A stretch of DNA of 64,000 nt from NCBI RefSeq assembly GCF_009901955.1, contig NZ_WUTS01000001.1, positions 3,216,634 to 3,280,633 on the forward strand. Direction: 5' to 3'. Positions within the stretch are counted from its first letter, which is position 1. Each line of letters opens with the position of its first letter. The notes under the pieces were generated by a model. The model saw only the letters and a program-made list of their open reading frames with translations. It was not told the DNA's origin and did not search any database. The position numbers and the translations under genes were made by a program. This stretch comes from Halomonas icarae. GTDB taxonomy: Bacteria; Pseudomonadota; Gammaproteobacteria; Pseudomonadales; Halomonadaceae. Below, piece after piece: positions 1 to 64,000 of the stretch.

Positions 1-127
1 CTGGCAAGAAATTATCAGTCGCTACTCTGCCTCGTATCGGCCATCGTTTGGCTGGCCTGATTGTTAACGCTCCCTAGCTGTCTGAACCGCCAAATCGGGA
101 TCATAGGCCCGATCTAACGGCGACGTT

Positions 128-1441
128 CTAACGCATCAATTCTGGCAGACTTAACACCAGAGACGGAAAAAGAGTGATCATAACCAGAAGTAATATTAAT
201 AACAGGAAGTAGGGAAGTGCCGCCCGAGCTATCAGCAAGATGTTTTGCCCAGTCAAGCTCTGCATAACGAAGAGGTTGAAACCAACAGGTGGTGTGATCT
301 GCGCAGCCTCGATGAGGATCACGATAAAGATTCCGAACCAGATGAGATCGATGCCAGCAGCCTCCACTAGCGGCAGCATGACCGATGAGGTGAGCACGAT
401 GATCGAGATACCCTCGAGAAAGCAGCCCAAGATGAGGATCAGCAACGCCATAACCAGCAGCAGGATATAGGGCGAGAAGCCAAAGCTTCCCACCCAACCG
501 GCCAACTCCCGCGGTAGGCCAATAAAGGCGACGGCAATCGATAGGCAGGAGGCAGCTGCGATGATAAAGGAGATCATACACGAGGTTCTGACAGCCGCCA
601 TCAGACCCTCCCAGAAACACCTCCAGCTCAGGGCCCTATAGACGGCGGAAAGTCCCAGGGCGCCGATCACTCCGATGACTGCGGCCTCGGTCGGCGTGGC
701 AATTCCAGCATAGATCGAGCCGATCACGAGAAATACCAGACCAATTGTGGGCAGGAGACTTGGCAACACCTCAAGTCGATGACGCCAGCTAGAGTGCTGA
801 TCCCGCTCGGGCATATCACCCGGATTTATCCAACTCCAGATCGTAACATACCCCATATAGAGAGCGATCAGCAGCAGGCCGGGGACAATGCCGGCTATGA
901 ATAGCCTTCCAATCGACTGCTCCGCCGAAACACCATAGACGATCATGATGATCGATGGAGGGATAAGCAACCCCATAGTGCCGGAGCCGGCTAGAGTGCC
1001 AATAGTCTGTCGAATTGGATAACCGCGTCGGCCGAGCTCCGGCACAGTCATACGGCCGATGGTGGCGCATGTCACTGCCGAAGAGCCGGTAATAGCCGCC
1101 ATCACACCACAGCCCAGTATATTGACGTGTAACAGCCCACCCGGCAGTCGCCCAACCCAAGGTGCTAGCCCCTGGAACATATGGCGAGACAGGTTCGAAC
1201 GAAACAAGATTTCTCCCATCCAGACGAAGAGCGGCAACGAGGTCAACTCCCACCCCCAGCTAGCGTCCCAAAGGGTCGACGCCATCAGTGACCCCATCGG
1301 TGCGGGTGTGAAAAGGGCCATCATGACCATCCCTGCCACCAGTAGAGTCACCGAAACCCAGATGCCAGACGCAAGAAAGCCGAATACGAGGACCGCAAGT
1401 GTGATTGTGGCAAGTGCAGTGGTATCGATCATTATGATCAC
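128..1441 (-). CDS. TRAP transporter large permease (DctM family)
   Basis: Large membrane subunit of a tripartite ATP-independent periplasmic (TRAP) transporter, which uses an ion gradient to import a substrate delivered by a periplasmic binding protein. The 437 residues form about a dozen hydrophobic helices. The family motifs GSSAVTCATIGRMTVPEL and SGTMGLLIPPSI are visible in the first half and TPPVGFNLFV near the end. The frame opens with GTG at 1441, overlapping the stop of the small permease gene as GTGA; an ATG at 1432 is the alternative. Third gene of a DctP-DctQ-DctM operon. The substrate cannot be told from sequence. Confidence 0.93.
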   Translation of the reverse strand: MIIMIDTTALATITLAVLVFGFLASGIWVSVTLLVAGMVMMALFTPAPMGSLMASTLWDASWGWELTSLPLFVWMGEILFRSNLSRHMFQGLAPWVGRLPGGLLHVNILGCGVMAAITGSSAVTCATIGRMTVPELGRRGYPIRQTIGTLAGSGTMGLLIPPSIIMIVYGVSAEQSIGRLFIAGIVPGLLLIALYMGYVTIWSWINPGDMPERDQHSSWRHRLEVLPSLLPTIGLVFLVIGSIYAGIATPTEAAVIGVIGALGLSAVYRALSWRCFWEGLMAAVRTSCMISFIIAAASCLSIAVAFIGLPRELAGWVGSFGFSPYILLLVMALLILILGCFLEGISIIVLTSSVMLPLVEAAGIDLIWFGIFIVILIEAAQITPPVGFNLFVMQSLTGQNILLIARAALPYFLLLILLLVMITLFPSLVLSLPELMR

Positions 1442-1947
1442 TCGAAAGGTAGGGACTCGTCGTCACTGTCATAGCTAGGAGTGTGCCCCCGCAGCATACT
1501 GACCAGCTCATCGAGCAAGGCAGTGGCGAACAGAGTGACCCCCAGTGCGACGCCGGCCTGCGGAATCCAAAACTGGATAGCCAGGAGTCCGGGGCTTACA
1601 TCTTGGAAGCGATAGGATTGCACCATCAGCGCGATGATGTGCCACGAGAGAAAGACGACAGCTACGCCGGCAACAGTGCAGTTGACTATTTCGACCACGC
1701 GGCGTGCGTGCCGCGGTAATCGGTCCAGTGTCAAGGTGATCCTCACGTGGCTTCCAGCGCGGAAGGTGTGTGCGAGGCCGAAGAAGGTAGCGGCGGCCAT
1801 GCAAAACCCGGCGGCCTCGGTGGCCTCAAAGGTCACTCCAAGAATCCGACAGACCAGTTGGATCACGATGGTCACAAGAATCCCGACCAGAAAGAGTGCA
1901 GCGAGATAGCCTGCCGCATCATAGAGCCGGTCCAGAGTGCGTCTCAT
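1438..1947 (-). CDS. TRAP transporter small permease (DctQ family)
   Basis: Small membrane subunit of the TRAP transporter, normally four helices that partner the large permease. The 169 residues show four hydrophobic segments; the second carries FCMAAATFFGLAHTFRAGSHVRI, close to the usual DctQ pattern before the H(V/I)R motif. ATG at 1947 lies 30 bases after the binding-protein stop, and the stop overlaps the large-permease start. The acidic C-terminal tail (DSDDESLPFE) is ordinary for the family. Confidence 0.9.
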   Translation of the reverse strand: MRRTLDRLYDAAGYLAALFLVGILVTIVIQLVCRILGVTFEATEAAGFCMAAATFFGLAHTFRAGSHVRITLTLDRLPRHARRVVEIVNCTVAGVAVVFLSWHIIALMVQSYRFQDVSPGLLAIQFWIPQAGVALGVTLFATALLDELVSMLRGHTPSYDSDDESLPFE

Positions 1948-1977
1948 TGACGAAGCCCCCGTGGAAAGAACGTGGTA

Positions 1978-2967
1978 TCAGTGGAGTGACTCCCTGTAGG
2001 CCTGGTAAACGGCCTGCTCACTGGAGTCGGCGGCTTCAAGCCACTCCGCGATCAGCTGCTCGCCGATCTCGTCGATCCGATTCAGTACATCCTGTGGTGC
2101 CTCAGCAATCTGCATGCCATGCTCTTCGAGCACACCCATGCGCTGCTTTCCAGCAGCCTCGGCCATCTCCCAGCTCCGCTCGGTAGCACGTCTCCCCTCC
2201 TCGAGTACCACCTCCTGAATTTCCTCGGGCAGGGAACGGAAAGCCCGCTCGTTAACGATGACGGCATTCTTCTGATGCATGGTGCCGGTATAGGTAAAGA
2301 TATCGAGATACTCCCAGGCCTGGATGTCGGTACCCGTCTGCGCAGAAGTCCACAAGGCCTCGATCATGTTAGTGGCAAAGGCTTGAGGTATCTCAGCAAA
2401 CGGCAGGATGATGGCATCTGCGCCGATCCCTTCGCCCAGCTTCTGGGTCTGCTTAGAATAGATACGTAGCTTGATACCATTGAGATCATCCAGTGACTGG
2501 ATGGGCTCGCTCGTGTAGAAGCCCTGCCCCGGCCAAGGCGCATAAGTCAAGACGCGCATACCATCCTGGGCAAAGCGCTCATCGAAAAGAGGAGCCTGAG
2601 CTTCCATCAGTTTCTGGGCCTCCTTCAGTGTGGTTGCCACACCCGGGATATTGTCTAGGTTGTAGATCTCTTCCTCATTGCCGTAAACGCTCAGGCGGAT
2701 TTCACCAACCTGAATCTGTCCTGCTTGTACAGATCTCTTAATGCTATCGAGCTTGATCAAGCTACTATTAGGTCGCAGATCGATTTTCAATTCACCATCG
2801 GTACGCCGCTCTATGGCCTCGACAAAATTTCTTATGTTCTGGGTAAAATAACTACTTTCTGGATACCCCGTTGCCATAATCCAAGTAGTTTCAGCTAAGA
2901 CAGGAAGGGCGACCAAGGAACCAACAGCTGCCAACGTTACGGAACGTATCACGGAAAAGAAGGTCAT
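1978..2967 (-). CDS. TRAP substrate-binding protein (DctP family)
   Basis: Periplasmic solute receptor of the TRAP system. A Sec signal peptide ending near ALPVLA-ET is followed by a DctP fold with YTSEPIQSLDDLNGIKLRI, the family motif around the ligand-binding arginine. ATG at 2967 is preferred because GGAG lies eight bases upstream; in-frame ATGs at 2973 and 2979 are possible. The substrate is unknown. Two TRAP receptors are encoded in this window (see 19617-20669) and they are clearly different proteins. An AT-rich stretch at 2980-3120 probably holds the promoter. Confidence 0.92.
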   Translation of the reverse strand: MTFFSVIRSVTLAAVGSLVALPVLAETTWIMATGYPESSYFTQNIRNFVEAIERRTDGELKIDLRPNSSLIKLDSIKRSVQAGQIQVGEIRLSVYGNEEEIYNLDNIPGVATTLKEAQKLMEAQAPLFDERFAQDGMRVLTYAPWPGQGFYTSEPIQSLDDLNGIKLRIYSKQTQKLGEGIGADAIILPFAEIPQAFATNMIEALWTSAQTGTDIQAWEYLDIFTYTGTMHQKNAVIVNERAFRSLPEEIQEVVLEEGRRATERSWEMAEAAGKQRMGVLEEHGMQIAEAPQDVLNRIDEIGEQLIAEWLEAADSSEQAVYQAYRESLH

Positions 2968-3119
2968 TAACATCTCCATCTCTATTTATTTAAATAATAA
3001 TGCGATGGCCTTGCCGTTATTTAATAGCCATTCTTAAGGCATATAGATCAATCTATTCAGGCAGTGTAACTTTCACATAAACCCTGACAAAAACAAAGAA
3101 AAAATAAAATAAAGAAATT

Positions 3120-3903
3120 TTAAAAATTAACAACTAATTCTTGCTGCTGCATGATATGGGCCACGCCGAATACCTTCACCTCCCAGGCAAAACCTTCAAA
3201 GGAAATCTGGCGAAAGTTCAGTGAGGGTAGGGCGGAGACACCGAGACCTGCGGCAACCATGCGGCCGGCAATGCCGATCTGGCAGACTTCACACATAAGT
3301 TCCATTTGTAAGTCGTGCTCTTGCAAACCCTTTGGATAGCCTGACGAGTACTTCATGGACGGCTGCCAGCGATGATGGGGGATCGCAGAAGGTCTTGCCA
3401 GGAGACTTCCTGTTGTTCTAGCAGAGGGTGCCCGAAGGGGCATACCGCCACAAAGTAGTCATCGATCAACGGCTCGAACTGAGTAGCTCCTGATGCAGAG
3501 CGGCGCACGGAGAAGCAGATGTTGGAACGTTACTCGTTGACTAGTACATCCACTTGGCTGGCCAACATGTCGTGTACGTTGATTGTGATATAAGAATGGC
3601 GTAATCAGTAGTCGGCCAGTACCGCTGGTTGGAAGCCAGCAGCCAGAGTCGGCAAGTGTAACCTTCCCTCGCTGCTTGTCGAGCAGCTCCTCCAGTTTCC
3701 CCCAGTGCTGCTTCCTAGTTGACGGTCAAGCGTCTTGCCGCGGGCAGAAAGAGTCTTCCTTCCGGAGTCAGCTGTACCCCGCGAGATGAGCAATTGAACA
3801 ACGCTCTGCCCGCGGCTTGCTCTAGGTGTTTAGTCCCAGGGTGTAATGGTCCATGGAACGAACCATTATCCAAGGAGGAACCATAACTCAAGTACTTCAT
3901 CAA
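3120..3903 (-). pseudogene. Degraded LysR-family regulator
   Basis: Pieces of one LysR-type regulator can be read on the minus strand in shifted frames. Near 3780-3903 is the end of the helix-turn-helix region (LEQAAGRALFNCSSRGVQLTPEG). Near 3440-3610 are effector-domain fragments (ITINVHDMLASQVDVLVNE; DDYFVAVCPFGHPLLEQQ). At 3120-3340 is GIAGRMVAAGLGVSALPSL. Frameshifts and a stop separate them, the first helices are altered and the C-terminal 40-50 residues are missing. It sits just upstream of the TRAP operon in the same orientation, so it may once have controlled it. Confidence 0.75.
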
Positions 3904-3966
3904 CGTGCCAAGACCTCGCCCGCCATCCGAGAAAACAGACAGCGATCATCAGGTTCACTCGACACA
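3880..3966 (+). pseudogene. Possible transposase N-terminal remnant (IS481-like)
   Basis: A stretch of about 29 codons (TQVLHQRAKTSPAIRENRQ...) resembles the first helix-turn-helix of IS481-type transposases, which usually begin with a VLH.xA.TTP.IR.xIQxS pattern. The similarity stops abruptly, no DDE domain follows and the frame then becomes uninformative. Too short to be sure. Confidence 0.22.
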
Positions 3967-4095
3967 GGGCACGACCACTGTGCGTTGGCTGGTCGCCGAG
4001 GCAGCGCAGTGGCTGAAGGGGGCTGGGAAAAACACATCGACAAGTTCTGGCTGGCCACTCAGCCACAGGATATGTTCGCCGGACCGGATACGGCT

Positions 4096-4233
4096 CTTGA
4101 CTGGCGACCACTCATCGCACCTCGTGTTCCACGCATCCTCGGCGTCATCACACCCTCCCGAACACTGCCCTCTACTGGGGCCTCTGCAATGCTTGACCTA
4201 GTGCGCGCACATGCCCCAGCATTCAAGCTCTGA
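4096..4233 (+). pseudogene. LysR C-terminal remnant on the plus strand
   Basis: The last 45 codons of an open frame (LDWRPLIAPRVPRILGVITP, then SRTLPSTGASAMLDLVRAHA) look like the end of a LysR effector domain, where RPL..P.PR.xGLV.R..R.LSPAA is common. It has no matching N-terminal part upstream and lies opposite in strand to the LysR pseudogene next to it. Read here as rearrangement debris. Confidence 0.35.
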
Positions 4234-4388
4234 GTTCTCAGGCACTCCGAGCATGGGAGGGTGCTGAGAATCACTAGAAGCATGACCTACATTAAGCAAA
4301 CATCGACCCACTCAATATCCCGTAGGGCTTCGCTTGGGGGTCAAGCCAACCTAGTCAAGTTCTGTGCTGAAAACTAAAAAATACGAAC

Positions 4389-4412
4389 GGGGGTACATGA
4401 GGGGGTACATGA
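4389..4412. repeat. Tandem GGGGGTACATGA repeats (integrase-type boxes)
   Basis: Two perfect head-to-tail copies of GGGGGTACATGA, with a further GGGGGTACAT at 4598-4607 and an inverted GACATACCCCC at 4581-4591. GGGGGTACA boxes are typical next to tyrosine-recombinase genes and att sites of proteobacterial islands. No integrase gene is present here. Confidence 0.6.
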
Positions 4413-4470
4413 AAAATGTCGAAAAAAACATTCTTTTTAATCAGTGCTTTACAGATGCTTTTTACGGGAC

Positions 4471-4483
4471 GCCGCCTCCACCA
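4471..4483 (+). other. att-like scar resembling the 3' end of tmRNA
   Basis: GCCGCCTCCACCA matches the 3' acceptor end seen in many gammaproteobacterial tmRNA (ssrA) genes, and it is followed within 70 bases by a stable-RNA-style terminator. No tmRNA body lies upstream. The usual explanation is an island end that carried a copy of the ssrA 3' end. Inference only. Confidence 0.4.
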
Positions 4484-4490
4484 ACCACAG

Positions 4491-4565
4491 GTTTCAGGAG
4501 TTACCAAGAAACGCCAGAAACCGCATGAACAGGGGCCTTCGGGCCCCTTTCTTGTTTCAGGAGTT
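4491..4565. repeat. 12-bp direct repeat GTTTCAGGAGTT flanking a terminator
   Basis: GTTTCAGGAGTT occurs at 4491-4502 and again at 4554-4565, bracketing the terminator at 4530-4552. Such short direct repeats can be att core duplications or duplication scars; which one applies cannot be decided here. Confidence 0.6.
4530..4552 (+). terminator. Rho-independent terminator with UUCG loop
   Basis: AGGGGCC-TTCG-GGCCCCT followed by TTTC. The 7-bp stem with a TTCG tetraloop and T-run fits a terminator for a plus-strand RNA, which here would be the absent gene ending near 4483. Confidence 0.7.
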
Positions 4566-4706
4566 CCCAGGTCATCCTTTGACATACCCCCAACGATGGG
4601 GGTACATCGTCGAAACTATCATCCGGGACCCTATAGCCGCGATCCTCAAGCACCTTTCTCGGCAAAAGATGAAGGCGCTAGATAACGGGATAGTCCTTTG
4701 GGACTC

Positions 4707-5231
4707 TCAGATCCCCCCCAACCACGCCAACAACGACACAACGCCGTGGAACACTAGCATGCCAATCAGCACGACCAGGGTAGCCAGTGTCAGCAGGAGC
4801 AGTAGCATCCTTGGTTTAAACGCCTCACCCTTTGGGCAGAAGGGGTCTTCAATAATCCTAAGGAAGTTATGCCAGCGCTCAGAACGACCTGTAGCGTCAA
4901 TCACGCGAACCAGGTACATGCAGCCAAGGATCGGAAGAATGATCCATCCATGCGCATCATATTTCTCGGCGGTATTCCAGATTACCCAGGGCACTCCCAG
5001 GATGAAAAAAACACAAAGGGCCAGGCCCCAGGCAAATGAAAGCTTATCCACATGGATTCCCTGATCAATTCGAGTCTCTAGCCTTCTCTGGCCAAGAGAC
5101 TCTCTGCATACAGCTAATCGTTCAGCCCCGGCAGCCAGAGCATGATTGACAGAAACAGAATACAGCAGCAGTCCAGTCAATTGCAGCAGCACGAAGGGGA
5201 CGATCGACTTGTAGATGATGCCGATACTCAC
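4707..5231 (-). CDS. Hypothetical inner-membrane protein
   Basis: The 174-residue protein has four strongly hydrophobic segments, at about residues 8-30, 65-87, 94-110 and 142-170. A cytoplasmic-looking loop containing RAGAERLAVCRESL-type and DATGRSERWHNFL motifs lies between them. I do not recognise the family. It stands alone beside the integration scar at 4.4-4.6 kb and is not coupled to its neighbours, so it may belong to the accessory segment. ATG at 5231 is the first start of the frame. No function is proposed. Confidence 0.6.
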   Translation of the reverse strand: MSIGIIYKSIVPFVLLQLTGLLLYSVSVNHALAAGAERLAVCRESLGQRRLETRIDQGIHVDKLSFAWGLALCVFFILGVPWVIWNTAEKYDAHGWIILPILGCMYLVRVIDATGRSERWHNFLRIIEDPFCPKGEAFKPRMLLLLLTLATLVVLIGMLVFHGVVSLLAWLGGI

Positions 5232-5433
5232 ACCCCCTAAACGGCCTTTGCCTTCGCTCCACTTCGCTGTGTATGAGGGCCCTCAACCGTCATCATCAGC
5301 ATCAACACATGGGAAAGCATCGTGAACACGGAGAATCACCCCCCAGCCTGCCTGAAACCGTATCAGATGCCGGTCGACACCATCGTCGAGCGTTCCCGCG
5401 TGTCGCCACTGCCGCGTCTTCATGCATGGGCTG

Positions 5434-6261
5434 TTATCGGGTGCCACATACCGGCAAGGCGGAATAGTCTTCCAACACGTCCTTGCGAAAGGGCAATCGT
5501 GCCCGAGCATCGCTGATCACCCGAGGATCAACCTCCATAAGATGGAACTCTTCACTCTCGCCCAGCACCGTGGCGGGTAGAGTGTCATCGATCCAGGGTG
5601 GACACAGAAAGGACTGACCAAAATGTTCGCCGCTGCGGTTGACGCTGAGGAAGTAAACCTGGTTTTCCAGCGCCCGCGTGGTCACGAACTGATGCCATGA
5701 GTAATAGGAAAGATCCTTGGAAAAGGCGACAGGATGCAGGATGACATCCACGCCGAACTCACGGCAAAGGCGGCGCGTCAACTCGGGAAACCGCATGTCA
5801 TAGCAGATGATCACGCCGACCTTGATTCCGTCGATCTCGAATACGGACAAGTGATCGCCACGCCGGAAGTAACGAAGCTCATGCGAGTCGCCATACTCGG
5901 CGGTGTGCAGCTTGTCGTAATGGGTCAGGTATTGTCCCTGACGTCCAATGGTGACCTGGCTGATATAGGTGTCCTCGCCGTCCTGGCGCGCCGTGCCGTA
6001 GCATATGGCCACCTTGTGCTCGCGACAGAATTGCCCAAACAGGGTGTAGAACTCGCCTTCCAGCGGTTCCCTGAACCGGGCAACCTGCTGAAAGTTCTCT
6101 TTCGAGTACTCCATGGTCGAGAGTTCCGGCAAGACAATCAGATCAACCGGCTGGGCAGTGACCTGGGCCGAGAGTCGCTGGATGACTGTCTCGACATGGG
6201 CCCGCTGACTATCTCGGCTGTCAATGGCAGGAATATGGATCTGAGCAACGAGTACACGCAT
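5434..6261 (-). CDS. Carbon-nitrogen hydrolase (nitrilase superfamily)
   Basis: Cytoplasmic amidase or nitrilase-fold enzyme of 275 residues. The catalytic triad is visible: E46 in LIVLPELS, K117 in HYDKLHT and C153 in IICYDMRFPEL. The full alpha-beta-beta-alpha domain is present and the length is normal. This family includes omega-amidases, N-carbamoylputrescine amidases and many of unknown substrate; the sequence does not single one out. It is monocistronic, divergent from the DUF3422 gene. Confidence 0.9.
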   Translation of the reverse strand: MRVLVAQIHIPAIDSRDSQRAHVETVIQRLSAQVTAQPVDLIVLPELSTMEYSKENFQQVARFREPLEGEFYTLFGQFCREHKVAICYGTARQDGEDTYISQVTIGRQGQYLTHYDKLHTAEYGDSHELRYFRRGDHLSVFEIDGIKVGVIICYDMRFPELTRRLCREFGVDVILHPVAFSKDLSYYSWHQFVTTRALENQVYFLSVNRSGEHFGQSFLCPPWIDDTLPATVLGESEEFHLMEVDPRVISDARARLPFRKDVLEDYSALPVCGTR

Positions 6262-7381
6262 ATCGATACGACTCCATAAGATGGGTTTCTATAGCAATTA
6301 TCTAGCCCTTCGCTACTCAGCACGCGCAAGCGGGCCACTACTATTTCCCTGCCGAATTGAGGGAGGTTATTTCAAGTTCGCCTGGCGCCGAATGGCGAGG
6401 CAACGGTAACCGCGTTGACGCAGCACACTTGGCCCGGGGGAAGCCAGCCTCTAGGCTCGAAGCATTTCCCACCTTGCCTGGTTCCAGCATGCACCCACAA
6501 CGCGCCCGACTGCATAACGAGCTTCACGCCCAGCCCTCGATCTACTTCGCGGAGCCGGCGCACATTCACCACTACGCCTTCCTCGATGGCGACGGCATTG
6601 CCACCGACATCCTCGAGCGGATCGCCGAGGCGGTCGGCAGGACCCCCGACTCCGAAGCGGCTCAGGAGATCCTGAACTTCGGTGACCAGACGCTGAAGTG
6701 GGAGCGCCATACCGAGTTCTTCACCCTCACCCTACTGGTCCCGAAGTCCGCGCGGGGCGAGCCCTGGCCATCGCCCCCGCCGCTGCTGGCGGAGATCAGC
6801 GCCGCACACAGCCGTAAGCTCATCAATGCCAGCCTGGTCCTGGTAGAGGCGGAGGCTGACTGGGGTGGCGACCCCAGCGCCTATGGCTTTCGCGACCCCG
6901 CCGGCTCCAGCGTGGGGGATGGAGACGCCACCGTATGGAGCGATTTCCGGCTCACCGCGGACGGTGTCAATCGGCTGATGCTGGTCAACCGGGGCCTCAA
7001 CGCCTTTCGTCTGGGGCGCACGACCCGGCGCCTCCTGGAGATCGAGACATACCGCATGATGGCCTCGCTAGCGCTACCAGTGGCCAAGAAGATGAGCCTC
7101 GAGCTGCGCGACCACGAGCTTGAGCTCGGCAAGCTCTCGGAGCGTAACACAGAGGACGCAGAAGCAAGCTCCCGCCCGCTTCTGGCGGCCATCTCCGAGC
7201 TCTCGGCCAGGCTTGAGCGCTCGGGTGCCCGATCGCGGCAGCGCTTCAGCGCCACTGAGGCCTATGCGCGGATCGTCTTCAACCGTATCGAGGAGCTACG
7301 CGAGGAGCGACTGGACGACCGTCCCCGGCTGGGGACCTTCATCCTGCGGCGCTTCCGACCAACGTATATGGAGTCCTCCCC

Positions 7382-7635
7382 GTTTGCCAGCATGAGGCAT
7401 GATCGGCGGTAGGTACGACTGCACACGTATATCCGGTCTCATTAATAATGCCAATGGCATCGGACCCTGATGGGCTATCCGCACGTCAGTTCCCAATCGG
7501 TTCATCGAGCTGTTAGCTCACGTACGTGTCGGGGGTTGCTGACGTCGGTTCGACCTGTTCGCCATCTTGCAGCATGCTCAGCAATCGTGGTGGTGGGAAC
7601 CCTCGGTAAAAACGTTGGAATTCAGTAGGGTGATG
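7382..7635 (-). ncRNA. Candidate guide (bridge/seek) RNA region of the IS1111 element
   Basis: About 250 bases between the transposase stop and the inverted repeat, with no coding signal. In IS1111-group elements the guide RNA that pairs with target and donor DNA is encoded downstream of the transposase, as here. Two short matches to the integration site are visible: ACGTATAT at 7425-7432 equals the left junction at 7362-7369, and CGGTTCA at 7498-7504 equals the restored empty site. Matches of 7-8 bases can arise by chance; the placement is inferred from the family. Confidence 0.4.
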
Positions 7636-8673
7636 TTACGCCACATGGGCCGCCAGCTCGGGATCATAGTCGCTGTCGTGACGCGTGATCGCCCAGGCGA
7701 TACGTGCTGTCTTGTTGGCGAGCGCAACAATCGCCACGTTGGCATGCTTTCGCTCGGCCAGTTTCCTGACCCAGTGACTCAGGTTGTCCTCCTTGCCATC
7801 GCTGCAGCGCAGAACGGCGCGCGCGCCGTGCACCAGCAGGGTTCGTAGGTAGCTGTCGCCCCGCTTGCTGATGCCCAGCAAGCGGTCACGTCCTCCCGTA
7901 CTGTGCTGACGCGGCGTCAGGCCCAGCGAAGCAGCGAAGTCCCGCCCGCGCTTGAAAGCCTGGGCGTCACCCAAGGCGCCGGCCAACGCGCTGGCAGTCA
8001 GTGTGCCGACCCCGCGGAGCGATAACAGGCGCTTTGCCACCGGGTCGGTCTGGGCGTGGTGCTCGATGCGCTCCGTCACTGTAGCGATGCGATCGCTCAG
8101 ATAGCGGAGATCCTCTGCGAGGTCGGCCAGCAGTACGCGGAAATCATCGGTCAAGCCATTTTCGGCATCTTCCAGCCAGCGGGGCAGCGCGGCGCGCAGC
8201 TGGCCGATGCCGACGGGGGCCACCAGCCCATACTCACCGACCAAGCCGCGGATCTGGTTGGCCTTGGCGGTGCGCTGATGCACCAGCTCGCTGCGGATGC
8301 GATGAGCGGCCTGAACATCCTGCTGGGCGACGGACTTGACCGTCACGAAGCGCATGCTCGGCCGCCCCATGGCCTCACAGATGGCCTCGGCATCGACGCG
8401 GTCGTTCTTGTTGCTCTTCACATAGGGCTTGACGAACTGAGCGGCGATCAACGTGACGTGATAGCCGCGTGCCTGCAGCTCGCGGCCCCAGTGATGAGCG
8501 GAGGCGCAGGCTTCCATCCCGATCACGGCACCGGCAGGGACGCGATTGACGATGGCGTCCAGCCACTTGTCTCGTGAGTACTTGCCACGCCACTGGACCT
8601 GGTCATGGCGATCCACGCCGTGCACATGAAAGACAGACTTTGCGATATCCACGCCGACCCGGGTAATGTTCAT
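7636..8673 (-). CDS. IS110-family transposase (IS1111 group)
   Basis: 345-residue DEDD-type recombinase. The N-terminal RuvC-like domain starts VGVDIAKSVFHVHGVD (first catalytic Asp) and continues with VIGMEACASAHHW and KNDRVDAEAI. The C-terminal Transposase_20 domain has RLLSLRGVGTLTASAL and GISKRGDSYLRTLLVHGARA, which holds the serine region typical of the family. The length is normal and no frameshift is visible, so it may be active. It is transcribed opposite to the DUF3422 gene it disrupts. Confidence 0.95.
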   Translation of the reverse strand: MNITRVGVDIAKSVFHVHGVDRHDQVQWRGKYSRDKWLDAIVNRVPAGAVIGMEACASAHHWGRELQARGYHVTLIAAQFVKPYVKSNKNDRVDAEAICEAMGRPSMRFVTVKSVAQQDVQAAHRIRSELVHQRTAKANQIRGLVGEYGLVAPVGIGQLRAALPRWLEDAENGLTDDFRVLLADLAEDLRYLSDRIATVTERIEHHAQTDPVAKRLLSLRGVGTLTASALAGALGDAQAFKRGRDFAASLGLTPRQHSTGGRDRLLGISKRGDSYLRTLLVHGARAVLRCSDGKEDNLSHWVRKLAERKHANVAIVALANKTARIAWAITRHDSDYDPELAAHVA

Positions 8674-9285
8674 GGGGAGTTCTCCTCATCCTCAGGCTGG
8701 TAAGTGATGCACTCACCCACCAGTGTGGCGCAACGACGCCGATGAAGGGTGGGGAGGACTCCATCCCATTGGTTCACTACTGTGCCGCTATCAATCGGCG
8801 TCAGGAGAGTCTCGCGGAGAGTGTTGCACGGCTCAATGACCTGCTCAGAACCCGTGCCCAGGTGGAGATCGAGGAGCAGAACTCCGAGATCCTGCAGAGC
8901 CTCAACGAGCGCACCAGCAGCCAGCTGAAGATACAGAAGGCCGTCGAGGGGCTGTCGATCATCGTCATCAGCTATTACCTCTTCAGCCTGTTCAAGCTGG
9001 GGCTGCAGAGCCTGAATGCCCTTGGCGTGGTCATAGCACCAGGCGTCGCCGCCGCCATCCTGGGCCCCCTGGGGTTGGGGATCATCGGCTTTCTGGCGTG
9101 GAGAATTCAGCGCGTCAGGAATCACTGAAGGCAGACTTGCGGATCCGTTATTGCCAGGATCCGCGGTCATCCTGTGATGGGCATTACACTATACGCCTGC
9201 TCGTCGAGAGCCTTGCGCTCCCGATTCAAGGCCGTGGCGAAGTTCACTGGCTGACTTTAGATCCTCTACCGAGTTACATCTCCAC

Positions 9286-10182
9286 ATGAGCCTTCTCGAT
9301 AAGCGCGCACTCTATCTGTTCGAGGTCGTTAGCTGCGGCGGCATTCGCGCGGCGGCGGAACACCTCGACCTCAGCCCCTCCGTGATCAGCCGCCAGGTGC
9401 GCAACCTCGAGCGCGAGCTGGGCACCGCGCTGCTGGAGCGCCAGGGGCGCAATGTGGTGCCGACAGAGGCCGGACAGCTGGTGGTCGATAGCTTCCTGGA
9501 TCAGCGGCGGCTGCACTCGCAGCTCTGGGATACGCTCTCGCGGCTGCGCAACCTGCAGTCGGGCAAGGTCGTCGTCTCGGTGGGCGACGGTTTCGTCGAC
9601 AGTTTTATCCAGCATGTGATGCGCCGCGTCTCCGAGCAGTACCCCGATGTGCTGGTGGAGATCAAGACGGGTATCTACTACCCACGCGAGCCGCATGAGA
9701 TGGTGGCCAACGACGAGGTCGATATCGCCGTGACCTACGGTTCGATCTCCGACCCACGGCTGGTGATCCACTCCTTCGAACGAGGCCCGCTGTGTGCCCT
9801 GGTAGCGCCCGGCCATCCCCTGGCCGACCGCGACGGGGTAACCCTAGACGAGCTGGCCCACCATAAGCTGATCTTCCTGCCCGATGCCTCGGGCTCCCAG
9901 CGCTTCGTCAACGAGCTGTTTCGGGCCGCCAGGCTGGCGGCGACACCCGTCTATCGCTGCAATCTGCACTCCGTCTCGCGTCGACTGGCCAGCGCGGGAG
10001 TGGGGGTATCCTTCATGACCGCCGCCGCGGCGAGATGCGAAATCGAGGCGGGTCAGCTGCGTGCCATCCCCATTCGTCATCCGATGGCGGAGCACAGCCA
10101 GGGGAATCTGGTACGCAGAGCCGGCAGGCGGTTATCACCGGCTGCCGGCTATCTTTGGAAGCTGATGCTGGGGATGCAGTGA
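9286..10182 (+). CDS. LysR-family transcriptional regulator
   Basis: 298 residues: an N-terminal winged helix-turn-helix (FEVVSCGGIRAAAEHLDLSP, then VISRQVRNLERELGTALLER) followed by a two-lobe effector domain from about residue 90. It converges on the AbgT/M20 operon, with stops 15 bases apart, so it is a plausible regulator of that operon although the operon promoter lies at the far end. The inducer is unknown. Confidence 0.92.
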   Translation: MSLLDKRALYLFEVVSCGGIRAAAEHLDLSPSVISRQVRNLERELGTALLERQGRNVVPTEAGQLVVDSFLDQRRLHSQLWDTLSRLRNLQSGKVVVSVGDGFVDSFIQHVMRRVSEQYPDVLVEIKTGIYYPREPHEMVANDEVDIAVTYGSISDPRLVIHSFERGPLCALVAPGHPLADRDGVTLDELAHHKLIFLPDASGSQRFVNELFRAARLAATPVYRCNLHSVSRRLASAGVGVSFMTAAAARCEIEAGQLRAIPIRHPMAEHSQGNLVRRAGRRLSPAAGYLWKLMLGMQ

Positions 10183-10197
10183 TCAGCTGATCATCAT

Positions 10198-11703
10198 TCA
10201 GCTAGCCATCATGTAGATGCCCGGGCCGATGGGCCAGCCCATGGCCAGCCAGAACATCAGAAATGCCGACCAGGCGATCAGGAAGCCCAACGCCATTGGA
10301 AGCATGGTGGCGATCAGCGTGCCCAGCCCCATGTCCGGTTTATAGCGCTGCATATAGACCAGCGCCACCGAGAAGTAGGGGCTCATCGGCGAGATGATAT
10401 TGGTGCTCGAGTCACCGATACGGAACATGGCCAGAACGAAGGCGGGGTCGAAGTCGATCATCATCAGCATGGGCACGAACACCGGTGCCATCAGCGCCCA
10501 CTGCGCCGACCCGCTGGTCATGAACACGTTCAGCACCGCGCTCATGACGATGAAGGCACCCACCAGCGGCAGACCGGTGAAGCCGGTGCTCTGCAGAATG
10601 TTGGAGCCTTCGATGGCGATGAACTGTCCCAGCTCCGACCAGCGGAAGTAGGCGATGAACTGCGCGATGGCGAAGAACAGCACCAGCGTGGGGGCGAGAT
10701 CGCTGGCCGACTCCGCCATGCGCTGGGGCACGTCGCGGCTGCTGGTGATCTTCCCCAACGTGATGCCGTATACCAGGCCGATCATCACGAAGTAGACGAA
10801 CATCAGCGGCACCAGCGAGCGCAGGAAGGGCGAGGGGATCAGGCCACCCTCCGCGTTGCGCAGCGGCGAGGCCTCGGGCACCACGACCAGCGCCACCAGG
10901 GCGAGATAGACCAGGGTGGCGATCCCGACCCGCTTTAGCCCGCGCTTCTCGGTCGCGGTCAGTTCGGGCGTCTCGACCTCGGTGGTGAAGTCCTTGGCCA
11001 TGGGCAGGGTACGCTGGAGGCGCGGCTCCACCACCTTATCGATCAGCAGCGTGCCTACGGTAGCCAGCACGAATACCGAGCAGGCGACGAAGAAGTAGTT
11101 GTCCACCGGCGAGATATAGGCCTCGGGGTCGACCAGGCGCGCCGCCTCGGTGGTAATCCCGGCGAACAGGGCATCACCCACGGTGATGAACAGGCTGGCA
11201 TCGAACCCGGCGCCGGCGGCCGCATAGGCGGCCGCTGCCCCGGCGATGGGGTGGCGTCCCACCGAGTGATAGACCATGGCCGCCAGCGGAATCAGGATCA
11301 GGTAGTTGGCATCGGAGGCGATGCTGCCACAGATGCCGGCCATGAACACACAGAAGGTCAGCAGCGCAGGTGGCGCCTTGGCCACGCTGACCTGCATCAG
11401 GGTCGACATCAGCCCCACCTTGTCGGCCAGGCCGATGCCGAACATCACCACCAGAATCAGCCCCAGCGGGGGGAAGTTGACGAAGTTACTGACCACGCTG
11501 GTCAGCATGAACTCGATGCCCTCGGCGGAGAGCAGGCTGCGCACATGGACTTCGGCATCGGTCTGCGGGTTGATGGCGGAGACGCCCAGGGATGCCAGCA
11601 GGGCGGAGAGCGCCACCACTACGCCGGCGAGAATTGCGAACAGAATGAACGGGTGCGGCAGCTTGTTCCCTGCGCGCTCGATGGATGAGAGGACGGCTTG
11701 CAT
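10198..11703 (-). CDS. AbgT-family transporter
   Basis: Inner-membrane transporter of 501 residues related to E. coli AbgT (p-aminobenzoyl-glutamate uptake). It opens with the family pattern ERAGNKLPHPFILFAILAG and contains GSIASDANYLILIPLAAMVY and SAQWALMAPVFVPMLM. About 12 hydrophobic helices are present. The hydrolase gene directly upstream on the same strand (11749-12903, 45-base gap) suggests import of an N-acylated amino acid or aminobenzoyl-glutamate followed by hydrolysis. Some relatives export sulfonamides, so direction and substrate are open. Confidence 0.92.
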   Translation of the reverse strand: MQAVLSSIERAGNKLPHPFILFAILAGVVVALSALLASLGVSAINPQTDAEVHVRSLLSAEGIEFMLTSVVSNFVNFPPLGLILVVMFGIGLADKVGLMSTLMQVSVAKAPPALLTFCVFMAGICGSIASDANYLILIPLAAMVYHSVGRHPIAGAAAAYAAAGAGFDASLFITVGDALFAGITTEAARLVDPEAYISPVDNYFFVACSVFVLATVGTLLIDKVVEPRLQRTLPMAKDFTTEVETPELTATEKRGLKRVGIATLVYLALVALVVVPEASPLRNAEGGLIPSPFLRSLVPLMFVYFVMIGLVYGITLGKITSSRDVPQRMAESASDLAPTLVLFFAIAQFIAYFRWSELGQFIAIEGSNILQSTGFTGLPLVGAFIVMSAVLNVFMTSGSAQWALMAPVFVPMLMMIDFDPAFVLAMFRIGDSSTNIISPMSPYFSVALVYMQRYKPDMGLGTLIATMLPMALGFLIAWSAFLMFWLAMGWPIGPGIYMMAS

Positions 11704-11748
11704 CTTGGGTGACCTTGTTATGACGGTGTTTTTTTGGTTCTCGGGAGC

Positions 11749-12903
11749 TCAGTCCCGCGACATGAGGCCCTGGGCCAACGCGACGAACATGCCGCCGGCC
11801 ACCGGCAGGATGTTGTCGTTGAAGTCGTAGTGCTCGTTATGCAGATAGGCGCTGTCGCCATTGCCGACGAAGAAGAAGCAGCCAGGTACCTCCTGCAGAT
11901 AGAACGAGAAGTCCTCTGCGCCCATGGTCGGCATGTAGTCCAGCCGCTGGATATCACGGCTGACACCGTGCGCCTTGGCCAGTGACAGAACACGTTCGGC
12001 CCATTCGGCATCGTTAACCAGCGGCGGCACCTGATGCTCGTGCTCCAGCTGGAAGGTAGCGCCATGCGCGGCACACACACCGCTGACGACTCGCTCGAGC
12101 CGACCCGCCAGCGCATCACGCGAGGATGGTCGGTCACTGCGAATATTGACGACCAGCTCGGCCTGACCGGGAATCACGTTGGCGGCGTCGCCGGCATGGA
12201 AGGCGGCGACCGTGATCACCCCGGCCTCGAGGGGAGACTTTTGGCGACCGACCAGCCCCTGAAGCTGCTGCACCAGCGAGGCACCGATATAGATGGGGTC
12301 AACCGCCAGATGCGGCATCGCCGCGTGGCCTGAACGGCCGTCGATGGTCACCCGGTAGGTATCGTTGCCGCCCATGGCGGGTCCGGGTTTGACGAACAGC
12401 TGGCCCTCGTCGAATCCCGGTCGATTGTGATAGCCGAAGATCGCCGAGACCCTCGGGTTATCCAGCACGCCGGCCTCGACCATTCGAGCGGCACCGTTGC
12501 CACCCTCTTCCGCCGGCTGGAACAGCAGTTTCAGGTGGCCGCACAGCTCGTCCTGCCGCGTGATGATGGCTTCGGCAGCCAGCAGCAGGCTGGCGGTGTG
12601 GCCGTCGTGGCCGCAGGCGTGCATCAGCCCGTCGTGGCTCGAGCGATGCTCGAAGTCGTTGGCTTCGTGGATCGGCAGTGCATCCATGTCGGCACGAAAG
12701 GCGATGACCGGGCCATCGCGGCCGGTGTCCAGCTCCGCCATCACGCCGGTGGTGGCGATGCCCTCGGTCACCCGGTAGCCAAGTTCGCGAAGACGCTTGG
12801 CGACGACGCTGGCCGTCGCGGTCTCTTCGAACTTCAGCTCGGGGTGACGATGAAAATGGCGGCGCAAGCGGATGGCTTCCTGCACCTGTGCGTCGTCAAA
12901 CAT
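11749..12903 (-). CDS. M20-family amidohydrolase (aminoacylase/hippurate hydrolase type)
   Basis: 384-residue zinc or manganese amidohydrolase. Metal-ligand motifs are visible: ACGHDGHTASLL (His and Asp) and LLFQPAEEGGNGA (Glu-Glu pair), with GYHNRPGF and MGAEDFSFY further on. A dimerisation domain is inserted in the middle (DGRSGHAAMPHLAVDP). It cleaves amide bonds of N-acyl or N-aroyl amino acids. First gene of the operon with the AbgT transporter. GGAG precedes ATG 12903 at normal spacing. Confidence 0.93.
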   Translation of the reverse strand: MFDDAQVQEAIRLRRHFHRHPELKFEETATASVVAKRLRELGYRVTEGIATTGVMAELDTGRDGPVIAFRADMDALPIHEANDFEHRSSHDGLMHACGHDGHTASLLLAAEAIITRQDELCGHLKLLFQPAEEGGNGAARMVEAGVLDNPRVSAIFGYHNRPGFDEGQLFVKPGPAMGGNDTYRVTIDGRSGHAAMPHLAVDPIYIGASLVQQLQGLVGRQKSPLEAGVITVAAFHAGDAANVIPGQAELVVNIRSDRPSSRDALAGRLERVVSGVCAAHGATFQLEHEHQVPPLVNDAEWAERVLSLAKAHGVSRDIQRLDYMPTMGAEDFSFYLQEVPGCFFFVGNGDSAYLHNEHYDFNDNILPVAGGMFVALAQGLMSRD

Positions 12904-12978
12904 TGAATCTCCTTGAAACGGGCTTCCTGGCGGTGCATCACGCTATGCGAACCGGGGTTTCGAAAGGAGAGGCAAGCC

Positions 12979-13015
12979 GGTCCGCTTTGTTGCTGTATAG
13001 GCAACAAAGCGGACC
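12979..13015. promoter_or_regulatory. 15-bp perfect inverted repeat upstream of the M20/AbgT operon
   Basis: GGTCCGCTTTGTTGC (12979-12993), a 7-base loop, then its exact reverse complement (13001-13015), followed by GTTTT on the plus strand. It lies 76 bases upstream of the M20 hydrolase start and 62 bases beyond the histidine kinase stop. It could be an operator or the kinase operon's terminator, but for minus-strand RNA no U-run follows the stem, which argues against a terminator. Confidence 0.6.
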
Positions 13016-13076
13016 GTTTTAGACGTTAGTCGTAAGCCAGGTAACGATATGGTGAAGCGTGGCGAAGAGAGACCGC

Positions 13077-14462
13077 CTAGGCGGATATCGCCCCCTCGCT
13101 TACTCGCGGCAGCGAAAGGGTGAAGGTGGTGCCACGCTCGGCGTGGCTCTCCACGAACACCTCGCCGCCATGCCACTCAACGATCGAGCGCACGATGGCC
13201 AACCCCAATCCCCCCGAGTCGGCCGAGCCGGTGCGGGCGGGATCGCAGCGATAGAAGCGCTCGAAGATCCGCGTCAGGTCGTCGGGAGCGATGGCCTCGC
13301 CCTGGTTATGCACCCGCAGCTCGACCCGGTCCGCCAGGCAGACGCTGCTGATCCGGATCGGCGTGCCACTGCGACCATGGCGCAGGGCATTGGCCATCAG
13401 GTTGGCCAGCGCCCGGCGCAGCAGCTCGCAGTTAGCCATCACGGTGCCATCGACGCACTGCTCGAGCACGCGTCCATCCTCTTCCGCCATGCCCTCGAAA
13501 TACTCGCAGAGCTGTTCGACCAGCCGGTGCAGATCAACGGTCTGCCTGGGAAGCTTCTTGGCCGGGTTCTCGGTGCGCGACAGCAGCAGCATGCTGTCGA
13601 TCATCCGCGATAACCGCTCGTACTCCTCGATGTTGGACTCCAGCACCCGCCGATACTCCTCGGCGCTGCGCTCTCGGCGCAGGGTATGCTGATTCTGCCC
13701 CAGCAGGTTGGTAAGGGGCGTGCGCATCTCGTGGGCCAGGTCGGCGGAGTAGCGCGACAGCTGAGAGAAGCCCTCCTCCAGGCGGCCCAGCATTCGGTTC
13801 AGGCCGCGACTCAGGACGGCGATCTCCTCGGCCTCACCGTCGACGCGCAGACGGTGATCCAGACGATGCACATCGATGCGGCCGACCTGTTTCGCCAGGC
13901 GACGCAACGGGCGCAGCCCCCGTCGGCTGACCCCCCAGCCCAGCAGACAGGCGAACAGCGCGCCGCCCGCCAGAGCCAGCCATATCCGCAGTCGATAGGC
14001 TGCCAGCATCTGTTGACGCTCATCGAGCCGCTTTCCGGCCACCAGCGTCAACGAGCGCCCCTCCTGCTCGAAGGTCTGCCACGCCAGCCGCGCTGGGGCC
14101 GTCGTGGTGACATTGCCGAGGCGCACCTCGTCACTCTCCGGCAGCGCGGGAACCGGCAAGTGGCCAGGGTTGACCTCTATCAGCACCTCGCCCCGGTCAT
14201 CCAGGACCCATAGCAGGCTGTCGCGATTGCCCAGCATATTGGCGTAGAGCTGAGGGCGACGACGCAGGGCGGCGACGCTTTCGCCACCGTCGAGCAGCGC
14301 CTGCATCCGCTCCAGACGGCCGCGCAACATCTGATCGTCACGCCAGATGATTTCGCGGCTCAGCGAGTGGTAGAGATAGGCCCCGACGCTGCCCAGCAGC
14401 ACTACACTGACCAGGGCAAACAGCAGCGACAGCCGCCCGGCCAGGGAGCGAAACAGCACCAT
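13077..14462 (-). CDS. Sensor histidine kinase, heavy-metal/oxidant (CusS/HprS) type
   Basis: 461-residue membrane kinase. A first transmembrane segment ([20 protein letters not shown]) leads into a periplasmic sensor of about 140 residues and a second segment near residue 165. HAMP follows, then a HisKA box with [16 protein letters not shown] and a HATPase with [12 protein letters not shown] and [17 protein letters not shown]. The start overlaps the regulator stop as TGATG. Placement next to msrPQ resembles E. coli hprRS-msrPQ, where the pair senses hypochlorous acid or copper. Confidence 0.93.
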
Positions 14463-15130
14463 CAGGCGCGCTCCTCCAGCACATAGCCCATGCCACGTTC
14501 GGTATGGATCAACTTGAGGGGGTAGGGATCATCTACCTTGGCACGCAGTCGGCGTATCGCCACCTCCACCACATTGGTGTCGCTATCGAAGTTCATCTGC
14601 CATACCCGCGAGGCGATATAGGTTCGAGACAGCACCTCCCCCTGCCGCTCGAGAAACAGCTCCAACAGTGCGAACTCCTTGTTGGTCAATGCAATACGCT
14701 CTCCCTGACGGGTCACCCGTCGGCGCAGCACATCCATCTCCAGATCGGCCACGCGAAAGTGTTCGCTCTCACGCGGCGGACCGCGGCGCAGCAAGGTCCG
14801 AACCCGCGCCAGCAGTTCTATGAAGGAGAAAGGCTTGACCAGATAGTCGTCGGCGCCGAGCTCCAGCCCCTTGACGCGATACTCCACCGCGTCGCGTGCG
14901 GTCAGGAACAGCACTGGCACCTGGCTGCGGCGACGAATCAGCTGCAGCAGCTGCCAGCCATCCAGCCCCGGTAGCATGACGTCGAGGATGATCAGGTCGA
15001 ACTCCTCCTCGAATAGATGCTCGGCCTCGAAGCCATCTCGCGCCACTTCCACGCGATACCCAGACTCGCCGAGCCCCTTGCACAGATAGTCGGCGGTCTT
15101 GCGCTCGTCTTCCACCACCAGAATTCGCAT
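14462..15130 (-). CDS. OmpR-family response regulator (CusR/HprR type)
   Basis: 222-residue two-component regulator. Receiver domain [16 protein letters not shown] with phospho-acceptor D50 ([10 protein letters not shown]) and the conserved Lys in [10 protein letters not shown], then a winged-helix DNA-binding domain ending [13 protein letters not shown] / [15 protein letters not shown] 15130 is chosen over the longer frame because it is the canonical start and GGAGG lies just upstream. It forms an operon with the kinase and is divergent from msrP, with a candidate operator between them (15182-15199). Confidence 0.95.
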
Positions 15131-15181
15131 GCCACCCTCCGTGAAATCGACACAGGGTAGCCGACCCCGGCCCCCGGCGCC

Positions 15182-15199
15182 CATTACAAAGCTGTCATC
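15182..15199. promoter_or_regulatory. Candidate HprR/CusR-type operator
   Basis: CATTACAAAGCTGTCATC is a near palindrome in the 164-base gap between the response regulator and msrP. From memory, the E. coli HprR box is CATTACAAAATTGTAATG and the CusR box has TGACAA-NN-TTGTCA; this site agrees at most positions. It could serve both divergent promoters. Confidence 0.5.
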
Positions 15200-15294
15200 T
15201 TGCCGTCAGGTGATTGACGGTACCCACATGTCACGATAGTGATTCGCCAAGCCGGCACGTCGCCGCGTCAATATCCACTCCGTGGAGACATCCT

Positions 15295-16311
15295 ATGCTG
15301 ATCAAGATCGCCAAACCGCATGATCTGCGCGACTCCGATGTGACACCGGAGTCCGTCTATCTCTCCCGTCGCCGTTTCATGGGGGGCATGGCGGGACTGG
15401 GGGCGGGGCTTGCCCTTGGCGGCCCGGCCCACGCCGATGCCAATTATGCGGATGTACCCGAGGGTAACGGGCCGGCCTGGTTGAAGAAGAAGATCGACGA
15501 TACTCACTGGAAAGCGGTTACCCCCGCCAACCCCGAGAAGGACACGCTGGCCCCCTTCGACGATGCCAGCGGTTACAACAACTTCTACGAGTTTGGTTCC
15601 GGCAAGGCCGACCCCGCGCGCCGGGCGGGCAGCCTGAAGACCCAGCCGTGGAGCGTGGTGATCGATGGCGAGGTCAACAACGGCGGCCGCTTCGCCCTGG
15701 AGGATCTTGCCAGCCCCTCGCGTTTCGAGGAACGCATCTACCGCCTGCGCTGCGTCGAGGCCTGGTCGATGGTGATTCCCTGGCTAGGCATCCCCCTCGC
15801 CGAGGTGATCAGGCGCGCGGAACCCACCAGCAGAGCCAGATATGTGCGCTTCGAGACCCTGGTCGACCCCGAACAGATGCCGGGGCAGCGCTCCGCGTTC
15901 TCGCTGATCGACTGGCCCTACGTGGAGGGGCTGCGCCTCGACGAGGCCATGCACCCGCTCACCCTGCTCGCCCTGGGCATGTACGGCCGCGAGCTGCCCA
16001 ATCAGAACGGCGCCCCCTTGCGCCTGGTGGTGCCTTGGAAGTACGGCTTCAAGAGCATCAAGTCGATCGTGCGCATCTCGCTGGTGGAGGAGCAGCCGCT
16101 CAACACCTGGCAGCAGATCGCCCCGGAGGAGTATGGCTTCTACGCCAACGTCAACCCCCGGGTCGATCACCCCCGCTGGAGCCAGGCCACCGAGCGCCGG
16201 CTGCCCAATAGCCTGTTCAGCCCCAACACCATCGATACCCTGATGTTCAACGGCTATGCCGACGAGGTGGCCGAGCTATACGCGGGGTTGGATCTGCGGA
16301 CGCACTATTGA
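15295..16311 (+). CDS. msrP: Protein-methionine-sulfoxide reductase, catalytic subunit MsrP
   Basis: Periplasmic molybdoenzyme that repairs oxidised methionine in envelope proteins. The protein begins with a Tat signal ([20 protein letters not shown], residues 24-43). C153 in [10 protein letters not shown] is the molybdenum ligand. [32 protein letters not shown] and [12 protein letters not shown] are MsrP signatures. ATG 15295 gives the family start ([16 protein letters not shown]); the open frame continues upstream only by chance. 338 residues. Followed by msrQ with overlapping stop and start. Confidence 0.96.
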
Positions 16312-16952
16312 TGGCCATCTCGAACCGCCTGATGGCCATTCCGAATCGCTGGCAGCTCTGGCGCCTGGGGGTATTTCTGGCGGCCCTGGCCCCACTGGTG
16401 ATCTGGGGCTGGCAGGTGGCCAGTAACGCCGCCGGCCCCGAGCCAGGCCGCTACCTGCTGCTGAATCTCGGTCTCGGCGCGCTGTGGATGCTGCTGCTCA
16501 CCCTGAGCCTGACGCCACTCACCAAGCTCATCCGCTGGAAGGGCTTCGCGCTGATCCGCCGTCAGTTGGGCCTCTGGACGCTGGCCTACGCCACCCTGCA
16601 CCTGCTCAGCTACGCCCTGTTCATCCTGGGGCTCGACTGGGGCATGCTGGGCAGCGAAGTGGTCAAGCGCCCCTATATCATCGTCGGCATGCTGGCCCTG
16701 ATCGGTCTCGTCGCGCTGGGCGTGACCTCGAACCGCTGGTCGATGCGTCGGCTCGGCAAGCGCTGGAAGTCGCTGCACAAGCTCTCCTACTCCATCCTGG
16801 GCCTGGTCCTGCTGCACTTCTTCTGGGTCGTGCGCGCCGACCTCAGGGAGTGGGCGGCCTATGCCGTAGCAGCCGCGCTGATCATGGCGACCCGCCTGCC
16901 GCCGGTGGCCCGTAAGCTGCCCAGGCTGCGCCAGCGGCTCGCCCGCGCCTGA
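16311..16952 (+). CDS. msrQ: Heme-containing membrane subunit MsrQ
   Basis: Inner-membrane b-heme protein of about 213 residues that passes electrons from the quinone pool or flavin reductase to MsrP. Six hydrophobic helices with histidines at helix ends: YATLHLLSYALF, SLHKLSYSIL and VLLHFFWV are the usual MsrQ heme-binding positions. ATG 16311 overlaps the msrP stop as TGATG; a TTG at 16308 is also in frame. The product ends just before a terminator. Confidence 0.95.
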   Translation: MAISNRLMAIPNRWQLWRLGVFLAALAPLVIWGWQVASNAAGPEPGRYLLLNLGLGALWMLLLTLSLTPLTKLIRWKGFALIRRQLGLWTLAYATLHLLSYALFILGLDWGMLGSEVVKRPYIIVGMLALIGLVALGVTSNRWSMRRLGKRWKSLHKLSYSILGLVLLHFFWVVRADLREWAAYAVAAALIMATRLPPVARKLPRLRQRLARA

Positions 16953-16959
16953 CACCATC

Positions 16960-16987
16960 GGCGCCCCGCCATCACTGGGGCGCCTTT
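16960..16987. terminator. Terminator between msrQ and the dipeptidase gene
   Basis: GGCGCCCC, a 9-base loop, GGGGCGCC, then TTTC on the plus strand. An 8-bp GC-rich stem placed between convergent genes; it would end msrPQ and possibly the opposing operon. Confidence 0.65.
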
Positions 16988-17014
16988 CAGGCGCTCGTGA
17001 CTCCAGCTCGTTCC

Positions 17015-17773
17015 TTATAGCTGCTTCTTCCAGCGACTCTCGACCGTCTCGAGTTCGGCGGGACCGTAGATCGCCCTGTCATGCTGGCCGTAATGGGCCC
17101 AGAGCTGGTCGCCGGCGTCGAAGTGCCACCATTCGCTGGGCAGGTTGGTGAAACCGGCCTTGCGCATCATCGTGAAGAGCAGCCGGCGATTGGCACGCAC
17201 CCGACGCTGCCGCTCCGTCGGTTTTTCCAGGGCCTCGTAGTAGGCGGTATGCGAGGCCGGTACGGCCTCATCGAAGAGCGTGCCCATATCGAGGGGCAGC
17301 CCGTCGCCATCGCTCAGGGTGACATCCACCGCCCCACCGGTCAGATGCGGGCTGGGCGCTGCTGGGTCATCGCTGGGCACCGAGACGAACTCCCGGGTGC
17401 GGGTGAGAAGCTCCCCTTCTGAGAGCTCGGGATGATGCCCACGAATCGCCTCCTGCAGGGTATCGAAGAGATACTGCTGAACCCGCCATGGCCGCCAGCC
17501 ATCCAGGATGATCAGCCCCATGCCCTCCGGCAGGGCTCGCGCCACCTCGAGCAGGCGCCGATATACCCCTTCTCGTACGTAGCACTCATCGATCGCGCCC
17601 GGCAGGCCCTGCTTGGCATATACCGGGAAGACCTTGATCGGGGCCGGTGCCAGGCTGAGCGGGATCAACGGCTCGTCGCTCCCCGCGATGGGTATCCGGC
17701 TCAGCACCGGCCAGTCGGGGCCGGGCGCCTCGGGGATCGGTACCGCGGTCAGCCGTGAGAGGGAGTCGGTCAT
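17015..17773 (-). CDS. D-alanyl-D-alanine dipeptidase (M15D, VanX/DdpX type)
   Basis: 252-residue zinc dipeptidase. The active-site motifs are intact: SPHLTGGAVD (H143, D150) and SEWWHFD (E214, H217), with the DGWRPW motif at 91-96 holding the transition-state arginine. No signal peptide, so it is cytoplasmic. ATG 17773 starts 4 bases after the TRAP large-permease stop; an upstream TTG is less likely. Being last in a DctP-DctQ-DctM operon suggests it cleaves the dipeptide, or a related compound, brought in by that transporter. No vanH/vanA genes are present, so a resistance role is unlikely. Confidence 0.93.
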   Translation of the reverse strand: MTDSLSRLTAVPIPEAPGPDWPVLSRIPIAGSDEPLIPLSLAPAPIKVFPVYAKQGLPGAIDECYVREGVYRRLLEVARALPEGMGLIILDGWRPWRVQQYLFDTLQEAIRGHHPELSEGELLTRTREFVSVPSDDPAAPSPHLTGGAVDVTLSDGDGLPLDMGTLFDEAVPASHTAYYEALEKPTERQRRVRANRRLLFTMMRKAGFTNLPSEWWHFDAGDQLWAHYGQHDRAIYGPAELETVESRWKKQL

Positions 17774-17777
17774 GGCA

Positions 17778-19055
17778 CTATCCAAGCAGCGAGGGGAGCC
17801 AGAGCGTGAGCCCGGGAAAGAGGATCAACAGTAACAGCACCAGCACCGCCGTAATCACGAACGGCCAGATGGTGCGAAACAACGACACGATCTCCAGTCG
17901 GCTGACCGCGGCCGCGACGAACACGCAGGCCCCCATGGGCGGGGTGATCAGGGCGATGGTGATATTGAGGGTGATGATGATGCCCAGATGCACGGGGTCG
18001 ATCCCGGCCATCATCGCCACGGGGGAGAAGATCGGCGTCAGCAGCATCAGCGCCGACACCTCCTCCATGAACATGCCGGTCACGAAGGTGATTGCGCTTA
18101 GCATCAGCAAGATCACCATCGGCCGCTCGATATAGGGATCCAGCAACGCGACGAACTGGTTGGGCACCTGGGCATAGGCGAGCAACCAGCTGATGGTGGC
18201 CGAGGCGGCCATGATCATGAAGATGGCCGAGGTCAGGCGGGTGGTATCGACGATGGCCTTCCACAGATCGGCCAGGCGGAGCTTCCCCAGCAGCGCGCCA
18301 CATAGCGCGACATAGAGGGCGGTCAGCGCCGCGGACTCCGTGGGAGTGACAAACCCCAGGACGATACCCGCCACGATGATAAAGGGGGCGACCAGGGCCG
18401 GGAGCGCTCCCACCGCCGTCACCATCAGCTCACGTGCGCCGGGCAGGCCGCCGCGCTTCTGAAGGCCCACGCGCCAGGCATACAGGGCATTCATGCCCAT
18501 GAACGCCACCCCCAGCATCAGACCGGGAATCACGCCGGCGAGGAACAGGTCGCCCACCGAGGTGTTGGTCAGCGAGGCGTAGAGGATCATGAAGATGCTC
18601 GGCGGGATGATCGGACCGATCAACGAACTGCCGGCCGTCAGCCCGGCCGCGAAGGCCGTGGAGTAGCCCTCCTTGCGCATGGGTGGCACCAGCAGCGACC
18701 CCAGCGCCGAGGTGTCGGCCACGGCCGATCCATTGACCCCGGCAAAGAATACGCTCGACACCACGTTGACGTGCCCCATGCCCCCTCTCAGATGCCCGAC
18801 CAGCAGCTTGGCAAAGGCCATCAGGCGGTCGGTGAGGCGAGTCACGTTCATCAGGTTGCCGGCCAGGATAAACAGCGGAATCGCCATCAGCGAGAAGACA
18901 TTGATGCCGCCGAAGAACTGCTGGGGGAGCATGCGCGGAATCATGCTCGTATCGACGAACAGGAACCCGACCAGCGAGGTGGCCAGCAGCGACACGAAAA
19001 GCGGCAGACCCAGCAACACATGCACCAGGAAGACGGCCAGCATGGTGAGGGTCAT
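17778..19055 (-). CDS. TRAP transporter large permease (DctM family)
   Basis: 425-residue large subunit of the second TRAP system in the window. Family motifs GVNGSAVADTSALGSLLVPP, GSSLIGPIIPPSI and ITPPMGACVFVAAA are present, with 11-12 helices. ATG 19055 overlaps the small-permease stop as ATGA; the frame is open further upstream but the extra codons run out of phase through the small-permease gene. Translation is probably coupled. Confidence 0.95.
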   Translation of the reverse strand: MTLTMLAVFLVHVLLGLPLFVSLLATSLVGFLFVDTSMIPRMLPQQFFGGINVFSLMAIPLFILAGNLMNVTRLTDRLMAFAKLLVGHLRGGMGHVNVVSSVFFAGVNGSAVADTSALGSLLVPPMRKEGYSTAFAAGLTAGSSLIGPIIPPSIFMILYASLTNTSVGDLFLAGVIPGLMLGVAFMGMNALYAWRVGLQKRGGLPGARELMVTAVGALPALVAPFIIVAGIVLGFVTPTESAALTALYVALCGALLGKLRLADLWKAIVDTTRLTSAIFMIMAASATISWLLAYAQVPNQFVALLDPYIERPMVILLMLSAITFVTGMFMEEVSALMLLTPIFSPVAMMAGIDPVHLGIIITLNITIALITPPMGACVFVAAAVSRLEIVSLFRTIWPFVITAVLVLLLLILFPGLTLWLPSLLG

Positions 19056-19543
19056 GTCGCCTCCTCCGTGGGCTCCCTGAGTGGCGCCGGCCCATGCCAG
19101 AGGGCCTGCCAGGCCAGCAGGGCGAAGCCCACCGGAAGCGCCATCATCGGCACCGTTCGGCTGACCCCGAGCCCCTGACTGGTGAACATCGAGACCGACA
19201 GCGCATAGCGGTAGCTGAACAGGGTCGCGGCAATCGCGATGCCCAGCGTCAGCAGCCATTGATAGAGGTTCAGCAGTCGACGGAGCGGCACCGGCAGCAG
19301 ACGCTCGATCAGGGCGACCCGCATATGGCCCCCCTCGATCCAGACGGCACCTGCCGCGAGCAGGACGCTGCCGATGATCAGGTAGCGGGCCAGCTCATCC
19401 GTCCAGATGGGGGCGCCACCGGCCAGGTAGCGCATGAAGACACCGAAGAGGATGATGGCCAGGTCCAGCAACAACAGCGAGCCGGCCACCGTTAGCGATA
19501 CACGGCGGCTGAACCCCAGCACGCGAGCACTCAAGGATGGCAT
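19052..19543 (-). CDS. TRAP transporter small permease (DctQ family)
   Basis: 163 residues with four hydrophobic segments; the pattern IEGGHMRVALIERLLP after the second helix is the DctQ signature. ATG 19543 is preferred, with GCGGA upstream; a TTG at 19564 would add seven residues. It lies between the binding-protein gene and the large permease in one operon. Confidence 0.92.
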   Translation of the reverse strand: MPSLSARVLGFSRRVSLTVAGSLLLLDLAIILFGVFMRYLAGGAPIWTDELARYLIIGSVLLAAGAVWIEGGHMRVALIERLLPVPLRRLLNLYQWLLTLGIAIAATLFSYRYALSVSMFTSQGLGVSRTVPMMALPVGFALLAWQALWHGPAPLREPTEEAT

Positions 19544-19616
19544 GGAAGGTTCCGCGATGATCAATGGGTTCGTGCGCAGGGCGGGCCCTGGCGGCTGCCC
19601 TGCGCCATGGGGCCGG

Positions 19617-20669
19617 TTACTCGGTCAGGTGGGTCATGCCGGCATCTTCCAGGGCCATGTCGATGAAACGGGGGTCGATATCACGCTCCTTGAGCCACTC
19701 CATGTAGGCCGGTTGCCCCAGCTCACGAAACTCGGCGAGTTCCTCCTCGGACGGCCGGATGACCTCCATGCCCTGCTCCTCGAGATAGGCGATGCGCTCT
19801 TCCACCCTGGCCTCGTTGTCGTCACGCGCCAGCTGATTGGCCTCGGCGACCGCCTCCAGGAAGGCCTCTCGCATCTCCTCGTCCCATCCATCGATCATCG
19901 CACCGTTGCCGACCAGAAACTGGTCCGAGTACTGAATGTTGGCCAGGGTCAGGTAGTCCTGCACCTCGTAGAGGCTGCCGAGGATGATGTACATCGGCGG
20001 GTTCATCTGGCCATCGGCGACCCCCGTGCGCAGCGCCATGTAGACCTCGGTCCAGGGGATCGGGGTACCCGAGGCGCCGAAGGCTTCATAGAGGGCCACC
20101 TGGCTGGGGTCCATGGCGCGGAAGCGCAGCCCCTCGAAATCGCTGGGTGACGAGATGGGCCGCTCATCGTTGGTGAAGGCGAGGAAGCCTCCCTCCTCGA
20201 CCACGGCCAGCAACTCCAGACCGGTGCGCTCACGCAGCGCCTCTTCCACCGCCTGCCAGTACTCCCCCTCGTCGAAGAAGGTGCGTGCCGCCTCGAAGTC
20301 AGCGAACAGGAACGGGATGGCGCTGACGAAGACCTCGGGAACCACGGGCGACATGCCGGCGAAGGAGGCGATATTGAGGCTGGGGGTGTTCATCACCTGC
20401 TCCATGCGCTCCTCCTCCTCGCCCAGCATGCTGTTGGGATAGAGCTTCAGCTCGAGCTCGCCAGCGGTCTTCTCCTCGACCAGTTCCTTGAGGTTGGTAG
20501 CGAAGACATGGACGGCGTTCTTGTCGGGGTCCGGGGCGCCGTTGTAACCGATGTTCACGGTGGTGGCGGCCTGCACGCTACCGGCGAAGGCAATGGCAAG
20601 GCCTGCTGTCAGCAGCGATGCCGCCGTCAGGGAGCGAGAGACGAGGGGGGAACGAAGAAACGGACTCAT
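19617..20669 (-). CDS. TRAP substrate-binding protein (DctP family)
   Basis: 350-residue periplasmic receptor: signal peptide to about AGSVQA-AT, then a DctP fold with KLYPNSMLGEEEERMEQV, DFEGLRFRAMDPSQVALYEA and TPIPWTEVYMALRTGVADGQ (ligand-arginine region and dimer helix). First gene of the operon that ends in the D-Ala-D-Ala dipeptidase. The ligand is therefore plausibly a small peptide or amino-acid derivative, which is inference from context only. Confidence 0.93.
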   Translation of the reverse strand: MSPFLRSPLVSRSLTAASLLTAGLAIAFAGSVQAATTVNIGYNGAPDPDKNAVHVFATNLKELVEEKTAGELELKLYPNSMLGEEEERMEQVMNTPSLNIASFAGMSPVVPEVFVSAIPFLFADFEAARTFFDEGEYWQAVEEALRERTGLELLAVVEEGGFLAFTNDERPISSPSDFEGLRFRAMDPSQVALYEAFGASGTPIPWTEVYMALRTGVADGQMNPPMYIILGSLYEVQDYLTLANIQYSDQFLVGNGAMIDGWDEEMREAFLEAVAEANQLARDDNEARVEERIAYLEEQGMEVIRPSEEELAEFRELGQPAYMEWLKERDIDPRFIDMALEDAGMTHLTE

Positions 20670-20967
20670 GCTGATCTCCAGTGGCTTGTTATTGATAAAG
20701 CGTGCGAGTGAAGATTATTGGTGAAGCCCCGGCGATGCCGGCATATCAGCAGATTAGGATTGAGCCGTTAACTAATCAAATCCATACGCCGCCCACCTCC
20801 CTGAACGAAGGGGGCGCCGCCAGCTCCCACTCTGTCAACATCAAGCCCTGGCTCCTATGCCTCGATGCCATCTGGAACGTTGAAAACCAACCACCAGCTC
20901 ACAAGCAGCGAGGCTAAGCTGGAGATTGCACTCCCGACCCGCCATACGCATACGCGAGGAAACGAGC
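20670..20967. other. Divergent intergenic region, TRAP operon / VWA gene
   Basis: About 300 bases between two divergent starts. It is AT-richer near 20685-20790, as expected for promoters, but I see no convincing operator, RNA or small gene. Confidence 0.5.
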
Positions 20968-22719
20968 ATGAGACGGATCACTCCGACACTGGCGGCAATG
21001 ATGATCACCGGTGGCCTCGCCTCGGCAGCATCGGCCATCGCCGCCGAGGATATCGTGATTGTCTATGACGCCTCGGGGTCCATGTGGGGTCAGATCGAGG
21101 GCAGCAGCAAGATCGAGATCGCTCGTGACGTGATGGCTGAGCTGGTCGACCATTGGGATACCGACACCAACCTTGGCCTGGTTGCCTACGGTCACCGGCG
21201 TCAGGGCGACTGCCGTGATATCGAAACGCTGGTTGAGCCGGGGCCAATCGACAAGGCCCACTTCATCGATACCGTCAACGCCATCAAGCCGGTGGGCAAG
21301 ACGCCGATTTCGGCGTCGGTGCAGCACGCCGCCGACCTGCTGGCCTATCGTGACAACCCCGCCACGGTGGTCCTGATCTCGGATGGCGTGGAAACCTGCA
21401 ATGCCGACCCCTGCGCGCTCTCTGAACAGCTCGCCAGCCAGGGTGTCGAGTTCACCGCCCATGTCATTGGTTTCGATTTGGAAGATGAAGCCCATGCCAG
21501 CCTCTCCTGCATCGCCGAAAACACCGGCGGCCTGTTCGTTCCCGCCAGCAATGCCGACGAGCTGCACGCCGCCCTGGCGCAGGTAAAGGATGCGGTCAAC
21601 AAGGCGCCCCCGGCCCCCGAGCCGGCTCCAGAGCCGGAGCCGCCCGAGGTCAGCGTCTCGGGCCCCGACCAGGTGGTCACCGGAGCGCCCTTCGAGGTGT
21701 CATGGTCATCGCCCATCAGCACCTCCGACATGATCGCCATCGTGCCGGTCGGCGCCGATGAGGGCACCCGCGGCAACTACAAGCGCACCGGCAACGACAC
21801 CGAGGGCCGCCTGACCGCGCCCGCCGACACCGGCCTCTATGAGCTGCGCTATATCCTGGACGAGGGCAAGCGGACCCTGGCCACCGCGCCCATCGAGGTC
21901 ACCGCCCCCGAGATCAGCGTCTCGGGCCCCGATCAGGTGGTCACCGGGGCGCCCTTCGAGGTGTCATGGTCATCGCCCATCAGCACCTCCGACATGATCG
22001 CCATCGTGCCGGTCGGTGCCGACGAGGGGACCCGCGGCAACTACAAGCGCACCGGCAACGACACCGAGGGTCGCCTGACCGCGCCCGCCGACACCGGCCT
22101 CTATGAGCTGCGCTATATCCTGGACGAGGGCAAGAGGACCCTGGCCACCGCGTCCATCGAGGTCGTCGCCCCGGAAATGGGTATTTCCGGCCCCCCTATC
22201 GTGCGCGTGGAAGAGAATGTGGATATCTCATGGTCATCGACAATCAACCCCAGCGACATGATCGCCATCGTGCCGGCAGGCGCCGACGAGGGCGTGCGCG
22301 GTACCTACCGGCGCACCGGTAAGGTGACGAAGACTCGGCTGAGCGCCCCCGCCGAAACGGGGCTCTACGAGATTCGCTATATCCTGGACGAGGGCAAGAA
22401 GACCCTGGCCAGCGTTTCTCTCGAGGTCGTCGGTGCCGACGCCCCCCTGGATGAAGGGGCGGGACTCTCGGTGCCAGCATCGGCCGCCCCGGGCGAGACC
22501 ATCACCATCAGCTGGAGCGGGGGGAACGACAGCAGCGACCAGCGCATCTCGATAGCGCGTAAGGAGCAGCCCGACTTCAGCTGGATCAGCGTTCACTCCA
22601 TCGGCGAAGCCAGCAGCATGGAGCTGATTGTGCCGGATGATCCAGGGCTCTATGAGGTCCGTTTCCTGGATATTGCCGGCCGAGAACTGCTTGGCCGCTC
22701 AGTAGTGGAGGTCAAGTGA
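20968..22719 (+). CDS. Secreted von Willebrand factor A protein with tandem 88-residue repeats
   Basis: 583-residue exported protein. After a signal peptide (MRRITPTLAAMMITGG to about SAIAAE) comes a VWA domain of about 185 residues with an intact MIDAS motif (VYDASGSMWG) and VLISDGVETC. A proline/glutamate linker (PAPEPAPEPEPPE) leads to three 88-residue repeats starting near 21645, 21909 and 22173, each with SWSS.I..SDMIAIVP and TGLYE.RYILDEGK. A fourth, diverged copy ends the protein. Copies 1 and 2 are nearly identical in DNA. ATG 20968 sits after a purine-rich stretch (GCGAGGAAACGAGC). Function unknown; VWA proteins bind metal and ligands. Confidence 0.88.
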   Translation: MRRITPTLAAMMITGGLASAASAIAAEDIVIVYDASGSMWGQIEGSSKIEIARDVMAELVDHWDTDTNLGLVAYGHRRQGDCRDIETLVEPGPIDKAHFIDTVNAIKPVGKTPISASVQHAADLLAYRDNPATVVLISDGVETCNADPCALSEQLASQGVEFTAHVIGFDLEDEAHASLSCIAENTGGLFVPASNADELHAALAQVKDAVNKAPPAPEPAPEPEPPEVSVSGPDQVVTGAPFEVSWSSPISTSDMIAIVPVGADEGTRGNYKRTGNDTEGRLTAPADTGLYELRYILDEGKRTLATAPIEVTAPEISVSGPDQVVTGAPFEVSWSSPISTSDMIAIVPVGADEGTRGNYKRTGNDTEGRLTAPADTGLYELRYILDEGKRTLATASIEVVAPEMGISGPPIVRVEENVDISWSSTINPSDMIAIVPAGADEGVRGTYRRTGKVTKTRLSAPAETGLYEIRYILDEGKKTLASVSLEVVGADAPLDEGAGLSVPASAAPGETITISWSGGNDSSDQRISIARKEQPDFSWISVHSIGEASSMELIVPDDPGLYEVRFLDIAGRELLGRSVVEVK

Positions 22720-22775
22720 GAATGCTCTTTATGGATATATTCCTCCGCGCCATAGCCGTGTCGCCCCCCGCTTAA

Positions 22776-23462
22776 CTAGGGAGGACTGTGTGACAGTCGA
22801 TGACAGTAAGCGTCAGCCAGGGCCAGCAGCGCCGGATAGAAGTCACTGACGGTCTTCACGGCGGCGCTTCTCGACACCAGCAGCGGCAGCCAGCTACACA
22901 GCTCATGCTTCAGAAACGCCCCGACATCCTGACGCATCTCCTCTCGTGCGGGGCCCTCCGCCTCAGCCAGCATCTGCAGGCGAGTCGCCAGATAGTCGAG
23001 CATCACGGCCAGGTGGTCGGCAGGCTCGGCAACCTCTCTCCTGACTGCATACCCCGCCTCAGAGAGCCGGGCCTCCATTCGCTCCGCCGCCTCACCATGA
23101 AAGCCACCTTCGCCGCCTGCGTACAATGAGGCATAAGGGGGCGCACCGCTCCGCGCATCCACCAGAAACAACTCGGTGAAATCAGCCGCCAGCTCCAGGC
23201 GGGGAGCCCTGAGCATCACCAACCGTGACAGCGCCTCATCGAGGCGCGCGACCTCATGCGTCATGCCATGGGCGTCACGCAAATAGTCAAAGAATGGGGC
23301 CGCCTCTCCGTTGCGGTAGCGCTCCAGCGAGGCGTCATCCAGCTCGGTGCCCAGAACGGTCGCCAGCCAGCGGCACAACAGGCTCTCCGACTCCCAGTCG
23401 ACTGGCTGCCGCTCGCCCATCTCAGGGCGGGCGGCAGCCAGGGGCGATGCTGACTCTCTCAT
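22776..23462 (-). CDS. torD: TorD-type molybdoenzyme chaperone
   Basis: 228-residue cytoplasmic chaperone that protects the Tat signal of TorA and helps cofactor insertion. The all-helical TorD family pattern is visible around [30 protein letters not shown] and [17 protein letters not shown] 23462 overlaps the torA stop as ATGA, so it is translated with its client. Confidence 0.9.
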
Positions 23463-25957
23463 ATCTCCACCATGGTCGGTCCACCGAAGGCAGTGACCTC
23501 GGGCACCTCACCTTCGAAGCGCTCCATCTCCACGATGCAGGTGTTGGCGCTGGGTGCCTGGGCCAGCTTGGAGGTGCCCAGATCGAGAGTCAGGGTATTG
23601 GGATCGCCGTAAGTATCCAGGGCTCCGATTTCCGGCCCCACCGGCCCATACCAGGCCCCCTCCTGGATGCGTACCACGCCTGGCGGGAAATCATCGGAAA
23701 CCACCGCCCCCGCCAGCAGCTGCCCGCGATCGTTGTATACCCGTACCAGGTCACCATCCTGGATCCCGCGCTCCGAGGCATCCTGCGGGCTCATGTAGAT
23801 GGGCTCGCGCCCCTGCACCGCATAGGTGGCCCGCAACTCCTCGGACTCGCACAGCTGGGAGTGGAGCCGCTTGTCGGGGTGAACCGACTGCAACCACAAG
23901 GGGTAACGGTCGGAGTTCGGTCCCCCGTGAGAACGCTCGGCCTTCTCCATCCAAGTCGGATAGCCACGACAGTCGTCATAACCATAGCGGGCGATCTTGC
24001 GGCTTGAGACCTCGATAAAGCCGGAGGGGGTGCCCAGCGCATTGACCTCGGGAGCCTGACGGAAATCGGCATGACGCACCCAGTTCTCGCCCGGGCCGAA
24101 GTCGACATACCCCTCCTTCCAGAACTGCGCGAACTCCGGCATGGACGAGGTCGACTGGTCGCCTCCCGGCGCCGGGCTGAAGGACTTGTTTGCCTCGCGA
24201 CACTCATCGTAGAGCTTCTTGACCCAGCCCATCTCGTCCAGGCCCTGGCGATACTCCTCATCACGCCCGAAGCGACGACACAGATCGGTGAAGATGTCGA
24301 AGTCGCTGCGCGAGTGGAAAAGTGGGTCCACCAGCTTGTGCATGGCCAGCACGCCGCGGTTGGAGTAGGAGCCGTAGATATCGATATCGTTGCGCTCGAA
24401 CTGCGTACAGGCCGGCAGCACCAGGTCGGAGAAACGACAGGTGGCGTTCCATGAGTAGTCGATGGTGACCACCGTCTCGAGCTTCTGAAACGCCTTCTTC
24501 ATTCGGTTGCGATCCTGGTGGTGATGCCAGGGGTTGCAGCCGCTGAAGACGCACATGTGGATATCCGGGAAGGTGACCTCGGCACCGTTGTACTGAATGG
24601 TCTCTCCCGGATTGAGCAGACAGTCGATCCAGCGTGCCACCGGAATGGTCGAGGCGGCGCCCTGGAAGTCGGTGTTGTCGTGTTCGGGGGTCTTGCCGGC
24701 GTCCACGTTGCGCGGAAAGGCGCCCGGCGCACTCGCTCCGGATGACGGCACACCGATGGAGCTGTAGTGGTGGCCATAGCTGATGCCACCGCCAGGAAGA
24801 CCGATCTGCCCCAGCATGGTGGCCAGCACGGCCCCCATCCAGTAGGGCTGCTCGCCATGCTGCTGGCGCTGTATGGCCCAGCCGAACAGCAGCTGGGTGC
24901 GGTCGGCCGCCAGCAAGCGAGCAAACTCACGGATACGCTCGGCCGGCACACCACAGATTTCCTCGGCCCATTCCGGTGTCTTGGCCACGCCGTCATCGGC
25001 GTCACCCTGGACATAGGCGATGAAGTCATCGAAGCCAAGTGCATAGGCGTCGATAAACTCCTGATTGTGGAGCGCCTCGTTGTAGAGGGTATGCGCCATG
25101 CCGAGCATAAAGGCGACGTCGGTCATCGGGTTGATATAGAGCTGCTCGCAGCCGAGATAGTTCTGTGTCTTGGTGCGCACCGGATCCACGCTGATGACCC
25201 GGATGCTGCCCTCCTCCACCTTGGCCTTGAGCTGCTCCAGATAGGCGTAGGACTCATGGGTCTCGCAGTTCCACCCCACCTGCAGGTTCTTGTAGGGGTC
25301 GTTGCCCCACAGCACCACCGTCTTGCTGTTCTCGAGGATCAGCGGCCAGGAGGTGCCCTGGCTGTAGACCTCGGTGGACCCCAGCACGTAGGGAAGAACG
25401 ACCTGACCAGCCCCGGTGGAGTAGTCGCCCACCTTCTTGACGAAGTGACCATGCATCGCCACTGCCCGCTGCATATGGTTACCGCAGCTGTGCACCTGAC
25501 CGGTCTGGCGCCAGCCGGTGGCCCCTGCATAGAGCGCCCAGGGACCATACTCGGTCTGGATGCGCTCCAGCTCCTCGTGGAAGAGGTCGAGCGCCGCATC
25601 CCAGGTCAAGCGCACGAAACGGTTGTCACCGCGCGTGGTGCGGTCACCGTTGTGGCGATTCTTAAGCCACTCCAGACGCACCATCGGGTAGCGAATGCGC
25701 GAGGGGCTGTAGATCAGCCCCTTGATGCCTTTGAGCATCTCGGTGGGGTACTGGTCGGCACCGAAAGGCTTCACCTCGGCCACCTTGCCCCCTTTCACCA
25801 GGGCGTTCATTGCGCCCCAGTGAGAGCCGGCGGTCTTCCAGACACCCTGCTCGGTCACCCCGGCAGCGGCAGTGCTGGTGAGTAGCCCAGGGCCGATCAG
25901 CGAAGCTGCGGAGCCCGCCATGGCCCCCTTGAGAAAACTTCTACGGCTGATAGTCAT
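23459..25957 (-). CDS. torA: Trimethylamine-N-oxide reductase, molybdenum subunit TorA
   Basis: 832-residue periplasmic molybdopterin enzyme of the DMSO reductase family. Tat signal [20 protein letters not shown] at residues 4-23. The TorA/BisC hallmarks include [39 protein letters not shown] (molybdenum-ligand serine region) and [16 protein letters not shown]. No iron-sulfur cysteine motif is present, as expected for TorA. It takes electrons from the pentaheme TorC encoded upstream (18-base gap). Substrate TMAO is inferred from the torECAD order; related sulfoxides are possible. Confidence 0.94.
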
Positions 25958-25975
25958 GAGAGCTCCTTGGGCGTA

Positions 25976-27160
25976 TCAGTGAGCGCCTTCGACATAGTCG
26001 GAAGAGTGCATTTGCAGGTACTTGAGCACCAGCTCCTGGGTGCCTGCGCTCATGTTGGTGAAGCCGACCATGCCGGAGAACATCGCCGGCCAGGTGTTGG
26101 CATCGAAATGTTCGGGCGCGGGCTCGGTGTGGCAGACGCTGCAGGCATCACGATAGGTCTGCCCCGCGGTCTCCCAGAGGGCCTCGCGGTTTTCGAGATA
26201 GACCCCCTTTTCGGCCCATAGCGCCACGTTCACGTTGCCCCAGGGTAGGCCGGTCATTTCATCGACGACATTGGTCTCCTGAACCTCGATAAGCGAGTCA
26301 TTCTGGGCAACCTCCTTGTCGAGAACGGCACTGCTGATGTTATGACCAAAGTCAGCATAGAGCACGCGACCGAAGCCCTTCTCCTTGCGCCATGCCGGAA
26401 TCTCCAGCTTCACGCTGTCGCCCCGGGTCTCGACGATGTTGACCTCGGTGGCCACCTGCAGAACACCGGCACGCTCGGTGAGCTCCGGGTCGGTATACAG
26501 GTCCACCGACTTGGCGCTGTAATACTGCTGGCCCTCGTCCAGGCTGACCGAGGTGGCTTCACGCACCAGGCGCGCCAGCATGGGATCCTCGCTGCCCATC
26601 TGCTCGGGCAGCTTGTGCGCGATGCCCTTGTGGCAGTCCACGCAGCTCTGATCACGCTCGGCGGCGGGCTTCATAAAGCGACGCGCCTCGTCGGACATCC
26701 TGTCCCAGTCCATGCTGTTGTAGTCGTGACAGCTGCGGCACTCCAGGGAGCCGTTGGCCTTGAAACGCGCCCACTCATGTTGGGCCAGCTCAAGACGCTT
26801 GGCCTCGAACTTCTCGGGGGTATCGATGGTGCCGAAAATGGCGCCCCACACCTCCTTGCTCGCCTGCATCTTGCGGGCAATCTTGGCGGTCCAGTCATGG
26901 GGCACGTGGCAGTCGGAGCAGATGGCCCTCACCCCGGTGCGGTTCGACCAGTGCACGGTGCTCTGCAGCTCCTGATAGACGTTGTCCTCCATCTCGTGGC
27001 AGCTGACGCAGAACTCCTCGGTGTTGGTGTACTCCATGGCCGTGTTGAAACCGCCCCAGAACACTATGCCGGCGAAGAAGCTGACGATGATGATCACCCC
27101 CAGGCTGATATGCACCGGGGGCTTTTTCAGGGTATTCCACAGGGTTGCGATGATCTTCAT
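25976..27160 (-). CDS. torC: Pentaheme c-type cytochrome TorC
   Basis: 394-residue quinol dehydrogenase anchored by one N-terminal helix (HISLGVIIIVSFFAGIVFWG). Five CxxCH heme sites are present: CVSCH, CSDCH, CRSCH and CVDCH in the NapC/NirT-like domain, and CSVCH in the C-terminal domain that contacts TorA. The length is that of TorC proteins. It carries electrons from menaquinol to TorA. Confidence 0.95.
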   Translation of the reverse strand: MKIIATLWNTLKKPPVHISLGVIIIVSFFAGIVFWGGFNTAMEYTNTEEFCVSCHEMEDNVYQELQSTVHWSNRTGVRAICSDCHVPHDWTAKIARKMQASKEVWGAIFGTIDTPEKFEAKRLELAQHEWARFKANGSLECRSCHDYNSMDWDRMSDEARRFMKPAAERDQSCVDCHKGIAHKLPEQMGSEDPMLARLVREATSVSLDEGQQYYSAKSVDLYTDPELTERAGVLQVATEVNIVETRGDSVKLEIPAWRKEKGFGRVLYADFGHNISSAVLDKEVAQNDSLIEVQETNVVDEMTGLPWGNVNVALWAEKGVYLENREALWETAGQTYRDACSVCHTEPAPEHFDANTWPAMFSGMVGFTNMSAGTQELVLKYLQMHSSDYVEGAH

Positions 27161-27187
27161 GTCTCGTCTCTCTCAGTCAGTAGGGCG

Positions 27188-27370
27188 TCAACCACCATGT
27201 CCGGGCGGCCCCAGCACGAAGACCTGCAGCATCCACACCACGAAGCCATACCCCCCCACCACCGCGATGGTAAGCAGCGGCACGACGATCGCCACCACGA
27301 AAAGAAAGGCAAGCCACTCTCGCCGCTTGCCGATAGAGCCTGACTCGCTCTCGCTCTTGACCTCTGCCAT
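27188..27370 (-). CDS. torE: TorE/NapE-family small membrane protein
   Basis: 60-residue protein with one or two hydrophobic segments (EWLAFLFVVAIVVPLLTIAV, GFVVWMLQVFVLGPPGHGG). The GxxGFVVWMxQ...GPPG pattern is the NapE/TorE signature. First gene of torECAD, 27 bases before torC. Its exact role is not established in the family. Confidence 0.88.
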   Translation of the reverse strand: MAEVKSESESGSIGKRREWLAFLFVVAIVVPLLTIAVVGGYGFVVWMLQVFVLGPPGHGG

Positions 27371-27847
27371 AACGCCCCCTCACAGGTCAGCCGGCATGAT
27401 TTCAGCATGCGTCATCACGCATGCATACGTTATTGGTTTAATTAGCACATCAAGGTAGCAGACTGTCTTAAACTTGCCATGACCTTCATCAAGAAGTCGG
27501 GTTTTCCTGTTGTTCCCGTAAGAAAATACTGCGGAGAAGGACGCAACAAACTGGTGCATGGGATCAAATGGGGCCGGCACACACATTCGCTTCATTGCTC
27601 TTGCCCTAACCACCCTTGCGTTCCAAGCCAACTTCCCGTCCGGTGCTCCGCGCCCCGGCCTGAGCTTGACGCCAAAACCACTTGATACCAGCCTCATAGG
27701 ACGCCATTATCAGCGCCCTCTCGTCATCCCCTGCCGGGGAGCCGGGCGAGGCCAAGACCGGGGTGGCATCGGGTCGGAGGCGCCGCGGCGCTTCACTACC
27801 GATAAGACCCTACCACTGTTGAACTTTCCCGATCTGGATTCGAACCC
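27371..27847. other. Divergent intergenic region, torE / carboxynorspermidine dehydrogenase
   Basis: About 480 bases with no supported gene. The torE-proximal part (27425-27480) is AT-rich and likely holds the tor promoter; it contains the palindrome at 27405-27424. No clear TorR boxes (CTGTTCATAT type) are seen. The part nearest the polyamine gene is GC-rich and unremarkable. Confidence 0.5.
27405..27424. promoter_or_regulatory. Perfect palindrome upstream of torE
   Basis: GCATGCGT-CATC-ACGCATGC, an 8-bp inverted repeat with a 4-base centre, 35 bases before the torE ATG. It could be an operator or a 5'-UTR hairpin. Confidence 0.5.
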
Positions 27848-29047
27848 ATGAGCAAAGTCCTGATTATCGGCGCCGGCGGCGTCGGCGGCGTCGTGACCCA
27901 CAAGTGCGCGCAGCACCCCGAAGTCTTCAGCGAGATCATGCTGGCCAGCCGCAACGAGGCGAAGTGCCAGGCCATCGCCGAGCAGCTGGATCGCCCGATT
28001 CAGACCGCCCAGGTGGATGCGGATGATGTCGAGGCACTGGTCGCGCTGATCGAGTCATTCAGGCCCGATGTGCTGATCCACGTGGCCCTGCCCTACCAGG
28101 ACCTGACCATCATGGAGGCCTGCCTGCGCACCGGCGTGCCCTATCTGGATACCGCCAACTACGAGCACCCCGACGAGGCGAAGTTCGAGTACAAGGAGCA
28201 GTGGGCCTTCCAGGAGCGCTACGCCAAGGCCGGCAACATGGCTACCCTGGGCTGCGGCTTCGACCCGGGCATGACCAATATCTACTGCGCCTACGCTCAG
28301 AAGAATCTGTTCGACGAGATCCATCGCATCGATATCCTCGATGCCAATGGCGGCGACCATGGCTATCCCTTCGCCACCAACTTCAACCCGGAGATCAATA
28401 TTCGCGAAATCACCGCGAAGGGTCGCTACTGGGAGAAGGGCGAGTGGAAGGAGACCGCGCCGCTGGCCGAGAAGCGCACCTTCGACTTCGACGGCATCGG
28501 CGAGAAGGATATCTACCTCCTCTATCACGAGGAGATGGAATCCCTGTGCCAGAACATCAAGGGACTGGAGCGCATCCGCTTCTGGATGACCTTCTCCGAC
28601 AAGTACATCACCCACCTCAAGGTGCTCGAGAACGTCGGCATGACCAGCATCGAGCCGATCGAGGTGAACGGCACCGAGATCGCTCCCCTGGAGTTCCTCA
28701 AGGCAGTGCTGCCCGACCCGGCATCGCTGGGCCCGCGCACCAAGGGCAAGACCAACATCGGCATCATTGCCGACGGCATCAAGGACGGCAAGCGCCGCAA
28801 GGTGCATATCTACAACATCTGCGATCACGAACAGTGCTACGCGGAGGTCAAGTCCCAGGCCATCTCCTACACCACCGGCGTGCCGGCGGTGACCGGCGCC
28901 ATGCTGATGCTTGCGGGCATCTGGAAGGGTGACGGCGTGTTCAATGTCGAGCAGCTCGACCCGGATCCCTTCATGGCCCGCATCGGCGAGATGGGGCTGC
29001 CGTGGCAGGTGGTCGAGCTCGACCCCAACCACGACCCGCTGGCCTGA
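27848..29047 (+). CDS. Carboxynorspermidine/carboxyspermidine dehydrogenase
   Basis: 399-residue NADPH-dependent enzyme of the saccharopine dehydrogenase fold that condenses aspartate semialdehyde with diaminopropane or putrescine. Rossmann motif at the N-terminus (VLIIGAGGVGGVV); LGCGFDPGMTNIYCAYAQK and LDANGGDHGYPFATNF are family hallmarks. It pairs with the decarboxylase gene 3 bases downstream, giving the alternative (norspermidine-type) spermidine route rather than SpeE/SpeD. Saccharopine dehydrogenase proper is unlikely in this context. Confidence 0.93.
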   Translation: MSKVLIIGAGGVGGVVTHKCAQHPEVFSEIMLASRNEAKCQAIAEQLDRPIQTAQVDADDVEALVALIESFRPDVLIHVALPYQDLTIMEACLRTGVPYLDTANYEHPDEAKFEYKEQWAFQERYAKAGNMATLGCGFDPGMTNIYCAYAQKNLFDEIHRIDILDANGGDHGYPFATNFNPEINIREITAKGRYWEKGEWKETAPLAEKRTFDFDGIGEKDIYLLYHEEMESLCQNIKGLERIRFWMTFSDKYITHLKVLENVGMTSIEPIEVNGTEIAPLEFLKAVLPDPASLGPRTKGKTNIGIIADGIKDGKRRKVHIYNICDHEQCYAEVKSQAISYTTGVPAVTGAMLMLAGIWKGDGVFNVEQLDPDPFMARIGEMGLPWQVVELDPNHDPLA

Positions 29048-29050
29048 GCC

Positions 29051-30217
29051 ATGGCGAACGCACGCGAGCAGGGCCTGGACTTCAGCATCCGGGCCTGCCC
29101 CTCCCCGGCCTATGTGGTGGACGATGCCCTGCTTCGTCGCAATCTGGAGCGCCTCGGCGAAGTCCAGGCGGCGAGCGGTGCGAGGATCCTGCTGGCGCTG
29201 AAGGGCTTCGCCATGTGGGACACCTTCCCGCTGGTACGCCAGTACCTGGTGGGTACCACCTCCAGCGGTCAGGACGAGGCACGCCTGGGCGCCGAGACCT
29301 TCGGTGGCGAGGTGCACTGCTACTCGCCGGCTTTCACCGAGGAGGAGTTGCGGGTAGTGCTGCGCTATGCCGACCACCTCAGCTTCAACTCCCCGGGCCA
29401 GTGGCGGCGCTTCCGCGAGATGGTCGCGGCGGTGCCGCGCCGGGTCTCCTGCGGGATGCGGGTCAACCCCGAGCACTCCACCGGCGATGTCCCGCTCTAC
29501 GACCCCTGCGCATCGGGCTCACGGCTCGGTACCCGAGCGAGGGATCTGACGCCGGAGGATCTCGAGGGCCTCGAGGGCCTGCACTTTCACACCCTGTGTG
29601 AACAGAACAGTGACGACCTGGAGACGACCCTGGCGGCCTTCGAGGCGCGATTCGGCCACTATCTCGGTGACCTCGAGTGGGTCAACTTCGGTGGCGGCCA
29701 CCATATCACCCGTGACGACTACGACGTCGAACGCCTGGTGCGGGTGATTCGCGGCTTCCGTGAGCGCCACCCACACCTGACGGTCTATCTGGAACCGGGC
29801 GAGGCCATCGCGCTGAACACCGGTTACCTGATCTGCACGGTGCTGGATATCGTCGACAACGATGGCCCCATCGCCATCCTCGACACCTCCGCCACCGCGC
29901 ATATGCCCGATGTGCTGGAGATGCCCTACCGTCCCGAGATCATCGGTGGCGGCAAGCCGGGCGAGAAGGCCTGCACCTATCGCCTGGGTGGCCAGACCTG
30001 CCTGGCCGGCGATATCGTCGGCGAGTACAGCTTCGACGCACCACTCGCCATCGGCGACCGCCTGGTGTTCACCGACATGGCCCACTACACCATGGTCAAG
30101 ACCACCACCTTCAATGGCATTCGCCTGCCCTCGATCTGTCGGATCGATGAGGCGAGTCGCGAGGTACGCACGGTGAGGACCTTCGGCTACGTGGACTATA
30201 TGCAGCGGCTAAGCTGA
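29051..30217 (+). CDS. nspC: Carboxynorspermidine decarboxylase
   Basis: 388-residue PLP enzyme of the alanine-racemase-fold decarboxylases. The PLP lysine lies in RILLALKGFAMWDTFP. GLHFHTLCEQN, VNFGGGHHITRDDYD (glycine-rich phosphate loop) and YLEPGEAIALNTGYL follow. It removes CO2 from carboxynorspermidine or carboxyspermidine made by the upstream enzyme. ATG 29051 follows the upstream stop by 3 bases; the pair forms an operon ending at the terminator at 30281. Confidence 0.94.
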   Translation: MANAREQGLDFSIRACPSPAYVVDDALLRRNLERLGEVQAASGARILLALKGFAMWDTFPLVRQYLVGTTSSGQDEARLGAETFGGEVHCYSPAFTEEELRVVLRYADHLSFNSPGQWRRFREMVAAVPRRVSCGMRVNPEHSTGDVPLYDPCASGSRLGTRARDLTPEDLEGLEGLHFHTLCEQNSDDLETTLAAFEARFGHYLGDLEWVNFGGGHHITRDDYDVERLVRVIRGFRERHPHLTVYLEPGEAIALNTGYLICTVLDIVDNDGPIAILDTSATAHMPDVLEMPYRPEIIGGGKPGEKACTYRLGGQTCLAGDIVGEYSFDAPLAIGDRLVFTDMAHYTMVKTTTFNGIRLPSICRIDEASREVRTVRTFGYVDYMQRLS

Positions 30218-30280
30218 CCACCCACCGAACCCGCCCCCATCGTGAGGCGCTCTCTTTCGAGAGACGCCTACCTTCGATAC

Positions 30281-30302
30281 ACGCCCCCTTTGGGGGCGTT
30301 TT
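30281..30302. terminator. Bidirectional terminator between nspC and gap
   Basis: ACGCCCCC-TTT-GGGGGCGT followed by TTTTGCG. It separates the convergent nspC and gap genes. A second, weaker hairpin (CTCTC-TTTC-GAGAG type) lies at about 30247-30267. Confidence 0.75.
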
Positions 30303-30338
30303 GCGTTTCCTCCGCCTGCCAGGTGCCACTCACGCCGC

Positions 30339-31340
30339 TCAATCGGCGGCGTGCATCGCCAGGGCGGTATCCAGCATGCGGTTGGAGAACCCCCACTCGT
30401 TGTCATACCAGGCCATCACCTTGACCAGGCGACCATTCACCCGGGTGTGATTGGCGTCGAAGGTCGAGGAGTGGGCGTCGTGGTTGAAGTCGATGGAGAC
30501 CAGCGGCTGGGCATTGACCGCCAGCACCGGTGATGCCTCGGCGGCGCGGGCCACGATCTCGTTGATCTCCTCCTTGGTGGTCTCGCGCCCGGCGGTAAAG
30601 GTCAGGTCCACCAGCGAGACGTTGATCACCGGTACCCGCACGGCCAGGCCATCGAACTTGCCGGCGAGCTCCGGCAACACCAGCCCGACCGCCGCCGCCG
30701 CGCCGGTCTTGGTTGGGATCATGGAGTGGGTGGCGCTACGCGCACGGTAGGGATCCTTGTGGTAGACGTCGGAGAGGTTCTGGTCGTTGGTGTAGGCGTG
30801 CACCGTGGTCATCAGACCGTTCTCGATGCCCACCGCCTCGTTGAGCGCCTTGGCCACCGGGGCCAGACAGTTGGTGGTACAGGAGGCATTGGAGACCACG
30901 CGATGCTCGGCGCTGAGCACTCCCTCGTTGACCCCATAGACCACCGTGGCGTCGGCGTCTGGACTGGGCGCAGAGATCAGCACCCGCTCGGCGCCGGCCT
31001 CAATATGTCTGGCGGCGTCTGCCCGTTGGGTGAACAGGCCGGTGCACTCCATCACCAGGTCCACCTCCAGGTTCTTCCAGGGCAAGCGTGCAGGGTCACG
31101 CTCCGAGAGGATCGCGATCCGGTCGCCGTCGACGCTCATGCTCTGCTCGTCATGCTCGACCTTGAAGGGGAAGTGGCCATGCACGGTGTCATGGCGCAGC
31201 AGATGGGCATTGAGGGAGGGGTCGCCCAGATCGTTGATGGCCACCACCTCTACACGGTCACGATAACCGTTCTCGTAGAGGGCGCGCAGCACATTGCGGC
31301 CGATGCGGCCAAACCCGTTGATGGCAATCTTGAGCATCAT
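30339..31340 (-). CDS. gap: Glyceraldehyde-3-phosphate dehydrogenase, type I
   Basis: 333-residue NAD-dependent glycolytic/gluconeogenic enzyme. Rossmann start [20 protein letters not shown]; catalytic cysteine C154 in [11 protein letters not shown]; catalytic His in [11 protein letters not shown]-terminal [15 protein letters not shown] double ATG at 31340/31337. The 793-base upstream region holds two HexR-like sites, a truncated pyk and a stable-RNA-like promoter pointing toward gap. An erythrose-4-phosphate dehydrogenase role is possible but less likely. Confidence 0.93.
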
Positions 31341-31623
31341 TTCCTCTCTCCTCTCAGTGGCATCTTGCGGGGGATATAAATCGAACCTGCTGGCGAGTGC
31401 CCCGTGTCGTAAAGCTAACGAGGCACTGCCCTGCGGCTCGTATCATGCCTCTCAATGTGACCCAAACTGATCAGGGACTCAACAATTATTAAGTAAGTTT
31501 ACAACATTCACCATGCTTCAGACTCCCCAATGCTTATAAAATGAAGCAAAAAACACCCCTAAGCTACTGAAAGTAAAATTTAAAAACCAGACAATACGGG
31601 CTCTTCCGAGGCAAGCCTTAGGT

Positions 31624-31667
31624 GTAGTAAAGCTACTGATAAACGGCTACTCTTGTAGTCTGACTAC
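31624..31667. promoter_or_regulatory. Two HexR-like operators between gap and pyk
   Basis: GTAG-N5-CTAC inverted repeats at 31624-31636 (TGTAGTAAAGCTACT) and 31655-31667 (TTGTAGTCTGACTACC), 31 bases apart, about three helical turns. HexR, an RpiR-type repressor of sugar catabolism genes, binds TTGTARTN-type palindromes (recalled as TGTAATTAAATTACA). Position between gap and pyk fits. Confidence 0.45.
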
Positions 31668-31693
31668 CAGCCATGCCACGGGAGGCCCGCCCA

Positions 31694-31783
31694 ATGTCGA
31701 CACAGCCCATCCACGCCCCCATTCGCCGCACCAAGATCGTTGCCACCCTGGGCCCCGCCAGCGACCGCGAGGGCGTGCTCGAC
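31694..31783 (+). pseudogene. Truncated pyruvate kinase (5' fragment)
   Basis: ATG 31694 with GGGAGG upstream starts a clear pyruvate kinase N-terminus (RRTKIVATLGPASDREGVLD). Similarity ends at codon 30; the normal continuation (AGVNVVRLNFSHG) is absent and unrelated DNA follows. About 94 percent of the gene is missing. Either this is a recombination scar and another pyk exists elsewhere, or the join is an assembly error. Confidence 0.8.
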
Positions 31784-31792
31784 ACATTCACC

Positions 31793-31818
31793 GCCGGTAA
31801 CGTTTGCCCGTTGCCGGC
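31793..31818 (-). other. Hairpin in the transcript of the stable-RNA-like promoter
   Basis: GCCGGTAACG-TTTGCC-CGTTGCCGGC, a 10-bp stem with one wobble, lying just after the expected start of the minus-strand promoter at 31830. It could be part of an rRNA leader. Confidence 0.4.
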
Positions 31819-31829
31819 AGCGGATGCGT

Positions 31830-31858
31830 ACTTTACGGCTTTCCCGGCGGGTCCGCAA
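31830..31858 (-). promoter_or_regulatory. Stable-RNA (rrn P1-like) promoter facing gap
   Basis: On the minus strand: TTGCGG (31858-31853), 17 bases, TAAAGT (31835-31830), then a GC-rich discriminator, with an A/T-rich tract (ACTTTTTTAC) just upstream of the -35. This is the layout of rRNA promoters. In Pseudomonas tyrS is followed in the same direction by an rRNA operon; here the promoter follows tyrS but no rRNA gene is present. It now points across pyk' toward gap. Confidence 0.4.
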
Positions 31859-32133
31859 GCCCTTCCTGTAAAAAAGTTTCAGGGGCCTGATAAATGGTCG
31901 AAGCACGAACCTCTACTCGCACCTCGATTACCCACAACCTCTTCATCGAAACGCCTTGTGGATATCCTGGCTGACCGAAGCCTTCGGTTAGCGTCTTCGC
32001 CTGTGAGAGGGTTAAAAAAGAGGGCCGAAAGAAGTTAAGAGGCGTAAGGGAGGGGTAACCGCCAGAAACAGCGGCGCCCGCACTTGGCGGGCGCAACGTC
32101 CTTGTCGACCGTAGCCGACCAGGCCCTCCTTCG

Positions 32134-33333
32134 TTACTTGAGCGTCACGCGGGCATAGCGCTTCTTGCCCGCCTGGATCACATAGCTCTTCCCGGCATCC
32201 AGCATATGATCACGCTCGACGACCTCGCCATCGACCTTGACGCGTCCATTACCGAGCATGTCCTTGGCCTGGGCACTATTCTTGGTCAGCCCGGAGCGAT
32301 TGAGCACGGTAGCGATCGGGGCCTGGGCGCTACCCTCGAAGTCCACTTCGACCTCGGGAAGGTCCTCGGGAAGCTCTCCGTCGGCGAGCTGGTTCCCCGC
32401 GGAACGGTGGGCACTGGCGGCGGCTTCGTCACCGTGGTAGCGGCCGATCAGTTCTCGCGCCAGCTCCATCTTGATATCACGCGGGTTGGCACCGGCCTCC
32501 ACATCTCGCTTGAGCGCCTCGATCTCCTCGTTGGGCTTCAGAGAGAGCAGCTCGAAGTATCGCCACATCAGGCTGTCAGGCATGGAGACCAGCTTGTTGA
32601 ACATCGACCCCGGCGTCTCGTCGACCCCGACGTAGTTGCCCAGCGACTTCGACATCTTCTGCACGCCGTCGAGCCCCTCGAGCAGCGGCATGGTGATCAC
32701 CACCTGCGGCTGCATATCGAAGTGCTTCTGGATCTCGCGGCCCATCAGCAGGTTGAACTTCTGATCGGTACCGCCCAGCTCGATATCCGCCTTCAGGGCC
32801 ACGGAGTCGTAGCCCTGGACCAGCGGATAGAGGAACTCATGGATGGAGATCGACTGGCCGCTCTTGTAGCGCTTCTCGAAATCGTCGCGTTCGAGCATGC
32901 GGGCCACCGTGCTCTGCCCGGCAAGCTCGATCATGTCAGCGGCACTCATGGCGGTGAACCACTCGGAGTTGAAGCGCACCTCGGTCTTCTCGGGGTCGAG
33001 GATCTTGAACACCTGCTCCTTGTAGGTCTGGGCGTTGGCCTTGACCTCCTCCTCGGTGAGAGGCTTGCGAGTGACGTTCTTGCCGGAGGGGTCGCCGATA
33101 CGGCCGGTAAAATCACCGATCAGGAACACGACTTCATGGCCGAGATCCTGGAACTGGCGCATCTTGGTCAACAGCACGCTGTGGCCCAGGTGCAGATCGG
33201 GCGCCGTGGGATCGAAGCCCGCCTTGATGCGCAGCTTGCGCCCGGACTCCAGCTTCTTGACCAGTTCCTCTTCCAGCAGAATCTCCTGGGTACCCCGCTT
33301 CAGCAGCGCCAGGGCGCTCGCCACATCGCTCAT
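32134..33333 (-). CDS. tyrS: Tyrosyl-tRNA synthetase
   Basis: 399-residue class I aminoacyl-tRNA synthetase of the TyrZ-like bacterial type. [19 protein letters not shown] carries the HIGH-type motif and [14 protein letters not shown] the KMSKS motif. A C-terminal S4 RNA-binding domain is present ([20 protein letters not shown]). ATG 33333 has GGGAGACG directly upstream; the frame is open for five more codons. Divergent from anmK. Confidence 0.95.
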
Positions 33334-33447
33334 CGTCTCCCACTCCACGTATCAGGTTGCTCGGCCGCTCGGGGCCATATCGAATGGGGCAGAATGGTAG
33401 CATGTGTCGATGCGTCGCGCTGACACCATATTGCCCGAGGGACCGCC

Positions 33448-34587
33448 ATGACTCTTTATATCGGCCTGATGTCCGGCACCAGCCTGGATGGCGTAGATGC
33501 CGCCCTGGTGGAGATCGACGACGAGCCGACGGGCGGCCGGCCCAGGCTGCTGGCCAGCCACGCCGAACCGATGCCGGCTCGGCTGCGTGCGCGGTTATGG
33601 CAGCTCTGTCATGCCGACCATGTAGGCTTCGCCGAGCTTGCGGCGGCGGAGGAAGCCTTCTGCAGGCTTCAGGCAGACGCCGTGGCCGCACTATTAACCG
33701 CCAGCCATGTGCCGATCGAGAGAGTGGAAGCCATCGGTAGTCATGGCCAGACCATCGAACACGCGCCTCAGGGCCATGATGGCGGCCCCGCCTACACCCT
33801 GCAGCTCGACAATCCCAGCCGGCTAGCCGAGCTTACCGGCATCGCGGTGGTGGCTGACTTCCGTCGCCGAGATCTGGCGGCCGGTGGCCAGGCCGCTCCC
33901 CTCGCGCCAGCCTTTCACCAGGCGCTGTTCCGGGCTCCTGACGAGTGGCGACTGGTGCTTAACCTGGGGGGCTTCGCCAACCTGACGCTGCTACCACCCG
34001 TGGCGCACACTCGTGCGCCGCTGGGATTCGACTCGGGGCCGGCCAACGTCCTGCTGGACGCCTGGCACGTACGCCATCGCGGCGGCGCCTTCGACTCCGA
34101 CGGCGCCTGGGCAGGCTCCGGCCGAGTCGACGAGACACTGCTGGCAGCCCTGCTGGCAGAGCCCTTCTTTCACCTGCCACCGCCACGCAGCACCGGCCGC
34201 GAACTGTTCCATCTCGACTGGCTGGCAGAACATCTGAATGGCAGGGAGCGACCCGAGGATGTGCAGGCAACGCTGGCAGAGCTGACGGCGACGAGTGTCG
34301 CCCTGGCCGTGGAGATGGCCCGGGAGCGCCTCGATGCCCCGCCGCCGGCGCTGCTGATCCCCTGCGGCGGCGGTGCCCATAATCATGATCTGCTGAGCCG
34401 GCTGGCACGCCGCCTCCCCGACACGCCCCTTGGCGATAGCGCCGAGTGGGGCTGGCCTGCCGACTGGATGGAAGCCGGCGCCTTCGCCTGGCTGGCCTGG
34501 CGACGCCTGGCGGGCCTGCCTGGCAACCTGCCCAGCGTAACCGGGGCCGCCGGCCCTCGCGTATTGGGCGGTGTCTTTGCCCCTTAG
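33448..34587 (+). CDS. anmK: Anhydro-N-acetylmuramic acid kinase
   Basis: 379-residue sugar kinase that converts anhydroMurNAc from recycled peptidoglycan to MurNAc-6-phosphate. It starts with the family pattern LYIGLMSGTSLDGVDAALVE and contains NLGGFANLTLLP, GFDSGPANVLLDAW and LIPCGGGAHN. The N-terminus is canonical. Next to tyrS as in Pseudomonas. Convergent with pilU. Confidence 0.95.
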   Translation: MTLYIGLMSGTSLDGVDAALVEIDDEPTGGRPRLLASHAEPMPARLRARLWQLCHADHVGFAELAAAEEAFCRLQADAVAALLTASHVPIERVEAIGSHGQTIEHAPQGHDGGPAYTLQLDNPSRLAELTGIAVVADFRRRDLAAGGQAAPLAPAFHQALFRAPDEWRLVLNLGGFANLTLLPPVAHTRAPLGFDSGPANVLLDAWHVRHRGGAFDSDGAWAGSGRVDETLLAALLAEPFFHLPPPRSTGRELFHLDWLAEHLNGRERPEDVQATLAELTATSVALAVEMARERLDAPPPALLIPCGGGAHNHDLLSRLARRLPDTPLGDSAEWGWPADWMEAGAFAWLAWRRLAGLPGNLPSVTGAAGPRVLGGVFAP

Positions 34588-34606
34588 GGATGACCCATCC
34601 GACGTC

Positions 34607-35752
34607 TCAGAAGTCATCCTCGCTGCGCAGCGAGAGTGATCCGGCAGCTTCCTTGGCCTGATCGATCCCCTTGCTGCCGGTACCACCGCCAAACTTGATC
34701 ATCATGCGTAGATCATTGGGCGAGTCGGCGTGCACCATGGCCACCTCCTCGGAAATCCTGCCCGCCGTGTAGAGGTCATAGAGTGCCTGATCGAAGGTCT
34801 GCATGCCGAGGTCCCGTGAACGAGCCATGATGTTCTTGATCTCGGAGACCTCCCCCTTGCGCACTAGGTCCCCGATCAACGGCGAGTTGAGCATGATCTC
34901 GATGGCCGGGCAGCGACCGCCATCCTGAGTAGGCATCAGCTGCTGAGCGACGATGGCACGCAGATTGAGCGACAGGTCGAGCCATATCTGGGCATGGCGC
35001 TCGATGGGAAAGAAGTTGATGATGCGATCGAGTGCCTGGTTGGCATTGTTGGCGTGCAGGGTGGCCAGACAGAGGTGGCCGGTTTCGGCAAAGGTCAAAG
35101 CATGCTCCATGGTCTCGCGGCTACGCACCTCGCCGATCAGGATCACATCCGGCGCCTGGCGCAGGGTGTTCTTCAATGCCACCTCGAAGGACTCGGTGTC
35201 GATACCCACTTCGCGCTGGTTGATGATCGCCTTCTTGTGTGGGTGCACATACTCGATGGGATCCTCGACGCTGATGATATGTCCACCCAGCGTCTCGTTG
35301 CGCTGCTGAATCATCGATGCCAGGGTTGTCGACTTGCCGGTGCCGGTCCCCCCTACCACGAACACCAGGCCTCGCTTGTTGTTGACCAGCTCTCCAAGCG
35401 TGGTGGGCAGTGACAGCTCCTCCAGATGGGGTATATCGAAGCCGATGCGCCGGATCACCATCGCCTTCTGGTTACGCTGCTGAAAGGCGCTGACTCGAAA
35501 GCGCCCCTTGCCCTCGAAACTAATGGCGAAATTGGCCTCGCGCTCGGTCGCGAAACGGGCCTGCATCGACTCCGGAATGGTGGCACTGACCAGCTCGTTG
35601 ACCTGCTGAATACTGAGCTGTTGCTCGCCCAGAGGAGTCAGCCGCCCAGCCATCTTGAGGTTGGGGGGCGCCCCCACCGAGATCAGCAGATCCGAGGCAT
35701 CCTTTTTCACCATGATATCCAGCAGCTGGTTTAGCCACTCTTGAGCCGTCAT
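34607..35752 (-). CDS. pilU: Twitching motility ATPase PilU
   Basis: 381-residue cytoplasmic hexameric ATPase that assists PilT in type IV pilus retraction. Walker A is GGTGTGKSTTLASMI; the Asp-box region reads IISVEDPIEY and the His box GHLCLATLHANNANQ. A C-terminal acidic tail (LSLRSEDDF) is usual for PilU. ATG 35752 has AAGGAG eight bases upstream. 50 bases downstream of pilT and probably co-transcribed. Confidence 0.94.
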   Translation of the reverse strand: MTAQEWLNQLLDIMVKKDASDLLISVGAPPNLKMAGRLTPLGEQQLSIQQVNELVSATIPESMQARFATEREANFAISFEGKGRFRVSAFQQRNQKAMVIRRIGFDIPHLEELSLPTTLGELVNNKRGLVFVVGGTGTGKSTTLASMIQQRNETLGGHIISVEDPIEYVHPHKKAIINQREVGIDTESFEVALKNTLRQAPDVILIGEVRSRETMEHALTFAETGHLCLATLHANNANQALDRIINFFPIERHAQIWLDLSLNLRAIVAQQLMPTQDGGRCPAIEIMLNSPLIGDLVRKGEVSEIKNIMARSRDLGMQTFDQALYDLYTAGRISEEVAMVHADSPNDLRMMIKFGGGTGSKGIDQAKEAAGSLSLRSEDDF

Positions 35753-35802
35753 ATCCACACTCCTTGTCGCTTTATAGTTATTTTCTTCTGTTCATCGCCC
35801 GC

Positions 35803-36831
35803 TCAGATGATGCCCTTGGCCTTGGCCTGGGCTTCGTCACGCGCTACTACGTTATCCGCCACCAGCTTGGCCATGGAAGCATCGAGGGTCTGCATCCCCA
35901 GATTGCCACCAGTCTGGATGGCCGAATAAATCTGTGCCACCTTGTCCTCGCGAATCAGGTTGCGCACCGCCGAGGTGGCAATCAGGATCTCATGGGCCGC
36001 CACCCGACCACCGCCCATGCGCTTGAGCAACGCCTGAGAGACCACCGCCTGCAGCGACTCCGAGAGCATCGAGCGCACCATCGACTTCTCGTCACCGGGA
36101 AAGACATCGATGATCCGGTCGATGGTCTTGGCCGCGGAAGTGGTATGCAGGGTGCCGAACACCAGGTGTCCGGTCTCGGCTGCGGTCAGTGCCAGGCGAA
36201 TGGTCTCAAGATCACGCAGCTCGCCGACCAGGATGATGTCCGGATCCTCACGCAGTGCACTGCGCAGCGCCGGGGCAAAGCCGAGAGTATCACGGTGTAC
36301 CTCGCGCTGGTTGACCAGGCAACGCTTGCTGCGGTGGACGAACTCCACCGGATCCTCGATGGTGAGGATATGCTCGTAGCGATGATCGTTGATGTAGTCG
36401 ATCATCGCCGCCAGGGTAGTGCTCTTGCCCGAGCCGGTGGGGCCGGTGACCAGCACCAGGCCGCGTGGCAGCATGGAGAGTTGTCGGAATGTCTGACCCA
36501 TCCCGAGATCCTCGAAAGTCAGCACCTCGGTGGGAATGGTACGGAACACCGCCCCCGCGCCACGGGCCTGGTTGAAGACGTTGACACGGAAGCGCGAAAT
36601 CCCCGGCACCTCGAAGGAGAAGTCGGTCTCGAAGTACTCCTCGTAGTCGCGACGCTGACGATCCGCCATGATGTCGTAGATCAGTTTGCGAACTTCACGA
36701 TCTTCCATGGCCGGCACGTTGAGTCGACGGATGTCGCCATCCACACGAATCATCGGCGGCAGCCCAGCCGACAGGTGGAGGTCCGAGGCGTTCTGCTTTG
36801 CCGAGAACGCCAGCAGTTCGGTAATATCCAT
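35803..36831 (-). CDS. pilT: Type IV pilus retraction ATPase PilT
   Basis: 342-residue retraction motor. The start MDITELLAFSAKQNASDLHL is the canonical PilT N-terminus, so ATG 36831 is taken although the frame remains open upstream. Walker A GPTGSGKSTTLAAMI, ILTIEDPVEFVHRSKRCLVN and the His-box GHLVFGTLHTTSAAKTIDRI follow. The AIRNLIRE-type C-terminal helix (AVRNLIREDKVAQI) needed for twitching is present. Divergent from yggS with 80 bases between. Confidence 0.96.
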   Translation of the reverse strand: MDITELLAFSAKQNASDLHLSAGLPPMIRVDGDIRRLNVPAMEDREVRKLIYDIMADRQRRDYEEYFETDFSFEVPGISRFRVNVFNQARGAGAVFRTIPTEVLTFEDLGMGQTFRQLSMLPRGLVLVTGPTGSGKSTTLAAMIDYINDHRYEHILTIEDPVEFVHRSKRCLVNQREVHRDTLGFAPALRSALREDPDIILVGELRDLETIRLALTAAETGHLVFGTLHTTSAAKTIDRIIDVFPGDEKSMVRSMLSESLQAVVSQALLKRMGGGRVAAHEILIATSAVRNLIREDKVAQIYSAIQTGGNLGMQTLDASMAKLVADNVVARDEAQAKAKGII

Positions 36832-36911
36832 GCGTTTTCCCTGCTCCCGATATGGTGCGTCTTGTTGTGGGGTCAAATATGCGTGAGGTCCAGTATGACA
36901 GAGCTTGAGAC

Positions 36912-37619
36912 ATGACCGAGCCGACAGTCTCCGAATCCCTTGCCGCTGCCCGGCAGCGCCTGGCCGAAGCCCTGAGTGCGGCCGGCCGTCCGATGGCCGA
37001 TGCCCGCCTGCTGGCAGTAAGCAAGACCAAACCCGCCGCGATGATTCGTGAGGCATGGCACCTGGGACAGCGTGACTTCGGCGAGAACTACGTCCAGGAG
37101 GCACTGAACAAACAGGACGAGTTGACCGATCTCGAGGATATCGTGTGGCATTTCATCGGCCCGCTGCAATCCAACAAGAGTCGAGAGGTAGCCGAGCGTT
37201 TTTCCTGGGTCCATAGCGTAGACCGCCAGAAGGTTGCCCGGCGCCTGAACGATCAGCGCCCCGCGTCACTCGACCCGTTGAACATCTGCCTGCAGGTCAA
37301 TATCAGCACAGAAGCTTCCAAGTCAGGAATGAGTCTCGCCGAGTTGCCCGCACTGGCCGAGGCGGTGCTGAGCATGCCGCGACTCCGTCTTCGCGGGCTG
37401 ATGGCGATCCCCGCACCGAGCAAGGGTCTGGAGGCCCAGCGTGCCCCCCTGGCTCGGCTACGCGAGGCCCTTGAAGAGCTCCGTGAGCGATTCCCCGAGG
37501 CACCACTGGATACCCTCTCCATGGGCATGAGCGACGATCTGGAAGCCGCCGTGATGGAGGGTGCCACCCTGGTACGCCTGGGCACCGCCATCTTCGGAGC
37601 AAGACAACGACATGAGTGA
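36912..37619 (+). CDS. yggS: PLP homeostasis protein (YggS/PROSC family)
   Basis: 235-residue single-domain PLP-binding protein that buffers pyridoxal phosphate and affects amino-acid pools. The PLP lysine sits in LLAVSKTKPAAMI; FGENYVQEALNK, WHFIGPLQSNKSREVAERF and LSMGMSDDLEAAVMEGATLVR are family signatures. Followed by proC 74 bases downstream, the normal partner in gammaproteobacteria. Confidence 0.95.
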   Translation: MTEPTVSESLAAARQRLAEALSAAGRPMADARLLAVSKTKPAAMIREAWHLGQRDFGENYVQEALNKQDELTDLEDIVWHFIGPLQSNKSREVAERFSWVHSVDRQKVARRLNDQRPASLDPLNICLQVNISTEASKSGMSLAELPALAEAVLSMPRLRLRGLMAIPAPSKGLEAQRAPLARLREALEELRERFPEAPLDTLSMGMSDDLEAAVMEGATLVRLGTAIFGARQRHE

Positions 37620-37693
37620 CCCAATGCAGCGGTCGCCGGTGGCGGCCACCCATCTCAAATAGCACACCACCCCGAATAGCACAGGACCTCCCC

Positions 37694-38518
37694 ATGGCAA
37701 ACCGAGTCACCTTTATCGGCGCCGGCAACATGGCCGGCGCCATCATCGGCGGCATGATCGATAGCGGCTACAGCGCCGGCGATATCACCGCCACTTCTCC
37801 CGATGACGCCATGCTGTCTCCTCTACGTGAGCGCCTCGGCATCAATACCGCCACCGACAACGCCGCGGCGGTGAGCGATGCCGACGTGGTGGTGCTGGCG
37901 GTCAAGCCACAGATCATGCATCAAGTTTGCGAGGGGCTGCGCGAGGCCATTCAGGCGCGTCGGCCGCTGATCGTCTCGGTCGCCGCCGGTCTGCCCGCCG
38001 CGACCCTCGAGCGCTGGCTGGGCGGTGACCTGCCGCTGGTACGCTGCATGCCCAACACGCCCTCGCTGGTTGGCGCCGGTGCCGCCGGGCTCTACGCCAA
38101 TGCCAGGGTCGACGAGACGCAACGGAAACAGGCCAGCGAGCTGGTGGAGGCCGTGGGGCTGGTGGAGTGGGTAGACGATGAGGCACTGCTGGACGCCGTC
38201 ACCGCCGTCTCCGGCAGCGCGCCCGCCTACTTCTTCCTGATGTTCGAGGCCATGGAGGAAGCCGGCATCCGTCAGGGGCTTCCCGCCGAGACCGCTCGCC
38301 GACTGGCGATGCAGACCGCCTTTGGTGCGGCGAAGATGGCCATGGCCAGCGACAAGACGCCGGCCGAGCTCAAGCGCAACGTGATGTCCCCCGGTGGCAC
38401 CACCGAGCGAGCCATCGAGCACCTGGAGCAGGCCGGCCTGCGCAACACCCTGGCCGAGGCCATGGACGCCTGTTCGGCTCGCGCCCGCGAGATGGCCAAA
38501 GAACTCGACAAGAACTGA
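37694..38518 (+). CDS. proC: Pyrroline-5-carboxylate reductase
   Basis: 274-residue enzyme for the last step of proline synthesis. N-terminal Rossmann fold VTFIGAGNMAGAIIGGMIDS; C-terminal helical domain with SGSAPAYFFLMFEAM and KRNVMSPGGTTERAIE. ATG 37694 gives the canonical start; the open frame upstream reads through the yggS stop region by chance. Lies in a proC-yggT-metXW cluster. Confidence 0.95.
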   Translation: MANRVTFIGAGNMAGAIIGGMIDSGYSAGDITATSPDDAMLSPLRERLGINTATDNAAAVSDADVVVLAVKPQIMHQVCEGLREAIQARRPLIVSVAAGLPAATLERWLGGDLPLVRCMPNTPSLVGAGAAGLYANARVDETQRKQASELVEAVGLVEWVDDEALLDAVTAVSGSAPAYFFLMFEAMEEAGIRQGLPAETARRLAMQTAFGAAKMAMASDKTPAELKRNVMSPGGTTERAIEHLEQAGLRNTLAEAMDACSARAREMAKELDKN

Positions 38519-38573
38519 GCGACGGCGTACCAACACGCTACATAACTTCAAGCCAATTCTGAGGAGAGCCCAT

Positions 38574-39167
38574 ATGGGCAGCCAACTGGGCAACGCCGGC
38601 CTGATGCTGGTCAACACCCTGATCAATATCTACATCTTCCTGTTGATGCTGCGCTTTCTGCTGCAGGCATCTCGGGCCGACTACTTCAACCCCATCAGCC
38701 AGTCGGTGGTCAAGGTCACCCAACCGGCGGTGCGCCCCTTCCAGAGCTTCCTGGGGCCGGTGATGGGCCGCTTCGACCTGGCCACCCTGGCCTGCGGTCT
38801 GGTGATCAAGGCGGTCGGCATCGTGCTTATCCTGCAGATCGCCGGGTTCGGCATGCCATCCATCGCCGGGGTGGCCATCGGCGCCGTGGCGGCACTGGCC
38901 AACGCCATTCTCAAGATCTACTTTTTCGCCCTGATCGTGATGATCATCCTCAGCTGGGTGGCGCCCAACGCCAGCCACCCGGGGGCCCTGCTGGTGATGC
39001 AGCTGCTCGAGCCGATCATGGCGCCGGTGCGCAAGGTGATACCGCCGCTGGGCATGATCGACCTGTCACCGATCTTCGTCTTCATCGCCATCAGCCTGAT
39101 CGATGGTATCGTGGTGGCCTCACTAACCCGCGCCGCCGGGATCGCCGGGGCCCTGGTAGGCCTCTGA
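38574..39167 (+). CDS. YggT-family membrane protein
   Basis: 197-residue membrane protein made of two YggT repeats, each beginning with a helix and ending with the family motif (LRFLLQASRADYFNPIS and ILSWVAPNASHPGALLV; PVRKVIPPLGMIDLSPIFVF). GAGGAG lies just before ATG 38574. The role is unclear; relatives act in osmotic tolerance and envelope biogenesis. It follows proC directly. Confidence 0.92.
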   Translation: MGSQLGNAGLMLVNTLINIYIFLLMLRFLLQASRADYFNPISQSVVKVTQPAVRPFQSFLGPVMGRFDLATLACGLVIKAVGIVLILQIAGFGMPSIAGVAIGAVAALANAILKIYFFALIVMIILSWVAPNASHPGALLVMQLLEPIMAPVRKVIPPLGMIDLSPIFVFIAISLIDGIVVASLTRAAGIAGALVGL

Positions 39168-39209
39168 CGACAACAGCGAATCCTGCAACGACTGGACTTG
39201 GAAGGACCA

Positions 39210-40367
39210 ATGCCCGAGATCGCACGCGACTCGGTCGGCCTGGTGTCGCCTCAGACGGCGCACTTCGACGACCCCCTGGATCTGGCCTGCGGCATGACAC
39301 TGCCGGCCTACGACCTCGTCTACGAGACCTACGGCACCCTCAACGCCGAGCGCTCCAACGCCGTGCTGATCTGTCATGCGCTCTCCGGCCATCACCACGC
39401 CGCCGGCTACCACGACGCCGAGGAACGCAAGCCGGGCTGGTGGGATGCACACATCGGCCCCGGCAAATCCATCGATACCGAGCGTTTCTTCGTGGTCTCG
39501 CTCAACAACCTGGGCGGCTGCCACGGCAGCACCGGCCCCAACAGCATCAATCTGGCGACGGGTCGCCTGTGGGGTCCGGAGTTCCCCATGGTGACCGTGG
39601 GCGACTGGGTACATAGTCAGGCCCGCCTGGCCGACCGCCTGGGAATCACGCGCTTCGCCGCGGTCATCGGCGGTAGCCTGGGCGGGATGCAGGCACTGCA
39701 GTGGACCCTGAGCTACCCCGAGCGCGTCGGCAGCGCCGCGGTCATCGCCGCCACGCCCAAGCTCTCGGCCCAGAACATTGCCTTCAACGAGGTGGCGCGC
39801 CAGGCCATTCGCTCCGATCCCGAGTTCCATGACGGCTGGTACGCCGAGCATTCGGCGATACCAAGACGCGGACTCAAGCTGGCACGCATGGTGGGGCATA
39901 TCACCTACCTCTCGGAAGATGCCATGGGCCACAAGTTCGGCCGCGACCTGCGTAGCCATGACTTCAACTTCGGCTACGACGTCGAGTTTCAGGTCGAGTC
40001 CTACCTGCGCTACCAGGGCGATACCTTCTCCACCTCCTTCGACGCCAACACCTACCTGCTGATGACCAAGGCGCTGGACTACTTCGACCCGGCGGCGGCT
40101 CATGGCGGTGACCTGGCCCGCGCCCTCGCCCCGGCCCGCTGCCCCTTCCTGGTAACCAGCTTCACCACCGACTGGCGCTTCCCACCCTCGCGCTCCAAGG
40201 AGCTGGTCGATGCCCTGATCCGTGCCGGCAAGCCAGTCAGCTACGCCAACATCGAATCGAGTCACGGCCACGACGCCTTCCTGATGCCCGAGCCCCGCTA
40301 CCAGGCGGTATTTGCTGCCTTCATGTCGCGGGTGGCTCGGGACCTGGGGCTGGAGGAACGCCCATGA
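39210..40367 (+). CDS. metX: Homoserine O-acyltransferase MetX
   Basis: 385-residue alpha/beta-hydrolase-fold enzyme starting methionine synthesis. The nucleophile serine is in [12 protein letters not shown]; the Asp ([12 protein letters not shown]) and His ([11 protein letters not shown]) of the triad are in place. In MetX proteins paired with MetW from gammaproteobacteria the acyl donor is usually succinyl-CoA; this is family knowledge, not seen here. ATG 39210 follows GGAAGG. The stop overlaps the metW start. Confidence 0.94.
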
Positions 40368-40960
40368 ATCGCCCGGACCTCAAGCTGATCCATGAGTGGG
40401 TGCCGACCGACGCCCATATCCTCGACCTGGCCTGCGGAGATGGCACCCTGCTGGCGGCCCTGGCACGCAACAAGGGGGTGACCGGCTACGGCCTGGAGAT
40501 CGACCCCGAAGGCATCACCGCCTGCATCGCCAAGGGCGTCAATGTCATCGAGCAGAATCTCGATGACGGGCTGGCCAACTTCGATGATGGCGCCTGTGAC
40601 CTGGTGGTAATGACCCAGGCCCTGCAGGCCCTTCGCCGTCCCGACCTCGCCCTCGACGAGATGCTGCGGGTGGCCGGGGAGGCGATCATCACCTTCCCCA
40701 ACTTCGCCTACTGGCGCCACCGGGTCCATCTGGGCATCCGCGGCTACATGCCGGTCTCCAAGTCGCTGCCTCACGCCTGGTACGACACGCCCAACATTCA
40801 CCTCTCGACCTTCAACGACTTTGAACAACTCTGTCGCGACAAGGGTCTGATCATCGTCGACCGAGCAGTGGGTATCGGCGACCACGAGGGGCACTGGACC
40901 TCGCGGCTATGGCCCAACCTGTTCGGCGAGATCGCCATCTTCCGGGTCGCCCGCGGCTGA
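40364..40960 (+). CDS. metW: Methionine biosynthesis protein MetW
   Basis: 198-residue methyltransferase-fold protein required with MetX. The SAM-binding-like motif [16 protein letters not shown] is intact, followed by [20 protein letters not shown] and [18 protein letters not shown]. It overlaps metX as ATGA, so stoichiometric production is likely; MetW is reported to form a complex with MetX in relatives. Confidence 0.94.
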
Positions 40961-41001
40961 CTCGGAGGGGTCCAGTGAATGACGGCAAGGGGAATAAGCG
41001 C

Positions 41002-41472
41002 ATGAGAAGTCAATGCATGACGCGGGGCATCCTGCCTGCCCTGCTCGCGGGCACTCTGGCAATGCTGACCGGCACTGCCGCCGCCCAGCAGTTCGAGCAG
41101 ATAGGCGACGTCCAGATTCACTACAGCGCGGTGAGCACCAGTTTCCTGCCCGAGGCGGTGGCGCGTGAACACCAGATCCAGCGTAGTCCTGCGCTGGCGC
41201 TGCTCAACGTCAGCGTGCTCGAGGAGCGTGAGGACGGCACCACCCGCAACGTGCCCGCCAGGGTCGATGGGCGGGTTGGCGGCATCGGCGAGAATGACGA
41301 CGGCAGGCCGCTGAGCTTCCGCACCTTGCGCATCGGCGACTCCCCCTCCCAGGTGGCGGTGTTCCGTATCGACGACGGGGCGCCGATGCGCTTCGATCTG
41401 GAGGTGTTCCACGATCGCAACGCCGAACCAGCCCAGGTGCAGTTTATCCAGCGCTTCTATATCGACCGTTAG
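41002..41472 (+). CDS. DUF4426 periplasmic protein
   Basis: 156-residue exported protein: signal peptide ending near GTAAAQ-QF, then a beta-rich domain with VQIHYSAVSTSFLPEAVA and FIQRFYIDR. It follows metW in the same order as in Pseudomonas. The next usual gene there (rdgB) is missing, so conserved synteny ends here. ATG 41002 has AAGGGGAA upstream; ATG 41017 is the alternative. Function unknown. Confidence 0.85.
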   Translation: MRSQCMTRGILPALLAGTLAMLTGTAAAQQFEQIGDVQIHYSAVSTSFLPEAVAREHQIQRSPALALLNVSVLEEREDGTTRNVPARVDGRVGGIGENDDGRPLSFRTLRIGDSPSQVAVFRIDDGAPMRFDLEVFHDRNAEPAQVQFIQRFYIDR

Positions 41473-41502
41473 CGACCGAGATGCGGCGTCCGCCGCCGCA
41501 TC

Positions 41503-42270
41503 TCAGCCGCTAAAGCGGCGCTCGAGTGCCACCGGCAGTTCGAGATCCAGATGGATATCGACCGGCCTCCCGTCACGTCGCTGCACGCGGCAGCGCCATG
41601 CCAGCACCTCAACGCCGTTTGCCGCCGCCTCGCGCAGGGCAGCCGCATAGGCGGGATCAAGGTGCTCGGCGGGGGCCACGTCGGGAATGCCCTCATGGGC
41701 CACGCAGAACAGCAATACCGCACGCTGCCCCGCCTGCGCCAGGGCCATCAGTGCCTCCAGGTGCTTTCTGCCCCGCTCGCTCACCGCATCCGGAAAGTAG
41801 CCGTGCCCATCAGGCTCCCTCAGCGTCACCTGCTTGACCTCCACGAAGGCCGTGCCACGCTCGGGGTCGTCGAGCCGGAAGTCGATTCGCGAAGCCTTCT
41901 CCATCTGAGTGGCAACCGCAACCTCGCGCCGCAATTCGGCATACCCGGCGAGCATCGGGATCCGCCCGGCACGCAGCGCCCCCTCGACGATACGGTTGGC
42001 CCGCCCGGTCTGCACCGAGGCCATCGCCAGGCTGCCATCGGGCTGAGGCAGCTCGATCAGCTCCCAGGTCCAGGCCAGCTTGCGTTTCGGGTTGTCGCTG
42101 GGCGATAGCCATACCCGGCAACCCGGAACATTCACCGCTCGCATGGAGCCGGTATTGGGGCAGTGAGCCACCACCTCGCGGCCATCGTCGAGAAGCACAT
42201 CGGCCAGGAAACGCTTGTAGCGGCGCAGCAGCACGCCTGGCATCAGCTCGGGATACGCCATGCTCACCAT
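41503..42270 (-). CDS. sfsA: Sugar fermentation stimulation protein SfsA homolog
   Basis: 255-residue protein of the SfsA family. It contains RRYKRFLADVLLDDGREVVAH, CPNTGSMRAVNVPGC, FVEVKQVTLREPDGHGYFPD and SERGRKHLEAL, the nuclease-like core of the family. ATG 42270 directly abuts the aminotransferase stop, indicating one transcript; ATG 42261 is also possible. The biochemical role is poorly established. Confidence 0.94.
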   Translation of the reverse strand: MVSMAYPELMPGVLLRRYKRFLADVLLDDGREVVAHCPNTGSMRAVNVPGCRVWLSPSDNPKRKLAWTWELIELPQPDGSLAMASVQTGRANRIVEGALRAGRIPMLAGYAELRREVAVATQMEKASRIDFRLDDPERGTAFVEVKQVTLREPDGHGYFPDAVSERGRKHLEALMALAQAGQRAVLLFCVAHEGIPDVAPAEHLDPAYAAALREAAANGVEVLAWRCRVQRRDGRPVDIHLDLELPVALERRFSG

Positions 42271-43431
42271 CTACTGGCGTGCCAGGAAACGTTCTAGGCG
42301 GCCCACCGCCTCCTCCAGGCGTTCGACGCCGGTGGTAAAGGCAATCCGCACATGCCGCTCGCCGCCCTGCACGGCGAAGTCGACTCCCGGCGTGATGGCG
42401 ACGTTCTCCTCCTCCAGCAGACGCTGGCAGAAGGTCTGACTATCGTGGCTGTAGCGGGAAATATCCAGCCACAGGTAGAAGGCCCCCTGGGGCGGCAGCG
42501 AGGGGGCGAGGCCGAGCCGCGAAAGTCCGGCCAACAACGCATCCCGGCGGCGTCCCAGCTCGACTCGGCGTTCCTCGAGAATGGCACGACAGTCGGACGT
42601 AAAGGCGGCCAGGGCGGCATGCTGGGCCGGAGTGGGGGCGGCCAGGAAGACGTTCTGGGCCAGCCGCGTCAGCGGCTCGACTGCCTCCTCGGGCGCCAGC
42701 AGCCACCCCAGGCGCCAGCCGGTCATGCCGAAGTACTTGGAAAAGCTGTTGACCACGAAGGCATCCGGAGTGATCGAGGCCACCGAGAGGGGCTCGAGGT
42801 CATAGCAGAGCCCCTGATAGATCTCGTCTACCAGCAGATGACCGCCGCGTCCGGCCACGACCTCGGCCACCGCGGCCAATTGGCCAGCATCCAGCATATG
42901 ACCGGTAGGGTTGGAGGGCGTCGCCAGCATCGCCAACCGCGTTGTCTCCCGCCAGTGGGGCTCGACCAGCCCGGCATCCAGCTGCCAGCCACTCTCCGGC
43001 CCGACCGGCACAACATCCACCTCGGCCCCGGCCAGGGCCATGAAGTGACGGTTGCAGGGATAGTTGGGATCGGCCATCAACACCCGGTCACCGGGCCCGG
43101 CCAGCAGCTGGCTGGCCAGCAGCAGCGCACCAGAAGCGCCGGGGGTGACCAGAATGCGTCGCGGGTCCACCTCGGCATCGAAATGGTCCGCGTAGTGGCC
43201 GGCAATCGCCTCGCGCAGGGCTGGTATCCCAGCCGCCGGCGTGTAGCGGGTGTGGCCCGCCGCCAGGGCGGCCTGGCCAGCGGCGACCACCGGCTCGGGG
43301 GTCGGGAAGTCCGGCTCGCCAACCTCCAGATGGATCACATCATGGCCGGCCGCCTCACGGGCCTGGGCAGTTTCCAGCAGGCTCATCACCCGAAAGGGGG
43401 CGACCTGGTCGATTCGGGGGCTCCAGGCCAT
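42271..43431 (-). CDS. PLP-dependent aminotransferase, class I/II
   Basis: 386-residue fold-type I aminotransferase. The PLP lysine is in VVNSFSKYFGMTGWRLGW; ATPSNPTGHML (Asn binding the cofactor ring) and the C-terminal RIAFTTGVERLEEAVGRL arginine region are in place. Substrate specificity, whether aspartate, aromatic or N-succinyl-DAP, cannot be read from sequence. Upstream of sfsA. Confidence 0.93.
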   Translation of the reverse strand: MAWSPRIDQVAPFRVMSLLETAQAREAAGHDVIHLEVGEPDFPTPEPVVAAGQAALAAGHTRYTPAAGIPALREAIAGHYADHFDAEVDPRRILVTPGASGALLLASQLLAGPGDRVLMADPNYPCNRHFMALAGAEVDVVPVGPESGWQLDAGLVEPHWRETTRLAMLATPSNPTGHMLDAGQLAAVAEVVAGRGGHLLVDEIYQGLCYDLEPLSVASITPDAFVVNSFSKYFGMTGWRLGWLLAPEEAVEPLTRLAQNVFLAAPTPAQHAALAAFTSDCRAILEERRVELGRRRDALLAGLSRLGLAPSLPPQGAFYLWLDISRYSHDSQTFCQRLLEEENVAITPGVDFAVQGGERHVRIAFTTGVERLEEAVGRLERFLARQ

Positions 43432-43656
43432 GGCAAGACTCCTGTCGTTGGGCCACCATGCCAGGGAGTCAATCCTCCCACGGCACGGTCAAAGAGTGGT
43501 GTCACTGAGGGCCTAGTGTAGCGACTTTGGTGGCAAGATCGCAGTCATATGCCCAGCCGAGCTTGCAAAGATGGGGTTTATCGGCTAAACAAGCATGCCT
43601 TTGGCGTGAGATATCTTGCCAGGCGGCGAGTATCGATCAGCAGTCACACCAGTAAC

Positions 43657-43692
43657 GAGGCAGCACCATGCCAGGAGGCAGCACCATGCCAG
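43657..43692 (+). repeat. 18-bp tandem duplication of the dksA ribosome-binding site and start codon
   Basis: GAGGCAGCACCATGCCAG occurs twice in a row (43657-43674, 43675-43692). Each copy has GAGG upstream of an in-frame ATG, giving dksA two equivalent starts six codons apart. Confidence 0.9.
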
Positions 43693-44123
43693 TAGCCGAC
43701 AAGAAAACGGAAGCTCCCGAGAAGTTCACCCCCTACGAACCGGCGGCGGGTGAGGAGTACATGAACGAGAAGCAGCTGGAGCATTTCCGACAGATCCTGC
43801 TGGGCTGGAAACAGGATCTCATGGAAGAGGTGGACCGCACCGTGCGCCATCTGCAGGAGGAGGCGAACAACTACGCCGATCCGGCCGATCGCGCCACCCA
43901 GGAGGAGGGCTTCAGCCTGGAGCTGCGCACCCGGGACCGCGAACGCAAGCTGCTCAAGAAGATCAACGAGACGCTCGACATGATCGACGAGGACGACTAT
44001 GGCTTCTGCGAGGCCTGCGGCGTCGAGATCGGCATTCGCCGGCTGGAAGCCCGTCCCACGGCCACCTTGTGCGTGGACTGCAAGACGCTGGCCGAGCTCA
44101 AGGAAAAGCAGCTGGGCGGCTGA
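43668..44123 (+). CDS. dksA: RNA polymerase-binding regulator DksA
   Basis: 151 residues (145 from the second start at 43686). DksA binds the RNA polymerase secondary channel and with ppGpp mediates the stringent response. The coiled coil carries the acidic tip DPADRATQEE; the zinc finger is CEACGVEIGIRRLEARPTA then CVDCK; MNEKQLEHFRQILLGW opens the core. First gene of the dksA-gluQ-cbrAB cluster. Confidence 0.97.
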   Translation: MPGGSTMPVADKKTEAPEKFTPYEPAAGEEYMNEKQLEHFRQILLGWKQDLMEEVDRTVRHLQEEANNYADPADRATQEEGFSLELRTRDRERKLLKKINETLDMIDEDDYGFCEACGVEIGIRRLEARPTATLCVDCKTLAELKEKQLGG

Positions 44124-44157
44124 TCCGGCCATGCCGGTGCTGTGGCTGATCCTTCAT

Positions 44158-44181
44158 GACGGGCACCCCAGGGTGCCCGTC
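44158..44181 (+). terminator. Hairpin between dksA and gluQ
   Basis: GACGGGCACCC-CA-GGGTGCCCGTC. A strong stem but no T-run follows, so it may be a weak terminator or a processing site. Confidence 0.4.
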
Positions 44182-44207
44182 TGCGCATCTGACGCCTGGA
44201 AACCTGC

Positions 44208-45110
44208 ATGAGCCTCTACCGCGGACGCTTCGCCCCCACCCCTTCAGGACCACTGCACTTCGGCTCACTGATTGCGGCCCTGGGCAGCTTCCTGGATGCT
44301 CGGCAGGCCGGCGGCGAGTGGCTGTTGCGCATCGAGGATATCGACCCGCCACGCTGCCCGGCCGGTGCCGCCGACGAGATCCAGCGCCAGCTGGAGGCCT
44401 TTGGACTGCAGTGGGATGGACCCGTACTCTGGCAGCACGCCCGCAATGACGCCTACCAGGCCGCCCTCGAACGCTTGACCGATCAGGGCCTCGCCTATCC
44501 CTGCAGCTGCTCACGCAAGCAGTGGCGTGACCACCCCGTCTATCCCGGCTGGTGCCGCCATGGCGTCCGTGAGCCCGACAAGCCGGTGGCATGGCGACTA
44601 CGCAGCGACCGGGGGCTGCGCCCGGTGGTATGGCAGGATCGACTGTTTGGCGAACAGCGCTTCGACCCGGCTCGACTCGGCGACGTGGTACTCAAGCGCA
44701 AGGATGGCCTGTGGGCCTACCAGCTCGCCGTGGTGGTGGATGATGCCGGCCAGGGCATCAATAACGTCGTACGCGGTTTCGACCTGCTCGACAACACCCC
44801 CTGGCAGCGCCAGCTGCAGCACGCCCTGGGTGCCGCCACGCCGAGCTACCTGCATCTGCCGCTGATCATCGGTGAAGGTGGCCAGAAACTTTCCAAGCAG
44901 AACCTCGCCCCGGCGCTGCCCACCCGGGACGCCGCGGTACGCCCGCTGCTGCATGCCGCCCTGAAGGCGCTCGACCAGGCGCCCCCGGAGACGCTTGCCA
45001 CCGCACCCGTGAGCGAGCAGCTCGCCTGGGCCGTTGAGGCCTGGTCGGTGGCACGCATTCATCCCCAGGCTGAACGGCCTCTCGCCAACAATCGGGTCAC
45101 GGCGTCGTGA
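44208..45110 (+). CDS. gluQ: Glutamyl-Q tRNA(Asp) synthetase
   Basis: 300-residue truncated GluRS paralog that attaches glutamate to queuosine-34 of tRNA-Asp. Catalytic motifs RGRFAPTPSGPLHFGSLIAA (HIGH-like) and GQKLSKQNLAPAL (KMSKS-like) are present, as is a CSCSRKQW...CRHG zinc-binding element. No anticodon-binding domain, as expected for the family. Downstream of dksA as in E. coli and Pseudomonas. Confidence 0.95.
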   Translation: MSLYRGRFAPTPSGPLHFGSLIAALGSFLDARQAGGEWLLRIEDIDPPRCPAGAADEIQRQLEAFGLQWDGPVLWQHARNDAYQAALERLTDQGLAYPCSCSRKQWRDHPVYPGWCRHGVREPDKPVAWRLRSDRGLRPVVWQDRLFGEQRFDPARLGDVVLKRKDGLWAYQLAVVVDDAGQGINNVVRGFDLLDNTPWQRQLQHALGAATPSYLHLPLIIGEGGQKLSKQNLAPALPTRDAAVRPLLHAALKALDQAPPETLATAPVSEQLAWAVEAWSVARIHPQAERPLANNRVTAS

Positions 45111-45126
45111 TGGAGAAGGAGGTGCC

Positions 45127-45303
45127 ATGTACGTCTATCGACTGATGTTGTTCCTGGTGTTCATCGGCTACCTGCTCTCACCGCTGATGATGAGCGGCTG
45201 GGCCAATCCCGACGTGGCTTGGTACCGTCCCTTCATCATCTGGGGCGTGTTGATCGCCCTGACCCTGTGGCTGGAGCAGAAGAGGAAACTCGATGAACGC
45301 TAG
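45127..45303 (+). CDS. Small membrane protein preceding cbrA (CbrX-like)
   Basis: 58 residues with two hydrophobic segments (LMLFLVFIGYLLSPLMMSG and FIIWGVLIALTLWLEQ) and a charged end. ATG 45127 has GAAGGAGG upstream. Its end overlaps the cbrA start by 11 bases, so it is translationally coupled to the kinase. Pseudomonas has a similar small gene here, called cbrX as I recall. Function unknown. Confidence 0.8.
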   Translation: MYVYRLMLFLVFIGYLLSPLMMSGWANPDVAWYRPFIIWGVLIALTLWLEQKRKLDER

Positions 45304-48225
45304 CCTGGTCGGCATGCTCGGCGTGGGAGCCGGTTTCCTGCTACTGCTCTGGCTCTGCGCACTGGCCGTGGAACGTGGCTGGATTTCCACGCATATCACC
45401 CGCCACCCGCTCGTCTACGTTCTTGCGCTGGGGGTCTATGCTAGTGCCTGGGCGATCTATGGCAGCCTGGAGCTGGCCGCCACCTCCGGTTACGGCTACC
45501 TGACCTACTATCTGGGCATGGCCGGCGCCTTCCTGCTGGCCCCGGTACTGCTGGTGCCGATCCAGCGCATGGTGCGCACCCATCAGCTGGCCTCGCTGGC
45601 CGACCTCTTCGCCTTTCGCTATCGCTCGCGCTGGGTCGGCACCCTGATCACCCTGGTCAGCCTCTTGGCGGTACTACCGCTGCTGGCCCTGCAGGTCCAG
45701 ACCATGGGCAACGCCATCTATCTGATGACCGGCGCCGCCTCACCGGCCACACTAGCACTGCTCTTCTGTGTACTGCTGGCGCTATTCGACATGACCTTCG
45801 TGGGACGGCGCCAGAGTATCGATGGCCAACACGACAGTCTGCTGGCCGTGATGGCCCTCTCCTCTCTGATCAAACTACTAGCCATGCTGGGCCTCGGCGC
45901 CTTCGCACTGTTCGTAATCTTCGATGGACCCACCGATGTTCAGGCATGGCTCGAGGGCCCAGGCCAGACCTTTCAGTCCAACGTAGTCAAGACCGACCCG
46001 GCTCACTGGCGCTCGATGCTGCTGCTGTTCTTCGCCGGCCTGCTGATGCCGCATATCTTCCATCTGGTCTTTAACGAGACCCGCTCGCGTCACACCCTGC
46101 TGCAGGCCAGCTGGGCGCTACCGCTGTTCCTGCTGTTGATGGCGCTACCGGTACCGCTGATCCTGTGGGCCGGCCAGCGCCTGGGGGTCGATGCCACCTT
46201 CGACACCGGCTACCTGGCGTTTGGCCTGTCCGAGTCGTTGTCCCTTCGGGCCCTTGCCTTCCTCGCCGGACTCGCCGCCACCAGCGCTACCACCCTGCTG
46301 ATCGCCCTGGCGCTGTCGGGCATGCTGACCAACCATGTCTTCCTGGTGGCACACCCCCCCGAGGCCCACCACGACCTATACCGCTGGCTACGTTGGCTGC
46401 GCCGCGGCCTGGTTGCCGCGGTGGTGCTCGGCGGCTGGCTGTTCTATCGCATCGTCGGCGTGCACCACGACCTGACCAGCTTGGGGCTGGCGGCCTTCGT
46501 GGGCATGGCGCAGTGTCTCCCTGGACTACTGGCCCTGCTCTACTGGCCAGGCGCCAACCGGCGCGGCATGGTGGCCGGGCTGATCGTCGGGGTGGGGGTA
46601 TGGCTCTCCGGCCTATGGGTGCCCCTGCTGACCGGACTCCCCGCACTGGCGATCATTCCCCCCGGGCTCGAGGCGCTGAATGGCGAGCCGGTCTGGTACA
46701 CGGTGACCCTGGTCTCCCTGGCAAGCAACGCCATGGTCCTTATCGTGGTCTCCCTGGCCACCCCGACATCCGAAGGGGAGCGTGCCGCCGCCGAGGCCTG
46801 TTCGGTGGATGCGGTGATCCGCCCCCAGCGACTGCCGCTGGAGGCCGCCAACGGTGAGGAGTTCAAGCCACACCTGGCCCGTGCGCTGGGTGAGTCGGTA
46901 GCGAGGCGAGAGGTCGACCGCGCCCTGGATGATCTCGGCCTATCACCGCTGGACGGCCGCCCCTACGCGCTGCGCCGGCTACGCGACCGTCTGCAGGCCA
47001 ACCTCTCCGGGCTGATGGGCCCCTCGGTGGCCCAGGATATTGTCGACCGCTATCTGCCCTACCGCCAGGGAGGCCCCGGCGCCATCGAGGATATCCACTT
47101 CGTGGAGAGCCGCCTGGAGGCCTACCGCTCGCGGCTTACCGGCCTGGCACGGGAGCTCGACGGCCTGCGCCGCTACCACCGACGCACTCTCACGCGACTG
47201 CCCGTGGGGCTGTGCGCCTTCGGTGAGGATGGCGAGCTGCTGATGTGGAACGATGCGCTGGCCCGCCTCTCGGGCATCGACGGCAGCGGTGTCGTGGGCG
47301 CCAGGCGCGAGAGTCTGCCCGCCCCCTGGAACCAGCTGCTGGGGCGCATCATCGCCGAGCCTGAAAGCCAGCTCTACAAACACCCCGTCACTCTCGACGG
47401 CACCACCCGCTACCTCAGCCTACACAAGGCCGCCCTGGAGGGCAGCGATAGCGAGCCCGGTGGCATGGTGATCCTGATCGAGGATCACAGCGAGATGAAA
47501 TGGCTGGAGGATGAGCTGGTCCACGCTGCTCGACTGGCCTCCATTGGACAGCTGGCCGCCGGCGTGGCTCACGAGATCGGCAACCCCATCACCGGCATTT
47601 CGTCGTTGGCACAGAACCTGCGCTACGAGGCCGATGACCCCGAGGTGGTGGAGACCACCGAACAAATCCAGCAGCTCACCGATCGCGTCTCGCGCATCGT
47701 CTCCTCTCTGGTGGGTTTCGCCCATGGCGGCCGCCACCTCGCCGGCCGCGAGCTCGCCCCGGTGGCCATTGCCGAGGTGGTCGACGAAGCCATTCACTTG
47801 ATCCACCTGGCCCGCTCGAGGGAGGATGTGCGCTTCGACAATCGCTGTTCGCGGGAGGCGTGCGTGGAGGGCGATGCCCAGCGTCTGCTGCAGGTAATGG
47901 TCAACCTGCTGGGCAACGCTCGCGACGCCAGCGGCCCGGGAGACAGTGTGACCATCGAGACCGTCCCTGAAGGCCCGGGGGTGAGGGTCAGTGTCACCGA
48001 CGAGGGCGCTGGCATCGATCCCAGTGTCCGCGATCATCTCTTCGAGCCCTTCACTACCACCAAGCCCCCCGGCGAAGGCACCGGCCTCGGCCTGCCGCTG
48101 GTCTATAGCATCATTGCCGAACATCACGGCACCCTGGACGTCGAGTCACCGCTGCCAGGAAATGAGGGCGGTACTCGCATCAGCCTGTGGCTGCCGCGTC
48201 ACCAGAAGGAGGGTGAGAGACCCCG

Positions 48226-48229
<4 letters not shown>
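45293..48229 (+). CDS. cbrA: Transporter-like sensor histidine kinase CbrA
   Basis: 978 residues. An N-terminal sodium:solute symporter-like domain of about 12-13 helices (to about residue 500) is followed by a PAS-type segment near residues 635-740. The HisKA domain has H760 in VAHEIGNPITGISSL, and the HATPase domain has NLLGNARDASGPGD and GTGLGLPLVYSIIAEHHG. This is the CbrA architecture; the SLC5 part of Pseudomonas CbrA is linked to histidine transport. With CbrB it governs carbon/nitrogen balance. The stop overlaps cbrB as ATGA. Confidence 0.95.
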
Positions 48230-49629
<1,400 letters not shown>

Positions 49630-49635
49630 CCCTAG

Positions 49636-49687
49636 CCAGGGCCGGGGCCAGGGCCAGGGCCGGGGCCGGGGCCGGGGCCAGGGCCAG
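49636..49687. repeat. G-rich hexanucleotide tandem repeat after cbrB
   Basis: Eight and two-thirds units of CC(A/G)GGG immediately after the cbrB stop, giving nine runs of three or more G. The order of A and G variants is mixed. It could form G-quadruplexes on the coding strand and is a slippage-prone tract. Confidence 0.9.
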
Positions 49688-49787
49688 TTGACCATACTCC
49701 CAAGCCCTCTTCGACTAAGGTTCAAGGACGGTTTTTGGCCTGATGTGAGCACCCCGGATCGAGCATCGGCCTTCCTCAAGCACCATT

Positions 49788-49838
49788 TGTTACCGTCCCA
49801 CACACGTCATGCCCGGTTCCTGCACCATCCAGGTAACA
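49788..49838. promoter_or_regulatory. Inverted half-sites TGTTACC / GGTAACA (candidate CbrB enhancer)
   Basis: TGTTACC at 49788-49794 and GGTAACA at 49832-49838, 37 bases apart, end 75 bases upstream of the sigma-54 promoter, the normal range for an enhancer-binding protein. CbrB sites in Pseudomonas are recalled as TGTTAC/GTAACA; the spacing here is from the sequence. Confidence 0.5.
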
Positions 49839-49912
49839 CTCGCTCCTTCAGCAGAAGTCCCTCCCTGAAAAATAAAAAGTATCATACTGATTTTATTGTT
49901 AAAAAAAGATAA

Positions 49913-49927
49913 TGGCATGCCATCTGC
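49913..49927 (+). promoter_or_regulatory. Sigma-54 (-24/-12) promoter of the CrcZ-like sRNA
   Basis: TGGCATGCCATCTGC matches the consensus TGGCACG-N4-TTGC at all invariant positions (GG at 49914-49915, GC at 49926-49927). Transcription would start near 49938-49941. A sigma-54 activator gene (cbrB) lies directly upstream. Confidence 0.85.
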
Positions 49928-49939
49928 AATATACATGGC

Positions 49940-50441
49940 AAGAAAAACAAGTTCCGGCGTCATTCGCTGCCCGCCACAACAACGGCCACAACAACAACAG
50001 CGCAGCCCGAATGACACAGGCCCACCACAACAACATCAAGAGGCGTGGGCCAATTCCGCCACAGGTGCGACACAACAAGAACAACAGAGTGACGTGCCCG
50101 GCCCCTCGAACATAACAACAGCAATAGACGAGGCACCGGAAAATTCAGGACGCGACGCGCCAGCCACGCCCACAACAAGAACAATGGGCCCGCGAGGCGC
50201 ACCCCCGGAAACAATACCAATACGCCGGGGGAAGGCAGAATCACTGCCGTCGTGGTTGGATTATTGTTTTGAATACGAGGCGGTCTCCACCGGGAGCGCC
50301 AACAAGGATAACAACACTGCTTGCCTGAACTCCTTGGTGACTGTGGTGCGTATTCAAGGCGATGTGCCATCACGAAGAAGAAACAGCTGCAGGGACGCTG
50401 CAACGCTGCTTGAGGGGGGAGGCCAATGGCCTCCCCCTTTT
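49940..50441 (+). ncRNA. CrcZ-like regulatory RNA (Hfq/Crc decoy)
   Basis: A non-coding segment of about 500 nt between cbrB and pcnB, from the sigma-54 promoter to the terminator at 50414. It carries about nine A-rich CA motifs of the AAYAAYAA/ARN type, at about 49943, 49975, 49987, 50025, 50071, 50111, 50171, 50208 and 50302 (for example ACAACAACAACAG, ACAACAAGAACAACAG, ATAACAACAGCAATAG), many flanked by GC-rich hairpins. In Pseudomonas CrcZ, in the same place, such motifs titrate Hfq/Crc and relieve catabolite repression. The open frame across it has proline/glutamine-rich nonsense and is not coding. Role inferred; the 5' end is approximate. Confidence 0.82.
50414..50441 (+). terminator. 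Terminator of the CrcZ-like RNA
   Basis: GGGGGAGGCC-AAT-GGCCTCCCCC followed by TTTT: a perfect 10-bp stem with T-run, located about 160 bases before the pcnB start. Confidence 0.92.
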
Positions 50442-50600
50442 ACGTTCGAGTATCGGAAATACGTGTTCGGGTATCGGAAATGTGCGAAAGCCGGAGAAGC
50501 CCTGGTGCTATGCAAGCTCCCGGGGGTCCGCTACACTCAATGCCTTTGCACCTTTACCAAAGCCACGAGCTTTCTCCGCCCTGCGAGTCGATATCGCCGC

Positions 50601-52010
50601 ATGTTCAAAGGATTTACCCGTTTTCTGCAGAGTCCCGGCGAGAGCCTGAAATCACTGTTCGGTACCGAGGCTGCCAGCAGCAACCCCGAGGTTCGCGTCA
50701 TTCCACGCGAGGAGCACCCAGTATCGCGCCAGCATCTCAGCGATGCAGCCCTCAAGGTTCTTTATCGGTTGCACAACGCCGGCTTCGAAGCCTATCTCGT
50801 CGGTGGCTGCATCCGTGACTCCCTGCTCGGGCGCATGCCGAAGGACTTCGATGTGGCTACCGATGCCACACCGGAGGAAGTCAAGGGGCTGTTCCGCAAC
50901 TCACGGATCATTGGTCGCCGTTTCCGTATCGTCCATGTGCGCTTCGGCCGCGAAGTCATTGAGGTCACCACTTTCCGAGGCAAGCCCGGTGACGAGCACG
51001 CCGATCATGTTGCCCAGCAGTCCGACGACGGTCTGCTGCTGCGCGACAATGTCTGGGGCGATGTTCAGGAAGACGCCCTGCGCCGCGACTTCACCATCAA
51101 CGCCCTCTATTACAGCATCGCAGACTTCTCGATCCACGACTTCGCCGATGGCGTTCGCGATATCCAGGCACGCACCCTGCGCCTGATCGGCGACCCGGCG
51201 ACCCGTTATCGCGAAGACCCGGTGCGCATGCTGCGGGCCGTGCGCTTTGCCGCCAAACTCGACTTCCAGCTGGCTCCGACCACCGAGGCGCCGATCCGCG
51301 AGCTCGCCCCCTTGATGCTGCAGATCCCCCCAGCGCGTCTGTTCGACGAAGTGCTCAAGCTGTTCATGGCCGGATATGGCGTCGAGACCTTCCGCCTGTT
51401 GCGCCACTACGGCCTGTTCGAGATGTTGCTGCCCGAGGCCGCCGAGGCCATGGACGAGCTGCCCTGGGCCGAGCGCCTGGTCGAGGAAGCCCTGGCCAGC
51501 ACGGATCGCCGCATCCACGAGGAGCGTCCGGTGACGCCGGCCTTCCTGTTCGCCGCCATGCTATGGCCACCGGTGGTGCAGCGCCAGGCCGAACAGGAGG
51601 CCAATGGGTTGCCGCCGATCCCTGCCCTGCAGGCCGCTGCCCAACAGGTGATCTCGCGTCAGCTCCAGCATGTATCGATCCCCAAGCGCTTCAGCATGCC
51701 CATGCGCGATATCTGGGATCTCCAGCAGCGCCTGCCACTGCGCCGCGGTCGCCGGGTATTCCAGACACGCGAGCATCCGCGCTTCCGCGCCGCCTACGAC
51801 CTGCTGCTGCTGCGCGAGGCCGCTGGCGAACTGACACCGGGTCTCGGCGACTGGTGGACCGACTTCCAGAACGCCAATGAGCACGAACAGGCTCGCCTGC
51901 TCGACCGGGTCGGTGCCAATCCCGCCGGCAGTGGCAAACCCGGCCGCAAACGGCGTCGACGCCGCCGCAAGCCAAGCGGTGGGAATGGTAGCGGTAGCTC
52001 GGAGCCATGA
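50601..52010 (+). CDS. pcnB: Poly(A) polymerase I
   Basis: 469-residue nucleotidyltransferase that adds poly(A) tails to RNA 3' ends. Head-domain motifs FEAYLVGGCIRDSLLGRMPK and DFDVATDATPEEV (catalytic Asp pair), REDPVRMLRAVRFAAKL and a lysine/arginine-rich tail (RKRRRRRRKPSG) are visible. ATG 50601 is the family-like start (MFKGFTRFLQ); the frame stays open upstream through the sRNA, which is not coding. The stop overlaps folK as ATGA. Confidence 0.94.
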   Translation: MFKGFTRFLQSPGESLKSLFGTEAASSNPEVRVIPREEHPVSRQHLSDAALKVLYRLHNAGFEAYLVGGCIRDSLLGRMPKDFDVATDATPEEVKGLFRNSRIIGRRFRIVHVRFGREVIEVTTFRGKPGDEHADHVAQQSDDGLLLRDNVWGDVQEDALRRDFTINALYYSIADFSIHDFADGVRDIQARTLRLIGDPATRYREDPVRMLRAVRFAAKLDFQLAPTTEAPIRELAPLMLQIPPARLFDEVLKLFMAGYGVETFRLLRHYGLFEMLLPEAAEAMDELPWAERLVEEALASTDRRIHEERPVTPAFLFAAMLWPPVVQRQAEQEANGLPPIPALQAAAQQVISRQLQHVSIPKRFSMPMRDIWDLQQRLPLRRGRRVFQTREHPRFRAAYDLLLLREAAGELTPGLGDWWTDFQNANEHEQARLLDRVGANPAGSGKPGRKRRRRRRKPSGGNGSGSSEP

Positions 52011-52507
52011 GCTTGCAGCGCGCCTGGGTCGGTCTGGGCAGCAATCTCGAGAGCCCCCGCCGACAGGTCGAGTCGGCCATCGAGGCGCTCGACCGGCTGC
52101 CGCTGACCCGTCGCGTGGCCGCCTCACCGCTGTATGCCAGCCGCCCTGTCGGCCCCCAGGACCAACCCGACTTTATCAATGCCGTGGTCTGCCTGGAAAC
52201 ACGCCTCTCGCCACTCGCACTGCTCGACCAGCTGCAGGCCCTGGAGCAGCGCCACCGCCGCGTGCGTGCGCGCCGCTGGGGCCCCCGCACCCTCGATCTG
52301 GATCTGCTACTGTTTGGTGACAGCACCCTGTGCCTGCCGCGCCTGACGGTGCCACATCCGGAGATGACTCAGCGCACCTTCGTGCTGTTGCCACTGCTGG
52401 ACGTCGATCCGCGACTGCGCCTCCCCGACGGACGGCGACTGGCCGACCTGCAGGCCACCCAGGTCGACGCCCTCTCGAGTGGAGTGTTACCGCTCGAGGG
52501 AGGATGA
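52007..52507 (+). CDS. folK: 6-hydroxymethyl-7,8-dihydropterin pyrophosphokinase (HPPK)
   Basis: 166-residue folate pathway enzyme. WVGLGSNLESPRRQVESAIE, the RPVGPQDQPDFINAVV loop, and RWGPRTLDLDLLLFGDSTLC with LPHPEM-type VPHPEMTQRTFVL are the HPPK signature. Overlaps pcnB. Followed by panB after 112 bases. Confidence 0.95.
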   Translation: MSLQRAWVGLGSNLESPRRQVESAIEALDRLPLTRRVAASPLYASRPVGPQDQPDFINAVVCLETRLSPLALLDQLQALEQRHRRVRARRWGPRTLDLDLLLFGDSTLCLPRLTVPHPEMTQRTFVLLPLLDVDPRLRLPDGRRLADLQATQVDALSSGVLPLEGG

Positions 52508-52518
52508 TCGCCAGAAAG

Positions 52519-52568
52519 TGTTACCCATCGACACAGAGCGCCCATTCGGGTAACAATCGTGGGTTACA
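52519..52568. promoter_or_regulatory. Inverted repeat TGTTACCC / GGGTAACA upstream of panB
   Basis: TGTTACCC (52519-52526) and GGGTAACA (52548-52555) with a 21-base gap, plus a third related half-site GGGTTACA (52561-52568). The half-site matches the one upstream of the CrcZ-like promoter. It lies 52 bases before panB. Confidence 0.5.
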
Positions 52569-52619
52569 CGGGCCGGCATTCCACGCCGCGATCCGACGTC
52601 ATAACCGAGAGAGCATGCC

Positions 52620-53411
52620 ATGAAACCCATCACCCTGAGCACGCTGCAGGCCTACAAGCGCGCCGGTGACACCTTCAGCTGCCTGACCGCCTACGACGCC
52701 TCCTTTGCCAGGGCCGCCAGCGATGCCGGCATCGACGTACTGCTGGTGGGCGACTCCCTGGGCATGGTCCTGCAGGGCCATACCAGCACCCTGCCGGTCA
52801 CGCTGGAGGAGATCTGCTATCACACTCGCTGCGTGGCGCGTGGCAAGGGCGCCAGCCTGCTGATGGTCGACCTGCCCTTCATGGGCAATGCCAGCCAGGA
52901 ACGGCTGCTGGAAAACGCCGGCGAACTGATGCGTGCCGGGGCCGAGCTGGTCAAGGTGGAGGGCGAAGCATGGATGGCCGACGGCATCCGTGAGCTGACC
53001 CGCCGGGGCGTGCCGGTATGCGCCCATCTGGGTCTGACGCCACAGACCGTCTATCAGCTGGGTGGCTACAAGGTGCAGGGCCGCGATGCCGACCGCGCCA
53101 GCCAGATCCTCGAGGACGCCCGCACCCTGGTCGAGGCCGGCGCCTCGGTCATCCTGCTGGAGTGCGTGCCGGCCGACCTGGGCCGCACCATCACCGAGGC
53201 CCTTGATGTACCGGTGATCGGCATCGGTGCCGGCCCCGACACTGATGGCCAGATCCTGGTCATGCACGACGTGCTGGACGTCACCCCGGGCCGCAAGCCG
53301 CGCTTCGTCAAGAACTTCATGGCCGAGGCCGAGGACATCCACGGCGCCTTTCGTCGCTACCACGAGGACGTCAAGGCACGGCGGTTCCCCGCCGAGGAGC
53401 ACTGTTTTTAA
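52620..53411 (+). CDS. panB: 3-methyl-2-oxobutanoate hydroxymethyltransferase
   Basis: 263-residue enzyme that makes ketopantoate for coenzyme A. TIM-barrel motifs SCLTAYDASFARAASDAGID, LLVGDSLGMVLQGHTSTLPV (metal and substrate binding), KVEGEAWMADGI and VIGIGAGPDTDGQILVMHD. Length and start are canonical. Followed by panC after 90 bases. Confidence 0.96.
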   Translation: MKPITLSTLQAYKRAGDTFSCLTAYDASFARAASDAGIDVLLVGDSLGMVLQGHTSTLPVTLEEICYHTRCVARGKGASLLMVDLPFMGNASQERLLENAGELMRAGAELVKVEGEAWMADGIRELTRRGVPVCAHLGLTPQTVYQLGGYKVQGRDADRASQILEDARTLVEAGASVILLECVPADLGRTITEALDVPVIGIGAGPDTDGQILVMHDVLDVTPGRKPRFVKNFMAEAEDIHGAFRRYHEDVKARRFPAEEHCF

Positions 53412-53441
53412 CTTCAGTTTTTAACTTTAGTTTTAACTTCG
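53404..53441 (+). repeat. 13-bp tandem repeats at the panB 3' end
   Basis: GTTTTTAACTTCA, GTTTTTAACTTTA and a shortened GTTTTAACTTCG in a row. The first copy contains the panB stop codon, so the tract grew across the gene end. Confidence 0.75.
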
Positions 53442-53501
53442 GGTTTCAGCCCCAGTTTTTAAGAAACGCTGTTTACTACCGCTTCTAGCCGGAACCTTGC
53501 C

Positions 53502-54350
53502 ATGCGTACCCTGAGAGACATTCCCGCCCTGCGCGAAACGCTGGGCGACGCCCGTCGGCGCGGCGACCGCGTCGCCCTGGTGCCCACCATGGGCAATCTG
53601 CACGAAGGCCATCTGGCCCTGGTCGCCGCCGCCCGTCAGCGGGCCGAAGTGGTGGTCGCCACCATCTTCGTCAATCCGCTGCAGTTCGGCCCCGGGGAAG
53701 ACCTTGACGCCTATCCGCGAACCCTCGCGGAGGATCAGGCGCGGCTCGAGGCGGCCGGTTGTGACCTGCTCTTCACCCCCGACACCGACACCCTCTACCC
53801 AAGGGGCCTGGAAGCCCAGACCCGTATCGTGGTGCCCGAAGTGACCGAAGGGCTTTGTGGCGCCTCTCGTCCCGGCCATTTCGATGGCGTCTCCACGGTA
53901 GTCGGCATGCTCTTCAACCTGGTGCAACCCGACCTCGCCTGCTTCGGGGAGAAGGACTACCAGCAGTTGGCGGTGATTCGTCGCCTGGTCGCCGACCTGC
54001 ACCTTCCCATCGAGATTCTCGGCGTACCCATCGTGCGTGCCGAGGATGGCCTGGCGCTCTCCTCGCGCAACGGCTACCTGAGTGCCGAGCAGCGTCGTAT
54101 CGCTCCGCGCCTTTACGTCACCCTCTGCAAGCTACGCGACACACTGGAATCCGGTGGGGATACATCCGCTAGCCTGGAGCACGGGTGGGCAGACCTGAAG
54201 CAAGCCGGCTTCGATCCCGACTATCTGGAGCTGCGCGCCGCCGACCTCGGCCCAGTGATTCCCTCGACCCGTGAGGCGATACTACTGGCCGCCGCTCGTC
54301 TCGGCCCTACCCGACTGATCGACAATCTCGCCCTGACCCTGCCGCGCTGA
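53502..54350 (+). CDS. panC: Pantothenate synthetase
   Basis: 282-residue ligase joining pantoate and beta-alanine. [20 protein letters not shown] carries the HIGH-like motif; [39 protein letters not shown] and [11 protein letters not shown] (KMSKS-like region) follow. ATG 53502 is canonical. No panD is in this window. Confidence 0.96.
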
Positions 54351-54544
54351 TGCGATCCATCTGGAATGCACGCTCCAGGCACCACTGGAGCACTGGCTCT
54401 CCTTCCCTGTGACCGACTACCACCAATGACCGCCACGTAAACATTGCGGCACCGCACAAGACTCCCCTATGCTGAAGGCCCCGGTCATGTCCAGCTGTCG
54501 CGACAAGGCCGTAAGCTCGTCTTTCCAGCAAGGAGACTGCTCCC

Positions 54545-55720
54545 ATGCAAGAAGTGGTTATCGTTGCCGCCCGCCGCACCGCTGTCGGCTCCTTTGGCGG
54601 TTCCCTAGCCGGCGTCCCTGCCAGCGATCTAGGTGCCCAAGTGATCAAGGACATCCTGGCGACTACCGGCGTCGCCGGCGATCAGGTGGACGAGGTGCTG
54701 CTTGGCCAGGTGCTGACCGCTGGTGTTGGCCAGAATCCGGCGCGTCAGGCCGCCATCAAGGCTGGACTGCCCGAGACCGTACCGGCCATGACCATCAACA
54801 AGGTGTGCGGCTCCGGCCTCAAGGCGCTACACCTGGCCACCCAGGCGATCCGCTGTGGCGATGCCGAGCTGATCATCGCCGGCGGTCAGGAGAACATGTC
54901 CGCCTCGCCCCACGTACTGCCCAACTCGCGCAATGGCCAGCGCATGGGCGACTGGAAGGCCGTGGACAGCATGGTGCACGACGGCCTGTGGGACGCCTTC
55001 AACAACTACCATATGGGCATTACCGCCGAGAACCTGGCCGAAAAGTACGGTATCACCCGCGAGGAGATGGATGCGTTCGCCGCCGACTCCCAGCAGAAGG
55101 CCGCCGCGGCCATCCGCGAGGGCAGGTTCAAGGGGCAGATCGTCCCGGTGGAGATCCCCCAGCGCAAGGGTGATCCGATCGTCTTCGACACCGACGAGGG
55201 CCCGCGTGATGTGACCGCCGAGAAGCTTTCCGGCATGCGCCCGGCCTTCAAGAAGGATGGCACCGTTACCGCCGGTAACGCCTCCTCCATCAACGACGGT
55301 GCGGCCGTGGTGATGCTGTGCACCGCCGAGAAGGCCAAGGCCCTGGGCCTCGAGCCGCTGGCGCGTATCAAGGCCTACAGCAATGCCGGCGTCGACCCCT
55401 CCATCATGGGCATCGGCCCGGCCCCGGCGACCCGACGCTGCCTGGAGAAGGCCGGCTGGAGCATCGACGACCTCGACCTGATCGAGGCCAACGAGGCCTT
55501 CGCCGCCCAGGCCCTCTCCGTCAACAAGGAGCTGGGCTGGGATGCCAGCAAGATCAACGTCAATGGTGGTGCCATCGCCATCGGTCATCCCATTGGCGCC
55601 TCCGGCTGCCGCATCCTCGTGACCCTGGTCCACGAGATGATCGCCCGTGACGCCAAGAAGGGCCTCGCCACCCTCTGCATCGGTGGTGGACAGGGCGTGG
55701 CACTCGCCATCGAAAGATAA
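54545..55720 (+). CDS. Acetyl-CoA acetyltransferase (thiolase II)
   Basis: 391-residue biosynthetic-type thiolase joining two acetyl-CoA, or cleaving acetoacetyl-CoA. The catalytic residues fit the PhaA/AtoB numbering: C88 in [12 protein letters not shown]348 in [11 protein letters not shown] and C378 in [13 protein letters not shown] precedes ATG 54545. It stands alone; no phaB or phaC is next to it, so polyhydroxybutyrate or ketone-body use are both possible. About 190 non-coding bases separate it from panC. Confidence 0.94.
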
Positions 55721-55729
55721 CGCGCTGTT

Positions 55730-55865
55730 GTAGGAGGCCGGGTCCGCCGGGCGAATGGAGGCCGCAGGCCTCCCGGCAGCGCTAGCTACAGCCGGGAGAC
55801 ACCACCAGGCACCTGACGGGGTCGGTCGCGATGCGGAGCCGATTCGGCGGACCGATCCCTCCTAC
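55730..55865. repeat. REP/MITE-like intergenic element
   Basis: A 136-bp GC-rich segment bounded by GTAGGAGG and its reverse complement CCTCCTAC, with internal short palindromes (GGAGGCC...GGCCTCC type). No coding potential. It resembles the dispersed GTAGGAG-type repeats found between genes in Pseudomonas and Halomonas genomes. Confidence 0.6.
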
Positions 55866-55890
55866 TGCTGAATAGACGATACCTCTAAAG

Positions 55891-55928
55891 AAACCGCCCC
55901 CGCAGCCAGGCTGCGGGGGCGGTTTTTT
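55891..55928. terminator. Bidirectional terminator between the thiolase gene and pnp
   Basis: ACCGCCCCCGCAG-CCAGG-CTGCGGGGGCGGT flanked by A-rich and T-rich runs (AAAGAAA and TTTTTTCTT). A 13-bp perfect stem able to stop both convergent genes. Confidence 0.9.
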
Positions 55929-55970
55929 CTTCCAGCTTCAAGCTTCCGGCTTAGAGCTCGCCGAAGGCGC

Positions 55971-58106
55971 TTACAGCTCGGGTTCAGCGACCGCCTCGGC
56001 CTCGAATGCCGCCTTTTCTTCCGGGGTAATCTCCTTGATGGTGAGCTTCACCCGGTTGCGGTTGTCGATATCGAGCACCTTGACGATGGGCTCGTCGCCC
56101 TCGTTGAGGAAGTCACGCACGTCATTGACCCGCTCCGGCACGATCTGGGAGATATGCACCAGACCATCGGTGCCGGGCATGATATTGACGAAGGCGCCGA
56201 AGTCGGCGATGCGCACCACCTTGCCGCGGTAGAGCTTGCCGATCTCGGGCTCCGCGGTGATCGCCAGCACGGTGTCGATGGCCGCCTTGGCCGCCGACTT
56301 GTCCTCGGCATAGATGCGCACGGTGCCGTCATCATCGAGATCGATGGAGGCGCCAGTATCCTCGCAGATCTTGCGGATCGTGGCGCCACCCTTGCCGATG
56401 ACGTCACGGATCTTCTCGGGATCGATCTTGATGGTCGCCATTGAGGGCGCGTTCTCGGAGACCTCGGCACGGCTCTGGTTGATCACCGCGTTCATCTGCT
56501 CGAGGATGCTGAGGCGCGCTTCCAGGGCCTGCTGCAGCGCCTGCTCCATGATCTCCTCGTTGATGCCCTCGATCTTGATGTCCATCTGCAGAGCGGTCAC
56601 GCCATCGGCGGAGCCGGCCACCTTGAAGTCCATGTCGCCGAGGTGGTCCTCGTCACCTAGGATGTCGGTCAGCACGGCAAAGCCGTCCTCGTCCTTGACC
56701 AGGCCCATGGCGATACCTGCCACCGGCGACTTGATCGGCACGCCGGCATCCATCAGGGCCAGCGAGGAGCCGCACACGGACGCCATGGAGCTGGAGCCGT
56801 TGGACTCGGTGATCTCGGAGACCACCCGGATGGTGTAGGGGAACTCCGCCTCGTCGGGCAGCATGGCCTGCACGCCACGACGCGCCAGGCGGCCATGGCC
56901 GATCTCGCGGCGCTTGGGACCACCCATGAAGCCGGCCTCACCCACGCTGTAGGGAGGGAAGTTGTAGTGCAACAGGAAGCGGTCCTTGCGCTCCCCTTCC
57001 AGGGACTCGATCAGCTGGGAGTCACGCAGGGTACCCAGGGTGGCGACCACGATGGCCTGGGTCTCGCCACGGGTAAAGATCGCCGAGCCGTGGGCCTTGG
57101 GCAGGCTACCCACTTCGATCTCCAGCGGACGCACGGTCTTGTGGTCACGGCCATCGATACGCGGCTCGCCCTTCACCACACGGGCACGTACCACGCGCTT
57201 CTCGAGGCTGGAGAAGGCACCTTTGACATCATCGGCCGCAAACTTACCTTCTTCCTCACCGGCCAGCTGTTCCACCGCCTCGGCCTTGAGGGCCGACAGG
57301 GCATCCTGGCGCTGCATCTTGTCGGTGATGCGATAGGCCTCGCCCACGCGGGCCTCGAAGGCCTCGGCGATGGCGGACTTGAGCGCGGTGTTCTCCACCG
57401 GCGGCTGCCAGTCCCACTTCGGCTTGCCCGCTTCGGCGGCAAGCTCGTTGATGGCCTGGATCGCCGTCTGCATCTCCATATGGCCGTAGAGCACGGCGCC
57501 GAGCATCTCGTCCTCGAGCAGCTCATCGGCCTCGGACTCGACCATCAGCACCGCCTTCTCGGTACCGGCGACGACCATGTTCAGCTCGGAGGTGGTGAGC
57601 TCTTCCACGGTGGGGTTGAGGAAGTAGCCCTGCTCCTCGTTGAAGCCGACGCGGGCCGCGCCGATGGGGCCACTGAAGGGCACCCCGGAGATGGCCAGGG
57701 CCGCGGAGGTGCCGATCAGCGCCGCGATATCCGGATCATGGTTGCGATCGGTGGAGAGCACGGTGCAGACGACCTGCACCTCGTTCATGAAGCCCTTGGG
57801 AAAGAGCGGACGGATCGGGCGATCGATCAGCCGCGAGGTGAGCGTCTCCTTCTCGGTGGGGCGCCCCTCGCGCTTGAAGAAGCCGCCGGGGATCTTGCCG
57901 ACCGCATAGGTCTTCTCCTGATAGTGCACGGAGAGCGGGAAGAACGGCTGCGCGGGATTGGCCTCCTTCCTGGCGACCACGGTGCACAGCACCACGGTAT
58001 CGTCCATGGTGACCATTACGGCACCGGAGGCCTGGCGGGCGATGCGCCCGGTTTCCAGGGTGACGGTGCTGCGACCGTACTGAAATGTCTTCTTGACCGG
58101 ATTCAC
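55971..58106 (-). CDS. pnp: Polyribonucleotide nucleotidyltransferase (PNPase)
   Basis: 711-residue phosphorolytic 3'-5' exoribonuclease of the degradosome. Two RNase PH cores ([40 protein letters not shown] with GHGRLARRG), a KH domain ([20 protein letters not shown]) and an S1 domain ([20 protein letters not shown]). A GTG start at 58106 is preferred because AAGGAAG lies 6-8 bases upstream and it gives the canonical [11 protein letters not shown]; a TTG at 58121 would add five residues. Downstream of rpsO as usual. Confidence 0.96.
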
Positions 58107-58220
58107 GGCGACTTCCTTCAATATCTACTTTTCTGTGTTTGGGTCGTTTCGACTCGCCGACCATTTTAGGGGTTGACGCGCCCCGCGGCCACCGGATAGC
58201 GAGATTTCCGCCCTATACAC

Positions 58221-58252
58221 GCAAAACGGGCAACCCGAAGGCTGCCCGTTTC
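58221..58252 (-). terminator. Terminator/attenuator after rpsO
   Basis: On the minus strand AAACGGGCA, a loop of 10, TGCCCGTTT, then TTGC. It lies between rpsO and pnp, where a partial terminator is usual, allowing some read-through into pnp. Confidence 0.7.
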
Positions 58253-58274
58253 GTTACCGCGCGGGGTGCGACGC

Positions 58275-58544
58275 TTAGCGACGCAGGCCCAGACGCTGGA
58301 TCAGAGCCTGATAGCGCTCGAAGTCCTTGCGCTTCAGGTAGTCCAGCAGCTTGCGGCGCTGGTTGACCATGCGGATCAGGCCACGACGGGAGTGGTGATC
58401 CTGCTTGTTGGTCTTGAAGTGATCCTGCAGGCCATCGATGTTGGCGCTCAGCAGGGCCACTTGAACTTCGGGGGAACCGGTGTCGTTGTCGCCACGACCA
58501 AATTCGCTGACGATTGCGGACTTCTGCTCGGCTGTCAGTGCCAT
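58275..58544 (-). CDS. rpsO: 30S ribosomal protein S15
   Basis: 89-residue primary 16S-binding protein. It begins [20 protein letters not shown] and contains [16 protein letters not shown] and [20 protein letters not shown], the invariant S15 core. Exact family length. In the nusA-infB-rbfA-truB-rpsO-pnp order. Confidence 0.98.
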
Positions 58545-58622
58545 CTGTCTCTCCAGTAAGCAATATGCCTGAATGATGAGTGTGTGAGACCACGCATATT
58601 TGCAGTCTCGGGCGTCTCTCCC

Positions 58623-59540
58623 TCAATCGGCTGCGGTGCTCAGCAGCCGTTTCGGCGCCACCTCCTGTGGCGTCGTCACCGCACCGAGACCCAGGAAGAT
58701 CTCGTTGCAGTAGAGTCTTGCCGTCTCGCCGACGGCGATATCGCCGGCATCCACCGCGGCCGCCTGACCATGGGTCAGGCGGCGCGCCGCCTCGGCGTCG
58801 ACCTCGAGGCGCGGCAGGTGCGCGGCCAGCACGTCGACCGGCAGCAGCGTCGCTTCTCGGGCCGCCTGGTCAGGCAGTGCCTGCAGCGACTCGAGGGTCA
58901 GCATGGCCTCGGCGCCGAAGGGCCCGGTGGCCAGGCGACGCAGCGCACTGATATGTGCCCCGCTGCCCAGTTCGCGTCCGATATCCTCGGCCAGGGTACG
59001 CACATAGGTCCCCTTGCTGACCGACACTTCCAGTTCGAAGGCGCTGCCCTCGAAGGAAACGAGCCGGGCATCATACACGGTCACACGCCGCGCTGCACGC
59101 TCAACCGACTTGCCCTCGCGAGCCAGCTCGTAGAGCTTGCGTCCCTGGTGCTTGAGCGCCGAGTACATGGGGGGCACCTGATCGATCTCGCCATGAAAGC
59201 GAGCCAGCACGGCCTCCACATCGGCAGCGGTCAGGGACGGGACCGCCAGGCGTTCGACCACCTCACCCTCGGCATCCCCGGTATCGGTCACCACGCCCAG
59301 TTCCACCCGGGTACGGTAGACCTTGTCGGAGGCCAGCAGATGAGCGGAGAACTTGGTCGCCTCGCCGAAGCACACCGGCAGCAGACCGGTCGCCATAGGA
59401 TCCAGGGTGCCGGTGTGGCCGGCCTTCTGGGCCTGGAACAGGCGTCGGGCCTGCTGTAGCGCGTGATTGCTGGACAGGCCCGCGGGCTTGTCCAGCAGCA
59501 GCACGCCATTGACGGGGAGGCCGCGACGTCGACGTGCCAT
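58623..59540 (-). CDS. truB: tRNA pseudouridine-55 synthase
   Basis: 305-residue enzyme modifying U55 in the T-loop of tRNAs. The catalytic Asp is in HTGTLDPMATGLLPVCFGEA. GVLLLDKPAGLSSNHALQQA, YSALKHQGRKLYELAREG and SKGTYVRTLAEDIG are family motifs. A C-terminal PUA-like domain is present. The start shares one base with the rbfA stop (TGATG). Confidence 0.96.
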   Translation of the reverse strand: MARRRRGLPVNGVLLLDKPAGLSSNHALQQARRLFQAQKAGHTGTLDPMATGLLPVCFGEATKFSAHLLASDKVYRTRVELGVVTDTGDAEGEVVERLAVPSLTAADVEAVLARFHGEIDQVPPMYSALKHQGRKLYELAREGKSVERAARRVTVYDARLVSFEGSAFELEVSVSKGTYVRTLAEDIGRELGSGAHISALRRLATGPFGAEAMLTLESLQALPDQAAREATLLPVDVLAAHLPRLEVDAEAARRLTHGQAAAVDAGDIAVGETARLYCNEIFLGLGAVTTPQEVAPKRLLSTAAD

Positions 59541-59947
59541 CAGTCCCGCTCACCCTCGTCGTCGGAAGTTGGCTCCTCACCCAGGCGGGTGCGGTCACTC
59601 TCTACCGCCTCGTCGATCAGCGAGGAGAGGCGCTGGCCGCGCACCACGCTCTCGTCGTAGTGAAAGCGCAGCTCCGGCACGTGGCGCAGCTTGATGCGGC
59701 GGGCGATCTGCCCGCGCAGGAAACCGGCGGCCTGTTTGAGAACCTTGAGGTTCTCCTTGATCCGTTCCGGGGTGTCCTCACCCAGCAGGGTCACATGAAC
59801 GTCGGCATAGCCGAGGTCTCGACTGACCTCGACGCCGCTGACGGTGACCATGCCCAGGCGCGGGTCCTTGACCTCGCGCTGGATAAGGACCGCCAGCTCC
59901 TTCTGGAGCTGGTCGGCCACCCGGTCCGTACGCTTGAACTCGCGCAT
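59540..59947 (-). CDS. rbfA: Ribosome-binding factor A
   Basis: 135-residue 30S maturation factor with a KH-like fold. RTDRVADQLQKELAVLIQRE, VKDPRLGMVTVSGVEVSRDL and RHVPELRFHYDESVVRGQRL are the RbfA core, followed by an acidic C-terminal extension. It lies 16 bases after infB. Confidence 0.96.
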   Translation of the reverse strand: MREFKRTDRVADQLQKELAVLIQREVKDPRLGMVTVSGVEVSRDLGYADVHVTLLGEDTPERIKENLKVLKQAAGFLRGQIARRIKLRHVPELRFHYDESVVRGQRLSSLIDEAVESDRTRLGEEPTSDDEGERD

Positions 59948-59963
59948 GCTTAGCTCCTGGCGC

Positions 59964-62492
59964 TTAGAGCGTCCGCTCGACCTTGATCTGGTCGAAGACC
60001 TCGATCTTGTCGCCGACCTGGACGTCGTTGTAGTTCTTCACGCCAATGCCGCACTCCATGCCGTTGCGCACTTCCTGGACATCGTCCTTGAAGCGACGCA
60101 GCGACTCGAGCTCACCCTCGTAGATCACCACGTTGTCGCGCAGCACGCGGATCTTCTTGTTACGGAAGACGGTGCCCTCGACCACCATACAGCCGGCCAC
60201 CGCACCGATCTTCGGTGCACGGAAGACGTCGCGAACCTCGGCCACGCCGACGATCTCTTCCTTCCACTCCGGTGCCAGCATGCCGCTCATCGCCTGCTTG
60301 ACCTCATCGATCAGCTGGTAGATGACGCTGTAGTAGCGCAGGTCGAGGCCTTCGCGCTCGATGATCTCGCGGGCCGCGACATCGGCACGCACGTTGAAGC
60401 CGACCACGATGGCTTCCGAGGCCAGTGCCAGGTTGGCGTCGGTACCGGTGATGCCACCCACACCGGAGGAGACCACTGCCACTTCCACCTCGCCGGTGGA
60501 GAGCTCTTCCAGCGCGCTCTTGATCGCCTCCAGAGAGCCCTGGACATCGGCCTTGAGCACGATGTTGAGCTTGGCGGCCACATCCTGGCCCATCTGGCTG
60601 AACATGTTCTCCAGCTTGGCCTTCTGCTGGCGTGCCAGGCGTACCTCGCGATACTTGCCCTGACGGAAGTTGGCAACCTCACGGGCCTTCTTCTCGTCGG
60701 CCACCACCATGAAGTCGTCACCCGCCTCGGGCGTACCGTCCAGGCCCTGGATCTCCACCGGCATCGCCGGGCCGACCTCTTCGACCTGCTTGCCCAGCTC
60801 GTTGGTCAGGGCACGCACGCGGCCATAGTGCAGGCCGGCCAGCACGATATCGCCACGCTTGAGGGTGCCGTTCTGAACCAGCACGGTGGCCACAGGACCA
60901 CGCCCCTTGTCCAGGCGCGACTCGACCACCACACCCTTGCCGGGCGCCTCGGGGACGGCCTTGAGCTCGAGCACCTCGGAGACCAGCAGCACCGCCTCGA
61001 GCAGCGCGTCGATGCCCTCACCGGTCTTGGCGGAGACATGCACGAACTGGGTGTCGCCACCCCACTCCTCGGAGATGACGCCGTGCTGGGAGAGCTCGTT
61101 CTTGACGCGATCCGGATCGGCGGCCGGCTTGTCGATCTTGTTGACGGCGACCACCATGGGAACCTCGGCGGCCTTGGAGTGCTCGATCGCCTCGATGGTC
61201 TGGGGCATGACGCCATCATCGGCGGCCACCACCAGGATGACCACGTCGGTCGCCTTGGCACCGCGGGCACGCATGGCGGTAAAGGCCGCGTGGCCCGGGG
61301 TGTCCAGGAAGGTCACACCGTGGGAGTTGTTCACCTTCTCGGCCGCGACATGATAGGCGCCGATATGCTGGGTGATACCGCCGGCCTCGCCGGTGGCCAC
61401 CTTGGCCTGGCGAATATGGTCGAGCAGCGAGGTCTTGCCGTGGTCGACGTGGCCCATCACGGTCACCACCGGGTCACGGGTCAGCTCCTCACCCTCGTAG
61501 GAGATGCTGTCCAGCACTTCCTCCTCGAGCGCATCGTCCTTGACCAGCTTGGGCGTATGCCCCATCTCCTCGACCACGATGGCGGCGGTGTCCTGGTCGA
61601 TGGTCTGGTTGATGGTCACCGCGGCGCCCATGGTGAACATGGTCTTGATGACCTCGTTGGCCTTGATCGACATCTTGTCGGCCAGCTCGGCGACGCTGAT
61701 CGACTCGGGGATCGAGACCTCACGGACGATGGGCTGGGTCGGCTTCTGGAAGCCGTGCTTGCCATTGCCCTGGCTGCTGCTGCCACCACGACGACCACCG
61801 CGACGCTCGGCGCGCTTGGCCTTCTTGCCGCCACGACGCCGGTCCTCGCGCTCGCCACGGTCGTCATCGCGATCGTGACGCCCCTTCTTGGCGGCGGCCT
61901 TCTTGGGCGGCGCGGTACGACGATCGGTACGGCCCTCCTTGGGCGGGGCCGGGGGCTCGTCGCCGGGTGCCGTCGTCTCGAGCTCGGGCACCGGGATATC
62001 GGGCACCTCGGCGGCCTTCTGGGCCTCCAGCTTGGCGGCGGCCTCGCGCGCGGCCTCCTCGGCGGCACGCGCCTTGGCCTCTTCGGCCTCGCGGGCCTCC
62101 TTGGCGGCCTGGGCCTGCTGAGAGTCGGCCATGTCGCCGACCAACTGACGCGGACCGGTGTCCTCCACCTGCTTCGGCTTGGTCTCTTCCTCGGCGCGCT
62201 TGACGTAGGTACGCTTCTTGCGCACCTGCACCTCGATGGTCTTGCCACGCTCACCGGTGTTGATGCGGCTGCGCGTCTTGCGCGTCAGGGTGATGCGGTT
62301 CTTCGGCGCGGCCTTCTCGGCGCTGCCGCCGTGGCTCTTGGTCAGGAAGTCGAGCAGCTGACGCTTGTCTTCCTCGGACACGGCGTCACTCTCGGACTTG
62401 TGCTTGAGCCCGGCTTGTTTCATCTGTTCCAGCAGGCGGGGAACGTCGCGTCCCACCTTCGCTGCAAAATCCTTAACGGTCATGTCTGACAT
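59964..62492 (-). CDS. infB: Translation initiation factor IF-2
   Basis: 842-residue GTPase that places fMet-tRNA on the 30S subunit. N-terminal IF2_N domain ([20 protein letters not shown]), a long charged, alanine/glutamate/arginine-rich linker, then the G domain with [33 protein letters not shown] and NKIDKP, and the C1/C2 domains. ATG 62492 has AGGAGGG at good spacing; upstream codons in frame lack a ribosome site. In-frame internal starts for a shorter IF2-beta form are likely but not resolved here. Confidence 0.96.
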
Positions 62493-62609
62493 GTAGACCC
62501 TCCTGAGCCCGTGACCCCAATTCTGTTCGCTTCGAATACTGCCGGTCCGAGCGCTGGGCATCGGACCCTTGTCTGCACGTTATTCGCCTTCGAGCCGTTC
62601 CTATGCGAA

Positions 62610-64000
62610 CTACTCGTTTTCAAACCAGGGCGCACGGGCAGTCATGATCAGTGACGCGGCACGCTCCTCGTCCATGCCCTCGATATCCAGAAGATCATCG
62701 ACGGACTGCTCGGCCAGATCCTCCATGCTTACGACTCCCCGGCTGGCCAGGATGAAGGCCAGATGGCGCTCCATGCCGTCCATCTCCAGCAGATCGTCGG
62801 CTGGCTGAGCACCATCCAGCGCCTCCTCGGAAGCGATGGCGAGGTTGAGCAGCTCATCCTTGGCACGCGAGCGCAGCTCCTCGATGGTCTCTTCATCGAA
62901 CTCTTCGATCTCGAGCATCTCCTCAACCGGTACGTAGGCGATCTCTTCCAGGGTGGTAAAGCCCTCTTCCACCAGCAGGCGCGCCACATCGTCGTCGATG
63001 TTGAGGTGCTGCACGAATTGCTCGACCAGGCTATCGACCTCCTGGTCACGCTTGTCCTCCGCCTCGGCCTCGGTCATCACATTGATCCGCCAGCCGGTCA
63101 ACTCGGAGGCCAGGCGCACGTTCTGACCGCTGCGGCCGATGGCCTGGGCCAGATTGTCCTCGGCGACGGCCACGTCCATGGCGTGGGCATCCTCATCGAC
63201 CAGAATGGAGGCGACATCCGCCGGCGCCATGGCGTTGATCACCAGCTGGGCGGGGTTGTCGTCCCACAGCACGATATCGACGCGCTCGTTCTGGAGCTCC
63301 GTGGAGACGGCCTGGACCCGTGAGCCACGCATGCCCACACAGGCTCCCACCGGGTCGATACGACGGTCGTTGGTCTTCACCGCGATCTTGGCGCGGGACC
63401 CGGGGTCGCGAGCGGCCCCCTTGATCTCGATAAGTTGCTCGGCGATCTCCGGCACCTCGATGCTGAACAGTTCGATGATCAGCTCGGAGCAGGTACGCGA
63501 CAGGATCAGCTGCGCACCGCGCGCCTCCGGGTCGACCTTGACCAGCAGGGCACGAACCCGCTCGTTCATGCGGTAGCGCTCACCGGGAATCATCTCGCTG
63601 CGCGGCAGGAACGCCTCGGCGTTGTCACCCAGGTCGATGATCAGGCCATCGCGGGTCGTCTTCTTGACGATGCCCGAGACCAGCTCACCCTCGCGATCGG
63701 CGTAGAGCCGCACGACCTCGGCACGCTCGGCCTCACGCACCTTCTGCACGATCACCTGCTTGGCGGTCTGGGCGGCGATGCGACCGAACTCGGCGTTCTC
63801 GATGCGCTCCTCGACCACGTCACCCAGGCCCAGGGGCGGATCGCGACGCTCGGCAAAGGTCAGCTTGATCTGGTGGTCAGGGCCGTCGAAGTCATCGTCC
63901 TCGACCACTTCCCAGCGACGAAAGGTTTCGTATTCGCCGGTGCTGCGATCGATATGCACGCGCACGCTGGCCTCTTCATCCTCGAAGCGCTTGCGCGACG
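62610..64000 (-). CDS. nusA: Transcription termination/antitermination factor NusA (5' end outside the window)
   Basis: The window holds about 463 codons of NusA; the first 30-40 residues lie beyond position 64000 and the frame is open to the edge (reading [11 protein letters not shown] before VRVHIDR). Visible domains: the end of the N-terminal domain (ETFRRWEVV), S1 ([20 protein letters not shown]), KH1/KH2 ([40 protein letters not shown]) and two C-terminal acidic repeats ([39 protein letters not shown]). It binds RNA polymerase and lies upstream of infB. Confidence 0.96.

Follow-up and report, generated by a model that had tools for sequence, protein, structure and literature searches.

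In Halomonas icarae, the genes dksA, gluQRS, cbrA and cbrB are followed by an RNA gene and by pcnB, within a 64,000-nt stretch of DNA that was analysed as a whole and is referred to here as the window, with all coordinates counted from its first nucleotide. Downstream of gluQRS (44208..45110, + strand), cbrA (45293..48229, +) encodes a protein with C-terminal PAS and histidine kinase domains, which had no match in its N-terminal half to Pfam at 1e-3 and no match to the NCBIfam CrbA/CbrA equivalog, and cbrB (48226..49629, +) encodes an NtrC-type sigma-54 activator with a receiver domain. Over its full length, window CbrA is 49–50% identical to the CbrA-like proteins found in family f21, and window CbrB is 63–65% identical to the f21 proteins; the names cbrA and cbrB are used here because of synteny and this full-length similarity. 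Family f21 is presumably Pseudomonadaceae, and 6 of its 7 genomes carry Rfam CrcZ matches of more than 300 bits. The RNA gene itself (49938..50441, +) is about 504 nt long, with +1 inferred from the promoter and the 3' end set at the end of the U-tract, and pcnB (50601..52010, +) is its downstream neighbour. The preliminary description had placed a CrcZ-like Hfq/Crc decoy RNA precisely between cbrB and pcnB, and the gene identification of both flanks makes this placement exact.

To compare the locus among relatives, we used a CbrA search of named genomes, which yielded 78 loci, all from Halomonas and related genera (for example, Billgrantia, Modicisalibacter, Onishia and Vreelandella) that we take to belong to Halomonadaceae. 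The order of cbrB, a gap of 788–1113 nt and pcnB is found in 77 of the 78 named relatives; L014, where the contig ends before any pcnB, was left out, and the 78 Halomonas-group copies discussed below are the window and 77 relatives, a redundant set of which 40 RNAs are left below 90% identity.

A sigma-54 (-24/-12) promoter, TGGCATGCCATCTGCA (49913..49928, +; TGGCATG-CCAT-CTGCA, with GG-N10-GC spacing), precedes the RNA gene and agrees at 10 of the 12 specified positions with TGGCACG-N4-TTGCW, which we take to be the sigma-54 consensus and used for scoring. When the 971-nt cbrB-pcnB gap was shuffled 1000 times, 46 of the shuffles had an equally good match on the + strand, and the sequence match taken alone would be moderate evidence for a promoter. 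That the promoter is real, as had been claimed at the outset, is argued by its fixed place, because all 78 copies have a match of 9–11 of 12 positions there, with upstream subsites at constant distances. These CbrB-type subsites are F1, TGTTAC (49788..49793, +), and R2, GTAACA (49833..49838, +), at -125 and -80, respectively, from the first base of the promoter; the F and R hexamers are the CbrB subsites defined in P. putida, and the CbrB target is described as comprising three subsites, F1, R1 and R2, 20–25 bp apart (PMC6296734). Every one of the 78 copies has an exact TGTTAC at 124–126 nt and an exact GTAACA at 80–81 nt before the first promoter base, at a spacing of 44–46 bp. For the middle subsite, no R1-like site was found at about -103 in the window, and none is consistent among the 78 copies. 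In the six f21 loci read, an exact F lies at -122 to -125, an exact R at -102 to -104, and a second R, matching at 5 of 6 positions, at -80 to -82. The combination TGTTAC-N39-GTAACA occurs a single time in the genome of the window. In genus g319, the F site is located 10 nt farther upstream (-135/-136). Between the CbrB-type sites and the promoter lies an AT-rich stretch with an IHF-like match (49839..49912, no strand assigned); such matches of at least 7 of 9 positions are present in this interval in 71 of the 78 copies versus 10 of 78 in a farther-upstream control stretch that differs from it in composition.

At the other end, the RNA gene closes with an intrinsic terminator, GGGGGAGGCC-AAT-GGCCTCCCCC-TTTT (50415..50441, +). 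A G/C terminator hairpin is present in all 78 copies, within a search confined to 440–620 nt behind the promoter, and the hairpin end plus 6 nt falls 475–528 nt past the inferred +1. The strong terminator described earlier is thus matched throughout the group, and the RNA is indeed longer than Pseudomonas CrcZ, at about 504 nt versus the 407 nt (PMC4063720) or 426 nt (PMC6422490) given for the latter.

The RNA carries six patches of (A-R-N)n with n of at least 4, all on the + strand: the (ARN)4 patches AAGAAAAACAAG (49940..49951), AACAACAACAGC (49990..50001), AACAAGAACAAT (50174..50185), which is within a hairpin loop, and AGAAGAAACAGC (50376..50387), and the (ARN)5 patches AACAAGAACAACAGA (50074..50088) and AACAACAGCAATAGA (50114..50128). 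Dinucleotide shuffles give an expectation of 0.25 such patches, and none of 2000 shuffles reaches six. The "about nine" CA motifs initially reported hold for the loose motif AAYAAY, which occurs eight times, and do not hold for strict AAYAAYAA, the sole RNA-strand occurrence of which is contained in AACAACAACAGC, a count that 9.8% of shuffles reach. Conservation of the motif in relatives, which had been named as a check, is borne out, with 2–8 A-R-N patches (n of at least 4) per Halomonas-group copy and a median of 6. In the predicted fold, the mean probability of being unpaired is 0.90 for patch nucleotides versus 0.36 elsewhere in the RNA, and, for A residues alone, 0.95 in patches versus 0.67 outside.

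We considered that the region might be coding, as an N-terminal extension of PcnB or as a separate protein, given that in the window genome a frame of 704 codons (49896-52010) is open into pcnB. However, in 76 of the 78 copies the pcnB frame is interrupted by stops within the RNA, the exceptions being the window and L020, and around the 3' domain no frame is open in all 78 copies, the shortest stop-free stretch being 6–26 codons depending on the frame. Furthermore, the length of the longest closed ATG frame ranges from 0 to 126 codons among the 78 copies, and the PcnB extension had no NCBIfam or Pfam match. On account of the in-frame stops and the lack of a shared open frame around the 3' domain, we rejected the coding explanation, which we regard as scarcely conceivable.

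The window RNA is predicted to fold 5.8 standard deviations below 100 shuffles (z -5.8). Two of its hairpins show compensatory changes: one with an A-R-N loop (50157..50200, +), in the outer stem, and one with a CA-rich loop (50202..50231, +), in the stem. Across 29 aligned copies, the CA-hairpin segment has 61 double-sided pair changes versus 18 in shuffles, none of 500 reaching 61, for a structure picked by eye on the tested alignment itself, which favours it, and shifting the pairing partners along the alignment abolishes the covariation signal. The underlying alignment, A4, comprises 29 of the 30 representatives in which both anchors are present (L074 was omitted), 10 of the 40 representatives lacking an anchor; helix 2 pairs in 76.6% of the A4 cells, a value due in part to an alignment shift in the window row.

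Farther downstream, a near-invariant 3' domain (50249..50379, +) contains long paired arms, GTCGTGG..GAATACG and CGTATTC..CATCACGAAGAA, and was represented by a covariance model (model R1) and an alignment, A3, of 21 sequences (18 of the 78 copies and three from loci without cbrAB). Among the family copies, this domain is conserved more in sequence than the A-R-N patches. The model finds one copy in the genome of the window and a match in 195 of 201 family genomes; in other families, represented by 75 loci and including f21, it has no match at E<=1. Conservation of this kind, extending beyond the A-R-N patches, exceeds what titration needs, and could point to a base-pairing, Hfq-dependent sRNA, in which the near-invariant 3' domain would target specific mRNAs and the patches would merely load Hfq. 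We consider such an sRNA unlikely: the six A-R-N patches are presumably more than Hfq loading should need, a long helix is predicted between the conserved arms, leaving little seed exposed, and the 3' domain model misses the order-level cognates.

How closely the RNA resembles known systems depends on the feature compared. Rfam had no match over the window at the gathering threshold, and the covariance score of the window RNA against RF01675 (CrcZ) is 9.8 bits versus a cut-off of 95, so that, of the original designation, "CrcZ-like" stands, whereas identity with CrcZ by Rfam does not. Among 194 genomes of the order, RF01675 matches 41 at E<=1e-3 and 9 above the cut-off (six in f21, three in f2); no genome of the window's family passes the cut-off, and G176, which belongs to that family, reaches 22.3 bits. 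The CrcZ of strain PAO1 is a 407-nt RNA with six (A-R-N)n repeats of n at least 4 (PMC4063720). Like P. aeruginosa CrcZ, the Halomonas RNA lies between cbrB and pcnB, with a sigma-54 promoter, a terminator and six patches of this kind, and its F1 and R2 subsites are nearly at the f21 distances (about -124 and -81); unlike P. aeruginosa CrcZ, it is about 504 rather than 407 nt long, lacks the R1 subsite, scores 9.8 of 95 bits and has a different 3' domain. CrcY (P. putida, Azotobacter) and CrcX (P. syringae) are described as CbrB-linked relatives of CrcZ (PMC6296734). These are additional RNAs in their genomes, whereas the Halomonas 3' domain model finds a single copy. A more distant analogy is offered by RsmY and RsmZ, sponges that sequester CsrA/RsmA: the logic of sequestering an RNA-binding repressor is shared, but the protein and the motif are different.

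The protein partners of such a circuit, of which the preliminary description had left crc and hfq to a genome search, are all encoded: rpoN (E 1.7e-66), hfq and crc. Residue 25 of the window's Hfq is Phe; in P. aeruginosa Hfq, Tyr25 is described as a contact (PMC6422490). Among PDB entries, the window genome's Crc best matches P. aeruginosa Crc, at E 1.7e-75 and with identity at 120 of 251 aligned residues. Its catalytic motifs are degenerate (QNLK, GTWH, SEY), as they are in all seven family Crcs read, each of which has QN[LI]K, and we infer that the catalytic activity of Crc has been lost. Among the Crc residues singled out in the structural study of Hfq/Crc (PMC6422490), the window protein keeps R140, E142, E193, R196, R229 and R230 and is without R137, K155, M156, N184, F231 and W255. 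In genus g2, which is without cbrAB at the locus, Crc (L221, L222) has Q in place of E142 and A in place of R229, both positions being ascribed to the dimer interface (PMC6422490). Across the order, the Crc search matched 162 of 194 genomes at 1e-25, and the active-exonuclease motif QE[TI]K is kept in 9 of the 30 best matches; because this search mixes Crc and active exonucleases, we make no claim of order-wide co-occurrence of crc and the RNA. Alternatively, the RNA could sequester Hfq with no part played by Crc, or could be a sponge for some other RNA-binding protein; in family f29, genome G066 (L185) keeps the promoter, the CbrB sites and AAYAAYAA motifs and has no Crc match at 1e-25. The genome of the window does encode a Crc-type protein, however, and we judge a sponge of this kind to be very improbable.

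Candidate targets were sought in a sample of 1.264 Mb, about one third of the genome, consisting of 60 spread stretches and the window, with the RNA masked. Here, 12 of 55 AAYAAYAA sites are located 8–42 nt ahead of a plausible start, in 11 genes of which one contributes two starts, and 43 of 55 are not before starts; the 27 same-letter permutations gave 0–6 sites before starts and the reverse complement 1 of 55, all of these being small numbers based on crudely called gene starts. In an earlier count over 864 kb, AAYAAYAA preceded 4 of 549 called starts and ranked first among 28 arrangements. By Pfam, seven of the 11 candidates are a TRAP solute-binding protein, a sodium:alanine symporter, an aldehyde dehydrogenase, an N-formylglutamate amidohydrolase, a periplasmic binding protein, an NADH:flavin oxidoreductase and a radical-SAM protein. 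The other four include, by eye, one each that is aldehyde dehydrogenase-like, response regulator-like and sigma-54 activator-like, the last being L292:15489, where AATAATAA precedes the start of this candidate Hfq/Crc target. Another TRAP protein and a binding protein of the phosphonate type have sites 7 and 24 nt, respectively, ahead of their starts, but did not qualify under the criteria of the 1.264-Mb count. Uptake and catabolic genes are the contents expected of a catabolite-repression regulon, and we regard this set as a candidate regulon.

Taken together, these features lead us to propose, with a probability of roughly 0.86 and on sequence grounds, that the locus encodes an untranslated Hfq/Crc decoy RNA of about 504 nt that works like Pseudomonas CrcZ and is activated by CbrB. 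The conserved A-R-N patches, the presence of rpoN, hfq and crc, and the CbrB-type sites at fixed upstream distances all support the initial suggestion that this organism may use the same circuit as Pseudomonas. When the preferred carbon source is exhausted, CbrA/CbrB and RpoN would switch on transcription of the RNA, the A-R-N patches of which would engage Hfq at its distal face, jointly with Crc; titration of Hfq/Crc would make A-rich ribosome-binding sites accessible on mRNAs for uptake and catabolism and would relieve catabolite repression. Against the decoy function we count the low Rfam score, the single strict AAYAAYAA, the missing R1, the changes at some Crc residues and Phe25 of Hfq, as well as the blindness of the 3' domain model to other families, the AAYAAYAA sites that lie off starts (43/55), the cbrB-pcnB gaps that do not fit (10/71, see below) and the G066 RNA without a Crc match.

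Beyond the Halomonas group, an order-wide sample of 194 genomes gave CbrA matches at E<=1e-100 in 144 of them. Among 80 chosen order-level stretches, 71 have a measurable cbrB-pcnB gap (nine were dropped, seven without pcnB and two without cbrB), and the RNA is present in 61 of the 71 gaps read. Outside families f1 and f21, a promoter matching at least 9 of 12 positions, with at least two AAYAAYAA motifs behind it, occurs in 52 of 62 gaps, representing 29 of 33 families; in these 62 gaps, AAYAAYAA is found 236 times on the RNA strand versus 4 times on the opposite strand, and exact F and R sites are present in 37. The ten misfit gaps include those of f18 and f42, which are 40–47 nt long, both f9 loci and both f43 loci. 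At the f43 loci (L205, L206), the gap has neither promoter nor CbrB sites, and the six f43 genomes with CbrA had no Crc match at 1e-25; a joint loss of the RNA-locus features and Crc is possible in this family. In f8, three loci (L151-L153) have no pcnB behind cbrB, and the single-contig f8 genome G185 has a weak Rfam CrcZ match about 180 kb away. The class sample outside the order comprised 27 genomes with CbrA, of which 20 were fetched and 19 had a cbrB-like gene (35–62% identity); at these 19 loci, there is no pcnB in the stretch fetched behind cbrB and never more than one AAYAAYAA within 900 nt. CbrAB is therefore more widely distributed than the RNA, which, in the form seen here, is an order-level feature. 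Three of the loci outside the order (L309, L313, L314) have a promoter-like GG-N10-GC match and TGTTAC/GTAACA hexamers behind cbrB and no A-R-N-rich RNA, and CbrB may drive something else there.

Within the window's family, the search detected no CbrA in 62 of 201 genomes, a count that may include misses given that few candidates per genome were scored, and all but a few of these genomes have the RNA. The losses described here rest on 22 hand-picked loci of those 62 that were read directly, with G472, where a divergent cbrA fragment is visible, excluded from the loss groups. Nine loci (L353, L354, L355, L357, L358, L359, L360, L370, L371) have cbrB without cbrA, and all nine keep the exact F/R pair; gluQRS is directly upstream of cbrB in eight of them. 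In G502, one of the 22 loci, gluQRS lies beyond the stretch read. The cbrB-only locus L354 (G626) contains a short cbrA-like remnant. Another twelve loci (L212/L249, L247, L248, L352, L361-L365, L367-L369), seven from genus g2, four from g4 and one from the window's own genus, have neither cbrA nor cbrB; there, gluQRS adjoins the RNA, and the sigma-54 promoter, the patches and the 3' domain are kept. The F/R subsite pair is thus present at 78 of 78 loci with cbrA and cbrB, at 9 of 9 with cbrB alone and at 0 of 12 with neither gene; being kept with cbrB and gone without it, the sites are linked to CbrB. Among the loci without cbrAB, G036 has one TGTTAC and GTAACc in a different arrangement, and the one from the window's genus still has a one-mismatch R site at -80. 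This pattern implies that, where CbrB is gone, the RNA promoter would be served by another activator, unless cbrB is located elsewhere in those genomes.

We tentatively advance a broader evolutionary scenario, which we hold to be somewhat doubtful: the decoy RNA would be an old module of the whole order rather than of Pseudomonas, and Halomonadaceae would have uncoupled it from its sensor stepwise, through loss of CbrA while CbrB and its sites persisted and, elsewhere, through loss of CbrB and the site pair, with the RNA and its sigma-54 promoter remaining, presumably under another activator; the 3' domain would have a second function beyond titrating Hfq/Crc.

A 2018 paper describes CbrAB as exclusive to Pseudomonadaceae (PMC6296734), and a 2022 review describes CbrAB with cbrA-cbrB-crcZ synteny as unique to that family, naming Pseudomonas and Azotobacter as the only hosts (PMC8871633). 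This published exclusivity is contradicted by the CbrA-like proteins in 144 of 194 genomes and the RNA in 61 of 71 gaps. The titles and abstracts listed by open-access literature searches included no description of a CbrAB-CrcZ circuit in Halomonas; in the accessible part of one paper (PMC9049629), the genus appears in the references only, and another reports cbrAB transcripts in seawater communities that are, in its accessible part, unassigned to Halomonas (PMC5073097). As far as open-access literature searches show, the mechanism is known in kind, and its place, sequence and wiring are new.

This salt-loving bacterium thus carries a conserved RNA gene of about 500 nucleotides that looks suited to soak up the silencers of genes for second-choice foods. 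The natural variants without cbrA or cbrAB would allow the signal input to be separated from the decoy output by experiment, and the RNA is a candidate carbon-control switch in Halomonas, described as a producer of bioplastics.
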